Positions 1 to 49,113 of a DNA stretch of 49,113 bases are shown piece by piece (position 1 is the stretch's first letter; every line of letters starts with the position of its first letter). Source of the DNA: an uncultured Pelagibacteraceae bacterium (GTDB lineage: Bacteria > Pseudomonadota > Alphaproteobacteria > Pelagibacterales > Pelagibacteraceae); the NCBI GenBank assembly GCA_902594655.1, contig CACJMW010000006.1, forward strand, positions 1 to 49,113. Direction: 5' to 3'. Position numbers and translations under genes: made by a program. The notes beneath the pieces were generated by a model that was given only the letters and a program-made list of their open reading frames with translations, was not told the DNA's origin and searched no databases.

Positions 1-7
1 GGCAACA

Positions 8-57
8 TTAAGGGGAGCTCTTTGGGACAACCAAAGAGTGTACCCCTTAATTTTTTT
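8..57 (+). terminator. Intrinsic terminator of an upstream plus-strand transcript
   Basis: A two-part stem is visible: an outer arm TTAAGGGG (8-15) pairs with CCCCTTAA (43-50), and an inner arm CTCTTTGG (18-25) pairs with CCAAAGAG (31-38). They are separated by an AG/TGTA internal loop and closed by a GACAA loop. Seven T residues follow on the plus strand, and there is no T-run on the minus side, so it ends a rightward transcript that starts outside the window. It overlaps the stop codon of the convergent MFS gene. Whether the upstream gene codes for protein or RNA cannot be seen. Confidence 0.75.
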
Positions 58-1222
58 CAGTTTTTCTTAAGTCTGCATTTAATATTGAAGCAATAATTAA
101 AATTAAAAAAGGAATACAAAGTAGGTTTACTGATTTCCAACTAGTCATAGAAATTAATATTCCTGCAGATAAACTTGAGATTGCTGTAAAAGAAAATACA
201 ACCAAGTCGTTAAACCCTTGAGCTTTAAATTTTTCATCAGGCGTGTATGTAGTTACCAAAAGACTTGTTGCTGTTACAAAAAGAAAGTTCCACCCTATTC
301 CTAAAAAAATTAATCCTAATAAATAACCAATAAAAGAAGGATCTAGAAAACTTGTAATTATTGTAAAAACATAAAACAAAACTCCTAAATACATCATCTT
401 ACTAAACCCATATTTTTTTATTAATGTTCCTGTTATTAAGGATGGAAGAAACATTGCTAAAACATGAAATTGCATAACTATACCTAATTTATCTAAACTA
501 AATTTGTGGATAATATGCATGCTAATAGGAGTGGCTGTCATTAGAAAAGCCATAACAACATAAGCGAAAGATGCTGCAGTTAACGCCTGTAAAAATCTTG
601 GATCAGAAATAAATTGAATATAAGTTCTTGTGCTAATTTGTTTATCTTGTTTTGAAATGGTTTCACTCTTTTCTTTAAAAAATGCTAAAAATATAGCTGG
701 CATTAAAGTCAAAAAAGCAAGAGTAAGATATGACCCCGCATATAGATAATTAGGAATAAAGTTTTTAGTATAGTTTGCTAAACTTATGCCAATAAATGCT
801 GATACAATTCCAGCTAATAATAAAATTGAAATTGCTCTGGGAGCTTGTTCTTTCTCAACACTTTCTGCAGCTGCAAATCTATATTGATGAATAAAAGCCA
901 TACCTGCACCAAGAATAAAACAAGCAAAACAAAAAATAAAAAAATTACCTAAAATTATTGAATATGCTGCCATAAGACTTGCAACTGTGCTAGCTATTGA
1001 TGCTAAAACAAAACCAAGCCTTCGTCCGATTATACTCATAACCTTAGCCGCGAATATCGTAGATATAGCAATACCTACTATGTAAATAGATGGTGGAAGT
1101 GTTGATAAAGATTTAATTGAACTTAGTTGAGCACCTATTATTCCACTTAAAAAAACAGTTACATTCGCTGCTGTAAAACCAAATACATTACTAGCGGTGA
1201 GCAAAAATAGGTTTTTATTCAT
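47..1222 (-). CDS. MFS permease, substrate unknown
   Basis: This 391-residue, very hydrophobic protein has about 12 predicted membrane segments. The halves are joined by a charged loop near residues 185-200. A basic GRRLGF-type loop near residues 66-71 matches the MFS signature between helices 2 and 3. It therefore looks like a major facilitator superfamily secondary transporter of the inner membrane. The substrate cannot be read from the sequence. It lies 93 bp downstream of aceA in the same orientation and may or may not be cotranscribed. Its stop codon falls inside the terminator of a convergent transcript at the window edge. The start ATG opens directly on a hydrophobic helix. Family assignment is good and function is open. 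Confidence 0.8.
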   Translation of the reverse strand: MNKNLFLLTASNVFGFTAANVTVFLSGIIGAQLSSIKSLSTLPPSIYIVGIAISTIFAAKVMSIIGRRLGFVLASIASTVASLMAAYSIILGNFFIFCFACFILGAGMAFIHQYRFAAAESVEKEQAPRAISILLLAGIVSAFIGISLANYTKNFIPNYLYAGSYLTLAFLTLMPAIFLAFFKEKSETISKQDKQISTRTYIQFISDPRFLQALTAASFAYVVMAFLMTATPISMHIIHKFSLDKLGIVMQFHVLAMFLPSLITGTLIKKYGFSKMMYLGVLFYVFTIITSFLDPSFIGYLLGLIFLGIGWNFLFVTATSLLVTTYTPDEKFKAQGFNDLVVFSFTAISSLSAGILISMTSWKSVNLLCIPFLILIIASILNADLRKTEKN

Positions 1223-1315
1223 TTTGCTAACTTACACTCTTGGTAGCCAATAGCTAATATAAATTAATTATATTTAAAGCCACTGAATTGAGATGATGAA
1301 AAAAATTTTAAATAT

Positions 1316-2593
1316 TTAGAACTGCTCAGACTCAGTAGAGCCATCCATTGCGGTAGTAGAACTTTTTCCTGAACTTATTGTGTTGGATACTGCATCAAAA
1401 TAAGATGTTCCAACTTCCCTTTGATGTTTAACGCTTGTGTATCCATCTTTTTCTCTTGCGAATTCATGTTGTTGAATTTTAGAATATGCAGCCATTCCTT
1501 CTTCTTTATATTTCTCTGCTAAATCAAAAATAGCAATATTCTGTGTATGGAAACCTGCTAGAGTTATAAATTGGAATTTATAACCCATTTCAGCAATTTT
1601 TTTTTGAAATGATCCAATTTCTTCGTCTGATAAATGTTTTTTCCAATTAAAGGATGGAGAACAATTATAGGCAAGTAATTTCCCTGGAAATTTTGCATGA
1701 ATTGCATCAGCAAATTTTTTTGCTTCTTCTAAATTAGGAGTGGCAGTTTCACACCAAATTAAATCAGCGTATGGAGCGTATGCTAATCCTCTTGAGATAG
1801 CCTGGTCAATACCATCTTTAACATAAAAGAATCCCTCAGGTGATCTTTCACCTGTTAAAAAAGGTTTATCGTTTTCATCGAAGTCATTTGTAATAAGTTT
1901 TGCAGCATTAGCATCAGTTCTTGCTAAAATAATAAGGGGAACATCAGCGATATCTGATGCTAATCTTGCTGCCTTCAAATTCCTTACCATTGTACCTGTT
2001 GGAACTAAAACTTTACCACCCATATGACCACATTTTTTTTCACTTGCTAATTGATCTTCAAAGTGAACGCCTGCGGCACCTGCTTTTATAAATTTTTTTG
2101 TTAATTCAAATACATTTAACGGTCCGCCAAATCCTGCTTCTCCATCTGCAATAATTGGTAACAAATAATCAGTTCTATCTTTATCTTTCATGTCTCCATC
2201 AGTAATTTCCATATGTTGAATTTGATCTGCTCTTATCAAAGCGTTATTCATTGCCTCTACTAATTTTGGTGCGCTGTCATATGGATACAAAGATTGATCT
2301 GGATACATCTCTCCTGCACTATTTGCATCTGCTGCAACTTGCCATCCACTTAAATAAATTGCTTTAAGTCCTGCTTTTGCATGTTGCACTGCTTGATTTC
2401 CCGATAGAGAACCAAGCGTATTTACATAAGGTTCTGTATTTAATAATTTCCAAAGTTTTTCAGATTGTTGTTTACAAATAGAATGTTCAATTTTAATAGA
2501 TCCTCTTAATCTTTCAACTTCATCAGGCGTATAATCTCTTTTAATTCCTGCAAATCTTTTTAGTTTATAAGATACCTTACCTTCTGATGACAT
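1316..2593 (-). CDS. aceA: Isocitrate lyase (glyoxylate shunt)
   Basis: It cleaves isocitrate into glyoxylate and succinate in the cytoplasm, which allows growth on C2 and fatty-acyl-derived carbon. The 425-residue length is close to the usual 430. The catalytic KKCGH motif is at residues 186-190, with Cys188 as the catalytic cysteine. An ordered SGNQAVQ/SGWQVA substrate-binding region lies near residues 64-86, and [10 protein letters not shown] near 311-320. A strong GAGGAGA ribosome site lies about 5 nt before the ATG. It is the second gene after a 53-residue unknown protein (27-bp gap). Both are read away from an ScfR-type regulator gene across a dense array of TTTACAAA-like sites, so control by that regulator is likely (inference from RamB/ScfR family knowledge). 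Confidence 0.96.
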
Positions 2594-2620
2594 TCCGTCT
2601 CCTCTGATTATTTGATAGAT

Positions 2621-2782
2621 TTAAGAGCTTTGATTTTGATCATTGTTTTCTAGGCTCATTTCATTCATTCCACTTGAGCCCCAATCACAATGGTCGTCTC
2701 TGAGGTAAATACCTCTTGATTTATGTTCTTTGATATCTTGCTCTGTAATCTGGTTTTGTGTATTTTTATTAAATTCGTTCAT
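2621..2782 (-). CDS. Small conserved-looking unknown protein upstream of aceA
   Basis: This short reading frame of 53 residues is hydrophilic and acidic. It begins MNEFNKNTQ and carries a central RGIYLRDDHCDWGSSG segment followed by a polar tail. It has no membrane segment or signal peptide. It sits 27 bp upstream of aceA in the same direction and starts exactly at the edge of a 20-bp palindrome holding a TATAAT box 7 bp before its ATG. That spacing would give a leaderless or near-leaderless mRNA; no Shine-Dalgarno sequence is visible. The clean stop, codon use like its neighbours and position as first gene of the aceA unit support a real gene. I do not recognise the family. A role linked to isocitrate lyase is only guilt by association. 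Confidence 0.65.
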   Translation of the reverse strand: MNEFNKNTQNQITEQDIKEHKSRGIYLRDDHCDWGSSGMNEMSLENNDQNQSS

Positions 2783-2886
2783 GTAAATTATATAATTTAC
2801 AATATTTACAAAATAAAGGATAATGTTACTTTTTCCTTGTAAACATTGGAAATTTTTTGTAAATTAATATTTACAAAATTTACAAA
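2782..2886. promoter_or_regulatory. Divergent operator array between the aceA unit and the ScfR-type regulator
   Basis: A perfect 20-bp palindrome TGTAAATTATATAATTTACA lies at 2782-2801. TTTACAAA or its complement TTTGTAAA recurs at 2805-2812, 2856-2863, 2870-2877 and 2879-2886, with a 7-bp TTGTAAA at 2837-2843. RamB/ScfR-family regulators are known to bind TTTGCAAA-like elements, so this AT-shifted version is probably the operator for both the aceA unit and autoregulation of the regulator. The TATAAT inside the palindrome serves as a likely -10 element for the leftward transcript. Confidence 0.6.
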
Positions 2887-2896
2887 TAGAAAATTT

Positions 2897-4321
2897 ATGA
2901 GTACAGAAACATTAAAAATTGGTCCAAAAATCAAGGCTTTTAGAAGACAACTAGGGCTTCAAGCAAACAAGTTCGCTGAGGATCTGGGAATATCACCTAG
3001 TTATTTAAATTTAATTGAAAGTGGCAAGAGAAAAATTGATGGAGATTTACTTCTTAAGGTTTGTGATAAATTAAAGATACAATTATCTGACCTTACAGCG
3101 AAATCAGACTTAAATTTATATAATAATATATCTGAAATATTAGACGACTCTCTTTTTGAAGATTTAGATATTCTTGCTCCAGAAGTAAAAGACCTTGTTT
3201 CAACAAATCCGAAGATTGGCAAAGCTATACTAAGATTGGGTGATATTTTAAAAAAGAAAGATCACGAGCTTGTAAATAAAATTGAAAAGCTTTCTGGAAA
3301 AATTGTAGATAATAGAAAAAATTCATTTCCAGGGGAAGTTATAGCAGATTTTGTTCAAGAGAATAAAAACTATTTTCCTAAACTTGAACAATTTGCAGAA
3401 AAAATTTTTAATGAAATTCAAAAAAATAATCGAACAAGATATATTGCACTATGTGAGTATCTTTACTCTAAATATTCAATTACAGTAAAAGATGTAATTC
3501 CAGATGATAGTAAACCATTTTCTAAAATATATCATAAAAACAAGAAAGAACTGTTATTAAGTGACTATAATTCTTTAGAAACAAAAAAGCTTTATGCAGC
3601 TGCACAGGTTGCTCAAGAAGGTGCATCAGAAGAAATTAACGAATACCTGGAAACTTTTAAATTCCCATCTACTGAATCGAAGAATTTAGCTAAGGTTGCT
3701 CTACTTAATTATTGTGGAGCTGCAATTCTAATGCCATACAAATTATTTCATGCAGAGTGTAAAAAATTAAAATATGATTTAGAGCTTTTACAAAATACGT
3801 TTGCAACTTCTTTTGAACAAGTTGCACACAGAGTAACATGTTTACAAGATCCAAAACTGCCAGGAATTCCGTTCCATATGTTGCGTGTTGATATGGCTGG
3901 AAATATTTCAAAAAGATTTTCAATTTCTGGGATAGAAATTCCTAGATATGGAGGAGCGTGTCCAAGATGGAATGTTTACTCTGCTTTTTCTAGACCAAAT
4001 ATAATTCAAGTTGCTGTTAGTAGAATGACTAATGGAGAAAAATATGTTTGTATTGCACGGACTGTTGAAAAAGGTGTAGGAAAATTCGGGAAACCTAAAG
4101 GAATGTTATCAATTGGTTTAGGTTGTGAGGCTAAGTATGCAAAAGATTTTGTTTATACAGAAAATATAGATGTAAACGATAAAAAAACTGAAACGCCTAT
4201 AGGTGTTTCATGTAGAACTTGTGATAGATTAGATTGCGCTCAAAGAGCATTTCCACCACTTCATAAAAAATTTGATGTAGATATAAATAATAGAGGTGTA
4301 TCTGTATACGTAAATGAGTAA
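2897..4321 (+). CDS. XRE-family short-chain fatty acyl transcriptional regulator (ScfR/RamB-like)
   Basis: A cytoplasmic DNA-binding regulator of about 474 residues. An XRE helix-turn-helix spans roughly residues 8-62 (IKAFRRQLG, SPSYLNLIESGKR). A central IrrE-N-terminal-like/DUF955 segment follows (AAILMPYKLF, FEQVAHRVTCLQ). The DUF2083-type C-terminal domain has RYGGACPRWNV and ends in a cysteine cluster CRTCDRLDC followed by QRAFPP. Family members sense acyl-CoA status and control acetate, propionate or glyoxylate-shunt genes. Its divergent position from aceA fits that role. I chose the ATG at 2897 rather than an upstream ATG at 2846, because the extra 17 residues would be encoded by the operator repeats and do not belong to the HTH domain. 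No clear ribosome site precedes either start. Confidence 0.88.
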   Translation: MSTETLKIGPKIKAFRRQLGLQANKFAEDLGISPSYLNLIESGKRKIDGDLLLKVCDKLKIQLSDLTAKSDLNLYNNISEILDDSLFEDLDILAPEVKDLVSTNPKIGKAILRLGDILKKKDHELVNKIEKLSGKIVDNRKNSFPGEVIADFVQENKNYFPKLEQFAEKIFNEIQKNNRTRYIALCEYLYSKYSITVKDVIPDDSKPFSKIYHKNKKELLLSDYNSLETKKLYAAAQVAQEGASEEINEYLETFKFPSTESKNLAKVALLNYCGAAILMPYKLFHAECKKLKYDLELLQNTFATSFEQVAHRVTCLQDPKLPGIPFHMLRVDMAGNISKRFSISGIEIPRYGGACPRWNVYSAFSRPNIIQVAVSRMTNGEKYVCIARTVEKGVGKFGKPKGMLSIGLGCEAKYAKDFVYTENIDVNDKKTETPIGVSCRTCDRLDCAQRAFPPLHKKFDVDINNRGVSVYVNE

Positions 4322-4323
4322 TT

Positions 4324-5937
4324 TTATTCTGAAGTTTTATATTTACTTTTATTAATAATATAAACAAACATAATTGGTAAAATTAGAGTTAACAGCGTTA
4401 CCACGATTAATAGAATTCCTAACTCTGAATAATCTGCTGTTGATTGAATTTCACCAGATACTTTATCTTTAACTTCTCTTGTAACTGTAAAAACATTATT
4501 TAAATATTTCGTTCCCAATGCACTTGCTGACAATGCAAGGTTAGTAAAAGATGCAAATACTGCAAAAAAGGTTGCTTTTAAATGAGATGGAGCATTTTTA
4601 GCAATCCATGCCAATAATGGTATCATAGAAACTTGACCCAATGGGGATTCTAAAGCAGTGTTTATTAGAGCGATAAATTTGGCATCAACAATGCCTCCTG
4701 TAATGGATGCTGTCCAATTATGAAAACCATAGTACATTCCAACACTTGGTAGAAATAATATTGAACCAGCAATAGATAAAACCACTATAATTTTGGCGAT
4801 AGAATTCTTAGCCATAAATGGTCTTAAAAGAACTATTCCAGCTAAAGTTAGAACAGATGCTAATAAAGATAATACTGAGAAAAACTGCTCATTAAACTCA
4901 AGTACATCTATCTCAAACCAGGTAAGTCCAGGGCCTGGTCCAGGCATTGCTCTAAAGATAAATATTATTACAGCTGTTCCAACAATAGTTAATCTTAAAT
5001 TTTCTGGAAGTTCCTTAATAAGTTTAAACATTAAGAACAAAATAATTACAACAGATCCAATAAATACAATTTCTTGTGCGAATGGAACTTTAAACGAACC
5101 TATACTTAAAGTAAAAATAACAAAGATAAGACTTCCGCCTAAAATCCACCAGTTTACTTTTGTCTTCTCCCCTTCTCTCTCTTCTTTTAATTCTAAACCT
5201 TGGGATTGTAATTTTTTAATTTTTTGATTTCTTAAGTATGCTGCTAAAAATACTCCAAGCACAGATACGACTGGTATGATTAATGCATAAATATAAATTG
5301 ATCCATACAATTCAATTTTATCTGCTTGTTCTAAACTATCTACGTTGCTGAATAAAATTACATTAGCAAGTGCAACTAATACAGTACCACCAATAATAGC
5401 AAACCTTCCTAGTGTTTGCATGGTTGTATGCATTATTTTAATTTGATCCCTACTATAATCAACACCTTGATCATCGATTAATGGAACAGCCTCTACTGTC
5501 ATCGCATCAGCCACAACGTCTTGCACAACATATCCAACAGGTGCGAGTATGACACTTATAACAAACCATGTTTCGACTGTTAAAATTGTAGACATGTACT
5601 CTGTATGAATTATTAATCCATACATAATCAGTAGACTTAAACTGATTAACCCAGCTCCAAAGAAAACCATATAATTTTTTTTGTTCCAGATAAGATCAAC
5701 CAAGTGACCTAATGGCATTTTAAGAGCCCATGGTATCCCTGCCCAAAAACCTAAGCCTGCTAGAAATGCAGCTGACAAATTCAAATAATCTTTAACAAAG
5801 AAAGTTCCTACAATACCTGTTAAGCCGGAAATTCCAGCTGCTAGATATATCATTAATGGCGGAAGATAGGTCCACTTAAATTGTCTTCCTAAGTCTAAAA
5901 AAGTACTGTCTAAAAAATTTGCTATTCTATTAATCAT
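4324..5937 (-). CDS. BT1/folate-biopterin-type MFS transporter
   Basis: This 537-residue inner-membrane protein has about 12 predicted helices. The N-terminal half has the GYVVQDVVADAMTVE motif near residues 135-150, matching the DVVAD-E signature of the folate-biopterin transporter (BT1) branch of the major facilitator superfamily. A charged loop near residues 238-260 separates the halves. Length agrees with the family (about 450-550). The substrate in bacteria is poorly known and folate or pterin uptake should not be assumed. It is read leftward towards the end of the ScfR-type regulator with a 2-bp gap, and its first codons overlap the end of a 54-residue membrane protein gene, so the two are translationally linked. 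Confidence 0.78.
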   Translation of the reverse strand: MINRIANFLDSTFLDLGRQFKWTYLPPLMIYLAAGISGLTGIVGTFFVKDYLNLSAAFLAGLGFWAGIPWALKMPLGHLVDLIWNKKNYMVFFGAGLISLSLLIMYGLIIHTEYMSTILTVETWFVISVILAPVGYVVQDVVADAMTVEAVPLIDDQGVDYSRDQIKIMHTTMQTLGRFAIIGGTVLVALANVILFSNVDSLEQADKIELYGSIYIYALIIPVVSVLGVFLAAYLRNQKIKKLQSQGLELKEEREGEKTKVNWWILGGSLIFVIFTLSIGSFKVPFAQEIVFIGSVVIILFLMFKLIKELPENLRLTIVGTAVIIFIFRAMPGPGPGLTWFEIDVLEFNEQFFSVLSLLASVLTLAGIVLLRPFMAKNSIAKIIVVLSIAGSILFLPSVGMYYGFHNWTASITGGIVDAKFIALINTALESPLGQVSMIPLLAWIAKNAPSHLKATFFAVFASFTNLALSASALGTKYLNNVFTVTREVKDKVSGEIQSTADYSELGILLIVVTLLTLILPIMFVYIINKSKYKTSE

Positions 5938-6094
5938 AAAGAAGCCAAGCTAAAACAACTAATGCTACGATAATTATTCCACCGACTATTTTATAAGTTT
6001 TAAATCCTAGTTTATTTAAAATAAATTCATCAATCTTTTTCCAAAAAATAACAATTAAAAATAATAAAATTAAAGGTAGTATTATTTTAATCAT
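5930..6094 (-). CDS. Small two-helix membrane protein
   Basis: The reading frame encodes 54 residues: an N-terminal hydrophobic helix (residues 2-18), a short charged loop with a KKIDEF stretch, and a second helix (about residues 37-52) ending WLLYD. Its stop overlaps the start of the BT1-type transporter by 8 bp, and it begins 5 bp after the cytochrome c' gene ends, so it sits inside a leftward operon. The frame is intact and fits the gap between neighbours exactly. I do not recognise the family. It could be a transporter accessory or a general small membrane protein. Confidence 0.6.
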   Translation of the reverse strand: MIKIILPLILLFLIVIFWKKIDEFILNKLGFKTYKIVGGIIIVALVVLAWLLYD

Positions 6095-6099
6095 TAAAC

Positions 6100-6543
6100 T
6101 TAATGTTCTTCTCTGAATTTACTGTGGCAAGCTTTGCAATTTGACCACATATATGTTGTTAACGTTCCTCTAATATCATCTGCGTCCTCTATCACTGATG
6201 CTAAAGTTAACATATCATCAGAAGCTTTTTGCATAAGTGCATTGAACTCGTCTTTATTTTCCCAAATTGTTGGTAGCGCCTCTGTATCAAAACCTTCTTT
6301 TGAGTTTTCTGGAAAATAATCTAGTAAATTTTTATAATTCTCACTCATTTTATTCATTAATTCTATAGCTGCTTCAAACTCAATATCACTTGATAGTGCC
6401 TGAACTCTTTTTGCTGTTTTATAGTTTTCACTGAATATTGCTTGTCTGCCTTTAATTATTTCCTCAACTGATAGCTCTGAGAACGCTGGAAAGGTGAATA
6501 AAGTAAGTAAAATCAACAAAAATATATTTTTTAATAACTTCAT
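6100..6543 (-). CDS. Cytochrome c' family (class II cytochrome c), periplasmic
   Basis: A 147-residue protein with a signal peptide at residues 1-22 (LLILLTLFTFPAFS) and a single C-terminal haem motif CKACH at residues 136-140, followed by SKFREEH. Haem binding near the C-terminus of a four-helix bundle is diagnostic for class II cytochromes. It probably carries electrons or binds small gases (NO, CO) in the periplasm. It is transcribed divergently from a cytochrome b561, a common functional partner. Only 19 bp separate the two start codons, so the two promoters must overlap the neighbouring coding regions. No Shine-Dalgarno sequence is evident. Confidence 0.88.
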   Translation of the reverse strand: MKLLKNIFLLILLTLFTFPAFSELSVEEIIKGRQAIFSENYKTAKRVQALSSDIEFEAAIELMNKMSENYKNLLDYFPENSKEGFDTEALPTIWENKDEFNALMQKASDDMLTLASVIEDADDIRGTLTTYMWSNCKACHSKFREEH

Positions 6544-6562
6544 AATATGTTTAAATTTAAAT

Positions 6563-7087
6563 ATGCAATTAACTAATAGTATATCGGAATACGGATTAGT
6601 ATCAAAACTATTTCACTGGCTAACTTTTGTCGCGCTGTTGATACAAATACCAATGGGATTTTATTTAGTAGATTTAGATTATTCAGATTACAGGATTTTC
6701 ATTGAAGATATTCATGTAACATTGGGATTATCAATATTTTACTTGGTTCTATTTAGACTTTTATATAAATTTATAAATCCTACCCCTGCTTTACAGCCTG
6801 CAATATTTTCAGGTCAAAAAATAATTGCTAAACTTAATCATTTTGCACTTTATATTACCTTATTATCAGTAACAATCTCTGGAACTTTAAAAAAATTATT
6901 TAATGGGGAAAGTTTAAATTTCTTGTTTAAAATAAAACTTAAAAGTGACTTTGATAAAGCAGATTTTTTCTATGATATACATATCTATTCAAATTACACT
7001 TTAATTGCTTTGATTTCTTTGCATGTATTTGCTGTAATTATTCATAGAGTTTTATTTAAAGAAAATATTTTAAAAAGAATTACCTAA
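6563..7087 (+). CDS. Cytochrome b561, inner membrane
   Basis: A 174-residue four-helix membrane protein. Candidate haem ligands are His18 (FHWLT), His51 (EDIHVTLG), His93 and His140/His154 (ISLHVFAVIIHR), as expected for bacterial b561 proteins that pass electrons between quinol and a periplasmic acceptor. The divergent cytochrome c' is the obvious candidate partner. I start at the ATG at 6563. A longer frame from 6494 would add 23 residues read antisense through the signal peptide of the neighbour, and b561 proteins normally begin just before the first His-containing helix. A DMT-family transporter follows 14 bp downstream and may share the transcript. Confidence 0.88.
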   Translation: MQLTNSISEYGLVSKLFHWLTFVALLIQIPMGFYLVDLDYSDYRIFIEDIHVTLGLSIFYLVLFRLLYKFINPTPALQPAIFSGQKIIAKLNHFALYITLLSVTISGTLKKLFNGESLNFLFKIKLKSDFDKADFFYDIHIYSNYTLIALISLHVFAVIIHRVLFKENILKRIT

Positions 7088-7101
7088 ATAAATTCAAATA
7101 A

Positions 7102-7944
7102 ATGGAAGATAAAGTTTTTTTTATAATACTTTTGGCTACTATTATGCATGCTAGCTGGAATGCTATGGTCAAAAAGCATTCGGACAAAACTGTAGCCTTA
7201 GCTGGAATAATTCTTGGGCATATACCGTTATCTGTGGTTGCAATCATAGTTTTACCACTCCCCTCAAGTGAAAGTATTCCTTATATAATTGTAAGCGCAC
7301 TTATCCATCAAGGTTATCAATGGTACTTATTATCCTCTTACCAAATAGGAGAATTTACGAAAGTATATCCAATATGCAGAGGTTTTGGACCTTTGGTTGC
7401 AACTTTCATATCATTAATCTTTTTAGGAGTAGTTTTTAATATACTAACAACAGTTTCAATACTTCTGCTTTGTTTTGGTATTATGATGTTAGGTTTTAAA
7501 GTTGATAATAAAGAAAAAAATTCAAATGTTTTAAAATACTCTTTGCTAACTGGTTTTTTTATTGGCTTGTACTCATTAGTTGATGGATATGGTGCAAGAA
7601 TAAGTGCTTCGGCTATTTCCTTCATGAGTTTCTCTTTTATTTTAAGCGCGATCATATTTCCGTTTTTATTAAAACTTAAAAAAGAGGAAAATATTGTTTC
7701 TAGAATTTCTAAAGATGGAAAATTTATATTTTGGGTTGGAGGTTCTATGTCTTATGTAATTTATATGATTGTTATCTGGGGCTTTACTCAAGCGCCCATA
7801 CCTATGGTTGCTGCATTAAGAGAAACAAGTATATTTTTTTCAATCTTTATTGGTTATTTCTTTTTAAGTGAAAGAATAACCCCAGCAAAAATTTTTTCAG
7901 TTTTATTAATTCTTGCTGGAGTTATCGGTTTAAAACTATTTTAA
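7102..7944 (+). CDS. EamA/DMT-superfamily transporter
   Basis: A 280-residue protein with ten predicted membrane helices arranged as two EamA repeats (about residues 1-135 and 140-280). The first repeat opens with a HASWNAMVKKHSDK sequence typical of this family, and the second ends with the usual short helix pair (FFLSERITPAKIFSVLL). Such proteins export or import small metabolites at the inner membrane, and the substrate here is unknown. It follows the b561 gene closely and converges with the PiT-like gene, overlapping its end by 4 bp. Confidence 0.83.
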   Translation: MEDKVFFIILLATIMHASWNAMVKKHSDKTVALAGIILGHIPLSVVAIIVLPLPSSESIPYIIVSALIHQGYQWYLLSSYQIGEFTKVYPICRGFGPLVATFISLIFLGVVFNILTTVSILLLCFGIMMLGFKVDNKEKNSNVLKYSLLTGFFIGLYSLVDGYGARISASAISFMSFSFILSAIIFPFLLKLKKEENIVSRISKDGKFIFWVGGSMSYVIYMIVIWGFTQAPIPMVAALRETSIFFSIFIGYFFLSERITPAKIFSVLLILAGVIGLKLF

Positions 7945-8906
7945 AACCAATTATTTGGAATAATTATATAATGTATTGCAAGTACTATACCTACTGAAAC
8001 AGTTAAGCCGAATACCATTTTTAGGAAATCTTTTCCAATTAATGGAAAGACATAACCTAATTTATATTCTTTGTTCATGGTAGCTATAGCAAGTTCTCTT
8101 CCACACAATAAACCAACAAATACCCATGTTGTTGACATTGGTAAATCGTTTAGCTCCTTAAAGTAGAATAAGACAGCAGCATAAATTACGTTAATTATGG
8201 TAGCTGATCTTGCATATCTTGTTCCTGTTTTTTCAAGAACAACTTTTTGAATTGGTCCTCCTTGAATATAGAAAATGTAAAATAACAATGAAGTAAAATA
8301 AGCCATTACAATTAAAAGCAATGTTAAGTCTAACTGTCTAGGCAGGTATACTGCAATGTTAGCTACATCGTGAGATAACCAAACCCACCATAACCACCCT
8401 GATGAAACCCAAACAGCATTTCTCCAAAAGCCTACCCATTTTTCGTCTACTTCATCAAATTTTTCATTAATGAATTTAGAAACAGCTATCCAGGCGATGT
8501 AAGCAACCATAGCTGCTAAACCATAGCCAACGACGCTTTTCATAAGCATTTTTTCAAGCACGACTGTTGAGGCAAATGCTGAAAGAACTAAGAAAGTAGT
8601 AGATACTGGTATTCCAATTCTTGTTAATAATAATAGTATTGCAGGTGCTACTGCATGATACCATTGAATTTCTTGATAAGGTATTCTAGTTAATCTTCCA
8701 TAAGAAATATCACCATCATACGAATACCATCCCCATGCTAACGCAATAATCATTACAGCTGATGCAGATCCTGCAAGTGTATACCATTTAAACCACTTCT
8801 TTTTTGAAGCTATAAATGTACCTAGTGTTTGAATTGAGTCGTTAGCGATTACGCTATATCCAGCAAGGGCAAACCCTATAACTGTATAGATTAAAGTCAT
8901 TTCCAT
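7941..8906 (-). CDS. PiT-like inorganic phosphate (or sulfate) permease, short form
   Basis: This 321-residue membrane protein has about 9-10 helices. Two degenerate copies of the PiT signature are visible: ANDSIQTLGTF near residues 21-31 and SHDVANIAVYLP near residues 178-189. Each is associated with a serine/threonine-rich VSTTF or MSTTW segment (about residues 101 and 257). These mark inverted repeats of the phosphate transporter (PiT) family, although the protein is shorter than typical PiT members of 400-500 residues. A TGGAG ribosome site precedes the ATG. It lies downstream of the arsenic module in the same direction, separated by 192 bp that may hold its own promoter. Phosphate uptake is a family-based inference and the anion has not been established. 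Confidence 0.7.
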   Translation of the reverse strand: MEMTLIYTVIGFALAGYSVIANDSIQTLGTFIASKKKWFKWYTLAGSASAVMIIALAWGWYSYDGDISYGRLTRIPYQEIQWYHAVAPAILLLLTRIGIPVSTTFLVLSAFASTVVLEKMLMKSVVGYGLAAMVAYIAWIAVSKFINEKFDEVDEKWVGFWRNAVWVSSGWLWWVWLSHDVANIAVYLPRQLDLTLLLIVMAYFTSLLFYIFYIQGGPIQKVVLEKTGTRYARSATIINVIYAAVLFYFKELNDLPMSTTWVFVGLLCGRELAIATMNKEYKLGYVFPLIGKDFLKMVFGLTVSVGIVLAIHYIIIPNNWF

Positions 8907-9098
8907 ACTTTTTTCTCCATATATTATTGTTTTCGGTTCAATCGATTCATGACTTGAGGTCTATGTAATCTGTGAAGGGAAAATTTTCTATCGCTAAATT
9001 TATTTATTTGAGAAACCGTACGAGGATTCGTCAATAAGTAAACTAATTAATATTAATGTCTACGTTAAAAATTATTAAAATTCTTAGTAAAGTTGTAT
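8907..9098. other. 192-bp intergenic region upstream of the PiT-like gene
   Basis: The leftward strand carries a TTGACG box (complement of 9028-9033) that could be a -35 element, followed by an AT-rich stretch, and a ribosome site just before the PiT-like start. I see no strong hairpin, riboswitch consensus or convincing reading frame; a tiny eight-codon frame here is noise-level. The region most likely holds the PiT-like promoter and a leader of about 100 nt. Confidence 0.3.
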
Positions 9099-9749
9099 TT
9101 ACTTGATTAATCGCTTGATTATATAAACGGCAGCAATAGCTCCCAGTAGTTCAGCAAATATATAAGTTGGTGTATTTAAGTAATTAATGCCAGTAAACGA
9201 ATCTGTAAAAGTTCTAGCAATTGCAACAGCTGGATTCGCAAATGATGTGGATGAGGTAAACCAATAACCAGCGGATATATAAGTAGCAACACATGCAGCT
9301 ACTGTAGTTTTACCATCTTTTAATGTAGCAAAAATAATAAAAATAAGACCAAATGTTGCTACTATTTCTGATAAAAATATATGAAAACCATCTCTATTTT
9401 TTGTAGATAATTCAATAATATTGTGTTCAAAAAAAACGTTGGCTAACATAACTCCCAAAAAACAACCAAGTATTTGTGCAGGAATATAGGTTAATAATTC
9501 TTTTCCTTTAATTTTTTTAGTTAAATACATTGATAAACTGACAAAAGGATTAAGGTGAGCACCTGAAATATTGGCAAAAGACGTTATTAAAACAAACAAT
9601 CCTGCTCCAGTAGCAATTGTATTTGCTAATAATCTAACAGCATTATCATTAGTTAAATTTTCAGCCATTATTCCAGAACCAACAATAACCATTACTAAAA
9701 AGCAGCTAGCTATAAACTCGCCCAAGAAAATTTTATTATTGTTCTTCAT
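9099..9749 (-). CDS. aqpS: AqpS-like aquaglyceroporin (probable arsenite efflux channel)
   Basis: A 216-residue MIP-family channel with six membrane helices. The first half-helix motif is NPF at residues 67-69 instead of NPA; the second is NPA at 172-174, followed by the filter arginine Arg179. In rhizobia and other alphaproteobacteria, an aquaporin of this branch replaces ArsB/Acr3 and lets arsenite flow out after arsenate reduction. The gene overlaps the end of the arsC-type gene by 14 bp, which strongly supports that role. No ArsB or Acr3 pump and no ArsR regulator are nearby. Family assignment is firm and arsenite transport is inferred from context. Confidence 0.86.
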   Translation of the reverse strand: MKNNNKIFLGEFIASCFLVMVIVGSGIMAENLTNDNAVRLLANTIATGAGLFVLITSFANISGAHLNPFVSLSMYLTKKIKGKELLTYIPAQILGCFLGVMLANVFFEHNIIELSTKNRDGFHIFLSEIVATFGLIFIIFATLKDGKTTVAACVATYISAGYWFTSSTSFANPAVAIARTFTDSFTGINYLNTPTYIFAELLGAIAAVYIIKRLIK

Positions 9750-10170
9750 TTTTTATCCAATTATTAATTTTTTCGTTAATAACATTAAACGTTTTTAAGA
9801 TAATGTTATTTTTTTCATTTTCATTTAAATTTATTAATTTAGATACAGGATCTTCAATATCCCAGTGAATAATTTGATCTCTTTTAGGCCAGATAGGACA
9901 AACTTCCTTATTTGCATTATTGCAGACGGTAATCACATGATCCATTTTAATTTCATTATTAATAAAAGTATCAAAGTTTTTGGATGTTATTTTGCTCAGA
10001 TCGTAATTTTTCATTTCTAAAAATTTTTTAATATCACTATTTATCTTACCCGTTGGGTTACTGCCGGCGCTATAAGCTTTATATTTATCTTTAAAATGAT
10101 TATTTACTATTGCTTCAGCAATTATACTCCTTGCTGAGTTTCCAGTGCAAACAAAGAGAATATTTTTCAT
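9736..10170 (-). CDS. arsC: Arsenate reductase, low-molecular-weight phosphatase type
   Basis: A 144-residue cytoplasmic enzyme that reduces arsenate to arsenite. The P-loop CTGNSARS starts at Cys8 with Arg14 closing the C-X5-R motif. The general-acid DP pair is at Asp107-Pro108 (HWDIEDP). Two more cysteines, Cys83 and Cys91 (TVCNNANKEVC), lie where the thioredoxin-coupled ArsC family keeps its redox relay pair, so arsenate reductase is favoured over protein tyrosine phosphatase. The gene overlaps a small membrane protein gene by 1 bp upstream and aqpS by 14 bp downstream, forming a three-gene leftward operon. Confidence 0.9.
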   Translation of the reverse strand: MKNILFVCTGNSARSIIAEAIVNNHFKDKYKAYSAGSNPTGKINSDIKKFLEMKNYDLSKITSKNFDTFINNEIKMDHVITVCNNANKEVCPIWPKRDQIIHWDIEDPVSKLINLNENEKNNIILKTFNVINEKINNWIKNEEQ

Positions 10171-10391
10171 TAAATAATAACTTTATAAATTCCAATTAAA
10201 AATAAAGGTATTTGAAAGCCAAAGTTTGTAAGAATAGCTTTATCTTTGCTCATAAAACCAGCTATTGTCCAACCTACTACACCTAATCCATGAAAATAAA
10301 TATTTAATGGGTATATATTCAAATTTGTTAAAAGTATTCCTGTTAATACTAAAAAGGTACTTATCCATTTAAGATATTTCTTTAAAAACAT
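10170..10391 (-). CDS. Small membrane protein, first gene of the arsenic operon
   Basis: A 73-residue protein with three predicted membrane segments (about residues 9-27, 32-46 and 55-72) and a PLNIYFHGLGVVGW core followed by a FMSKDKAIL loop. Similar short proteins of unknown function occur in alphaproteobacteria, but I cannot name the family with certainty. It begins the transcript that continues with arsC (1-bp overlap) and aqpS. A GGGAGGAGA ribosome site precedes the ATG. The 75 bp upstream are shared with the divergent acetoacetyl-CoA synthetase gene. Any role in arsenic handling is inferred only from the operon. Confidence 0.7.
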   Translation of the reverse strand: MFLKKYLKWISTFLVLTGILLTNLNIYPLNIYFHGLGVVGWTIAGFMSKDKAILTNFGFQIPLFLIGIYKVII

Positions 10392-10466
10392 TTTATCTCC
10401 TCCCTGTTTGATATATTAATATTATGTTAAAATTTCATTATAAATAATGAATTTCGACGCTAGTCT

Positions 10467-12422
10467 ATGAGAAAACTTTGGTCTGCCAGCAAATCAGAAA
10501 TTGCAAATTCGAATCTTGCAAATTATGAAGGTTATATCTCACAAAAATACAACCAAAAGTTCAAAGGAAATTATAAAAATATTTTAACTTGGAGTATAAA
10601 AAATTCAGCTAAATTTTGGGAGTCGATCTGGGATTATAGTAAAGTTAAAGGTAATAAGGGCTCAATAAATTTAAAGAAATCCAAAACATTTTATAAAAAT
10701 TACTTTCTATCAGATTACAAATTAAATTTTGCAGAAAATTTATTGTCAAAAAACGACAATTCTAAAGCAATAACTTTTATAAGCGAAAATGGGTATAAAG
10801 AAAAAAGAACTTGGAAACAATTAAACGTAAATTCAAATAAAATAATTAGTTTTCTAAAATCAAATAATATTAAAAGCGGTGACAGAGTTGCAGCTTATCT
10901 TCCAAATATAATTGAAACAGTTGAATATTTTATTGGAACAAGTGCTATTGGAGCAATTTGGTCATCATGCTCTCCAGATTTTGGAGTTAAAGGTGTTATT
11001 GAAAGATTTGCACAAATTAAACCTAAAATATTAGTTATTGCAGATAGATATTATTATAATGGAAAAGAGATTAATGTTATTGAAAGACTTCCAGAAATAT
11101 TAAAAAAAATTAAATCAATTAAAAGAGTAGTTGTTTTAAGTTATCCTGGAAAAAAGCTTACTAAATTTAAGAAAATTAAGGGAATTAAGTATTTTTATTC
11201 TAAAGATATAAAAAATATAAAAAAAACAAATCATATATTAAAGAAATTTAACTTTAATCATCCTTTAGCTATCCTTTACTCGAGTGGAACTACAGGAAAG
11301 CCCAAGTGTATTTGTCATAGAACTGGTGGTGTACTACTGCAACATTTAAAAGAGCATCAATTACATTGTGAAATTAAACCAGGAGATAATATTTTTTATT
11401 TTACTACATGTGGTTGGATGATGTGGAACTGGCTAGTAAGTTCTCTAGCATCAAAAGCATCAATTTTACTTTTCGATGGTTTTCCAATGTATAAAAAAAA
11501 TGATTTATTATTAAAAGTAGTAGATAAAGAAAAGGTTAAATTACTTGGAGTTAGTGCAAAATATATTGATAGCCTTAAAAAATTAAATCTTAAAATAAAA
11601 AGTAAATTTAAATTTAAAAATCTTAAAGTGATTTGCTCAACTGGTTCACCTTTATCAAAGGAAGGTTTTGAATATATTTATAAAAACGTCAAAAAAAATG
11701 TTCACCTTTCATCTATATCTGGTGGAACCGATATTGTTTCCTGTTTTGTGCTAGGAAATATTTATCAACCTGTTTATTCTGGAGAAATACAGGCAAATGG
11801 CCTTGGTTTAGATGTAAAAGTCTATAGCGAGAAAGGTAAATCTAAAATTAATCAAAAAGGTGAATTAGTTTGCTGTTCTCCATTCCCTTGTGTGCCAATA
11901 AAATTCTGGAAGGATAGTAATAATAAAAAGTTTGAAAAAGCTTATTTTAAAAGATTTAAAAACACATGGCACCATGGTGACTATGCTCTTAAAACTAAAA
12001 GAGGTGGCTATATTATTTATGGAAGATCTGATGCAACATTAAACCCTGGTGGTGTAAGATTAGGTACTGCTGAAATTTATTCTGAGGTTGAAAAGTTTAA
12101 AGAAATTAAAGAGTCTATAGTTGTCGGCCAGTCTTGGGATAATGATATTAGAATTATTTTATTTGTAATATTAAACAATAAATATGAATTAAATGAAGAA
12201 TTAAAACTCAAAATGAAAAAACAAATTAGGTTTAACGCTTCACCTAGGCATGTGCCCTCTAAGATTATTCAAGTAAGCGATATTCCTAGAACTAAAAACA
12301 ATAAAATAGTAGAGTTAGCTGTAAAAAACATAATAGAAGGTAATCAGATTAAAAATAAAGAAGCCTTGGCAAACCCTAAAATTCTTGATGAATTTAAAGA
12401 TATAAAAGAATTAAAACACTAA
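10467..12422 (+). CDS. acsA: Acetoacetyl-CoA synthetase
   Basis: A 651-residue member of the acyl-adenylate-forming enzymes, matching the length of acetoacetate-CoA ligase (about 650). The N-terminal cap begins LWSASKSEI, as in this subfamily. The P-loop-like YSSGTTGKPK is at residues 271-280, with a following CICHRTGGVLLQH stretch, then TTCGWMMWNWLVS and ISGGTDIV, all characteristic of acetoacetyl-CoA synthetases. It activates acetoacetate with ATP and CoA, feeding ketone-body or polyhydroxybutyrate-derived carbon to central metabolism. The symbol aacS is also used for this enzyme. The stop overlaps the following aminotransferase start by 1 bp (TAATG), so the two are translationally coupled. 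Confidence 0.9.
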   Translation: MRKLWSASKSEIANSNLANYEGYISQKYNQKFKGNYKNILTWSIKNSAKFWESIWDYSKVKGNKGSINLKKSKTFYKNYFLSDYKLNFAENLLSKNDNSKAITFISENGYKEKRTWKQLNVNSNKIISFLKSNNIKSGDRVAAYLPNIIETVEYFIGTSAIGAIWSSCSPDFGVKGVIERFAQIKPKILVIADRYYYNGKEINVIERLPEILKKIKSIKRVVVLSYPGKKLTKFKKIKGIKYFYSKDIKNIKKTNHILKKFNFNHPLAILYSSGTTGKPKCICHRTGGVLLQHLKEHQLHCEIKPGDNIFYFTTCGWMMWNWLVSSLASKASILLFDGFPMYKKNDLLLKVVDKEKVKLLGVSAKYIDSLKKLNLKIKSKFKFKNLKVICSTGSPLSKEGFEYIYKNVKKNVHLSSISGGTDIVSCFVLGNIYQPVYSGEIQANGLGLDVKVYSEKGKSKINQKGELVCCSPFPCVPIKFWKDSNNKKFEKAYFKRFKNTWHHGDYALKTKRGGYIIYGRSDATLNPGGVRLGTAEIYSEVEKFKEIKESIVVGQSWDNDIRIILFVILNNKYELNEELKLKMKKQIRFNASPRHVPSKIIQVSDIPRTKNNKIVELAVKNIIEGNQIKNKEALANPKILDEFKDIKELKH

Positions 12423-13639
12423 TGATTAAAGATATTATAAAAAACTTAAAACCGTCCTCTACTCTACTTATTAATGAGGTATCAAATAAAATGGAGAAAG
12501 AAGGAAAGAAAGTTTATAAATTTGGCTTTGGTCAATCCCCTTTTAAAGTTCCTGAAGACGTAGTAGCTGAGTTAAAAAACAATGCTCATCAAAATAGCTA
12601 TTTACCAATGCAAGGATTAAAAGAGCTAAGAGAAGCTATTGCTAAATATATTTCTTCAAAAAAAAAATTAGAATATAAACCAGAAAATATAATTGTAGGC
12701 CCTGGTTCAAAAGAACTTATGTTCTTACTTCACATACTTTTTGATGGAGAAATTATTTTACCAGCACCAAGCTGGGTATCATACGCTCCACAAGCAATAA
12801 TAGGTAGAAATAAGATTAAATGGCTAGAATGCTCTAGAGAAAATAATTGGTTTCCAACAGCTGAAGAATTAGAAAAAATATTAAAAAAAAATAAAGATCA
12901 AAAATATTTATTATTTTTAAATTCACCCAATAATCCATCTGGACAAATTTGTGGAAATTTAGAGGAGCTTGCTGCATTGTCAAAAAAATACAATTTATAC
13001 TTCTTATCAGATGAAATTTATTCAGAATTATCTTTTGAAGATAACTATAAATCAATTTCAACATATGCTCCCGATAAAACAATAATAAGCACAGGTCTTA
13101 GCAAATGGTGTGGCGCTGGCGGATGGAGACTTGGATATTTTGTTATTCCAGAAAATTTGTCAAATATTACTAATCAACTTAAAGTTTTAGCAAGTGAGAC
13201 TTTTTCATCTGTAAGTGCACCAATTCAGTATGCTGCAATTACAGCTCATAAAAATAATCATGATGATTATATTCAAAAATCCAAAAATATTCTTAAATCT
13301 GTTGGAAATTATGTTTATGAAAATTTAAAATCAAACGATGTTTTAATTAATAAACCACAAGGTGGATTTTATTTAATGCCAGAGTTTGTTGGAAAAAAAT
13401 TTAATTCATCAAGTGAAATGTGTAAAGATATTTTAGAAAAAACAGGAGTTGCGTTACTTCCTGGATCAGATTTTGGTTTTAAAGAAAATAAATTATTAGC
13501 ACGATTAAGTTTTACAGATTTTGATGGTAAAAATTTTATGGAAAAAACCCATAATGAAAAAATAGATAATCAAACTATTAAAAATTTTGCACCTAAGGTT
13601 GTAGAGGGTGTAAATAGATTAAAAAATTGGTCTAAATAA
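12422..13639 (+). CDS. Class I/II PLP-dependent aminotransferase
   Basis: A 405-residue cytoplasmic enzyme of fold-type I. SPNNPSG is at residues 168-174, DEIY at 197-200, and the PLP-binding lysine Lys228 lies in STGLSKWCGAGGWRLGY, with Arg236 in position to bind the substrate carboxylate. This is the aspartate/aromatic aminotransferase (class I) group; amino donor and acceptor cannot be read from the sequence. It overlaps the acetoacetyl-CoA synthetase gene by 1 bp. The pair may belong to catabolism of an amino acid that yields acetoacetate, such as an aromatic or branched-chain amino acid (inference). Confidence 0.88.
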   Translation: MIKDIIKNLKPSSTLLINEVSNKMEKEGKKVYKFGFGQSPFKVPEDVVAELKNNAHQNSYLPMQGLKELREAIAKYISSKKKLEYKPENIIVGPGSKELMFLLHILFDGEIILPAPSWVSYAPQAIIGRNKIKWLECSRENNWFPTAEELEKILKKNKDQKYLLFLNSPNNPSGQICGNLEELAALSKKYNLYFLSDEIYSELSFEDNYKSISTYAPDKTIISTGLSKWCGAGGWRLGYFVIPENLSNITNQLKVLASETFSSVSAPIQYAAITAHKNNHDDYIQKSKNILKSVGNYVYENLKSNDVLINKPQGGFYLMPEFVGKKFNSSSEMCKDILEKTGVALLPGSDFGFKENKLLARLSFTDFDGKNFMEKTHNEKIDNQTIKNFAPKVVEGVNRLKNWSK

Positions 13640-13652
13640 ATTAATTCTTAGC

Positions 13653-13705
13653 TCGACAAAATCTAAATAAAGATGATAAAATTTTTTTATAAATAATAAG
13701 GGGGG
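13653..13705 (+). promoter_or_regulatory. Candidate promoter and strong ribosome site for the TAXI binding protein
   Basis: TCGACA (13653-13658) and GATAAA (13675-13680) lie 16 bp apart and resemble -35/-10 boxes. An unusually strong AAGGGGGG (13698-13705) sits 5 nt before the ATG, which fits the high expression expected for a periplasmic binding protein. Confidence 0.4.
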
Positions 13706-13710
13706 AAGTT

Positions 13711-14718
13711 ATGAGAAAAATAATCTCAAGAATATCTGCCATCTTTTTATTAGTTGTATCAACTCTGTCATTTACAACTATTGCTAAATCAGCAGAGTTT
13801 TTTACAATTGGTACGGGTGGACCTACTGGAGTTTATTTCCAGACTGGAAACGCGATATGCAAAATGCTTCACAAATATGCAACAAGTTCAGAGCATGGAA
13901 GAAGCAAAGCTAATTCGGATAAAGCATACAGATGTACTGCGCCTTCAACAGGAGGATCTAATTATAATATTGGTCAAATTAAAGAAGGTGAATTTCAATT
14001 TGGTGTTGCTCAATCTGACTGGCAGTATCATGCATACAATGGTTCAAGTAAATGGGAAGGAAAACAATACAGCAATCTAAGAGCTGTGTTTTCTGTTCAC
14101 AACGAGCCATTTCAAATTTGGGCTAGAAAAAAAGCTAAAGTTAAAGATTTTGCTGGCTTAGAAGGAAAAGTAGTTAACATTGGTAACCCTGGTTCTGGTC
14201 AAAGAGGAACCATGGAAGAGTTAATGAAAGCCAAAGGTGTTAGCAATAGTTTCTTTAAATCAGTTACTGAATTAACTTCATCAGAGCAAGTTAAAGCACT
14301 TTGTGATGGTAAAATTGATGCCTTTGGTTATTCTGTTGGTTTTCCAAACGGAGCAATGGAACAAGCTGCAACATGCGGAGCTAAAGCATTACCAATCAAT
14401 TTAACAGGTTCAGAAGTTCAAGGATTAATTAGTGGAGCTGATTACTATGCTCAAGCAATTATTCCAAAAGGAACTTACACAGGTCAGAAAAAAGACGTTA
14501 CTACTTTTGGTGTTAAAGCTACTGTAGTTACAAGTGCTGACGTTTCTGAAGAACTTGTATACCTAGTTACAAAAGCTGTTTTCGAAAACTTTGATGATTT
14601 TAGAAAACAACATCCTGCTTTTGCACCTTTGAAAAAGGAAAATATGATAGCTGACGGATTATCAGCTCCATTACATCCTGGTGCTCTTAAATACTATAAA
14701 GAAGCTGGATTAATGTAA
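13711..14718 (+). CDS. TRAP transporter solute-binding protein, TAXI family
   Basis: A 335-residue periplasmic protein with a signal peptide at residues 1-28 ending AKSA. The mature protein opens with the TAXI hallmark FFTIGTGGPTGVYF and continues with APSTGGSNYNIGQIK and the GNPGSGQRGT binding segment. TAXI proteins capture carboxylates or amino acids such as glutamate for sodium-driven TRAP permeases; the ligand here is unknown. A strong ribosome site precedes it and a GC-rich terminator follows it, before the permease gene. This gives the usual arrangement of abundant binding protein and less abundant permease. Confidence 0.93.
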   Translation: MRKIISRISAIFLLVVSTLSFTTIAKSAEFFTIGTGGPTGVYFQTGNAICKMLHKYATSSEHGRSKANSDKAYRCTAPSTGGSNYNIGQIKEGEFQFGVAQSDWQYHAYNGSSKWEGKQYSNLRAVFSVHNEPFQIWARKKAKVKDFAGLEGKVVNIGNPGSGQRGTMEELMKAKGVSNSFFKSVTELTSSEQVKALCDGKIDAFGYSVGFPNGAMEQAATCGAKALPINLTGSEVQGLISGADYYAQAIIPKGTYTGQKKDVTTFGVKATVVTSADVSEELVYLVTKAVFENFDDFRKQHPAFAPLKKENMIADGLSAPLHPGALKYYKEAGLM

Positions 14719-14737
14719 TTATTATCCATATTAAATT

Positions 14738-14769
14738 AAAAGGCCCGATTTTTATTGGGCCTTTTTTTT
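14738..14769 (+). terminator. Intrinsic terminator between the TAXI binding protein and its permease
   Basis: AAAGGCCC pairs with GGGCCTTT around a GATTTTTATT loop, and a T-run of eight follows. It is placed 19 bp after the binding-protein stop and 21 bp before the permease start, so partial read-through would set the ratio of the two proteins. Confidence 0.88.
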
Positions 14770-14790
14770 AGGATGGTATAAAATTCTTTA

Positions 14791-17133
14791 ATGAGTGAAT
14801 CACTAGATAATATCAAAACCAAAATTCAAGAAGATATTTCTCCAACAAAAAGGTTATCTGGTTTTCATTTAAAAATAGTTGGATACATAGCAATTATTTG
14901 GTCACTGTTTCAATTATGGTACGCCTCACCATTTCCTTTTATGTTGGATTTTGGAATGTTCAAAGGATTACCTGCAAGAGCAATTCATTTAGGATTTGCT
15001 CTTTTGTTAGCTTTTTTAATATTTCCAATTAAGAAAAATAAAAATATTTCTGTAATTGATATTTTTATTTCTATCGTAGCTCTATTTTGTTGTCTTTATA
15101 TATATTTTTTCTACGACCAATTAGTTGATAGAGGTGGAGTTTTATTAACAATTCAAATGTTAGGATTTGAATTTCCATTAGAGTTAGTTATTGGCTCAAT
15201 AGGTATATTCCTATTGTTAGAAGCTACGAGACGAGTAATTGGCAAACCGCTAGTTATTATTGCTGTTTGTTTTTTATTATTTTCTTATTTTGGAAAATAT
15301 GCTCCAGAAATCATATCTCATGGGGGACTATCTTTAAAAAGATTAGTGGGTTTTCAGTGGTTTGATCAAGAAGCGATATTTGGAATTCCTATTGGTGTTT
15401 CGGTTGATTTCATATTTTTATTTGTATTATTTGGAGCATTTCTTGAAACAGCTGGTGGCGGAAGATATTTCTTAGATTTGGCATTTGCTTTAGTTGGAAA
15501 ATCTAGAGGCGGCCCTGCAAAGGCAGCAATTTTAGGCTCAGGTATGACTGGAATGATATCAGGTTCTTCTGTGGCTAATACTGTAACAACTGGAACTTTT
15601 ACAATTCCAATAATGAAACAAACTGGTTTTTCAAAAGAGAAAGCTGGTGCGATAGAAGTTTCATCTTCTGTTAATGGACAAATAATGCCGCCGGTTATGG
15701 GAGCGGCAGCTTTTGTTATGGCAAGTTTTATTGGTGTAACTTATTTTGAAATTGTAAAACATGCTTTTTTACCTGCTATAATTTCATATATTGCTCTCTT
15801 TTATATATCTCATTTAGAAGCTTTAAAATTAGGACTTAAGGGACTTGAAGAAAAAGATTTACCAAAATTAAAAGAAACTTTTATTTCTGGATTACACTTC
15901 CTAATCCCAATTTTTATACTAATTTATTTATTGGTTTATATGAGACTAACTGCTTCATACTCAATATTTTATGCAACAATTGCATTAGTTCTAGTTAATT
16001 TTATAAACAAGTTGTTAAAAGCACCAAAAGAAACTTCATTAAGTTCTAATTTAAAAGATTGGGCTAAAGAAACAGTAATTGGATTAGAGAAAGGTGCATT
16101 TAATATGATCGCTGTTGGTGTTGCAATTGCAACTGCCGGAGTAATTGTTGGTGCCGTAGGATCTACAGGATTAAGTACAAATTTAATTTTGGTTATTGAG
16201 TCTATTGCTGGTGATAACGTAGTAATTTTAATCGCATTAACAATATTATTGTGTCTATTACTCGGTATGGGTCTTCCCACAACAGCAAACTATGTAGTGG
16301 TTGCTTCTTTAATGTCTATGGTTCTAGTAGATGTTGGAAATGCGTCTGGATATATCTTTCCAATAATTGCTGTACATTTATTTGTATTTTATTTTGGTTT
16401 GATGGCTGATGTAACACCGCCCGTTGGTCTAGCATCTTATGCAGCTGCAGGAATATCTGGTGGAGATCCTCTTAGAACTGGTATGCAAGCTATCTGGTAT
16501 AGTTTGAGAACTGGAGTTTTACCAATTGTATTTTTATTTAATCACGAGTTACTTTTAATAGGAGTAGAAAATATTTGGCATGCATTATTAGTAATTATTA
16601 CCTCTTTAATTGGTATTTTAGTATTTTCTGCTGCTACTCAAGCTTGGTTTATAAATAAACTGAGATGGTTTGAGATAATAATTTTCTTATTTATTTCTTT
16701 ATCTTTTTTGTCACCTGAATATGTTTTAAATAAATTTTATCCAAAGTTTAATTATTTGGAGCTTGAACAGGCCCATAAGCATATCTTTGAACCCAATAAA
16801 GAAGTTCATATAAAAATTACAAGACAAACTGAATATGGTGATAAATATAAATTATTTGTAATAAATAAAAATACTTATGATGAAAATTTCAATTTAGAAA
16901 ATTATGGAATAAATCTTGTTAAATCAAAAGATAATATAATCATAGATACACTTGACTGGAAAGGAAATGCAAAGAAAAGTGGTTTAGAAATGGACGACAT
17001 AATAAGTGAAATTAAAATTGAGAATTTTGACAGACCCAATAAAGATTTTGTTTATATATTTGCCTTTATAGCTATAATTTTATTTGGATTTTTAAACTAT
17101 AAAAACTACAGATTTAGTGACAAGAAATATTAA
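14791..17133 (+). CDS. TRAP transporter fused small/large permease (DctQM type, TAXI system)
   Basis: A 780-residue inner-membrane protein. The N-terminal about 170 residues form the four-helix DctQ-like part, followed by the DctM-like core (about residues 190-590) with the GSGMTGMISGSSVANTVTTG and QIMPPVMGAAAF motifs and a second repeat LLGMGLPTTANYVV. After further helices, residues about 650-745 form a soluble domain resembling the DUF3394/PDZ-like tail of TAXI permeases (DTLDWKGNAKKSGLEMDDII), and a final helix closes the protein. It works with the TAXI binding protein encoded just upstream. Its last 20 bp overlap the convergent DUF4396 gene. Confidence 0.92.
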   Translation: MSESLDNIKTKIQEDISPTKRLSGFHLKIVGYIAIIWSLFQLWYASPFPFMLDFGMFKGLPARAIHLGFALLLAFLIFPIKKNKNISVIDIFISIVALFCCLYIYFFYDQLVDRGGVLLTIQMLGFEFPLELVIGSIGIFLLLEATRRVIGKPLVIIAVCFLLFSYFGKYAPEIISHGGLSLKRLVGFQWFDQEAIFGIPIGVSVDFIFLFVLFGAFLETAGGGRYFLDLAFALVGKSRGGPAKAAILGSGMTGMISGSSVANTVTTGTFTIPIMKQTGFSKEKAGAIEVSSSVNGQIMPPVMGAAAFVMASFIGVTYFEIVKHAFLPAIISYIALFYISHLEALKLGLKGLEEKDLPKLKETFISGLHFLIPIFILIYLLVYMRLTASYSIFYATIALVLVNFINKLLKAPKETSLSSNLKDWAKETVIGLEKGAFNMIAVGVAIATAGVIVGAVGSTGLSTNLILVIESIAGDNVVILIALTILLCLLLGMGLPTTANYVVVASLMSMVLVDVGNASGYIFPIIAVHLFVFYFGLMADVTPPVGLASYAAAGISGGDPLRTGMQAIWYSLRTGVLPIVFLFNHELLLIGVENIWHALLVIITSLIGILVFSAATQAWFINKLRWFEIIIFLFISLSFLSPEYVLNKFYPKFNYLELEQAHKHIFEPNKEVHIKITRQTEYGDKYKLFVINKNTYDENFNLENYGINLVKSKDNIIIDTLDWKGNAKKSGLEMDDIISEIKIENFDRPNKDFVYIFAFIAIILFGFLNYKNYRFSDKKY

Positions 17134-17554
17134 ATTTCTTTAATCTCCAGTAATTATAAGGCCAAGGGGTTACAAAACCAACTGCAAGCATAATTGGAAC
17201 GACCCACCAAGTTAATATTGCACCACCAGTTAAAAGATAATCGGTTAAATTCATTGTAGCTTCCATGCTTACCATAGAAATAAAACTCATTCCTAGCGCA
17301 GTTTTCAATGCTTGAGAAAAATTAAAATTTTGCTTTATTAAAATTATTGTTTCAAGAATAATGCTTGTTAATAGTCCATTTATAATTGCGAGAATCATTA
17401 CTCCTAAAACAGGAAATGGAATTTGTGTTAGTTGAAAAAATAAAATTGTACCTAAATCACCTATTGCACAACCTAACAAACACCAGGCAGTATTTTTAGC
17501 ACTTTTCCTCCATGTATGTTTACAATTCCAGTGAAAGTTAGATACAGTATCCAT
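17114..17554 (-). CDS. DUF4396-type membrane protein
   Basis: A 146-residue protein with four predicted membrane helices. Features matching DUF4396 are the N-terminal TAWCLLGCAIGDLGT stretch, a METTMNL-like acidic/methionine segment (SMEATMNLTDY), and the C-terminal FVTPWPYNYWRLKK followed by a final Cys-His. The Cys/His/Met residues suggest metal contact, but no function is established for the family. It converges with the TRAP permease gene (20-bp overlap). Upstream lies a 234-bp region with two adjacent hairpins. Confidence 0.75.
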   Translation of the reverse strand: MDTVSNFHWNCKHTWRKSAKNTAWCLLGCAIGDLGTILFFQLTQIPFPVLGVMILAIINGLLTSIILETIILIKQNFNFSQALKTALGMSFISMVSMEATMNLTDYLLTGGAILTWWVVPIMLAVGFVTPWPYNYWRLKKFNISCH

Positions 17555-17589
17555 GTAGATAAAGTAGTTCTAATTTATAGTTTTTCAAT

Positions 17590-17639
17590 GAAACATTTTG
17601 TTTCTAATGAGTAAGCAAACCAAAGAAGTTTGCTTACTC
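17590..17639. other. Two adjacent inverted repeats in an intergenic region
   Basis: GAAAC-ATTTT-GTTTC (17590-17604) is followed four bases later by a perfect 12-bp stem GAGTAAGCAAAC (17609-17620) and GTTTGCTTACTC (17628-17639) with a 7-base CAAAGAA loop. Neither strand has a T-run after the larger stem, so it is not a standard terminator. It could be a structured leader of the DUF4396 gene, part of a small RNA, or a protein-binding dyad. The rest of 17555-17788 is AT-rich with no recognised element. Confidence 0.5.
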
Positions 17640-17649
17640 TAAAGGGAAA

Positions 17650-17703
17650 ATGAGAAAATTATATAAACATCGAATTCGTATAATTTTACAGAGGCTTAAA
17701 TAG
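17650..17703 (+). CDS. Possible 17-residue basic peptide
   Basis: An ATG-to-TAG frame encodes MRKLYKHRIRIILQRLK directly after the perfect hairpin, with AAAGGG only 3 nt before the ATG, which is tighter than usual. The peptide would be very basic and amphipathic. Frames this short occur by chance in AT-rich DNA, so this entry is speculative and is included because it lies in an otherwise empty structured gap. Confidence 0.2.
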   Translation: MRKLYKHRIRIILQRLK

Positions 17704-17788
17704 TCTTTTTCGACATAAAATCAACCCCTAAAATAATAAGATCATAAGTTGTCTTATTGATATTTTTTTAAGATCAAATTAAGCTCAA

Positions 17789-18403
17789 ATGATGAGAAAA
17801 ATTGCTCTCTCAATCTCTGAAATCAAAGATATAGAAAAAAGAGAATTTTTAAGATTAGGTGACTCCTTTAAGCTTATGGAGCAGGCAGGCGAAGCATGTG
17901 CAAAACAGATAATTAAAATTTATAAAAAAAATAAATTTATTGTTGTTTGTGGACCGGGTAACAATGGTGGTGATGGCTTGATACTATCTAGCTCATTAAA
18001 TGATCATGGAAAAGACATTGACTTATATTGTCTAGAAAAAAATATGTATAAAGGTGATAGTCTTAAAGCATACAAAAAAAATAAATTAAAAAAAAAACCA
18101 CTCGAAGAATTAAATATAAATCAAGACGCAGTAATAGTTGATGCTTTATTTGGTATTGGACTTAATAAAAAAATTGAGGGAATTTTTAAAGAGTGTGTTG
18201 ACAAAATAAATAATTCAAAATTAAAAGTTATAGCTGTAGATATTCCATCAGGAGTTTATGGTGATAACGGTAAGGTTATGGGTGATGCAGTAAAAGCTGA
18301 TGTAACACTAGCCTTGCATGCTAAAAAGCTTGGTCATAAAATGTATCCTGGTTCTAAATTATCAGGGAAAATAAAAATAATAGATATCGGAATATATCAG
18401 TAA
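17789..18403 (+). CDS. nnrE: NAD(P)HX epimerase, stand-alone YjeF N-terminal domain
   Basis: A 204-residue cytoplasmic enzyme that epimerises hydrated NAD(P)H for repair. The YjeF_N fold is marked by VVCGPGNNGGDG at residues 52-63, VDALFGIGL near 116-124 and AVDIPSGVYGD near 151-161. In most bacteria this domain is fused to the NnrD dehydratase in one protein of about 500 residues. Here the protein ends after the epimerase domain and the next gene is unrelated, so the dehydratase must be elsewhere or missing. The start is ambiguous between two consecutive ATG codons. The racemase gene follows after 8 bp. Confidence 0.88.
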   Translation: MMRKIALSISEIKDIEKREFLRLGDSFKLMEQAGEACAKQIIKIYKKNKFIVVCGPGNNGGDGLILSSSLNDHGKDIDLYCLEKNMYKGDSLKAYKKNKLKKKPLEELNINQDAVIVDALFGIGLNKKIEGIFKECVDKINNSKLKVIAVDIPSGVYGDNGKVMGDAVKADVTLALHAKKLGHKMYPGSKLSGKIKIIDIGIYQ

Positions 18404-18411
18404 GTCTAATT

Positions 18412-19110
18412 ATGATTGGGATTTTGGGTGGAATGGGAACGCAAGCTGGTCTTGATCTATGTAATAAACTCTCAATGTTGTATAGAGGAAAGTCAGATCA
18501 AGAATATCCAAAATTTTTATTATATAATAAGTCAGATATACCTAAGCGACCTGAAAATTTAAAAAAATACTATAATGTTTTAAAGGAGCTAGTGAAGGGT
18601 TGTAAATTACTTCAAAAGAATAATTGTAAATTTATTGTAATTCCATGTAATACCGCTCATTACTGGTACGATGATTTAAAAAAGAAAATAAAAATTCCTA
18701 TTTTAAGTATGCCAGAACAAGCTTATTTATATACTAAAATAAATTGTAAACCAGAGTCTAAGATTGGACTATTGTCAACTGAAGCAACTATAAAAACAAA
18801 AGTTTATAATAAATATTTTAATAATAATTTTTATTTGGTTAATCCAACTAAAAAAGTGCAAAAAAAATATGTTAATGTTGCTATCAAACTTGTTAAACAA
18901 GGAAAAGTAAAAGAAGCATCAAAAGCAATTCAACCAGCGATAACTTACTTTAAGAGAATAAAATGTAATAAAATAATTTTGGGCTGTACTGAGCTTCCTG
19001 TGGCTGTTTTTGCATTTAAATCTTATAAATATGCAAAAGAGTCAAAAATATTTATAGATCCAAATTTAATATTGGCTGAAGTTTGTAAGACTAAGTACAA
19101 AACTATTTAG
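18412..19110 (+). CDS. Aspartate/glutamate racemase family protein
   Basis: A 232-residue cytoplasmic protein with the glycine-rich start IGILGGMGTQAGLDLCNKL and two catalytic-type cysteines: Cys79 in VIPCNTAHYW and Cys192 in ILGCTELP. These are the paired acid/base thiols of the cofactor-independent amino-acid racemase (AspR/RacX) family, with about 230 residues as expected. The exact substrate (aspartate, glutamate or another amino acid) cannot be assigned. It is downstream of nnrE with an 8-bp gap and converges on the peroxiredoxin gene with an 8-bp overlap. Confidence 0.88.
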   Translation: MIGILGGMGTQAGLDLCNKLSMLYRGKSDQEYPKFLLYNKSDIPKRPENLKKYYNVLKELVKGCKLLQKNNCKFIVIPCNTAHYWYDDLKKKIKIPILSMPEQAYLYTKINCKPESKIGLLSTEATIKTKVYNKYFNNNFYLVNPTKKVQKKYVNVAIKLVKQGKVKEASKAIQPAITYFKRIKCNKIILGCTELPVAVFAFKSYKYAKESKIFIDPNLILAEVCKTKYKTI

Positions 19111-19765
19111 ATGGATCTGGAACCTTTCTTAAGTAAGGTTTAACCGCATCCCAACCATCTGGAAATAATTTTTTAGCTTCTTCATCTTTAACAGCTGGAA
19201 CAATAATAACATCATCACCCTTTTTCCAATCAGCAGGCGTTGCCACTTTATGTTTCGCTGTTAATTGCATAGAGTCTATTGCCCTAAGAATTTCCAAGAA
19301 ATTTCTTCCTGTTGCCATTGGATAAGTAAGAAATAAACCAACTCTTTTGTCAGGTCTTATAATAAAGACTGTTCTTACAGTTTGGTTGTCTACTGCTGTT
19401 CTTCCCATTGAAGTAACACCAGCATCACCCTCTAGCATATTATAAAGTTTAGCTACTTCTAATTTTTCGTCAGCTATAATTGGGTATTCTGGTTTGTGAC
19501 CAGTTACATCATTAATATCTTTTAACCATTTATTGTGATCATCTACAGGATCAACACTTAAACCAATTACTTTGACATTTCTTTTATCAAATTCTGGTTT
19601 CATTCTAGCTAATGATCCCAATTCAGTAGTACAAACAGGAGTAAAGTCTTTTGGATGTGAAAATAGAACTCCCCAGCTGTCACCTAGCCATTCATGAAAA
19701 GATATTTCTCCTATTGTTGTATTTGCTTTAAAATCTGGTGCTAAACTATTAATTTTTAATGTCAT
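19103..19765 (-). CDS. 1-Cys peroxiredoxin (Prx6 family)
   Basis: A 220-residue cytoplasmic peroxidase. The peroxidatic cysteine is Cys45 in HPKDFTPVCTTELG. The following IGLSVDPVDDHNKWLKDI region and the extended C-terminal arm (GDDVIIVPAVKDEEAKKLFPDGW) are specific to the Prx6/1-Cys subfamily. No second resolving cysteine is seen. It removes hydrogen peroxide and organic peroxides. An AAAGGGGA ribosome site precedes the start. It is divergent from cysE across 73 bp. Confidence 0.95.
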   Translation of the reverse strand: MTLKINSLAPDFKANTTIGEISFHEWLGDSWGVLFSHPKDFTPVCTTELGSLARMKPEFDKRNVKVIGLSVDPVDDHNKWLKDINDVTGHKPEYPIIADEKLEVAKLYNMLEGDAGVTSMGRTAVDNQTVRTVFIIRPDKRVGLFLTYPMATGRNFLEILRAIDSMQLTAKHKVATPADWKKGDDVIIVPAVKDEEAKKLFPDGWDAVKPYLRKVPDPSK

Positions 19766-19838
19766 TGTAGTCCCCTTTATATTTTTTAAATAATCATTAT
19801 ATAACGACTAATTCTTTTAACAACAGGCTATAAAAAAC

Positions 19839-20417
19839 ATGAATGAATATTTACAATCAATAATTGATAGGGATCCAGCTGCTCGTTCAAAATTGAGTGT
19901 CATTCTCACTTATCCAGGCGTTAAGGCAGTTTTTTTTTATAAAATTGCAAAATTTTTTTCACTGGCAAAATTTCATTTAGTTGCAAAAATAATTTCACAA
20001 TTTGCAAGATTTTTAACAGGAATAGAAATTCATCCAGGAGCTAAAATTGGGAAAAATTTATTTATAGATCATGGCATGGGTGTAGTAATTGGGGAAACAT
20101 CTGAAATTGGAGATTATGTGACCATTTATCATAACGTAACTCTTGGTGGAATATCTCCTAGTATAAATTCAGAGCAGCAAAGAAATAATAAAAGACATCC
20201 TACAATTATGGATAAAGTAGTAATAGGATCTGGGGCCCAGGTACTTGGGCCAATTATTGTTGGAAAGAATTCAAAAATTGGATCAAATGCAGTTGTTACA
20301 AATGATGTTCCTGAAAATGCAGTAATGGTTGGTATACCAGCTAGAAATATTGGAGTATCAACCGAAGAATTTAAACCTTATGCTGTTACTGAAGAAACAA
20401 AAAAAGAAAAGCGATAG
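19839..20417 (+). CDS. cysE: Serine O-acetyltransferase, short form
   Basis: A 192-residue enzyme that acetylates L-serine to O-acetylserine, the first step of cysteine synthesis. The C-terminal two-thirds forms a left-handed beta helix of hexapeptide repeats ([19 protein letters not shown], then [20 protein letters not shown] and [19 protein letters not shown]). It is shorter than the E. coli form of about 270 residues because the N-terminal helical domain is reduced, as in EpsC/Bacillus-type enzymes. It overlaps cysK by 1 bp, so synthesis is probably coupled. Confidence 0.94.
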
Positions 20418-21418
20418 TGAAAAACTTCAAAAATAATTTTATAGAAAGCATTGGAAATACTCCATTAATAAAACTTAAAGCAGCATCTGAAATTACAGGA
20501 TGCAATATATATGGTAAGGCGGAATATTTAAATCCTGGAGGATCTGTAAAAGATCGAGCAGCACATGCTTTAATAAAAGATGCACAAGAAAAAAAATTAA
20601 TTTCTAAAGGTGGAATAGTTGTAGAGGGAACTGCGGGAAATACCGGTATTGGTTTATCTTTATTGGGTAATTCTTTAGGTTATAAAACAATAATCGTAAT
20701 GAACGACAATCAAACACAAGAGAAAAAAGATACATTAAAAAATATTGGAGCTGATTTAAGATTGGTGACACCCAGACCTTATAAAGATGATGGTAATTAT
20801 ATAAAGGTTGCAGGTAGATTAGCTGATGAATTAAAAAGTTCTAATAACTACGGCGTAGTTTGGGCAAATCAATTTGATAATACAGCAAATGCAAAAGGTC
20901 ATTATGAAACTACAGGGCCAGAGATTTGGGATCAAACAGATGGCAAAATAGACGGGTTTGTTTGTGCATCTGGAACAGGTGGTACAATTGGAGGAGTTAG
21001 TAGATATTTAAAAGAAAAAAATAAAGATATTAAAATTTATTTATCTGATCCAGCTGGATCTGCGCTTTATAATTATATCAAAAATGGTGAATTAAAATCT
21101 GAAGGTGGGTCAATTACTGAAGGAATTGGTTCAAGTAGAGTAACAGCTAATTTCGCTGAAGCAAAAATTGATGGTGCATTTTCTATTGATGATCATGAGT
21201 CATTGCCAATACTTTTTAATTTAATTAAAAATGAGGGGTTAAGCTTGGGTACAAGTTGTGGAGTTAATATTGCAGGTGCAATAAAACTTGGAAAAGAACT
21301 TGGACCAGGAAAAACTATAGTAACAATTCTCTGCGACAAATCTGACAAATATAATTCAAAATTATTCAACAAATCCTTTTTACAGCAAAAAGGTCTTCCT
21401 TTTCCAAGTTGGATATAA
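20417..21418 (+). CDS. cysK: Cysteine synthase A (O-acetylserine sulfhydrylase)
   Basis: A 333-residue PLP enzyme that makes cysteine from O-acetylserine and sulfide. The PLP lysine Lys45 lies in LNPGGSVKDRAAH. The substrate loop VEGTAGNTGIG (residues 69-79) and the phosphate-binding SGTGGTIGG (about 185-193) are intact. The start codon is GTG, overlapping the last base of the cysE stop. The arrangement gives a complete two-step cysteine module with the preceding gene. A cystathionine-synthase-like activity cannot be excluded from sequence alone. Confidence 0.93.
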   Translation: MKNFKNNFIESIGNTPLIKLKAASEITGCNIYGKAEYLNPGGSVKDRAAHALIKDAQEKKLISKGGIVVEGTAGNTGIGLSLLGNSLGYKTIIVMNDNQTQEKKDTLKNIGADLRLVTPRPYKDDGNYIKVAGRLADELKSSNNYGVVWANQFDNTANAKGHYETTGPEIWDQTDGKIDGFVCASGTGGTIGGVSRYLKEKNKDIKIYLSDPAGSALYNYIKNGELKSEGGSITEGIGSSRVTANFAEAKIDGAFSIDDHESLPILFNLIKNEGLSLGTSCGVNIAGAIKLGKELGPGKTIVTILCDKSDKYNSKLFNKSFLQQKGLPFPSWI

Positions 21419-21484
21419 AATCGCATACCTGGGTTGCATCAAAAACGCTATGATTATTCTAAATATTAAATTAATTTAATTAAG

Positions 21485-21510
21485 AAAAGATACTGCGGAG
21501 ATCTTTTTTT
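21485..21510 (+). terminator. Probable intrinsic terminator after cysK
   Basis: AAAAGAT (21485-21491) pairs with ATCTTTT (21501-21507) around a 9-base ACTGCGGAG loop, and the T-run continues. The stem is weak in GC but the position 67 bp after the cysK stop fits. It ends only 14 bp before the next ATG. Confidence 0.5.
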
Positions 21511-21523
21511 GAGAAAGGATCAA

Positions 21524-21901
21524 ATGCAAAAAATAATTTTTTATATACTGTCTTCTTTAATTATTGCTGCTACAGCCCAAGCAGGTATGAGTAATGATGA
21601 TAAGGATAAAGCGTACGATTGTAGTGGAATTTATATGGCAAACTATTTTCTTCCAAGTGGAGAAACGTTTGAGTACAGCATGAAAGAAAAATCAATGGCA
21701 TCTGTAAAAGTATTAAAAGCTTATGCTTTGGAAATTGGTATTGATGAAAAAGAGTGGGATGATGGTGTTAATAAAGGGGTAGATAAACATTATGGATCTA
21801 AGTATGATGAAGCAAAAACAAGTGCTTGTCATGCTTTTGTAAACAAACTCGTGCCAAATGGTGAAGAAAAAGTTAAAAAGGTAATACAAACACTTTATTA
21901 A
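21524..21901 (+). CDS. Small secreted protein of unknown function
   Basis: A 125-residue protein with a clear signal peptide (MQKIIFYILSSLIIAATAQA, cleavage after residue 20). The mature part is polar with two cysteines, one in DKAYDCSGIY and one in SACHAFVNKL, which could form a disulfide in the periplasm. I use the ATG at 21524, which has AAAGGAT upstream, rather than a TTG five codons earlier. No family is recognised. It opens a run of small genes in the same direction but is separated from the next by 34 bp. Confidence 0.75.
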   Translation: MQKIIFYILSSLIIAATAQAGMSNDDKDKAYDCSGIYMANYFLPSGETFEYSMKEKSMASVKVLKAYALEIGIDEKEWDDGVNKGVDKHYGSKYDEAKTSACHAFVNKLVPNGEEKVKKVIQTLY

Positions 21902-21935
21902 TTGTGAAACAAGTAAACTAGAAACAGGAGCGAGG

Positions 21936-22241
21936 ATGACTAAGGCATATGTAATAGCTCACCCAAGGGTAAAAGATATGGATAAGTTTAAAAACGAATA
22001 TGCTTCGAAAGTTGACGCAACTATTGCAGCTTTTGGAGGAAAGTTTTTAGTTAGAACGCCGGCAACTTTGGCTCACGAAGGAGAAAAAGGAACTCTTACA
22101 GTAGTTATAGAGTTCCCAGACAAAGAAAAGGCAATGAGTTGGTATAACTCAGATGCTCATCAACAAATAGTAGGATTCAGAAGGTCTAATACAGAAGAAA
22201 AAAGCACTTTTGTAATTTGTGAGGAGTCTGAAAAATTATAA
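21936..22241 (+). CDS. DUF1330-family protein (dimeric alpha-beta barrel)
   Basis: A 101-residue cytoplasmic protein beginning TKAYVIAHPRVKDMDKF, with a central FGGKFLVR and a C-terminal VVIEFPDKEKAMSWYNSDAHQ segment. These are the standard blocks of DUF1330, a ferredoxin-like dimeric alpha-beta barrel fold. The biochemical role of the family is unknown. It has a GGAGCGAGG ribosome site and lies 10 bp before an NTF2-like gene in a compact operon. Confidence 0.83.
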   Translation: MTKAYVIAHPRVKDMDKFKNEYASKVDATIAAFGGKFLVRTPATLAHEGEKGTLTVVIEFPDKEKAMSWYNSDAHQQIVGFRRSNTEEKSTFVICEESEKL

Positions 22242-22251
22242 GGAGAAAAAT

Positions 22252-22572
22252 ATGTCTATATTAGAAAAATATAGTGATGCAATGAAAAATAAAGATGAAG
22301 CAGCGATGAATGAACTTTTGCATGATGATTTTAAATTCACAATGCATAAATCAGGAAATGTTTTAACTAAAGGTGATGTTATTAAATGGGCTATGAGTGG
22401 TGATATTAAACAAGATAAAGTTAGAATTGTTTATGAAAATGATGAAATTGGAATACACCATGCATTCGTAACATTTGATGATGGAAACGTTGAGGCAGTA
22501 ATGGCAGTTTATAAATATAATAATGGCAAAATTGTTAGTTTAGAAACTGGTGCTACGCCAATGCCAAAATAA
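22252..22572 (+). CDS. NTF2/SnoaL-like small protein
   Basis: A 106-residue protein starting MSILEKYSDAMKNKDEAAM, with a DDFKFTMHKSG turn and a curved-sheet C-terminal half (VEAVMAVYKYNNGKIVSLE). This order, helix bundle then sheet with a YKYNNGKI hairpin, is typical of SnoaL-like or DUF4440-type NTF2 folds that bind or isomerise small hydrophobic molecules. The ATG at 22252 has an AAGGAG site 8 bp upstream. A longer frame from 22219 overlaps the previous gene and lacks such a site. The following gene starts 1 bp after its stop codon ends. Confidence 0.75.
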   Translation: MSILEKYSDAMKNKDEAAMNELLHDDFKFTMHKSGNVLTKGDVIKWAMSGDIKQDKVRIVYENDEIGIHHAFVTFDDGNVEAVMAVYKYNNGKIVSLETGATPMPK

Positions 22573-23169
22573 GTGAGTAGTGTTGATTTTTATTTTTCAA
22601 TAGGGAGTACTTACACTTACCTATCAGTGACAAGAATGCTTGATGTTGAAAAAAAACACCAAGTTAAATTTAATTTGGTTCCATTTAGTGTGAGAGCTAT
22701 TATGAAAGAAATGAATAACATTCCCTTTCCAAAGGAAAAAATGAATAAAGTAAATTACATGTGGAGAGATATTGAAAGAAGAGCTGAGGGTTATGGTTTT
22801 TTTGCAAAAACTCCCGTGCCCTACCCCTTAACAGAATTTGATTTAGCAAATAAACTTGCAATATTAGGTTTAAAAGAAGGTTGGGGAATTGATTATGTAA
22901 GATTGACTTATAAAAGGTGGTTTCAAGCGGGTAAAGAGCCGGCTACTGAACCTAATATTTCAGAAATATGCAAAGAATTAAATATTGATAAGGAAAAAGT
23001 AATTACAAAAGCAAATTCAAATGAAATTGAAACTCAATATTTAAAAAATACTGATAGTGCGAGAGAAAATAAAGTTTTTGGAAGCCCTTCGTTCATAGTT
23101 AATGGTGAAATCTTCTGGGGAGATGATAGGATGGAAGATGCTATAACGTGGTCGAAAAAAAATGGGTAA
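22573..23169 (+). CDS. 2-hydroxychromene-2-carboxylate isomerase-like (DsbA/GST-kappa fold)
   Basis: A 198-residue thioredoxin-fold protein. The N-terminus VDFYFSIGSTYTYLS occupies the active-site position where HCCA isomerases and kappa glutathione transferases usually have a GSPYSY-like serine motif; here the proline is threonine. The C-terminal FGSPSFIVNGEIFWGDDRM segment is diagnostic for the family. Members isomerise aromatic ring-cleavage intermediates or conjugate glutathione. It starts with GTG and overlaps the first SMR gene by 8 bp. Substrate unknown. Confidence 0.84.
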   Translation: MSSVDFYFSIGSTYTYLSVTRMLDVEKKHQVKFNLVPFSVRAIMKEMNNIPFPKEKMNKVNYMWRDIERRAEGYGFFAKTPVPYPLTEFDLANKLAILGLKEGWGIDYVRLTYKRWFQAGKEPATEPNISEICKELNIDKEKVITKANSNEIETQYLKNTDSARENKVFGSPSFIVNGEIFWGDDRMEDAITWSKKNG

Positions 23170-23494
23170 TATTACAGCTTATATAATCTTAATAATCGCA
23201 GTAATTCTTGGAACAGCTTCAAATAGTTTTGCTAAAAGTGCTGAGGGTTTTACATTATTGATTCCTAGTATAATCACAGCAGTCACAATTGTTGCATGTA
23301 TGTATGCATTGTCGATTGTGATGAAATCTATTCCAGTCGGAATAACTTATGCATCGTTTGCTGGATTGTGTATTATTGCAACTTCAATAGTGGGTGTAAT
23401 AAAATTCCAACAAGTTCCTAATCTTTATACTTTGATTGGATTAGTGCTTATAATTTCTGGTGTAATAATCGTAAACTTACTTGGAAATAATTAA
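23162..23494 (+). CDS. SMR-family transporter subunit A
   Basis: A 110-residue four-helix small multidrug resistance-type protein. It shares the NSFAKSAEGFT segment after helix 1 with its neighbour, and has the expected helix 4 (LYTLIGLVLIISGVIIVNLLG). The glutamate normally in helix 1 of EmrE-like proteins is not present in helix 1; an acidic residue appears only in the loop (Glu at about position 30). Two adjacent SMR genes normally encode a heterodimer with opposite topology. It lies within the DUF1330-to-DUF2798 operon. Confidence 0.83.
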   Translation: MGNITAYIILIIAVILGTASNSFAKSAEGFTLLIPSIITAVTIVACMYALSIVMKSIPVGITYASFAGLCIIATSIVGVIKFQQVPNLYTLIGLVLIISGVIIVNLLGNN

Positions 23495-23495
23495 G

Positions 23496-23831
23496 ATGAA
23501 ACCTTTATTAGGATATTTATTTTTAGCTATTGCAATTTCATTTGGCATTGCATCAAATAGTTTTGCTAAAATTTCGGATGGTTTTACAAAATTAACCCCA
23601 TCAATTTTGTGTATATTATTTATGAGTATAACGATGTTCTCAATAGCAAAAGCTATGTCTGCTCTTCCTGTGGGATTTGCATACTCTACTTACAGTGGGT
23701 TAACTGTTACAGGTGTTGTACTTTTTGCAATGTTGAAACTAAATCAGATTCCAAATTTTTACGGTATCGTAGGAATTATATTTATTATAATTGGTGTAGT
23801 GATGGTTAATTATTTGGGGAAATTAAATTAA
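23496..23831 (+). CDS. SMR-family transporter subunit B
   Basis: A 111-residue four-helix protein, a paralogue of the preceding gene: both have NSFAK near residue 20 followed by a charged turn and a terminal helix ending MVNYLG or IVNLLG. I take the ATG at 23496, 1 bp after the first SMR stop, rather than the TTG at 23481, which adds five residues and would overlap. The pair probably forms an obligate asymmetric dimer that exports cations or metabolites. A small DUF2798 gene follows after 2 bp. Confidence 0.83.
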   Translation: MKPLLGYLFLAIAISFGIASNSFAKISDGFTKLTPSILCILFMSITMFSIAKAMSALPVGFAYSTYSGLTVTGVVLFAMLKLNQIPNFYGIVGIIFIIIGVVMVNYLGKLN

Positions 23832-23833
23832 AA

Positions 23834-24055
23834 ATGTTTCCGAAAAAGTATTCAAAAATACTATTTATTTTTTTTATGGGTTTAGGCATGAGTCTATTAA
23901 TGACACTAATAATAACTTATATAAATACCGGGTTCGATGAATTATATATTAAAAGGTTTTTAAAGGCTTGGTCTGTAAGTTTACCAGTAGCTATGATTGC
24001 TACAACTATAGTTGCTCCTGTAATTGAAAAATTTGTAAATAAAATAACAAAATAA
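23834..24055 (+). CDS. DUF2798-type small membrane protein
   Basis: A 73-residue protein with two predicted helices (about residues 8-28 and 46-64). The FMGLGMSLLMTLIITYIN and FLKAWSVSLPVAM segments match the DUF2798 pattern. The function of the family is unknown. It ends the operon of small genes; the next gene is convergent with a 4-bp gap. Confidence 0.75.
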   Translation: MFPKKYSKILFIFFMGLGMSLLMTLIITYINTGFDELYIKRFLKAWSVSLPVAMIATTIVAPVIEKFVNKITK

Positions 24056-24059
24056 TCAA

Positions 24060-24452
24060 TTATTGATATAATTCGTCTACCTCAACCTGATAAGCATCTA
24101 CCAATTTATTATTTTTATTTGCTAAACCAACTACTGATATCATTTCTTTTAACATTTCATCAGTAGCGCCTTTCTTTTTTGCAGCATATGAATGAGATTT
24201 TGTGCAATACTCACAACTATTTGTTATAGAAACTGCAACATAAATTAATTCCTTCGTAATTGGATCCAATGCTCCCTTTCTCATTACTTGTTTTAAAGAA
24301 TTCCAAGATCTCTCAAGTTCATTTGGATCATTAGCTAACATTTTCCAAAAATTTGGAATTTCAGTTATTCCTCTTGAACTTTTAATATCCTCAAAAACTT
24401 CTTTTACTTTTCCTGAGGCCTCACTCTCTTTTATCATTTTAAAAATCCCCAT
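24060..24452 (-). CDS. Carboxymuconolactone decarboxylase/AhpD-like protein
   Basis: A 130-residue all-helical protein with the CEYC motif and following KSHSYAA (NSCEYCTKSHSYAAKKKG) that makes the redox or proton-relay centre of AhpD-like members. Such proteins reduce hydroperoxides or act in ring-cleavage pathways. A strong GGAGGAAAT ribosome site precedes its ATG. It is the last gene of the leftward ABC operon (11-bp gap), a position that suggests cotranscription but does not reveal a shared role. Confidence 0.85.
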   Translation of the reverse strand: MGIFKMIKESEASGKVKEVFEDIKSSRGITEIPNFWKMLANDPNELERSWNSLKQVMRKGALDPITKELIYVAVSITNSCEYCTKSHSYAAKKKGATDEMLKEMISVVGLANKNNKLVDAYQVEVDELYQ

Positions 24453-24463
24453 TTATTTCCTCC

Positions 24464-26146
24464 TTATTTATAAATTGTTTCAATTTTTGGCATCAATCTC
24501 AATAACTCTTTTGTATATTCATGTTTTGGGTTTTGAAATAATTCTTCAGAATTAGATATTTCACACAATTTACCATTTTTTAATACACCTATTCTATCAC
24601 ACATTTGTCGAACTACTGGTAAATCATGACTAATAAACAGTATTGTTAAATTTAATTGTTCCTGAAGATCTTTTAATAAATTTAAAATTTGCGCTTGAAT
24701 ACTTACATCTAAAGCTGAAGTAGGCTCATCACATACCAATAACCTTGGTTGTGTAGCTAACGCTCTTGCAATTGAAATTCTTTGTCTCTGGCCACCAGAA
24801 AATTCATGGGGATATCTAGTTGATGAATTTGCTGATAACTCAACAGATTCTAGCAAATCAAAAATATAATTTTTTAGATCCATATTTTTTATTGATGGAT
24901 TATGAAGTTTTATAGGTTCTGCGATTATATCTTCAACTTTTAATCTACCATTTAAAGAAGAATAAGGATCTTGAAAAATCATTTGAATTTGTTTTCTAAA
25001 TTTCATCATTTCTTTATTCTTTTTAATTTTTGTAATGCAGTTTTTATCAAAGAAAATATCACCAGAACTTGGCTTAAATAAATTAACAATCATTTTAGCA
25101 ATTGTTGATTTTCCACTTCCACTTTCTCCAACAAGACCAAATGACTCACCTTCCATAATTTTAAATGAAACATCATTTACTGCCATTACTATATTTTTTG
25201 AATTTTCTGTAAAAAAATTGTCATCAAAAGATTTATGTAAATTTTTTACCTCAACTAAATCTTGTTTGGTAATCTGCTTTTTAGTCCATCTATTTAAAAT
25301 TTTAATGTTTGTTTCTTGATTCAATTTATTTTCCTTTTCAATTATTATAAATCTAGATATTTTTTTATTTGTTGGTGGTACCGAACTTACTAAACTTTTA
25401 GTATAAATCTCCTTAGGTTTGGTCAAAATTTCTTTAGTAAAACCTATTTCAACAAGATTTCCGTTTTTCATCACGGCAACTCTATCTGTTGTCTCGGCTA
25501 TCACACCCATGTCATGTGTTATTAAAATTACAGCTAAATTTCTTTCATTTGTAAGTTTCTTAATCAAATCAAGTATTTGTGATTGAATTGAAACATCTAG
25601 AGCTGTTGTTGGTTCATCTGCGATAAGAAGTTCGGGCTCACAGCATAAGGCTAATGAGATAACAACTCTCTGCCTCATTCCTCCAGAAAATTGATGAGGA
25701 TAATTATTAAATCTTTGTTCCGCATCTTTTATTCCAACTTCTTTTAACAAATTTATTGCTTTATTTTTTGCTTGTTCATTATCCAATTTTAGATGTGTTT
25801 GTATAGTTTCAACTAATTGTTCACCAATAGTAAAAATTGGATTTAAAGAAGTTTGAGGGTCTTGAAAAATTAGACCAATTTTTTTTCCTCTATATTTAAT
25901 AATATTTTCAGGATCATCATGAATATTAATTTCTCCAAGATGAATTGTTCCATTAGAAACTTTCCCCGGTTCATCAATTAAATTAATTATTGCATTTCCA
26001 ACTGTACTTTTACCTGATCCAGACTCACCCACTAATCCTAAAATTTCACCTTTACTTACCTCAATATTTATATTTTTGGCAGCATGAACCGTTTCTCTTC
26101 TCATTTTATAATCAACACTTAAATTATTTATTTTTAAAAAACTCAT
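24464..26146 (-). CDS. Peptide/opine-type ABC transporter, fused double ATPase
   Basis: A 560-residue cytoplasmic protein holding two complete ABC ATPase domains in tandem, equivalent to DppD plus DppF (as in GsiA). Walker A GESGSGKST occurs at residues 40-48 and again at 340-348. Signature motifs are FSGGMRQR near 153 and FSGGQRQR in the second half, with Walker B LLIADEPT and LLVCDEPT. Both halves have oligopeptide-type C-terminal extensions. It powers the import system of the permeases and binding protein encoded upstream and overlaps the DppC-type gene by 1 bp. The ligand (peptide, opine, glutathione or other) is not evident. Confidence 0.95.
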   Translation of the reverse strand: MSFLKINNLSVDYKMRRETVHAAKNINIEVSKGEILGLVGESGSGKSTVGNAIINLIDEPGKVSNGTIHLGEINIHDDPENIIKYRGKKIGLIFQDPQTSLNPIFTIGEQLVETIQTHLKLDNEQAKNKAINLLKEVGIKDAEQRFNNYPHQFSGGMRQRVVISLALCCEPELLIADEPTTALDVSIQSQILDLIKKLTNERNLAVILITHDMGVIAETTDRVAVMKNGNLVEIGFTKEILTKPKEIYTKSLVSSVPPTNKKISRFIIIEKENKLNQETNIKILNRWTKKQITKQDLVEVKNLHKSFDDNFFTENSKNIVMAVNDVSFKIMEGESFGLVGESGSGKSTIAKMIVNLFKPSSGDIFFDKNCITKIKKNKEMMKFRKQIQMIFQDPYSSLNGRLKVEDIIAEPIKLHNPSIKNMDLKNYIFDLLESVELSANSSTRYPHEFSGGQRQRISIARALATQPRLLVCDEPTSALDVSIQAQILNLLKDLQEQLNLTILFISHDLPVVRQMCDRIGVLKNGKLCEISNSEELFQNPKHEYTKELLRLMPKIETIYK

Positions 26147-27072
26147 TAATTTAATTTTGGATTAAGTGTATCTCTCATCCAGTCTCCTAAAAGATTAATT
26201 GAAAAAGCTAATAAAACTAAAAAAATTGCTGGAAAAAAAGTTATCCACCACTCACCAGAAAATAAAAAATCATTACCTAGTCGTATAAGTGTTCCAAGGG
26301 ATGGAGTTGTTGGTGGAACACCAACACCTAAAAAACTAAGAGTTGCCTCGGCTAAAATTGCTAAGGCGAGTCCTATTGTTCCTATTACTAAAATTGGTCT
26401 CATTATATTTGGCAAAATATGTTTGAACATAACAACCAAATTTGAAACTCCAATAATAGTTGAGGCTGATACATAATCTTTATTTTTTTCAACAAGAGTT
26501 GCTGCTCTTGAAACTCTTGCAAACTGTGGCCATTCTGAAATCCCTATTGCAAAAATTAAAACATAAATTGCCATATCATCATGCATTTCTCTTGAGATAA
26601 TTCCTCTTGCAATTCCATCAACTAGCAATGCCATCAAAATACTTGGAACTGTTAATTGAACATCTGTTAATCTCATAACAAACATTTCATACTTACCTCC
26701 AAAATATCCAGCAGTTAAACCCAATGTAACACCTAAAACTAGACTAAATATAATTGCAGAAAAACCTACAATTAAAGAAATTCGTGATCCATAAAGAATT
26801 GTTGAAAGCATATCTCTACCTTGACCGTCCGTTCCAAGTATAAATTTAGAAAGACCATCTTCTGTCCATGAAGGTGGAGTAAATGCTTCCATTAAAGATA
26901 ACGAAGATGGATCAAAAGGATTGTATGGAACAACTAGCTCTACAAAAAAAGAACAAAAGAATATAATGGCTAATATAATTGAAGAAACTATAGCTGTTGG
27001 TGATTTTTTGAAGCTAAAATAAACATCGCTATTTCTTATTCTATTAATAAAATTTGATTTATTATTATCCAC
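26146..27072 (-). CDS. Peptide-type ABC transporter permease (DppC family)
   Basis: A 308-residue inner-membrane protein with six helices. The N-terminal part has the large periplasmic loop with the ILGTDGQGRDMLSTILYGSR motif (HPLGTDxxGRD type) that identifies the DppC branch. The EAA-like cytoplasmic loop (ASTIIGVSNLVVMFKHILPN) docks on the ATPase. It pairs with the DppB-type permease and overlaps that gene by 8 bp and the ATPase gene by 1 bp. Confidence 0.94.
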   Translation of the reverse strand: MDNNKSNFINRIRNSDVYFSFKKSPTAIVSSIILAIIFFCSFFVELVVPYNPFDPSSLSLMEAFTPPSWTEDGLSKFILGTDGQGRDMLSTILYGSRISLIVGFSAIIFSLVLGVTLGLTAGYFGGKYEMFVMRLTDVQLTVPSILMALLVDGIARGIISREMHDDMAIYVLIFAIGISEWPQFARVSRAATLVEKNKDYVSASTIIGVSNLVVMFKHILPNIMRPILVIGTIGLALAILAEATLSFLGVGVPPTTPSLGTLIRLGNDFLFSGEWWITFFPAIFLVLLAFSINLLGDWMRDTLNPKLN

Positions 27073-28048
27073 TTGCCGCCTCCGCTTTTACTCTAATACG
27101 TGGATCAATAAAGTAATACAAAATATCAACAATAAAATTTATCATTACAAATACAAAAGCAATAAAAAATAGATAAGCTGACATTATTGGTATATCAACA
27201 AACTGAACAGCTTGGATAAATAAAAATCCCATACCAGGCCATTGAAAGACAGTTTCTGTAATTATTGAAAATGCGATTAATGTACCAATATTAATTCCAG
27301 CAATAGTAATTACTGGTATCAATCCATTTTTTAAAGCATGTTTATAATAAATGCTTTTTTCACTAAGACCTCTTGCTTTAGCAAATTTAATATAATCAGT
27401 TTGAAGTATTTCCATCATTTCTGCCCGCACTAGTCTAATAATATAGGTCATTTGAAAAAGACTTAGAGTAACTGAAGGTAGTATTATTGCCTTTAGTCCT
27501 GTCAAAGTTAAAAATCCTGTAGACCAAAATCCAAGATCTACAACCTCACCTCTTCCAAAAGATGGTAAAACTCCAAGAATAACTGCAAAAAGATATATAA
27601 ATAATATTCCTATAACAAAAGTTGGAAGTGAAACTCCTAATAAGGATATTGCTAATATAATATCGCTGAAAAGTCCTTTTCGGTTAATCCCAGTATAAAC
27701 TCCAAGCAGAGTTCCTGATACAAGTGCAATTAAAGCTGAAATTAAAACCAACTCAATTGTTGCTGGCAATCTTTCGGTAATTAACTCTGAAACAGGTCTT
27801 CGTAATTGGTATGATATTCCAAACTCTCCTTTTGTAGCATTTACTACAAATCTTGAAAATTGAACATATACAGGATCATTTAAACCTAAAGATTCTCGGA
27901 GTTGGGATCTTTCTTCATCGGAAGTTTCCTCTCCTACCATATTGTTAATTGGATCGCCTACAAAATTAAATAATGAAAATGAAACAAAAGCAACGATCAA
28001 CATAACTATTGCTGACTGAAACAGACGTTTAAAAAAATATTTAATCAA
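27065..28048 (-). CDS. Peptide-type ABC transporter permease (DppB family)
   Basis: A 327-residue inner-membrane protein with six helices. The N-terminal FFKRLFQSAIVMLIV and the QFSRFVVNATKGEFGISY segment are typical of DppB. The coupling loop contains FAKARGLSEKSIYYKHALKN. It starts the permease part of the operon after a 14-bp stem-loop that follows the binding protein gene. Confidence 0.94.
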   Translation of the reverse strand: MIKYFFKRLFQSAIVMLIVAFVSFSLFNFVGDPINNMVGEETSDEERSQLRESLGLNDPVYVQFSRFVVNATKGEFGISYQLRRPVSELITERLPATIELVLISALIALVSGTLLGVYTGINRKGLFSDIILAISLLGVSLPTFVIGILFIYLFAVILGVLPSFGRGEVVDLGFWSTGFLTLTGLKAIILPSVTLSLFQMTYIIRLVRAEMMEILQTDYIKFAKARGLSEKSIYYKHALKNGLIPVITIAGINIGTLIAFSIITETVFQWPGMGFLFIQAVQFVDIPIMSAYLFFIAFVFVMINFIVDILYYFIDPRIRVKAEAASG

Positions 28049-28064
28049 TTTGTGAGAACTTAAG

Positions 28065-28095
28065 TTACAAGCCCTTTTAAAAAAAGGGCTTGTAA
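28065..28095 (-). other. Stem-loop between binding protein and permease genes
   Basis: TTACAAGCCCTTTT (28065-28078) pairs perfectly with AAAAGGGCTTGTAA (28082-28095), a 14-bp stem with a 3-base loop. On the leftward transcript no T-run follows, so it is more likely an mRNA 3'-end stabiliser or weak attenuator that keeps the binding protein more abundant than the permeases than a full terminator. Confidence 0.7.
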
Positions 28096-28104
28096 TAGAT
28101 TAAT

Positions 28105-29664
28105 TTAATTTACTTTAGAAAACCTAAATAATGGTTCATTATTTGGTCTAATAGGAACATCTACATTTGATTTAGATGCCCAAGAAATCACTTGGTGGTG
28201 TAAAGGAAGATAAGAAATATCATCTTTTACAATTTCCCAAGCTTTTGCAATTGCAGCATTTCTCTTATCTAAATCAACTTCACCTTCCATGACTCTTATA
28301 GCAGAATCAACATCTGCGTTACTAAAGTTAACTTTATTCCAGCTAGCTCCAGTTTCATATAAGTAATGGAAAACATAGTGACTGTCTAAAGTAGGAACAC
28401 CCCAACCTAACATGTAAAAATCTCCTTGGTCATCCTTAAGTTCTTTAAAGTGTTTGCTTTTTGTTTGAGCAAATAGGTTTACTTTAACTCCTATTTTTCC
28501 AAGCATACCGACAACAGCTGTACAAATAGCTTCGTCATTTACATATCTGTCATTTGGACATCTTAACTCTACTTCAAACCCGTCAGGATATCCTGCATCT
28601 GCTAATAATTGCTTCGCAGCATCAACATCGTACGGAAGTCTTTTATCAAGTGCTTTTGTGTAACCTGTAACTCCTGGGAAAGTTATTATTCCTGCAGGTT
28701 CACTCAAACCTCTCATAACTTTCTTCTTAATTGCTTCGATATCTATTGCTTGGTAAAGCGCTTGTCTTACTTCTTTTTTCTTAAATGGATTGTCGCCAGT
28801 ATTTCCAGATCTTAATTGATCAGCAGCTTGATCCATTCCAAGGAAAATTGTTCTCATTTGTGGAGTACTTTCAACCTTGTGACCAGCAGATGAAGATATT
28901 CTATTCAAGTCTTGCACTGGTGCATCAGTAACAATATCAATTTCTCCTGATAATAATGCAGCAACTCTAGTTGCGGCATTCTTAATTGGAAGTAATTGTA
29001 TTTCAGTAATGTTATGTTCAACATCACCCCACCATTTTTTATTCTTTTTGAAAACCGTTTTAGTATTTGGTTCTCTTAACGTAATTTTAAATGGTCCAGT
29101 ACCCATGGCATTTACAGCTGAAAATGTTTCTTGACCAGCATCCCAATTTTGCGGTGCTGTAGCAAAGTTTTCATTTGACCATTGTTTTGACATTACAAAT
29201 ATATTTGAAAGTTGGTTCAAAAGAATCGGGTTTGGTTTACTTGTTTTAATTTGAACTGTGTAATCATCAATAGCTTTAACTGATGAGATAGTGCTAATAT
29301 ACTCCTTGAAGTCTGAAGTTGGTTGTTTTGCTCTTAAAATACTAAAAACAACATCTTCCGAAGTCATCGGTTGCCCGTTAGAAAACTTAACATCTTCTCT
29401 TAAGAAAAAGTACCATGTATTTGGATCAACGGCTTTCCACTTTGTTGCTAATTGTGGTCCAATTGACATGTCTAATCCTCTAGTAACAAGTGCTTCATAA
29501 ACTTGTCTTGATACTTGAGTTGTTGGACCTTCGTTTTGTGCATGAGGATCAAGTGTTAAACTATCTCCTTGCATTGACCATTTAATAGTTTTTGCAAATG
29601 CAGTATTTGAAGCAAAAATTAATAAAATAGCCAAAAGAATTTTTGATAAAAATCTAAAATTCAT
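28105..29664 (-). CDS. Peptide-type ABC transporter substrate-binding protein (SBP family 5)
   Basis: A 519-residue periplasmic protein. The signal peptide is at residues 1-24 (LLAILLIFASNTAFA), followed by TIKWSMQGDSLTLDPHAQNEG, the usual family 5 start, and a VKFSNGQPMTSEDVVFS signature. I choose the ATG at 29664 with GGAGGGG five bases upstream; a TTG four codons earlier lies on that ribosome site. It delivers a ligand to the DppBC-type permeases encoded downstream. The ligand cannot be deduced; peptides, opines, nickel and glutathione all occur in this family. Confidence 0.94.
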   Translation of the reverse strand: MNFRFLSKILLAILLIFASNTAFAKTIKWSMQGDSLTLDPHAQNEGPTTQVSRQVYEALVTRGLDMSIGPQLATKWKAVDPNTWYFFLREDVKFSNGQPMTSEDVVFSILRAKQPTSDFKEYISTISSVKAIDDYTVQIKTSKPNPILLNQLSNIFVMSKQWSNENFATAPQNWDAGQETFSAVNAMGTGPFKITLREPNTKTVFKKNKKWWGDVEHNITEIQLLPIKNAATRVAALLSGEIDIVTDAPVQDLNRISSSAGHKVESTPQMRTIFLGMDQAADQLRSGNTGDNPFKKKEVRQALYQAIDIEAIKKKVMRGLSEPAGIITFPGVTGYTKALDKRLPYDVDAAKQLLADAGYPDGFEVELRCPNDRYVNDEAICTAVVGMLGKIGVKVNLFAQTKSKHFKELKDDQGDFYMLGWGVPTLDSHYVFHYLYETGASWNKVNFSNADVDSAIRVMEGEVDLDKRNAAIAKAWEIVKDDISYLPLHHQVISWASKSNVDVPIRPNNEPLFRFSKVN

Positions 29665-29728
29665 TTTCCCCTCCAATATTTTTTTTTTTAAGTGTATTTA
29701 GAAAAATTTGAAAAGGAAAGGTGATTTA

Positions 29729-30454
29729 TTAAGCGAGTTTTTTGAAATTTTTGTACAAAATCTCAGAATATTTATTCATATCTGCCATATTTTCTTTAGC
29801 GGACTGATCAAATTTATCTAATGCTCCCGGTCCAAATTGTTTCTCTAACGCAGATTTATATTCTGGAACGCACCCCCACTCATTTACAGTTGAGTCTTTT
29901 ATTTCTATATGAAATTGAATTCCATAAGCATGATTTTGATATTTAAAAATTTGATATTTAGTGATTGCAGAAGATGCTATTAATGTAACATCTTTATTAT
30001 TTTCTAAATTCCTTACTTCATAAGAATGCCACTGAAGTGATTTAATTTGATTAGGAAATGAAAAAAATAAACTATCCTTCTTTTTTTTATTTTCAAGAAA
30101 ATCTATATTTAAAATTCCTATTTCAGATGATTCTGATCTTACAACTTTCCCACCAATAGCCTCTCCAAGTAATTGACACCCCAAACAAAAACCTAGGTAT
30201 GGTTTTTTTAGTTCAACGACAAATTCTTTTATTCTTTTTTTTTCGTTTATTAACCACGGGTAATCATTTTCCATCCAAGTATCCATTGGACCTCCCATAC
30301 AAAACATTGCATCAAATTTAGAGAGATTATTTGGGATTTTTTCACCTTCATCTAATTCGATAGTGGTTAAATTTATATTATCTTTGATCATTAAATCTTT
30401 TATATAACCTGGATCTTCTATTTTGATATGTTGTAAAACTATTACGTTTTTCAT
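29729..30454 (-). CDS. Class I glutamine amidotransferase-like protein
   Basis: A 241-residue stand-alone amidotransferase domain. The catalytic triad is visible as the nucleophile in YLGFCLGCQLLGEAIGG, the histidine in YGIQFHIEI and the following glutamate. The GGPMDTWMENDYPWL segment is typical of GMP-synthase-like GATase1 proteins. It may hydrolyse glutamine for an unknown partner or a gamma-glutamyl compound. It overlaps the HisN-like gene by 4 bp, so the two are cotranscribed. No synthetase domain is attached. Confidence 0.87.
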   Translation of the reverse strand: MKNVIVLQHIKIEDPGYIKDLMIKDNINLTTIELDEGEKIPNNLSKFDAMFCMGGPMDTWMENDYPWLINEKKRIKEFVVELKKPYLGFCLGCQLLGEAIGGKVVRSESSEIGILNIDFLENKKKKDSLFFSFPNQIKSLQWHSYEVRNLENNKDVTLIASSAITKYQIFKYQNHAYGIQFHIEIKDSTVNEWGCVPEYKSALEKQFGPGALDKFDQSAKENMADMNKYSEILYKNFKKLA

Positions 30455-31248
30455 TTTAAAGCTGGTTTAAGAAGCTTAAGAATTTTTAAATGATTAACTT
30501 TATTATTTGAGACAACTATATTACCAGCTAATACTGGATCTTTATTATCCCAAGTTGTTACGACTCCTCCTGCCGCATTGATAATTGGTATTAATGGATG
30601 AATATCCCAAATTTTATTTGCACATTGAACGACAACATCTACTCTACCTTCAGCAAGCTGAGCATATGTTAATGCATCAAAGCATGGAAATTGCATTTTT
30701 TTTAGAAATTTTTTAATTTTTAATTGCTTATGTATTGGTAACCATCCATGAAAAGCAGCAGCTAATTTTATATTTTTAAAATTAATTTTTTTATTTACTT
30801 TAAGTTTTCTTTTTTTTTTATTTTCATAAACATATGCAGTGGTTTTATTTATATTCATATAAAATTTTTTTAATTTAGGAAAATTTGCCAAACCTAATAC
30901 TGGTCTACCTTTATGATTTAGCGAAATCAAATTACTCCAAGTTGGGTTACCTGAAACGTAAGATCTTGTTCCATCAATTGGATCAATAATCCATGTAAAT
31001 TCACTTTCGTTTTTGCTTTTTCCAAACTCTTCTCCAATAATTTGGTGAGTCGGAAATCTTTTTTTAATTTCTTTTCTTATAAATTTCTCAAAGGCTCTGT
31101 CAGATGTCGTTACTGGGTCATATCCTTTACCCTTAAGCTTATTATAAATAACAAAGTTTTTATCTAATTTTTTGTAATAAAATCTTGTTAATTTGAAAGA
31201 CAAAGATTTTAAAAAATTTGAATATGTTTGATAATTTTTAGAGTCCAT
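30451..31248 (-). CDS. Inositol-monophosphatase family phosphatase, HisN (histidinol-phosphatase)-like
   Basis: A 265-residue magnesium-dependent phosphatase. Metal-binding motifs are GEEFG (about residue 75), IDPIDGTRSY (about 92-101) and a C-terminal WDIHPLIPIINAAGG. That last form, with two adjacent isoleucine-rich stretches, resembles the histidinol-phosphatase branch (HisN) more than inositol or CysQ phosphatases. It may dephosphorylate histidinol phosphate in histidine synthesis, yet no other his gene lies in the window. It is divergent from the dioxygenase gene and coupled to the amidotransferase. Confidence 0.82.
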   Translation of the reverse strand: MDSKNYQTYSNFLKSLSFKLTRFYYKKLDKNFVIYNKLKGKGYDPVTTSDRAFEKFIRKEIKKRFPTHQIIGEEFGKSKNESEFTWIIDPIDGTRSYVSGNPTWSNLISLNHKGRPVLGLANFPKLKKFYMNINKTTAYVYENKKKRKLKVNKKINFKNIKLAAAFHGWLPIHKQLKIKKFLKKMQFPCFDALTYAQLAEGRVDVVVQCANKIWDIHPLIPIINAAGGVVTTWDNKDPVLAGNIVVSNNKVNHLKILKLLKPALK

Positions 31249-31311
31249 TTTTACTTCTACTATTTAATTTATCTTGATTAAAGCGAAATTTTAAATAATC
31301 CTTAGACTTAA

Positions 31312-32424
31312 ATGAAAATTGAACTCATAAATAATAAAAAAGTTATTTTAGAAGCTGATGGAACAAAAAAGGAGATACATCCTTTTTGGTTAAGAGAAAG
31401 AGTTTCCGAAAGTGAACATCTGGACCCGGGAACACAACAAAGATTGTTTGATCCCGCAACGATGAATTTTAAAATTGATATTGATGAAGCTAATATAGAT
31501 GGAGAATATTTAAAAATTAAATTTAACGACGGTATTAGTTCTAAATATGAAATTAAAAAATTATCATCTGAATTTGCTGGCATTGATAACGAGTTAGACT
31601 CAATAGAAAAAATTCAATGGGATTGTAATCTAAAAAATATTAAGAATTTTGAATATAATGATAGATTTTTTGACTCTAAAGAAATGTATGAAATGCTTAT
31701 TTCATTTTACAAATATGGTTTTGTAATAATTAAAAATATTCCAACAAAAAATAATTTTTTAATTCAATTTGGAAATTCTATAGGAAGTGTCAAAAGAACA
31801 AATTTTGGGGAGCACTTTGATGTCAAATCTAAACCTAATCCAAATGATTTAGCTTACACAGGACTTCATTTAACTCCTCATACTGATAACCCATATAGAA
31901 ATCCTCTTCCACCATGTATTCAAATTCTTCATTGTATTGAAAATGACGTAAGTGGTGGTTACTCAACATTAGTTGATGGATATACAGTTTCAGAGTTGCT
32001 TAAGAAAGAAAACCCAAAATATTACAACATTCTTTCATCTATAAAAGTAAGATTTAGATTTATTGATAAAGATGTAGTTCTAGAAAGTTGGTCAGAATTA
32101 ATTCATCTTGATCAAAATAAAAAATTCAAAAGTGTAAGATTCAGTACACGTTTAGATTATGTTCCGATTTTAGAAAAAAAAGAATTAGAACTCTATTATG
32201 AAGCAAGAAAATATTTATCTGAATTATATAATTCTAATAAATACAGAATAGAATTTAAATTGATGCCTGGAGATTTAATGATGATGGACAATCATAGGCT
32301 ACTACATGGAAGAACTGCATTTAATCCAAACGAAGGAAGAAGATTTTTACAAGGGTGTTATCTAGATTTTGACAGTACCGAAGGTAAATTAAGACATCTT
32401 AAGCGCAAGTTTGGAATAAACTAA
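31312..32424 (+). CDS. Gamma-butyrobetaine-dioxygenase-like (TauD superfamily) enzyme
   Basis: A 370-residue Fe(II)/2-oxoglutarate dioxygenase. The N-terminal DUF971-like domain (about residues 1-95) keeps the HPFWLRER and TQQRLFDP blocks. The catalytic TauD domain follows, with the iron ligands His-X-Asp in LTPHTDNPYRN (about residues 188-198) and the distal His in HRLLHGRTAF. Gamma-butyrobetaine and trimethyllysine hydroxylases share this two-domain plan. The cysteine ligands of the N-terminal zinc site are absent. The substrate is therefore uncertain. It converges with the methyltransferase gene (4-bp overlap). Confidence 0.83.
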   Translation: MKIELINNKKVILEADGTKKEIHPFWLRERVSESEHLDPGTQQRLFDPATMNFKIDIDEANIDGEYLKIKFNDGISSKYEIKKLSSEFAGIDNELDSIEKIQWDCNLKNIKNFEYNDRFFDSKEMYEMLISFYKYGFVIIKNIPTKNNFLIQFGNSIGSVKRTNFGEHFDVKSKPNPNDLAYTGLHLTPHTDNPYRNPLPPCIQILHCIENDVSGGYSTLVDGYTVSELLKKENPKYYNILSSIKVRFRFIDKDVVLESWSELIHLDQNKKFKSVRFSTRLDYVPILEKKELELYYEARKYLSELYNSNKYRIEFKLMPGDLMMMDNHRLLHGRTAFNPNEGRRFLQGCYLDFDSTEGKLRHLKRKFGIN

Positions 32425-33449
32425 AAATAATTTAATTTCTTAAAAGCTAAAGTTTTTGAAAGATAAGCATTTTTACAATAATACATTTTTAGACCAAATT
32501 TTTCTGCAGCATTAACTAAGTCTTCTCTTATATATTTAGAATAATAAGGTTCATGTGTTGAATATGGAAAAAATTCCAATAATGGGTCAAGAATATAGTT
32601 ATCTCCAAGCTGAAGTGAGTCTGTTAAAATGAAAATTCCGTCTTTTTTAAGTACTCTAGATATTTCTGAAAAAATCTTTGATCTTATAGCAGAAGGAACC
32701 TCATGAAATAAGTAAACCGAATTTATAATATCGAAAGATTCATTTTCAAAAGGTAAATCCTCACCTTTGCAATTTTTATAATTTATATTATTAAATTTTT
32801 TTAATTTTTTTTTTGCGACCTCTAAATATGCTTTGGAAATATCCGAACAAGTAATATTTAATTTTGGAAAATTATACTTTATTGTTTTAATAAATTCACC
32901 AGATCCTGTTCCTACATCTAAGAAATTTAAGTTTTCATCATTATTTTCTAGATATTCGATAATTGGTAATAAAGAAAATCTTCTCATTGTGGCTGCTGAT
33001 CCAGAAAATAATGTTTCTACTTGAAATTCGTATAAATTAGCTGAATTTTCACTAAGATAACCATCGGTTTGGTAATGAAAGTTTCTTAAAAAGTATTTTG
33101 GCAAATCTTTATTTTTTTCATTTAAATCTTTAAATTTTTTTTCAGTTCTTCTTTTGTCAATTTTAGGGAGATCCATAAAAAAATTAAAACTTCCTTTAAA
33201 TATATTAGCAAAATCATTCACATTAGTTTTTGGAATTTTATATTTTTTTTGATTTATATATTTTCTCTCTTCATTAAATAACTTTATCATTTCATAAAAT
33301 AATTTTTTGCCTGATGGCATCTTTTTAAAAAAAGGTGGTGGATTTTGACGATCTATTTTAATTGGAGTTGCATATTTAAATGAAATTAAATAATGCGTTG
33401 AATACCAAACAAATTTTGTTGACTGACCAATTAAATAGCTCAAAGACAT
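32421..33449 (-). CDS. SAM-dependent methyltransferase, class I, with N-terminal extension
   Basis: A 342-residue protein. The first 120 or so residues form a basic, lysine-rich region (SGKKLFYEMIKLFNEERKY) that is not part of the core fold. The Rossmann methyltransferase domain starts near residue 170 with motif I NFLDVGTGSGEFIKTIK, then DLPFENESFDIINSVYLFHE (motifs II-III) and VLKKDGIFILTDS. Small-molecule methylation is likely; the substrate is unknown. It is the last gene of the long leftward unit that includes ccdA, ppc and iolD. Confidence 0.83.
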   Translation of the reverse strand: MSLSYLIGQSTKFVWYSTHYLISFKYATPIKIDRQNPPPFFKKMPSGKKLFYEMIKLFNEERKYINQKKYKIPKTNVNDFANIFKGSFNFFMDLPKIDKRRTEKKFKDLNEKNKDLPKYFLRNFHYQTDGYLSENSANLYEFQVETLFSGSAATMRRFSLLPIIEYLENNDENLNFLDVGTGSGEFIKTIKYNFPKLNITCSDISKAYLEVAKKKLKKFNNINYKNCKGEDLPFENESFDIINSVYLFHEVPSAIRSKIFSEISRVLKKDGIFILTDSLQLGDNYILDPLLEFFPYSTHEPYYSKYIREDLVNAAEKFGLKMYYCKNAYLSKTLAFKKLNYF

Positions 33450-33464
33450 TATTAATTATAACCC

Positions 33465-34169
33465 TTAGCCAAGTTTTTGTAAAATAGGAAAATACTCAAT
33501 CAAATAAAAACCTAATGCCTGTAATTGATTTGTTAAAATTAAGATGCCAGTAACTAAAAGTAAATATCCACTAATATTTATAATTATTTTCATTTTTGAT
33601 TTAAGTTTATCAGAAACACCTATAAATTTTTGTATTAATAATCCAGAAAGAATAAAAGGAATTGCCAGTCCTAATGAATAAAAACATAATAAAATTATAC
33701 CTCTAAATAAAGATTCTTCTGTAGTTGCTAAAACTAGTATTGATCCTAATATTGGTCCAATACAAGGTGTCCAACCAAATCCAAAAGCCATTCCCAGTAA
33801 AATTGGAGCAAAAAAACTCTTATTATTTGATACCTGAAATCTTTTTTCATAGTTAAAAAATTTCAAGTTTAAAAAACCTAATATATGTAAAGAGAAAATT
33901 ATTATTACTATTCCTGCTGTAATTCTAAGTTCATTTGAATAACTTAAAAACAATTGACCAATAAATGTTGCGGCTGCTCCAAAAAGTACAAATACAATTG
34001 AAAATCCGGCTGTAAAAAATATTAGGGGAGATAACTTAATCTTTGTTTCTAAAAGTTCATTATATGTAGTTCCAGAAATATATGAAATATAACCAGGTAT
34101 TAACGGTAATACACAAGGTGATAAAAAACTAATTAAACCTGCACCAAAAGCTATCAATATTTCTGTCAT
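33465..34169 (-). CDS. ccdA: CcdA/DsbD-like cytochrome c biogenesis protein
   Basis: A 234-residue protein with six predicted membrane helices. It has the paired cysteine segments of the family: LSPCVLPLIPGYISYISG at residues 18-35 and GWTPCIGPILGS near 132-143. It carries reducing power from cytoplasmic thioredoxin across the inner membrane, usually for cytochrome c assembly. It is located between ppc (1-bp gap) and the methyltransferase (15-bp gap) in one operon. Confidence 0.92.
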   Translation of the reverse strand: MTEILIAFGAGLISFLSPCVLPLIPGYISYISGTTYNELLETKIKLSPLIFFTAGFSIVFVLFGAAATFIGQLFLSYSNELRITAGIVIIIFSLHILGFLNLKFFNYEKRFQVSNNKSFFAPILLGMAFGFGWTPCIGPILGSILVLATTEESLFRGIILLCFYSLGLAIPFILSGLLIQKFIGVSDKLKSKMKIIINISGYLLLVTGILILTNQLQALGFYLIEYFPILQKLG

Positions 34170-34170
34170 A

Positions 34171-36855
34171 TTAGCCGGTATTTTTCATTGCAGCTGATAT
34201 TCCAGCAATAGATGTCATTAATGCATCATTTAAATCTTTTTTATTTTTTAAATTTTTTTTATCTTTAAGTTTTTTTATTACAATTGGTTGAATAATATTT
34301 AAAACTTCAGAATAAATATTTCTAACAATTACAGAGGTTCTATATTGTTTTCTATTATTCAAAATTTCTGTTGGCGTTATTTTTTTATTTAATTTTTTTA
34401 TTGTATCGAATTGGAATCTCAATTTTTTTCCTACTTTTTTTAAATCATCATCAGCTAAATAATGTTCATAAATTTTAGATACATCTGGATCTACTTTAGA
34501 AATCACCATATCCAAGATATCAAGCATAGAATTAAAAAAAGGCCAGTTTTTTTCCATGTCGAATAAAGTTTTTCTAAATTTCTTAATATACGAGTATCTA
34601 AATGCCTCTGCTGTACCCAGCCATGCCGGTAACATCAGTCTAATTTGTGTCCAAGCAAATACCCAAGGAATAGCTCTTAGGCTTTTAATGTTATCTGTCT
34701 TTTTTCTTTTTGAAGGTCTAGAACCAATAGATAATTTACCAAGAGCAACGTGTGGTGTCACAGTTTTAAAATATTTTATAAATTCAGAACTTTGATTAAT
34801 ATTTCTTCGATACGAACTTTTAGAAATATCAGACATTTTTTCAATTAATTGTCTCCAACTATTTTTAGGAGAAGGGGGTGGATTTAATGAAGCCTCTGCC
34901 ACCGCTCCAATATAACTACACAAATTATATTTAGCCATTGGTTCGTATCCGTATTTTTGTTGTATCACTTCGCCTTGATCGGTAACTCTTATTTTTCCAT
35001 TTACTGTATTTGGTGGCTGTGATCTCAAAGTTGCTTGTATTGGCCCACCTCCTCTTCCTGCTGAGCCTCCTCTACCGTGAAAAAAGGTAACTTTGACTTT
35101 ATATTTTTTTGCTAATTTTATTATTTCCTCTTGAGCCTTATATTGATGCCAACTAGCGCATAATTTTCCTGCATCTTTACTTGAGTCAGAATAACCAATC
35201 ATTATTTCTTGACTATTTTTAATTAATTTTCTGTACCATTTTTGTGAAAATAATGAGTCCATTATTTTTTTTGCATTAATTAAATCATCTAATGTTTCAA
35301 ATAGAGGCACAACTCTCAACTTATCTTTTATCTTCGCCTCTTTTTGTAAAAATGAAACTGATAGGATATCTGATGCTGATGTAGTCATTGAAATTACATA
35401 AGCACCTAAACATTCTTTTGGTTGATCAGATAATATATTAAAAGTAGACCAAACTTCTTTGTTTTCTTTATTTCTGAATTTTAGATTATTAATTAAATTT
35501 TTTTTTGAAGTAAGTGAGGATTTAAAAAAATTTAACTTTTCTTTCTCACTTAACAAAAAATATTTCTTTTTATATTTTTTTAAAAAAAATTCATTTATTA
35601 ATTGACTATGCCTTGCAGATTCTTGTCGAATATCTAGTCTTGCTAAATTTATTCCAAAACATTTTGTCCTTCTCATTAAATCAAGAAGTTCACCACTTGC
35701 TATATTTTCACATTGATTTTTTTCAAGCGACTCTCTTACAACTCTTAAAGGTTTTAGTATTTCTTCTTTTGAATGTAATAACTTAGATTGATCTAAGGAC
35801 TCACCATTTATTAAATACTGTTCGATCGATCTATGAGTTTTTCTAATTTTATCTCTTAATGGTCTTAAATATACTCTGTAAGGTTCAAAAGATTTTCCAA
35901 CAACTTTAGTTATCTTTTTTGAACATTTTTCCATCGAATAAGCTCTAATTATTTTGGTTAATGCCTTTTCATAAAGTTTAGCAGCCTCCCATCTTGACAA
36001 TAAAATTACTTCTTTTGTTACTTTTGCAGTTACATTTGGATTTCCATCTCGATCTCCGCCCATCCAAGAACCAAATTCTATTGGGTTGAAATTTTTTGGA
36101 AGACTTTTATTCATATTCTTAATAAAGATTGAATTTAATCTTCTGTAAACTTTTGGAATTGTTTCCCAAAGACTATCTTCTATAATTGCCAAACCCCATC
36201 TTGCTTCATCAAATGGTGATGGTCTAAATCTTTTAAGATCGTCGGTATTCCAAATTACAGTTAGTTCATCATATAATTTTTTATCCAATTTTATTGTTTT
36301 AGATGGAAAATTTTTAAATAAATCTCTTTGTTCAAGGATTTCTGTAATATTATGATATTTTTGGATTAGTGTTCTTCTCTTAACTTCGGTAGGATGTGCT
36401 GTTAAAACAATTCCGATATTTAGACTTTTTGCAAAATTATAAATTTTATTGTTTGATATTTTTTTATTTTTGAAAAGATTCTCAAAAATTTCTTCAATAA
36501 AAATATTTTTATTATTTATTTTTTTTCTATTCTCATATTCATCTAAATTTCTTGAGGCGTCTACCATCTCTGCTAGATTAAGCAAATTCATAAAATGTGT
36601 AAAAGCTCTTGTAACTTTAAAAGTTTTTTTTGGATCAAGTTTAATTAAAATTCTTGAAATATTTCTTTTGGATTTATCAGATTTTGTGTCAAATTTATTT
36701 GTTTTTGAAAGCTTTCTAATTTTTTCAACAAGTTTAAAAAATTTTTCTCCCTCTTGATCCTTAATAACTTTTCCAAGGATAAATCCTAAGTATCTTACGT
36801 CCTCTCTGAGTGATTTTGTTGGAATTCTATCGTAATAAAGATCTCTTTTTATCAT
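34171..36855 (-). CDS. ppc: Phosphoenolpyruvate carboxylase
   Basis: An 894-residue cytoplasmic enzyme that makes oxaloacetate from phosphoenolpyruvate and bicarbonate. The catalytic histidine is His154 in VLTAHPTEVKRR. GSWMGGDRDGNPNVTA and FHGRGGSAGRGGGP (two substrate-binding motifs) are intact, and the protein ends in the family-typical MKNTG. Length agrees with known bacterial enzymes (about 880-930). It lies in the leftward unit downstream of iolD and the sugar genes with a 21-bp gap, an unusual place for an anaplerotic gene. Confidence 0.97.
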   Translation of the reverse strand: MIKRDLYYDRIPTKSLREDVRYLGFILGKVIKDQEGEKFFKLVEKIRKLSKTNKFDTKSDKSKRNISRILIKLDPKKTFKVTRAFTHFMNLLNLAEMVDASRNLDEYENRKKINNKNIFIEEIFENLFKNKKISNNKIYNFAKSLNIGIVLTAHPTEVKRRTLIQKYHNITEILEQRDLFKNFPSKTIKLDKKLYDELTVIWNTDDLKRFRPSPFDEARWGLAIIEDSLWETIPKVYRRLNSIFIKNMNKSLPKNFNPIEFGSWMGGDRDGNPNVTAKVTKEVILLSRWEAAKLYEKALTKIIRAYSMEKCSKKITKVVGKSFEPYRVYLRPLRDKIRKTHRSIEQYLINGESLDQSKLLHSKEEILKPLRVVRESLEKNQCENIASGELLDLMRRTKCFGINLARLDIRQESARHSQLINEFFLKKYKKKYFLLSEKEKLNFFKSSLTSKKNLINNLKFRNKENKEVWSTFNILSDQPKECLGAYVISMTTSASDILSVSFLQKEAKIKDKLRVVPLFETLDDLINAKKIMDSLFSQKWYRKLIKNSQEIMIGYSDSSKDAGKLCASWHQYKAQEEIIKLAKKYKVKVTFFHGRGGSAGRGGGPIQATLRSQPPNTVNGKIRVTDQGEVIQQKYGYEPMAKYNLCSYIGAVAEASLNPPPSPKNSWRQLIEKMSDISKSSYRRNINQSSEFIKYFKTVTPHVALGKLSIGSRPSKRKKTDNIKSLRAIPWVFAWTQIRLMLPAWLGTAEAFRYSYIKKFRKTLFDMEKNWPFFNSMLDILDMVISKVDPDVSKIYEHYLADDDLKKVGKKLRFQFDTIKKLNKKITPTEILNNRKQYRTSVIVRNIYSEVLNIIQPIVIKKLKDKKNLKNKKDLNDALMTSIAGISAAMKNTG

Positions 36856-36876
36856 TAGACTTCAATGATAATAGTT

Positions 36877-37725
36877 TTATGCTTTATAAGCAACAACGGT
36901 ATGTTTTTGGTGACCAAGTTTATCTATACCCAAAACAACCTCCTCGCCACCTTTTAAAAACCGTGGAGGTTTCATATTTTCACCCACACCTGGCGGCGTA
37001 CCCGTGCAACATATATCTCCTGGATGCAAACTCATACATGAGCTCATGTAGGATACCAACTCACTTACACCAAAAATCATTTTCTGTGTGTTTCCTGTTT
37101 GCATTCTTTCTCCATTAACATCGAGATACATATTTAATTTATCAAAGTCTGATAGCTCATCTTTTGTAACAATATATGGACCTATTGGACCAAATGTATC
37201 GAAACCTTTACCTTTATCCCAAGTTAATCCTTTATTTTTTTGATAATTTCTTTCACTTACGTCGTTAACTAAAAAAAAACCTAAAACATAATCTAATGCA
37301 TCTTCAACGCTTACATTTATCGCTTTTTTTCCTATCACAAAACCCAATTCAACTTCCCAGTCCGTATGTTGCGAACCTTTAGGAACAATAATTGGATCAT
37401 AAGGTCCGGTGATACAACTTGTAAACTTAGAAAAAATAATTGGCTCACGTGGTATTGGAAGATTTTGTTCCTCGGCATGATCTTTAAAATTTAGTCCTAT
37501 GCCGATAAATTTTGAGGGTTTTGAAACACAAGCACCAATTCTTGAATTGGAGTTTAATATTGGTAAATCATTAATATTTGTATTTTTAATTTTTTCTAAA
37601 ATTTCAAAATTTAAAGTTTCAGGATTTAAATCAATGATTATTGAGGATAGGTCTCTGTAATTATTTTGTTTGTCAATTATAGAGGGTTTTTCAGATCCAA
37701 TATTACCTAATCTAACTAATTTCAT
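36877..37725 (-). CDS. Fumarylacetoacetate hydrolase family protein (sugar-acid hydrolase-like)
   Basis: A 282-residue enzyme. An N-terminal cap (about residues 1-70) precedes the FAH fold, with GIGLNFKDHAEEQNLPIP, the metal ligands in DWEVELGFVIGKKA and the closing TGTPPGVGENMKPPRFLKGG. This length and sequence style match diketo-deoxy sugar-acid hydrolases or ureidoglycolate-lyase-like proteins more than true fumarylacetoacetase. In this cluster it may cleave or hydrate a 2-oxo-3-deoxy sugar acid (inference). It is 21 bp upstream of ppc and 20 bp downstream of the ROK gene. Confidence 0.85.
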   Translation of the reverse strand: MKLVRLGNIGSEKPSIIDKQNNYRDLSSIIIDLNPETLNFEILEKIKNTNINDLPILNSNSRIGACVSKPSKFIGIGLNFKDHAEEQNLPIPREPIIFSKFTSCITGPYDPIIVPKGSQHTDWEVELGFVIGKKAINVSVEDALDYVLGFFLVNDVSERNYQKNKGLTWDKGKGFDTFGPIGPYIVTKDELSDFDKLNMYLDVNGERMQTGNTQKMIFGVSELVSYMSSCMSLHPGDICCTGTPPGVGENMKPPRFLKGGEEVVLGIDKLGHQKHTVVAYKA

Positions 37726-37745
37726 AATAATAATTATATCATAAA

Positions 37746-38645
37746 CTAATAATTAATATTTCTACCTAATCTTGCCGCACCTCTAACTCCGCTAGCATCT
37801 CCAAACTTTGGTTTTAAAAAAATGCCTTCAAATTCATTTCCAGCAACAAATTTTCTTACTTTAGACTGAATTTCATTAAAAAAATCGATTTCATTTGATA
37901 ATCCACCACCAAAAATAAAAACATCTGGATCTAAAATATTGACTACTGACGCAATTGCCATTGATAAATTATCTTTAAATTCCTCAACTATTTTTTCAGC
38001 GTCTAAATCATGCTTTCTATAAAGTTCAAAAATTTCATGAGCTTTATAATCCTTCTTAAATTCATTCTTAAATTTTTTTTGTAAACTTAGTCCAGATATT
38101 GAACTTTCAATTTCTCCTTCTCTCAAATTGGTTTTTTTTACTATTGACTCTTTGCCAACTAAAGGAAGTTGATTATGTCCCCACTCTCCTGTTATTCCAT
38201 GAGGGCCTGTTACAATTTTTTTATCTATTACTAACCCTCCTCCAACACCAGAACCTAAAATTATACCGAATACAATTTTATAATGTTTGCCAGATCCATC
38301 AATTGCTTCCGATAAAGTAAAACAATTTGCATCATTTTCACAAAATATCTCTTTTCCAACAGCTTCTCTTAAATCTTTTTGGAAAGGTTTATTGTTTATC
38401 CAATCACAATTTGGTGAATTCTTTATTAGACCTGTATGTATTGAATGTATTCCTGGGTGGCAAACCCCAACTGGTAATTCTTTTCCAATTTTTTTTTCAA
38501 TTTTTTTAATAATTTCGTTTATACTTTTAATTACCGAGTTGTAATCCTTTGGACAATCAATTCTAGATCTACCAGATTCTTCTCCATTGTCATGTAATAA
38601 AATATATTCTATTTTTGTTGCACCTACATCAATTCCTATCTGCAT
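37746..38645 (-). CDS. ROK-family sugar kinase-like protein lacking the zinc motif
   Basis: A 299-residue protein with the ATP-binding start IGIDVGATKIEYILL, a phosphate-binding IILGSGVGGGLVID and the catalytic-region GITGEWGHNQLPL. The cysteine-rich zinc motif that normally follows (CxCGxxGCxE) is absent; that position reads TNLREGEIESSISG, with no cysteines. ROK proteins phosphorylate glucose, N-acetylglucosamine, fructose and similar sugars. Here, in an inositol cluster without IolC, it is a candidate kinase for a pathway intermediate. Gaps of 3 and 20 bp to its neighbours put it in the iolD operon. Confidence 0.87.
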   Translation of the reverse strand: MQIGIDVGATKIEYILLHDNGEESGRSRIDCPKDYNSVIKSINEIIKKIEKKIGKELPVGVCHPGIHSIHTGLIKNSPNCDWINNKPFQKDLREAVGKEIFCENDANCFTLSEAIDGSGKHYKIVFGIILGSGVGGGLVIDKKIVTGPHGITGEWGHNQLPLVGKESIVKKTNLREGEIESSISGLSLQKKFKNEFKKDYKAHEIFELYRKHDLDAEKIVEEFKDNLSMAIASVVNILDPDVFIFGGGLSNEIDFFNEIQSKVRKFVAGNEFEGIFLKPKFGDASGVRGAARLGRNINY

Positions 38646-38648
38646 AAT

Positions 38649-39806
38649 TTATCTTAATATCTTTTTTATTTCTTTTTGTGAAAAATAATTTGGCTTATTA
38701 CATGTTGATTTAATTTTTTGTTTTTTACCTGTTTTTGAAGCTTTCATTGTTGACTGTATAATGTCTAATACATGATAAGATAATTCTCCATTACACCTAT
38801 TTAATTTTTTATTTTCAATACAGTATGCCATTTCTGCTAATCCAACTCCTCTATAATTTGCATTTGTCGGAGACTCATTTGCTCTTGCACTTTGTGTTCT
38901 TATATTAATTTTACCTAGTGGCATTTTATTTGTTTTGTATTCTTTCCATTTTTCTCCAATTTTTTTACAAGTAAATGTAGATCCTCCGAACATATTTGGA
39001 TCAGGTACTATTAAGCTGCCCTTATTTCCATATAATTCTATATGATTACGATTATGTGCGATTACATCGAAAGACAATGTAAGCCTAATGATAGCTCCAT
39101 TTTCAAATACAATTGTTGATAAATATGTGGTTGGACATTCTACTTTAAATTTTTTACCTTTTCTCGGTCCAATACCTATTGTTCTTTTTTTTACACCTTT
39201 CATAAGGCTACCACTAACTTCTTTAGCGGGACCAAGTAAGTTTACTAGTGCGGTCAAATAATACGGTCCCATATCGATTACTGGACCTCCTTCTTTTTTT
39301 GCAAACCAAGGTTCTGGATTTGGATGATAAGATTGAACTCCTGGAAATGCGAAAATAGCATTACCTAAATTTATTTTACCTATAATTTTTTTTTCAACTA
39401 ACTCTTTTGCTTTTTGATTTCCACCACCTAAAAATGTATCTGGTGCGTTACCAATATAAAGTTTTTTTCTTCTAGCTAGCTTTAATAATTCTAATCCGTC
39501 TTTAGTATTAATAGCCATTGGCTTTTCAGAATACACATGTTTATTATTTAATAGAGATTTTTTTGCTACTATGTAATGTGCTTTTGGAATTGTTAAATTT
39601 AAAATAATTTCAACCTCACTGTCATTTAATAAATCATTTACTGATAAAGCCTTAATACCATATGTTTTTGCACATTTTTTTGATGCATGGTTATTTATGT
39701 CTGCGCATTTGATTATTTTAAAGTTATTAAAATATTTATGAGCTCTAAAGTATGTTTCTGCAATATGCCCACAACCGATAAGACCTACTTTAAAGACTTT
39801 ATTCAT
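38649..39806 (-). CDS. Gfo/Idh/MocA-family dehydrogenase
   Basis: A 385-residue NAD(P)-dependent oxidoreductase. The Rossmann fold begins VGLIGCGHIAETYFRAH, with the catalytic lysine in VYSEKPMAI (about residue 95). The C-terminal domain has PVIDMGPYYLTALVNLLG and GSLIVPDPNMFGG. It is a second family member in this locus besides the iolG gene at 46376, and more distant from IolG. It may oxidise another inositol stereoisomer or a sugar (inference). Gaps of 3 and 7 bp to neighbours indicate the same operon as iolD. Confidence 0.88.
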   Translation of the reverse strand: MNKVFKVGLIGCGHIAETYFRAHKYFNNFKIIKCADINNHASKKCAKTYGIKALSVNDLLNDSEVEIILNLTIPKAHYIVAKKSLLNNKHVYSEKPMAINTKDGLELLKLARRKKLYIGNAPDTFLGGGNQKAKELVEKKIIGKINLGNAIFAFPGVQSYHPNPEPWFAKKEGGPVIDMGPYYLTALVNLLGPAKEVSGSLMKGVKKRTIGIGPRKGKKFKVECPTTYLSTIVFENGAIIRLTLSFDVIAHNRNHIELYGNKGSLIVPDPNMFGGSTFTCKKIGEKWKEYKTNKMPLGKINIRTQSARANESPTNANYRGVGLAEMAYCIENKKLNRCNGELSYHVLDIIQSTMKASKTGKKQKIKSTCNKPNYFSQKEIKKILR

Positions 39807-39813
39807 TGATAAT

Positions 39814-41658
39814 TTAAACGCCTTGTCTTTGTTTAGATTTACCTTCTTTGTGAAGTTTTAAAGCTTCTTCATTTTCTTTAGTTTTAGGTATTTCAAGTGT
39901 AGGACTTTCCCAATATGCAGAACCCTCAAGCCATTGATAAGAATGAGTTTTAATTGAAATAACATATGTTGTTTGAGATTTTTTTGCTCTTTTGAAAGCC
40001 TCTTCTAATTCGTTTATTGTATTTACCTCTTCTGATTTTGCCCCCATACTTTCGGCATGTTTAGCAAAATTTATACTTACTTGATTTGAAATATTTGAGC
40101 TTTCAAACAGACAATTAAATTCTTTGCCACCTTTAAACAATTGAAGTCTATTAATTACTGCGTGTCCACCGTTATCACATACTATAATTATTAATTTATT
40201 ATTTGTAATTACTGAGGAATAAATATCAGAGTTATATAATAAATAAGAGCCGTCTCCAATAAACGCAATAACTTCTTTATCTGGATTTGCCATTTTAATT
40301 CCAAGTGCACCTGAAATTTCATAACCCATACAACTAAAACCCCATTCAGTTTCATGAGTGTTTAGTTCTCTTGGTCTCCAAATTTGAACTACCTCACCAA
40401 CTAATCCTCCAGCAGCAGTTACAGCTATATCTGATGGATCTGAATTTCTATAAACTGCTCCTACAGCATGAGCATAACTTGGTAACTTCTGATTTGTTGG
40501 TCCACTTTCTTTATCAACATATTCGTTCCAGGATTTTAATTCATCTCTTGATTTTTTATACCAATCTTCAGGTGCTTTCCAATCCCCTAATGCTTGAGAT
40601 AATTCATTTAAAGTTACTTTTGCATCTCCTATCACTGACTGTGCCATATGTTTGTTTGCATCAAACCTTGATACGTTTACTGAAACTAGAGAAAAGATGG
40701 GATTTTCAAAATTAGCCCAGGAACCCGTAGTGAAATCTCCAAGTTTAGTTCCTACAGCAATTGCAAGATCGGTTTTTTTAGCAAAATTATTTGCTGCCTT
40801 TCCTCCCAATCCACCTATTGGGCCTAAAAAATGAGAATGGTCTCTTTTCATTGTAGAGTAACCCATGACAGTTTGAGTTACAGGTATGTTGTGTTTTATT
40901 GCGAAATTAGATAAATCTTCCATTGCATCAGAATAAAAAACTCCTCCCCCAGAAATTATTATTGGATTTTTAGATTTTTTAATTTTTTCTGCCGCTTCTT
41001 TAATTTGAAAATCATCAGGACGAGGTCTTCTTATATTATGGACTCTTTCTTTAAAAAACTCCTCAGGATATTCAAAAGTCTCACCTTGTATATCTTGGCT
41101 TAGTGAAATACATGCTGGTCCGCAATCAGCTGGATCTAACATTACTTGAATAGCTTGAGGTAAGGTTTGTAAAATTTGTTCTGGCCTTGTTATTCTATCA
41201 AAATATCTTGTAACAGGCTTAAAAGCATCATTTTGAGTAATGCCTGGATTATTAAAATGCTCAACTTGTTGAAGAACAGGATCGGGAATTCTATTTGCAT
41301 AAGTATCACCTGGTAAAAATAGAATTGGCAATCTGTTGCTCATTGCAACTGCAGCAGCAGTAACCATATTTGTCGAACCGGGTCCAACCGAACTTGTTGC
41401 TACAAAAATCTGTTTTCTTCTTTTTGCCCTTGCATATGCAATTCCTGTTAAAGCCATGTTTTGTTCGTGATGACCTCTAAATGTTGGAAGGCTTTCTTTG
41501 TTTTCCTCCAATGCTTGGCCTAAACAAGCTACATTTCCATGACCAAAAATTCCAAAAGTACCAGCAAATAATGGTTCTTTTTTACCATCAATTAGAATTT
41601 TTTGTGCAATTAGATGTTTTACAATTGCATGCGCACAAGTAAGCTTTATTTTTTTCAT
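39814..41658 (-). CDS. iolD: 3D-(3,5/4)-trihydroxycyclohexane-1,2-dione hydrolase
   Basis: A 614-residue thiamine-diphosphate enzyme that opens the cyclohexanedione ring to 5-deoxy-D-glucuronate in inositol breakdown. The N-terminal GTFGIFGHGNVACLGQALEE block and TFRGHHEQNMALTGIAYA with the catalytic glutamate are specific to IolD. The C-terminal ThDP motif is IGDGSYLLYNSDIYSS followed by IIVCDNGG. Length matches other IolD proteins (about 610-640). It is the first gene of a leftward unit and is divergent from the aldehyde dehydrogenase across 54 bp. Confidence 0.94.
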   Translation of the reverse strand: MKKIKLTCAHAIVKHLIAQKILIDGKKEPLFAGTFGIFGHGNVACLGQALEENKESLPTFRGHHEQNMALTGIAYARAKRRKQIFVATSSVGPGSTNMVTAAAVAMSNRLPILFLPGDTYANRIPDPVLQQVEHFNNPGITQNDAFKPVTRYFDRITRPEQILQTLPQAIQVMLDPADCGPACISLSQDIQGETFEYPEEFFKERVHNIRRPRPDDFQIKEAAEKIKKSKNPIIISGGGVFYSDAMEDLSNFAIKHNIPVTQTVMGYSTMKRDHSHFLGPIGGLGGKAANNFAKKTDLAIAVGTKLGDFTTGSWANFENPIFSLVSVNVSRFDANKHMAQSVIGDAKVTLNELSQALGDWKAPEDWYKKSRDELKSWNEYVDKESGPTNQKLPSYAHAVGAVYRNSDPSDIAVTAAGGLVGEVVQIWRPRELNTHETEWGFSCMGYEISGALGIKMANPDKEVIAFIGDGSYLLYNSDIYSSVITNNKLIIIVCDNGGHAVINRLQLFKGGKEFNCLFESSNISNQVSINFAKHAESMGAKSEEVNTINELEEAFKRAKKSQTTYVISIKTHSYQWLEGSAYWESPTLEIPKTKENEEALKLHKEGKSKQRQGV

Positions 41659-41712
41659 ATTTGTAGATATATTCCCTTAAAATTTCACTTAATAAACCAT
41701 AAAATAAAAATT

Positions 41713-43155
41713 ATGTATAGTAAATTTGGACAATTCATTGATGGTAAGTGGCAACAAGCCGAAAAAAAAGAAACTTATGATGTTATAAATCCTGCTACTG
41801 AAGAAGTAATAGGAAAAGCTTCAAAGGCGTCTTCTGTAGATGTTCAGAAAGCATTAAAATCTGCAGAGAAAGGACTGCAAGTTTGGAAAAATACCACTCC
41901 ATGGAAAAGATCTTACATAATCAGGAAAATTGCAGATTTGATGAGGCAAAAGCAAGATGTTTTAGCTAAATGGTTAACTCTTGAGGTGGGAAAACCATTG
42001 GCAGAAGGAATTGGTGAAACAGGTGGAGCTGCGGATATATTTGAATGGAATGCAGAAGAAACAAAAAGAATTTATGGACAAACTGTTGAAAGTAGATTTC
42101 CTGACACTAGGGTACATGTTTATTACCAACCAGTAGGAGTAGTTGCTGCATTAGTGCCCTGGAACTTTCCATTAGTCTTAGCTGCAAGGAAAATTTCTAC
42201 TGCTTTAGCTGCAGGTTGTTCAGTTATTTGTAAACCTGATGTAATTACGCCTGGTACAGTTATGGAATTAGTGGATATTTGTAAAGAAGCAGGTGTGCCA
42301 CCCGGTGTTGTAAATCTTTTATCTGGAGATCCTGCTGAAATATCAAATGAATTATTAGAGTCTGATATTGTAAAAAAGGTTTCAATCACCGGATCAACTA
42401 GAGTCGGAAAATTAATATTGAAAAAAGCTGCAGATAAAGTTCAAAGAGTTACTATGGAGCTCAGTGGTCATTCACCATTTATAGTTTTTGATGATGTGGA
42501 TATTAATAAAGTTGCTGATATGGCTATCACTGCAAAATTTAGAAATAATGGACAAGTTTGTATTTCGCCGAATAGATTTTATATTCAAGAAAAGAAAAAA
42601 GATGAATTTATCAAAGCGTTTATTGATAGAACAAAAAAATTAAAAATTGGGAATGGCCTAGATAAAGATGTGCAGTTAGGACCATTAACTACATCTAAAA
42701 GATTAGGAGAAATTGAGGAACTTGTTGAAATCACAAAAAAAGAAGGAGGTAAGGTTTTACTAGGTGGTAAAAGACCTTCGGGTTTTAATAAAGGTTATTT
42801 TTATGAACCAACAATTTTTGATGATGTTAAAGATGATTTCACCATTATGAAACAAGAACCTTTTGGACCATTGGTACCAATGCTTTCTTTTAAAACTTTT
42901 GATGAAATTATTGAAAGAGCAAATGATAATGATCTTGGTCTATGTAGTTATATTTACACAAATTCTATGGAACAAGCTAATAAAGCTTCAGAATTAATGG
43001 AAAGTGGAACAGTTGCTGTAAACACAGCTGCGGTTGCTGTTGCCGAGGCTCCTTTTGGAGGCATTAAACAAACAGGTTATGGTCGTGAGGGTGGATCAAT
43101 GGCAATTAAAGATTATCTTAATGTTAAATATACCCATCTAGGTCTTAAGTCATAA
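41713..43155 (+). CDS. NAD(P)-dependent aldehyde dehydrogenase
   Basis: A 480-residue cytoplasmic enzyme. Motifs are VPWNFPLVLAARK near residue 147, the glutamate in VTMELSGHSPF (usually ELGGK) and the catalytic cysteine in NNGQVCISPNRF (about residue 284). The C-terminus APFGGIKQTGYGREGG resembles succinic/2-oxoglutaric semialdehyde dehydrogenases and not the CoA-dependent IolA (methylmalonate-semialdehyde) type. I start at the ATG at 41713; an earlier ATG at 41614 would run through the divergent iolD start. It heads a rightward operon with the aldolase and hydroxyacid dehydrogenase genes. Confidence 0.93.
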   Translation: MYSKFGQFIDGKWQQAEKKETYDVINPATEEVIGKASKASSVDVQKALKSAEKGLQVWKNTTPWKRSYIIRKIADLMRQKQDVLAKWLTLEVGKPLAEGIGETGGAADIFEWNAEETKRIYGQTVESRFPDTRVHVYYQPVGVVAALVPWNFPLVLAARKISTALAAGCSVICKPDVITPGTVMELVDICKEAGVPPGVVNLLSGDPAEISNELLESDIVKKVSITGSTRVGKLILKKAADKVQRVTMELSGHSPFIVFDDVDINKVADMAITAKFRNNGQVCISPNRFYIQEKKKDEFIKAFIDRTKKLKIGNGLDKDVQLGPLTTSKRLGEIEELVEITKKEGGKVLLGGKRPSGFNKGYFYEPTIFDDVKDDFTIMKQEPFGPLVPMLSFKTFDEIIERANDNDLGLCSYIYTNSMEQANKASELMESGTVAVNTAAVAVAEAPFGGIKQTGYGREGGSMAIKDYLNVKYTHLGLKS

Positions 43156-43156
43156 G

Positions 43157-43948
43157 ATGAAAGAAAATAAAGTTAAAAAGATGATGCAAGAAGGTAAACC
43201 AGTAGTAAATGGTTGGCTTCAAATTCCAAGCTCTTTTTCTGCTGAAGTGATGTCTCATCAAGGATGGGATTCTTTAACAATAGATATGCAACATGGTGTT
43301 ATAGATTATCCAAATGCACTTCAAATGTTGCAGTCTATATCAACAACAGAAGTAACGCCTCTTGCTAGAGTAAATTGGAATGAGCCCGGACAAATTATGA
43401 AAATCTTAGACGCAGGTTGTTATGGTGTAATTTGTCCAATGGTTAGTAATAAAACTGAAGCTGAAAAATTTGTACAAGCATGCATGTACCCACCAAAAGG
43501 ATACAGAAGCTTTGGTCCTATCAGAGGATTAATTTATGGTGGTGGAGATTATGGCGATCATGCAAATGAAGAAATTTTAAAAATTGCAATGATTGAAACT
43601 AAAGAGGCATTAGAAAAACTTGATGAAATAATGAGCACCCCTGGTATTGATGGAATATATATTGGGCCTGCAGATTTAAGTTTAGCAATAGGTCAGAAAC
43701 CTGCATTTGATAACCCTGAAGGATCACCTACGTATAAAGAAATTTTAAATATATTAGAGCACGCAAAAAAAAATAAAATTTTTGCAGGTATTCACAATGC
43801 TACGCCAGAATATGCTAAAAAAATGTTAAATTTAGGATTTAACTTAGTAACTATTGGCTCTGATCAAAGATATATGAGCGCAGGTGCAAAAGAAGCAGTT
43901 TCAAAACTCAAGACTGTAAAATCTAAAGAACAGTCAAAAGCATACTAA
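43157..43948 (+). CDS. HpcH/HpaI-family aldolase
   Basis: A 263-residue metal-dependent class II pyruvate aldolase. TIDMQHGVIDYP (about residues 41-52) corresponds to the DxEHG motif with Gln in place of Glu. The metal ligands are the Glu in AMIETKEALE and the Asp in YIGPADLSLAIG. These enzymes split 2-oxo-3-deoxy sugar acids or heptenedioate into pyruvate plus an aldehyde. It begins 1 bp after the aldehyde dehydrogenase ends, so the aldehyde product may be passed on to that enzyme (inference). Confidence 0.92.
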   Translation: MKENKVKKMMQEGKPVVNGWLQIPSSFSAEVMSHQGWDSLTIDMQHGVIDYPNALQMLQSISTTEVTPLARVNWNEPGQIMKILDAGCYGVICPMVSNKTEAEKFVQACMYPPKGYRSFGPIRGLIYGGGDYGDHANEEILKIAMIETKEALEKLDEIMSTPGIDGIYIGPADLSLAIGQKPAFDNPEGSPTYKEILNILEHAKKNKIFAGIHNATPEYAKKMLNLGFNLVTIGSDQRYMSAGAKEAVSKLKTVKSKEQSKAY

Positions 43949-43954
43949 ACAAAA

Positions 43955-44917
43955 GTGTCAAAAAAAAAAATTTTAATTATCCAACCTATTCATGAAGCTG
44001 GAATTAAACTTTTAACGGATAATTCAAATTATGAGTACGAAATTTTAGAAAATTTGGAAGCTCAAGATATAAAATCAAAAATTTCTAACTGTGATGCTAT
44101 TTCGATAAGAACTGCAAAATTATCAGGCGAATTAATTAATTGTTCAAAAAATCTAAAAATTATTTCAAGACATGGTGTTGGTTATGACAATATTGATCTT
44201 ACGGCTTCAAAAGAAAAAAATATCACCTTAGCAATAACTGCTACTGCCAATGCTATTGCTGTTGCTGAACATGTTTTATTTATGCTTTTAAATATTGCAA
44301 AAAGGAAAAGCATGTATGATGATTCCGTAAAATCTGGAAATTTTTCAAATCGTAACAAACTTCCTAAGACTATAGAAATTTGGAATAAAAATATTCTTAT
44401 TGCTGGTTTTGGAAGAATTGGACAATGTTTGATCAAAAGATGTAAGGGATTTGAAATGAATGTGTTTGTTTATGACCCTTTTGTTTCTAAAGAAGTTGTT
44501 GAGAGTTTAGGAGGGGAAAAGGTTGAAAATTTAGAAGATTCAATAAAAAATATGGATGCTGTTTCATTGCATGTACCTTTAAATGATAAAACAAAAAATT
44601 TAATTAACTACAATTTATTAAGAACAATGAAAAAAAACTGTATAATTATAAATGCAGCAAGAGGAGGAGTAATAAACGAGACCGATTTAGATAAAGCTTT
44701 GAATGAAAATTTGATTTTTGGAGCTGGCTTAGATGTTTTCGAAAAAGAACCACCAGATCAAAACAATCCTTTGCTTAAGAATAAAAAAGTGTTCTTAAGT
44801 CCCCATACAGCTGCCTTTACTGAGGAATGTATGGTAAGAATGGCTAAAGAAACTATTCAAAATATTATTGATTTTTTTGAAAAAAAATTAGACAAATCAA
44901 AAACTATAAAACTTTAA
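43955..44917 (+). CDS. D-isomer-specific 2-hydroxyacid dehydrogenase
   Basis: A 320-residue NAD-dependent enzyme of the phosphoglycerate/glyoxylate/hydroxypyruvate reductase family. The nucleotide-binding motif is IAGFGRIGQCLIKR. The catalytic arginine lies in INAARGGVINETDL, the glutamate in DVFEKEPPDQ and the histidine in SPHTAAFTEE. It starts with GTG, 6 bp after the aldolase gene. It could reduce a 2-oxo acid or glycolaldehyde-type product of the pathway. No ACT domain is present, so biosynthetic SerA is unlikely. Confidence 0.92.
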   Translation: MSKKKILIIQPIHEAGIKLLTDNSNYEYEILENLEAQDIKSKISNCDAISIRTAKLSGELINCSKNLKIISRHGVGYDNIDLTASKEKNITLAITATANAIAVAEHVLFMLLNIAKRKSMYDDSVKSGNFSNRNKLPKTIEIWNKNILIAGFGRIGQCLIKRCKGFEMNVFVYDPFVSKEVVESLGGEKVENLEDSIKNMDAVSLHVPLNDKTKNLINYNLLRTMKKNCIIINAARGGVINETDLDKALNENLIFGAGLDVFEKEPPDQNNPLLKNKKVFLSPHTAAFTEECMVRMAKETIQNIIDFFEKKLDKSKTIKL

Positions 44918-45417
44918 TGAGAATTAATTTTAAAAATTTTGGTCTATTAGAATCATTGATAATATTATCAGTAGTCTATGTTGTTGGGATGTTGATTTGG
45001 ACTGCAAGCACTAGACCAGAAGTTGAAGCTAAAGCAAATCTTGTTAAAGAAAATCATAAAAAAGTTGTGGATTTCATTAATAATGAAGTGAATAAATGTG
45101 GTAACTCAGATGAAAGTTTAAAAACTGTCTGGGGTGACCCATGTAATGGAGAGTGGATAGCAGATAAGGTTGTAAACTATATAAATAATAATCTTCAAAT
45201 AGAAAATCCATTTTCTGATGATACAAAAGTTAAAACCGATCCAGACCCAAGAATAAAAGCTGAAGGTAAAGCAGGTCAAACTGTCGAAATGGGTGTTATA
45301 TTTTTAATGTCTTCGAATTTTCAAGCCGAACCAGGTTCAGAATGGATAGTTGGTACTTGCTTTAAATCTCCGTGTGTTGCGGCTGGCAACAACGAGTTAA
45401 CATCGATTTATAGATAA
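44917..45417 (+). CDS. Pilin-like or pseudopilin-like protein
   Basis: A 166-residue protein with an N-terminal FGLLESLIILSVVYVVGML helix (residues 8-26) after a short basic leader MRINFKN. This resembles the FTLIE-type helix of type IV pilins, with Glu at the fifth position of the putative mature chain, but the residue before the cleavage site is Asn and not Gly. The rest is a soluble domain with four cysteines (NKCGNS, GDPCNGEW, GTCFKSPC), and an SNFQAEPGSEW segment near the end. It overlaps the hydroxyacid dehydrogenase stop by 1 bp. It is otherwise unrecognised; simple N-terminal membrane anchoring is the alternative. Confidence 0.7.
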   Translation: MRINFKNFGLLESLIILSVVYVVGMLIWTASTRPEVEAKANLVKENHKKVVDFINNEVNKCGNSDESLKTVWGDPCNGEWIADKVVNYINNNLQIENPFSDDTKVKTDPDPRIKAEGKAGQTVEMGVIFLMSSNFQAEPGSEWIVGTCFKSPCVAAGNNELTSIYR

Positions 45418-46320
45418 TTACTTAATATCAATCTTAATATCAGATTTATTTAAAGTTTCAGTTAAATATTTGTAGCCTTTAATTGCATACTCAAGAGGAT
45501 TGGCTTTCTTAGGATCTTGCTCAGCTTCAACTACTAACCAGCCCGAATAATTATTTTTTTTTAAAATATCAAATAAAGGTTTATAATCTATGCACCCATC
45601 ACCAGGAACTGTAAAGGCTCCCTCTAGAAAAGCTCCTCTAAAACTTAAATCTTCTTTTAAAGATTTCTCAAGAACATTTTTTCTTATATCTTTACAATGA
45701 ACATGTTGAAGTCTACCACTGAAATTTTCAAATATTTTTTTTGAATCTCCTTTGGCAAATAACATATGGCCTGTATCTAAAGTTAATTTTACACTGTCAT
45801 GCGTACTTTCCATTAGTCTTTCTGTATCTTCTTGAGTTTCAATTACTGTTCCCATATGATGATGATAGGCAAGTGGCATACCCTGATCTTCTAAATATTT
45901 TCCCATTTCTGAAATTTTTTGACAAAAACTTTTCCATTCCTCATTATCCATCTGAGGTCGTGTAGAGAGTTTTCTATTTGGATCTCCTTGAATAGAGCCG
46001 GATACTTCAGCAAAAACTATGCATGGAGATTTACAATCTTGAAACAGTTTTAATTGTTGTTGTAAATTTTGTTTTTCCTCATTTACTGAATTTTTTCTTA
46101 GGTTTGCTCCATACCATCCAGAACATAAACTTAAATTATACTTCTCTAACTTGGGTATTAATTCAGTTGATTTTTTTGGAAATTTCCCACCTGACTCAAT
46201 GCCAATATATCCAGCTTTGCTAGCTTCCTCCAAACACTGCTCTAAAGTAGTTTCGCCTCCTAACTCAGGCATATCATCATTACTCCAGGCTATTGGGGCT
46301 ACTCCTAATTTTACTGACAT
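45418..46320 (-). CDS. iolE: Inosose dehydratase
   Basis: A 300-residue TIM-barrel enzyme that dehydrates 2-keto-myo-inositol to the cyclohexanedione used by IolD. The N-terminus KLGVAPIAWSNDDMPELGG and EASKAGYIGIESGGKFP match IolE closely. Metal-ligand positions appear as the Glu in VFAEVSG, the YHHHMGTVIET block, LTLDTGHMLFA and VVEAEQDP. It stands alone on the leftward strand, ending 1 bp after the pilin-like gene and divergent from iolG across 55 bp. Confidence 0.92.
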   Translation of the reverse strand: MSVKLGVAPIAWSNDDMPELGGETTLEQCLEEASKAGYIGIESGGKFPKKSTELIPKLEKYNLSLCSGWYGANLRKNSVNEEKQNLQQQLKLFQDCKSPCIVFAEVSGSIQGDPNRKLSTRPQMDNEEWKSFCQKISEMGKYLEDQGMPLAYHHHMGTVIETQEDTERLMESTHDSVKLTLDTGHMLFAKGDSKKIFENFSGRLQHVHCKDIRKNVLEKSLKEDLSFRGAFLEGAFTVPGDGCIDYKPLFDILKKNNYSGWLVVEAEQDPKKANPLEYAIKGYKYLTETLNKSDIKIDIK

Positions 46321-46375
46321 AATAAATAATTTTAGTTAAGATATTAAAAAGAATTTTAATTTCAAACAAAAAAAA

Positions 46376-47377
46376 ATGATTAACATAGCTTTATTAGGTC
46401 TTGGCAGAATTGGTGTTATGCATGGTAAAAACTTAATGAGAAACAAAGAATTTAAGTTGAAATATGTATATGATATTAATAAAAAGCTCACACTCAAAAT
46501 TTCAAAAGAATTAAAATCAAACCCAATTTATAATTCATCAATTGCATTTAAAGACAGAGAAATAGATGCAGTATTCATAGCATCAACTACCTCAACACAT
46601 ATTAAACTTATACTCGAAGCAGTAAAATATAAAAAAGCGATTTTCTGCGAAAAACCATTAGATTTAAATATTAATAAAATCAATAGCTGTAAAAAAAAAA
46701 TTAGTAGATTTAATCCAAAAATTCAATTGGGTTTTAATAGGAGATATGATCCAGGTCACAATAATTTAAAAAAACAACTTATTAAAGGAAAAATTGGAAA
46801 ACTTGAAAAAGTTATAATAACTAGTCGTGATCCTGCCCCACCGTCAATTAAATATCTTAAAGAGTCTGGAGGAATATTTAAAGATATGATGATCCACGAT
46901 TTTGATTTAGTAAGATTTTATTTGGGACACGATGAGCCCGAAAGTCTAATTGCTACTGGTAGCAATATTTCCGATAATAGATTTAATAAAATAAAAGATT
47001 ATGAATTAGCATCTTGTTTAATAAAATCAAAAAAAGGTGTTCAATGTACAATAACAAATTCTAGACATTGTAGTTTTGGATATGATCAAAGAGTCGAATT
47101 ATTTGGCTCAAAAGGAATGATTATTTCTGAAAATAAAAGAAATGATGAGATTAGTTTTTATTCAAATAACACTACCTCTAGTAAATCTCCTTTAATGCAT
47201 TTCTTTGTCGAACGTTATAAAGATGCTTATAAAAATCAACTATATGATTTTGCAAAATTTATAAAAAAAAATATCAAACCACTTGCATTATTTGAAGAAG
47301 GCAGAAGAGCTTTAATAATGGCTAACGCTGCAAAAAAATCTATTACTTCAAAAAGGATTGAGAAACTTAATTTTTAA
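46376..47377 (+). CDS. iolG: Inositol 2-dehydrogenase
   Basis: A 333-residue NAD-dependent Gfo/Idh/MocA enzyme that oxidises myo-inositol to 2-keto-inositol. The Rossmann motif is IALLGLGRIGVMHGKNL, the catalytic-lysine motif FCEKPLDLN (about residues 92-100), and the family block GGIFKDMMIHDFDLVRFYLG carries the active-site Asp/His. Length and motif style agree with IolG (about 330-340). It precedes the binding protein of an ABC importer, and iolE is divergent, forming a core of the inositol locus. Confidence 0.88.
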   Translation: MINIALLGLGRIGVMHGKNLMRNKEFKLKYVYDINKKLTLKISKELKSNPIYNSSIAFKDREIDAVFIASTTSTHIKLILEAVKYKKAIFCEKPLDLNINKINSCKKKISRFNPKIQLGFNRRYDPGHNNLKKQLIKGKIGKLEKVIITSRDPAPPSIKYLKESGGIFKDMMIHDFDLVRFYLGHDEPESLIATGSNISDNRFNKIKDYELASCLIKSKKGVQCTITNSRHCSFGYDQRVELFGSKGMIISENKRNDEISFYSNNTTSSKSPLMHFFVERYKDAYKNQLYDFAKFIKKNIKPLALFEEGRRALIMANAAKKSITSKRIEKLNF

Positions 47378-47485
47378 TTGAATCAACCATTACTAGAATA
47401 CAACCTGTCTCCTTTACTTTTAATATATATTTTGGTTTAGTTTCATTTTTAAAAGTTAACTTTAAATTTAAATAGGGGAAACATA

Positions 47486-48409
47486 ATGAAAACAATAAGA
47501 AACTTTTTCCTAGCAATTGCTGCATGGGCTATGATGTCTGTGTCTGCTGTAGCTACGGATGTAATAGTTGTTTCACACGGTCAAGCAAATGACCCTTTCT
47601 GGTCAGTTGCAAAAAATGGTGTTGATGCTGCTTGTAAAGATATGGGAATATCTTGTAAGTACACTGCACCTGGAACTTTTGACATGGTTGAAATGGCAAA
47701 ATTAATTGATAACGCTGTATCACAAAAACCAAAAGGTATTGTGATTACTCTTCCAGATGCTGCTGCTTTAGGAAAATCTGTTAAAGCTGCTATAGCTGCT
47801 GGTATACCAGTTATTTCTATGAACTCTGGTTCTGATGACTATGCTTCATTAGGAATTAGTGCTCACGTTGGACAAACTGAGTTTGAAGCTGGTGTAGGTG
47901 GCGGACAAAAAATGAAAGCTGCTGGTGGTAAAAAAGCATTATGTGTTAACCACGAAGTTGGAAACGTTGCACTAGATAGAAGATGTGCAGGTTTCAAAAA
48001 AGGCTTTGGTGGAAGTGTTGATATTTTAGGTACTTCTAATGACCCAACAGAAATTCAAAAAGCTGTTGCTGCTAAATTAGGTGGTGGATACGATACTATT
48101 CTAACTTTAGGCGCTGGTTTATCTGGCGAAGCAGCATTAAAAGCTTTAGAAGCTGCTGGAAAAGTTGGTAAAGTAAAATTAGGTACATTTGATATGTCAC
48201 CTAATATGTTAAAAGCTGCTGCTGCAGGAAAAGTAGAGTTTTTAATCGACCAACAACAATACCTTCAAGGTTACCTACCGATTGCAATTTTTGCTCAGTA
48301 TATGAGATGGGGAACAATGCCAGCTGGTGTAGTAATGACTGGACCTGGATTTGTAACTCCTAGCAATGCTAGCGCTGTAATTAAGTGGGCAGCTCAAGGT
48401 TATAGATAA
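47486..48409 (+). CDS. Sugar/inositol ABC transporter periplasmic binding protein
   Basis: A 307-residue periplasmic protein of the ribose-binding type (peripla_BP_4). It has a signal peptide at residues 1-23 (AIAAWAMMSVSAVA), a VVSHGQANDPFWSVAKNGVDAA opening and VSQKPKGIVITLPD in the first lobe. AGGKKALCVNHEVGN and FDMSPNMLKAAAAGKVEFLIDQQQYLQGY follow in the second lobe. A GGGG ribosome site is 8 bp before the ATG. Its place after iolG suggests that the ligand is an inositol (inference, by comparison with the Caulobacter inositol locus). A strong terminator follows. Confidence 0.92.
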   Translation: MKTIRNFFLAIAAWAMMSVSAVATDVIVVSHGQANDPFWSVAKNGVDAACKDMGISCKYTAPGTFDMVEMAKLIDNAVSQKPKGIVITLPDAAALGKSVKAAIAAGIPVISMNSGSDDYASLGISAHVGQTEFEAGVGGGQKMKAAGGKKALCVNHEVGNVALDRRCAGFKKGFGGSVDILGTSNDPTEIQKAVAAKLGGGYDTILTLGAGLSGEAALKALEAAGKVGKVKLGTFDMSPNMLKAAAAGKVEFLIDQQQYLQGYLPIAIFAQYMRWGTMPAGVVMTGPGFVTPSNASAVIKWAAQGYR

Positions 48410-48423
48410 AATATAATGAAATT

Positions 48424-48457
48424 AGGCCTGACTAAATTTTAGTCAGGCCTTTTTTTT
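48424..48457 (+). terminator. Intrinsic terminator after the ABC binding protein gene
   Basis: AGGCCTGACTAAA is followed after one base by its complement TTTAGTCAGGCCT and a T-run of eight, 15 bp after the binding protein stop. The permease gene starts 27 bp later, so this is a read-through terminator that lowers permease expression relative to the binding protein. Confidence 0.9.
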
Positions 48458-48483
48458 ATTTATTAATAAATTATAAACCATCT

Positions 48484-49113
48484 ATGTCTGTAAAATCTCA
48501 AAGTATTCAATCCAAAAAACAAACTGGGCAAGATGAAAGATTAAAAAAAATTTCTCCATTAAGGGTGTTGTTAAACAGGCCTGAACTCGGAGCTTTAGGC
48601 GGATCAATTTTAGTTTTTATATTTTTTGGTATTGTCGCAGGTGATACTGGAATGTTTAGCGCATATGGGGCTTTAAACTTTTTAGATGTTTCAGCAAATT
48701 TAGGAATAATTGCAATTGCTGCTGCAATGCTGATGATCGGTGGTGAGTTTGATTTGTCAATTGGATCGATGATTGGTTTTGCTGGAATTTGTATAGCGAT
48801 ACCTGCTATTTATTGGGGATGGCCTTTATGGATGAGTATTACTTTTGCTTTCGCTATGGCAGTTTTAATTGGATACTTTAATGGAATAATGGTTGTCAGA
48901 ACTGGGCTGCCTTCATTTATTGTTACACTAGCGATGCTATTTATTTTAAGAGGAGCAACGTTAGCAATTACTCGATTAATAACTGGAAGAACTCAAGTTC
49001 CAGGATTAAGAGTTTTAATTGAAGATGATCCGATAGCATGGATATTTGCTACTGATACATTTCAATGGTTATTTACTTGGTTGGGTAAAATGAAATTAAT
49101 TGCATTAAGAACT
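48484..49113 (+). CDS. Sugar ABC transporter permease (RbsC-like), cut by window edge
   Basis: The first 210 codons of an open frame reach the right edge without a stop. The N-terminal 45 residues are polar and cytoplasmic. Membrane helices follow, with the family motif MLMIGGEFDLSIGSMIG (about residues 86-102) and GLPSFIVTLAMLFILRGA, both characteristic of ribose/inositol-type ABC permeases (BPD_transp_2). It works with the preceding binding protein. The ATPase gene is expected just beyond the edge. The start ATG is the first in frame after the terminator. Confidence 0.9.
   Translation, partial: MSVKSQSIQSKKQTGQDERLKKISPLRVLLNRPELGALGGSILVFIFFGIVAGDTGMFSAYGALNFLDVSANLGIIAIAAAMLMIGGEFDLSIGSMIGFAGICIAIPAIYWGWPLWMSITFAFAMAVLIGYFNGIMVVRTGLPSFIVTLAMLFILRGATLAITRLITGRTQVPGLRVLIEDDPIAWIFATDTFQWLFTWLGKMKLIALRT

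Follow-up and report, generated by a model that had tools for sequence, protein, structure and literature searches.

How is the isocitrate lyase gene aceA of SAR11 bacteria controlled, and through which DNA sites? The question is raised by an intergenic stretch of 114 bp (2783-2896) that separates the start of a gene for a 53-amino-acid protein, located next to aceA, from the start of the regulator gene scfR in a contig of an uncultured Pelagibacteraceae bacterium (49,113 nucleotides, the whole stretch of DNA analyzed, hereafter called the window). A preliminary description had seen there a dense repeat array and a palindrome, and had proposed autoregulated control and leaderless translation. 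We consider it probable that the array serves the adjacent ScfR as its operator, in a joint reading where two promoters would be repressed and the transcript of the small gene and aceA would start near the ATG of the small gene. The regulator family, the target and the box type are already known. Our search of the open-licence literature found no description of the SAR11 arrangement, of its apparently single locus or of its tie to a [4Fe4S]-type ScfR, and no paper on a SAR11 ScfR or on SAR11 transcription start site maps.

Gene content of the locus

The genes concerned are the following:

1316-2593, minus strand: aceA, isocitrate lyase (NF011645, 729 bits against a cut-off of 562)
2599-2603, minus strand: AGGAG Shine-Dalgarno site of aceA, at -10 to -6 from the aceA start
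2621-2782, minus strand: conserved 53-amino-acid gene, predicted to be leaderless, first gene of the presumed aceA transcript
2897-4321, plus strand: scfR, ScfR/RamB-type regulator of 474 amino acids with an HTH, an IrrE/M78-like domain, a ScfR C-terminal domain and a CX2CX4C motif

The aceA gene is divergent from scfR and located upstream of it in all 150 loci examined (the window, 29 others, the best 80 of 480 and 40 more), a set that is partly redundant because two of the source collections overlap. Eleven genus-mates lack a detected scfR: two have aceA at a contig end and nine, all at least 92% complete, also lack a full aceA (G088, G127, G156, G186, G192, G214, G236, G238 and G244), as if the entire unit were lost or gained together. 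Rfam at gathering scores gave no structured RNA match within the window.

The small gene has a tblastn match in 141 of the 150 loci. Its pN/pS among 43 representative loci (see below) is 0.37 overall and 0.17 in the core RGIYLRDDHCDWGSSGMNEM; judging from this conservation, it is a real coding sequence. The 53-amino-acid protein matched no Pfam or NCBIfam family. A profile of the small protein (A1) gave a single match in each of 11 genomes out of 31, and no match in the 12 that represent the other family of the order; the single Pfam match of one of its 11 members (E = 0.036) was put down to chance. Two types of small genes are found between aceA and scfR, one with a DWGS(S/A)G(M/L) core, which has no match in Pfam or NCBIfam, and the other with a DD-x-CF core, and two loci (L122 and L126) carry both.

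Repeats and conserved operators in the genus

The four 8-bp copies that had been reported are present, TTTACAAA at 2805, 2870 and 2879 and TTTGTAAA at 2856; the single 7-bp partial copy became two, TTTACAA at 2796 and TTGTAAA at 2837. These intergenic repeats are real and far above chance: four copies of the 8-bp repeat within about 115 bp correspond to a Poisson P near 3e-8, and the six TTTACAA/TTGTAAA of the stretch were not equalled in any of 5000 dinucleotide shuffles (mean 0.25, maximum 3). Over the whole window, TTTACAAA has an ordinary count of 16 (12.3 expected; 24 of 100 shuffles reach 16). Several copies combine into direct repeats of two T(T/G)ACA half-sites at a period of nine bp (hereafter DR9).

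Conservation was studied on 123 of the 124 loci of the genus (L054, which has a GTG start, was left out), reduced to 43 representatives with less than 90% position-wise identity, a measure under which representatives differing by an indel may still be close kin. The elements of the intergenic stretch are:

2782-2801, no strand: perfect 20-bp palindrome TGTAAATTATATAATTTACA, whose right arm contains the predicted -10 and a half-site of A
2789-2794, minus strand: predicted -10 hexamer of the 53-amino-acid gene, here TATATA, at -12 to -7 from the ATG
2796-2812, plus strand: putative operator A, DR9 TTTACAATATTTACAAA, at -30 to -14 from the ATG of the 53-amino-acid gene
2837-2843, minus strand: single inverted half-site TTGTAAA, 40-41 bp past the start of A in 40 of 43 representatives
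2856-2863, minus strand: single inverted half-site TTTGTAAA, whose TTGTAAA lies 60-61 bp past the start of A in 37 of 43 representatives
2870-2886, plus strand: putative operator B, DR9 TTTACAAAATTTACAAA, separated from the scfR ATG by 10 bp

Phylogenetic footprinting across the SAR11 aceA-scfR gaps, which the preliminary description had recommended, found the repeats conserved and the spacing of A and B fixed in 42 of the 43 representatives: measured start to start, it is 73 bp in 35 and 74 bp in seven, with one exception. Seven turns of B-DNA at 10.5 bp correspond to 73.5 bp. The alignment of the representatives is made up of invariant or nearly invariant blocks (TTATAATTTAC, ATTTACAA, TTGTAAA, TTGTAAA and ATTTACAAAATTTACAAATAG) with variable sequence between them. 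Over the 150 loci, the gap contains three to seven half-sites (TTTACAA/TTGTAAA) in 148 and one in the other two; allowing up to two mismatches in 13 positions, at least one DR9 is found in 149 loci and at least two in 147.

The perfect palindrome that had been described does exist, and its last base on the minus strand is the A of the ATG of the small gene, but its standing as a conserved element had to be abandoned, since it is perfect in one of the 43 representatives and its left arm is a local feature. A perfect TTTGTAAATTTACAAA palindrome was also seen elsewhere in the genome of the window (L001; G000:C2:70677-70692).

In this genome (901,668 bases, 71% complete), A and B are the only exact matches to the motif TTTACAAWRTTTACAAA. 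A wider regulon was considered and rejected, as the 14 forward and 15 reverse occurrences with up to two mismatches compare with 12 and 11 for the reversed control. Across 61 genomes of the genus, including this one, 73 matches are listed for the exact 15-mer TTTACAAWRTTTACA, spread over 46 genomes; 20 pairs lying 73-74 bp apart account for 40 of them, and the reversed control has eight matches.

Sites in other lineages and loss of the regulator

The architecture varies beyond the genus. In 19 of 22 loci from other genera, box B has the inverted orientation. The boxes are 91-92 bp apart in 13 of the 22, 83 bp in six and 62-63 bp in two; the two commonest distances differ by nine bp, that is, by one half-site step. 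One locus (L132) has scfR and no DR9. Four loci with a double HTH (L135-L138) were part of the spacing run and have no spacing value, their starts being approximate; the same repeats are visible there.

In more distant Alphaproteobacteria, 11 of 26 scfR loci show a DR9 in the 160 bp ahead of the gene and 15 show none, compared with a shuffle mean of 0.17 (maximum 2) and none in 208 coding stretches. These 26 loci come from 26 genomes of 50-66% G+C and correspond to the 30 best-scoring loci minus the window, L021, L176 and L177. The last two, one from the same family (L176) and one from the same class with 28% G+C (L177), were set aside and have two DR9s each.

Four genomes of genus g3 that have aceA, with further sequence past it, and no detected scfR (G002, G034, G050 and G108; 64-86% complete) contain no half-site and no DR9 in 330 bp, while ten g3/g6 relatives with scfR have one to four half-sites and two or three DR9s. 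The count excludes three genomes where the region meets a contig end (G082, G168 and G170), of which G168 retains the first 15 scfR codons. In G034 and G050 the surroundings of box A still align and the half-sites are altered, while the side of box B no longer aligns; G034 also shows a change from GCTTGTAAAT to GCTTGTGAAT. In G002 and G108 the region is unrecognizable rather than decayed. Since the operator sites are gone where scfR is undetected and aceA is kept, the comparison ties the sites to ScfR. The autoregulated operator array of the preliminary description thus gains support from the footprint, the fixed spacing, this loss of sites and the likeness to the Paracoccus RamB boxes discussed below.

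Some loci deserve separate mention. In L130, L131 and L132 the ScfR has a changed HTH (SPAFLSLIE or TPAFLSLIE in place of SPSYLNLIE in L130 and L132) and the operators are altered or missing, as if site and reader had drifted together. In L153 (G234:C2:118300-119716), scfR seems to be broken near its end, with a second piece in another frame containing a stop, and the operators look intact.

The regulator and its characterized relatives

The window protein has the ScfR C-terminal domain (PF09856, 1.1e-59, 201 bits against a cut-off of 24) and the N-terminal HTH (HTH_3, 46 bits) by which the ScfR family is recognized, together with a Peptidase_M78 match. It resembles PrpR (6cz6) over residues 69-467 (E = 5.4e-67). 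PrpR of Mycobacterium tuberculosis is a tetramer that binds CoA esters and has a [4Fe4S] cluster bound by C363, C447, C450 and C455 according to PMC6765138, which named such [4Fe4S]-dependent acyl-CoA regulators IsaR. The window protein has the corresponding cysteines, a GAF-domain C355 in GGACPRW and C439, C442 and C447 in the C-X2-C-X4-C motif; all four align with those of PrpR at the same distance of 84 residues, and the cluster itself is a prediction. Among 171 proteins of at least 400 amino acids, 170 have CX2CX4C and 162 have GGxCPxW or GNxCPxW; three of the remaining nine have SGACPxW and thus keep the cysteine. This count omits shorter proteins, mostly with a mis-set start (six of the 150 and one other). 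In six genomes, a single open frame of 564-580 amino acids encodes a ScfR with a doubled N-terminal HTH (L135, L136, L137, L138, L172 and L173, from G154, G152, G137, G222, G184 and G202, respectively), and in the four of these loci that were read the upstream repeats look unchanged.

A class 1 RamB identity was ruled out, the protein scoring 358 bits against the curated cut-off of 700 of the RamB equivalog NF038139. The RamB of Corynebacterium glutamicum, which belongs to this class, is an acetate/glyoxylate regulator of the same family but has a 13-bp AA/GAACTTTGCAAA site and many targets (PMC4448153). PrpR/RamB of M. tuberculosis shares with the window protein the C-terminal architecture and the conserved [4Fe4S] cysteines, PrpR being likewise divergent from its target (PMC6765138, PMC3420887). 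The PrpR operator, however, is the palindrome TTTGCAAA, in two copies one base apart of which one is imperfect, and this palindrome is absent from the SAR11 intergenic sequence, so that a PrpR-type operator was discarded.

The closest likeness in the boxes is to the class 2 RamB of Paracoccus denitrificans, an ScfR next to glyoxylate-cycle genes which needs two 14-bp boxes with T(G/T)AC half-sites nine bp apart (PMC10370305). In the published oligonucleotides, wild type and mutant differ in two 14-nt blocks, each of which is a DR9 (TGACAAACCTTACA and TGACAATACTGACT); that DR9 is the defining part of the Paracoccus box is our own reading of them. The SAR11 locus has the DR9 box of T(G/T)AC half-sites and the glyoxylate-cycle neighbor of a class 2 RamB. 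Nevertheless, the Paracoccus boxes are separated by 18 bp (32 bp start to start), in the same orientation and upstream of an activated promoter, whereas the SAR11 boxes lie 73-74 bp apart start to start in 42 of 43 representatives, with one box in the aceA-side core promoter, the other at the start of scfR and two extra inverted half-sites. The preferred ligand suggested for the Paracoccus protein is beta-methylmalyl-CoA, an intermediate of the ethylmalonyl-CoA pathway (PMC10370305). An apparent mention of RamB in a SAR11 paper was dismissed, being merely the author name Rambo.

Mode of control

Taken together, the conserved sites very probably allow an acyl-CoA-sensing, perhaps iron-sulfur-dependent, regulator to control both aceA and its own gene. 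By analogy with PrpR, ScfR would probably act as a tetramer with a bound acyl-CoA and a [4Fe4S] cluster. It would bind the two DR9 boxes located seven helical turns apart, a spacing that fits a tetramer holding both, and the two inverted half-sites between them would assist. Since A lies at -30 to -14 within the promoter of the small gene and aceA, and 10 bp separate B from the scfR ATG, a bound ScfR should obstruct both promoters; we infer from this position of the operators that one complex most likely represses both. A change of ligand or of cluster state would then release the DNA, inducing the glyoxylate shunt and the regulator together.

The sign of the control could differ in SAR11, since the Paracoccus RamB activates from boxes placed upstream of its promoter. 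Through the same sites, ScfR might activate the promoter of the small gene and aceA while repressing scfR at B. The Paracoccus protein does activate a glyoxylate operon (PMC10370305), and the promoter of the small gene and aceA in the window has no good -35 hexamer (TTTATT at -35 to -30). Yet box A falls within the core promoter, a position unlike that of the Paracoccus motif, 82 bp upstream of its gene; moreover, the C. glutamicum RamB mostly represses its targets (PMC4448153) and the M. tuberculosis RamB represses icl1 and its own gene (PMC3420887, PMC6765138). We therefore regard activation as rather unlikely, though worth keeping in mind, and retain the repression of both promoters as the preferred reading.

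Start of the transcripts

The second part of the proposed mechanism is that the transcript of the small gene and aceA would begin at the ATG of the small gene or within about 6 nt of it. The preliminary description placed a TATAAT 7 bp before this ATG; on the minus strand it actually occupies -10 to -5, with four bases between. In 41 of the 43 representatives, the hexamer at -12 to -7 starts with TA (TATAAA in 17, TATAAG in 16, TATATA in three and others in five), which is the proper place of a -10 if transcription begins at the A of the ATG. In most representatives this hexamer does not end in the T that is usual for a -10. An alternative -10, TAAATT, overlaps a half-site and would give a leader of about 6 nt.

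Other genera provide a comparison. Among the 11 loci of genera g3, g6 and g8, TATAGT is found at -12 to -7 in seven and at -13 to -8 in three (its place in L151 and L152 was taken by eye), and L119 has TACAGT. In eight loci of genera g5, g9 and g12 (L122-L129), the ATG stands 18-26 nt past the last half-site, against 13 in the commonest type of the genus, and a Shine-Dalgarno-like tetramer precedes the first gene in all eight. A TATA element like that of the genus would give leaders of about 12-13 nt in L125, L127 and L128. Since another small gene comes first in L123, L124 and L129, the comparison concerns the promoter rather than one gene. From the place of the -10 on one side and these leaders on the other, transcription in the Pelagibacter type seems to begin on the start codon itself, which probably leaves the lyase-side transcript with no leader. 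The locus would thus allow a comparison between a lineage whose start codon coincides with the predicted transcription start and others where a Shine-Dalgarno leader precedes it.

The claim that neither divergent start has a Shine-Dalgarno site was borne out in the window, and a similar tetramer precedes two of the 43 small-gene starts and no scfR start, either in the 43 representatives or in 22 other loci. This absence alone is weak evidence, as only 16 of the 44 window genes have a match of at least 4 nt (20% in shuffles). The leaderless start suggested for the small gene is supported by the -10 position and by the leaders of the other genera. For scfR, the absence of a Shine-Dalgarno site is conserved, but no clear -10 is seen in the genus; in other genera, a TTGACT-16/17-TAAATT promoter over box B in five of 22 loci (three by eye) would give scfR a leader of about 3-5 nt.

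Alternatively, both genes could have ordinary leaders, with the true promoters elsewhere and the TATA elements being merely parts of the operator. A TTTACA-17-GATAAT match would give scfR a leader of about 65 nt, and TTATAA is itself palindromic and abuts a half-site. Nevertheless, 41 of 43 representatives keep the hexamer at the same distance from the ATG, TATAGT is at -12 to -7 or -13 to -8 in 10 of the 11 g3/g6/g8 loci, the loci that do have Shine-Dalgarno leaders (L122-L129) have their ATG 5-13 nt further from box A, and a promoter scan yielded fewer sites than shuffles (1 against 2.7). Ordinary leaders are thus unlikely, and a start of the lyase-side transcript at or close to the ATG is preferred. 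Finally, that the sites belong to another regulator or are functionless AT-rich promoter repeats, as the 30% G+C of the window and the frequency of TTTACAAA in it might suggest, is highly improbable in view of their fixed spacing, their base-level conservation, their presence next to scfR in G+C-rich Alphaproteobacteria and their absence where scfR is undetected.

A possible link to iron

A response of SAR11 aceA to iron in the Southern Ocean is stated in PMC6618146, citing Beier 2015, and our search of the open-licence papers found no mechanism for it. We tentatively suggest, as a possibility with the balance of probability against it, that the array serves as the output of an iron switch governing the SAR11 glyoxylate shunt, acting via an ScfR with a [4Fe4S] cluster. 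In that case, ScfR with an intact cluster and an acyl-CoA would repress aceA and itself through the boxes spaced by seven turns, and iron shortage would lead to the loss of the cluster and free both promoters. If true, this switch would account for the reported response by a single regulator acting on a single dedicated operator. With the operators of such a self-regulating ScfR defined, the iron question of aceA could be put to the test using purified protein and short DNA.

In HTCC1062 under iron limitation, aceA (SAR11_1240) increased 1.58-fold (P = 0.091) and SAR11_1242, annotated as 'Transcription regulator' and presumably scfR from the gene order, 1.60-fold (P = 0.054), both in the late cluster (PMC2864753). 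The two genes thus rise together, weakly and with weak P values, and neighbor effects are possible because they adjoin the strongly induced sfu iron genes. In the available part of the protein table of the same paper, aceA does not appear. Annotated transcription regulators were few in SAR11 cells according to PMC13198564, and most enzymes of the citrate and glyoxylate cycles of HTCC1062 changed little in abundance in the conditions of that study.
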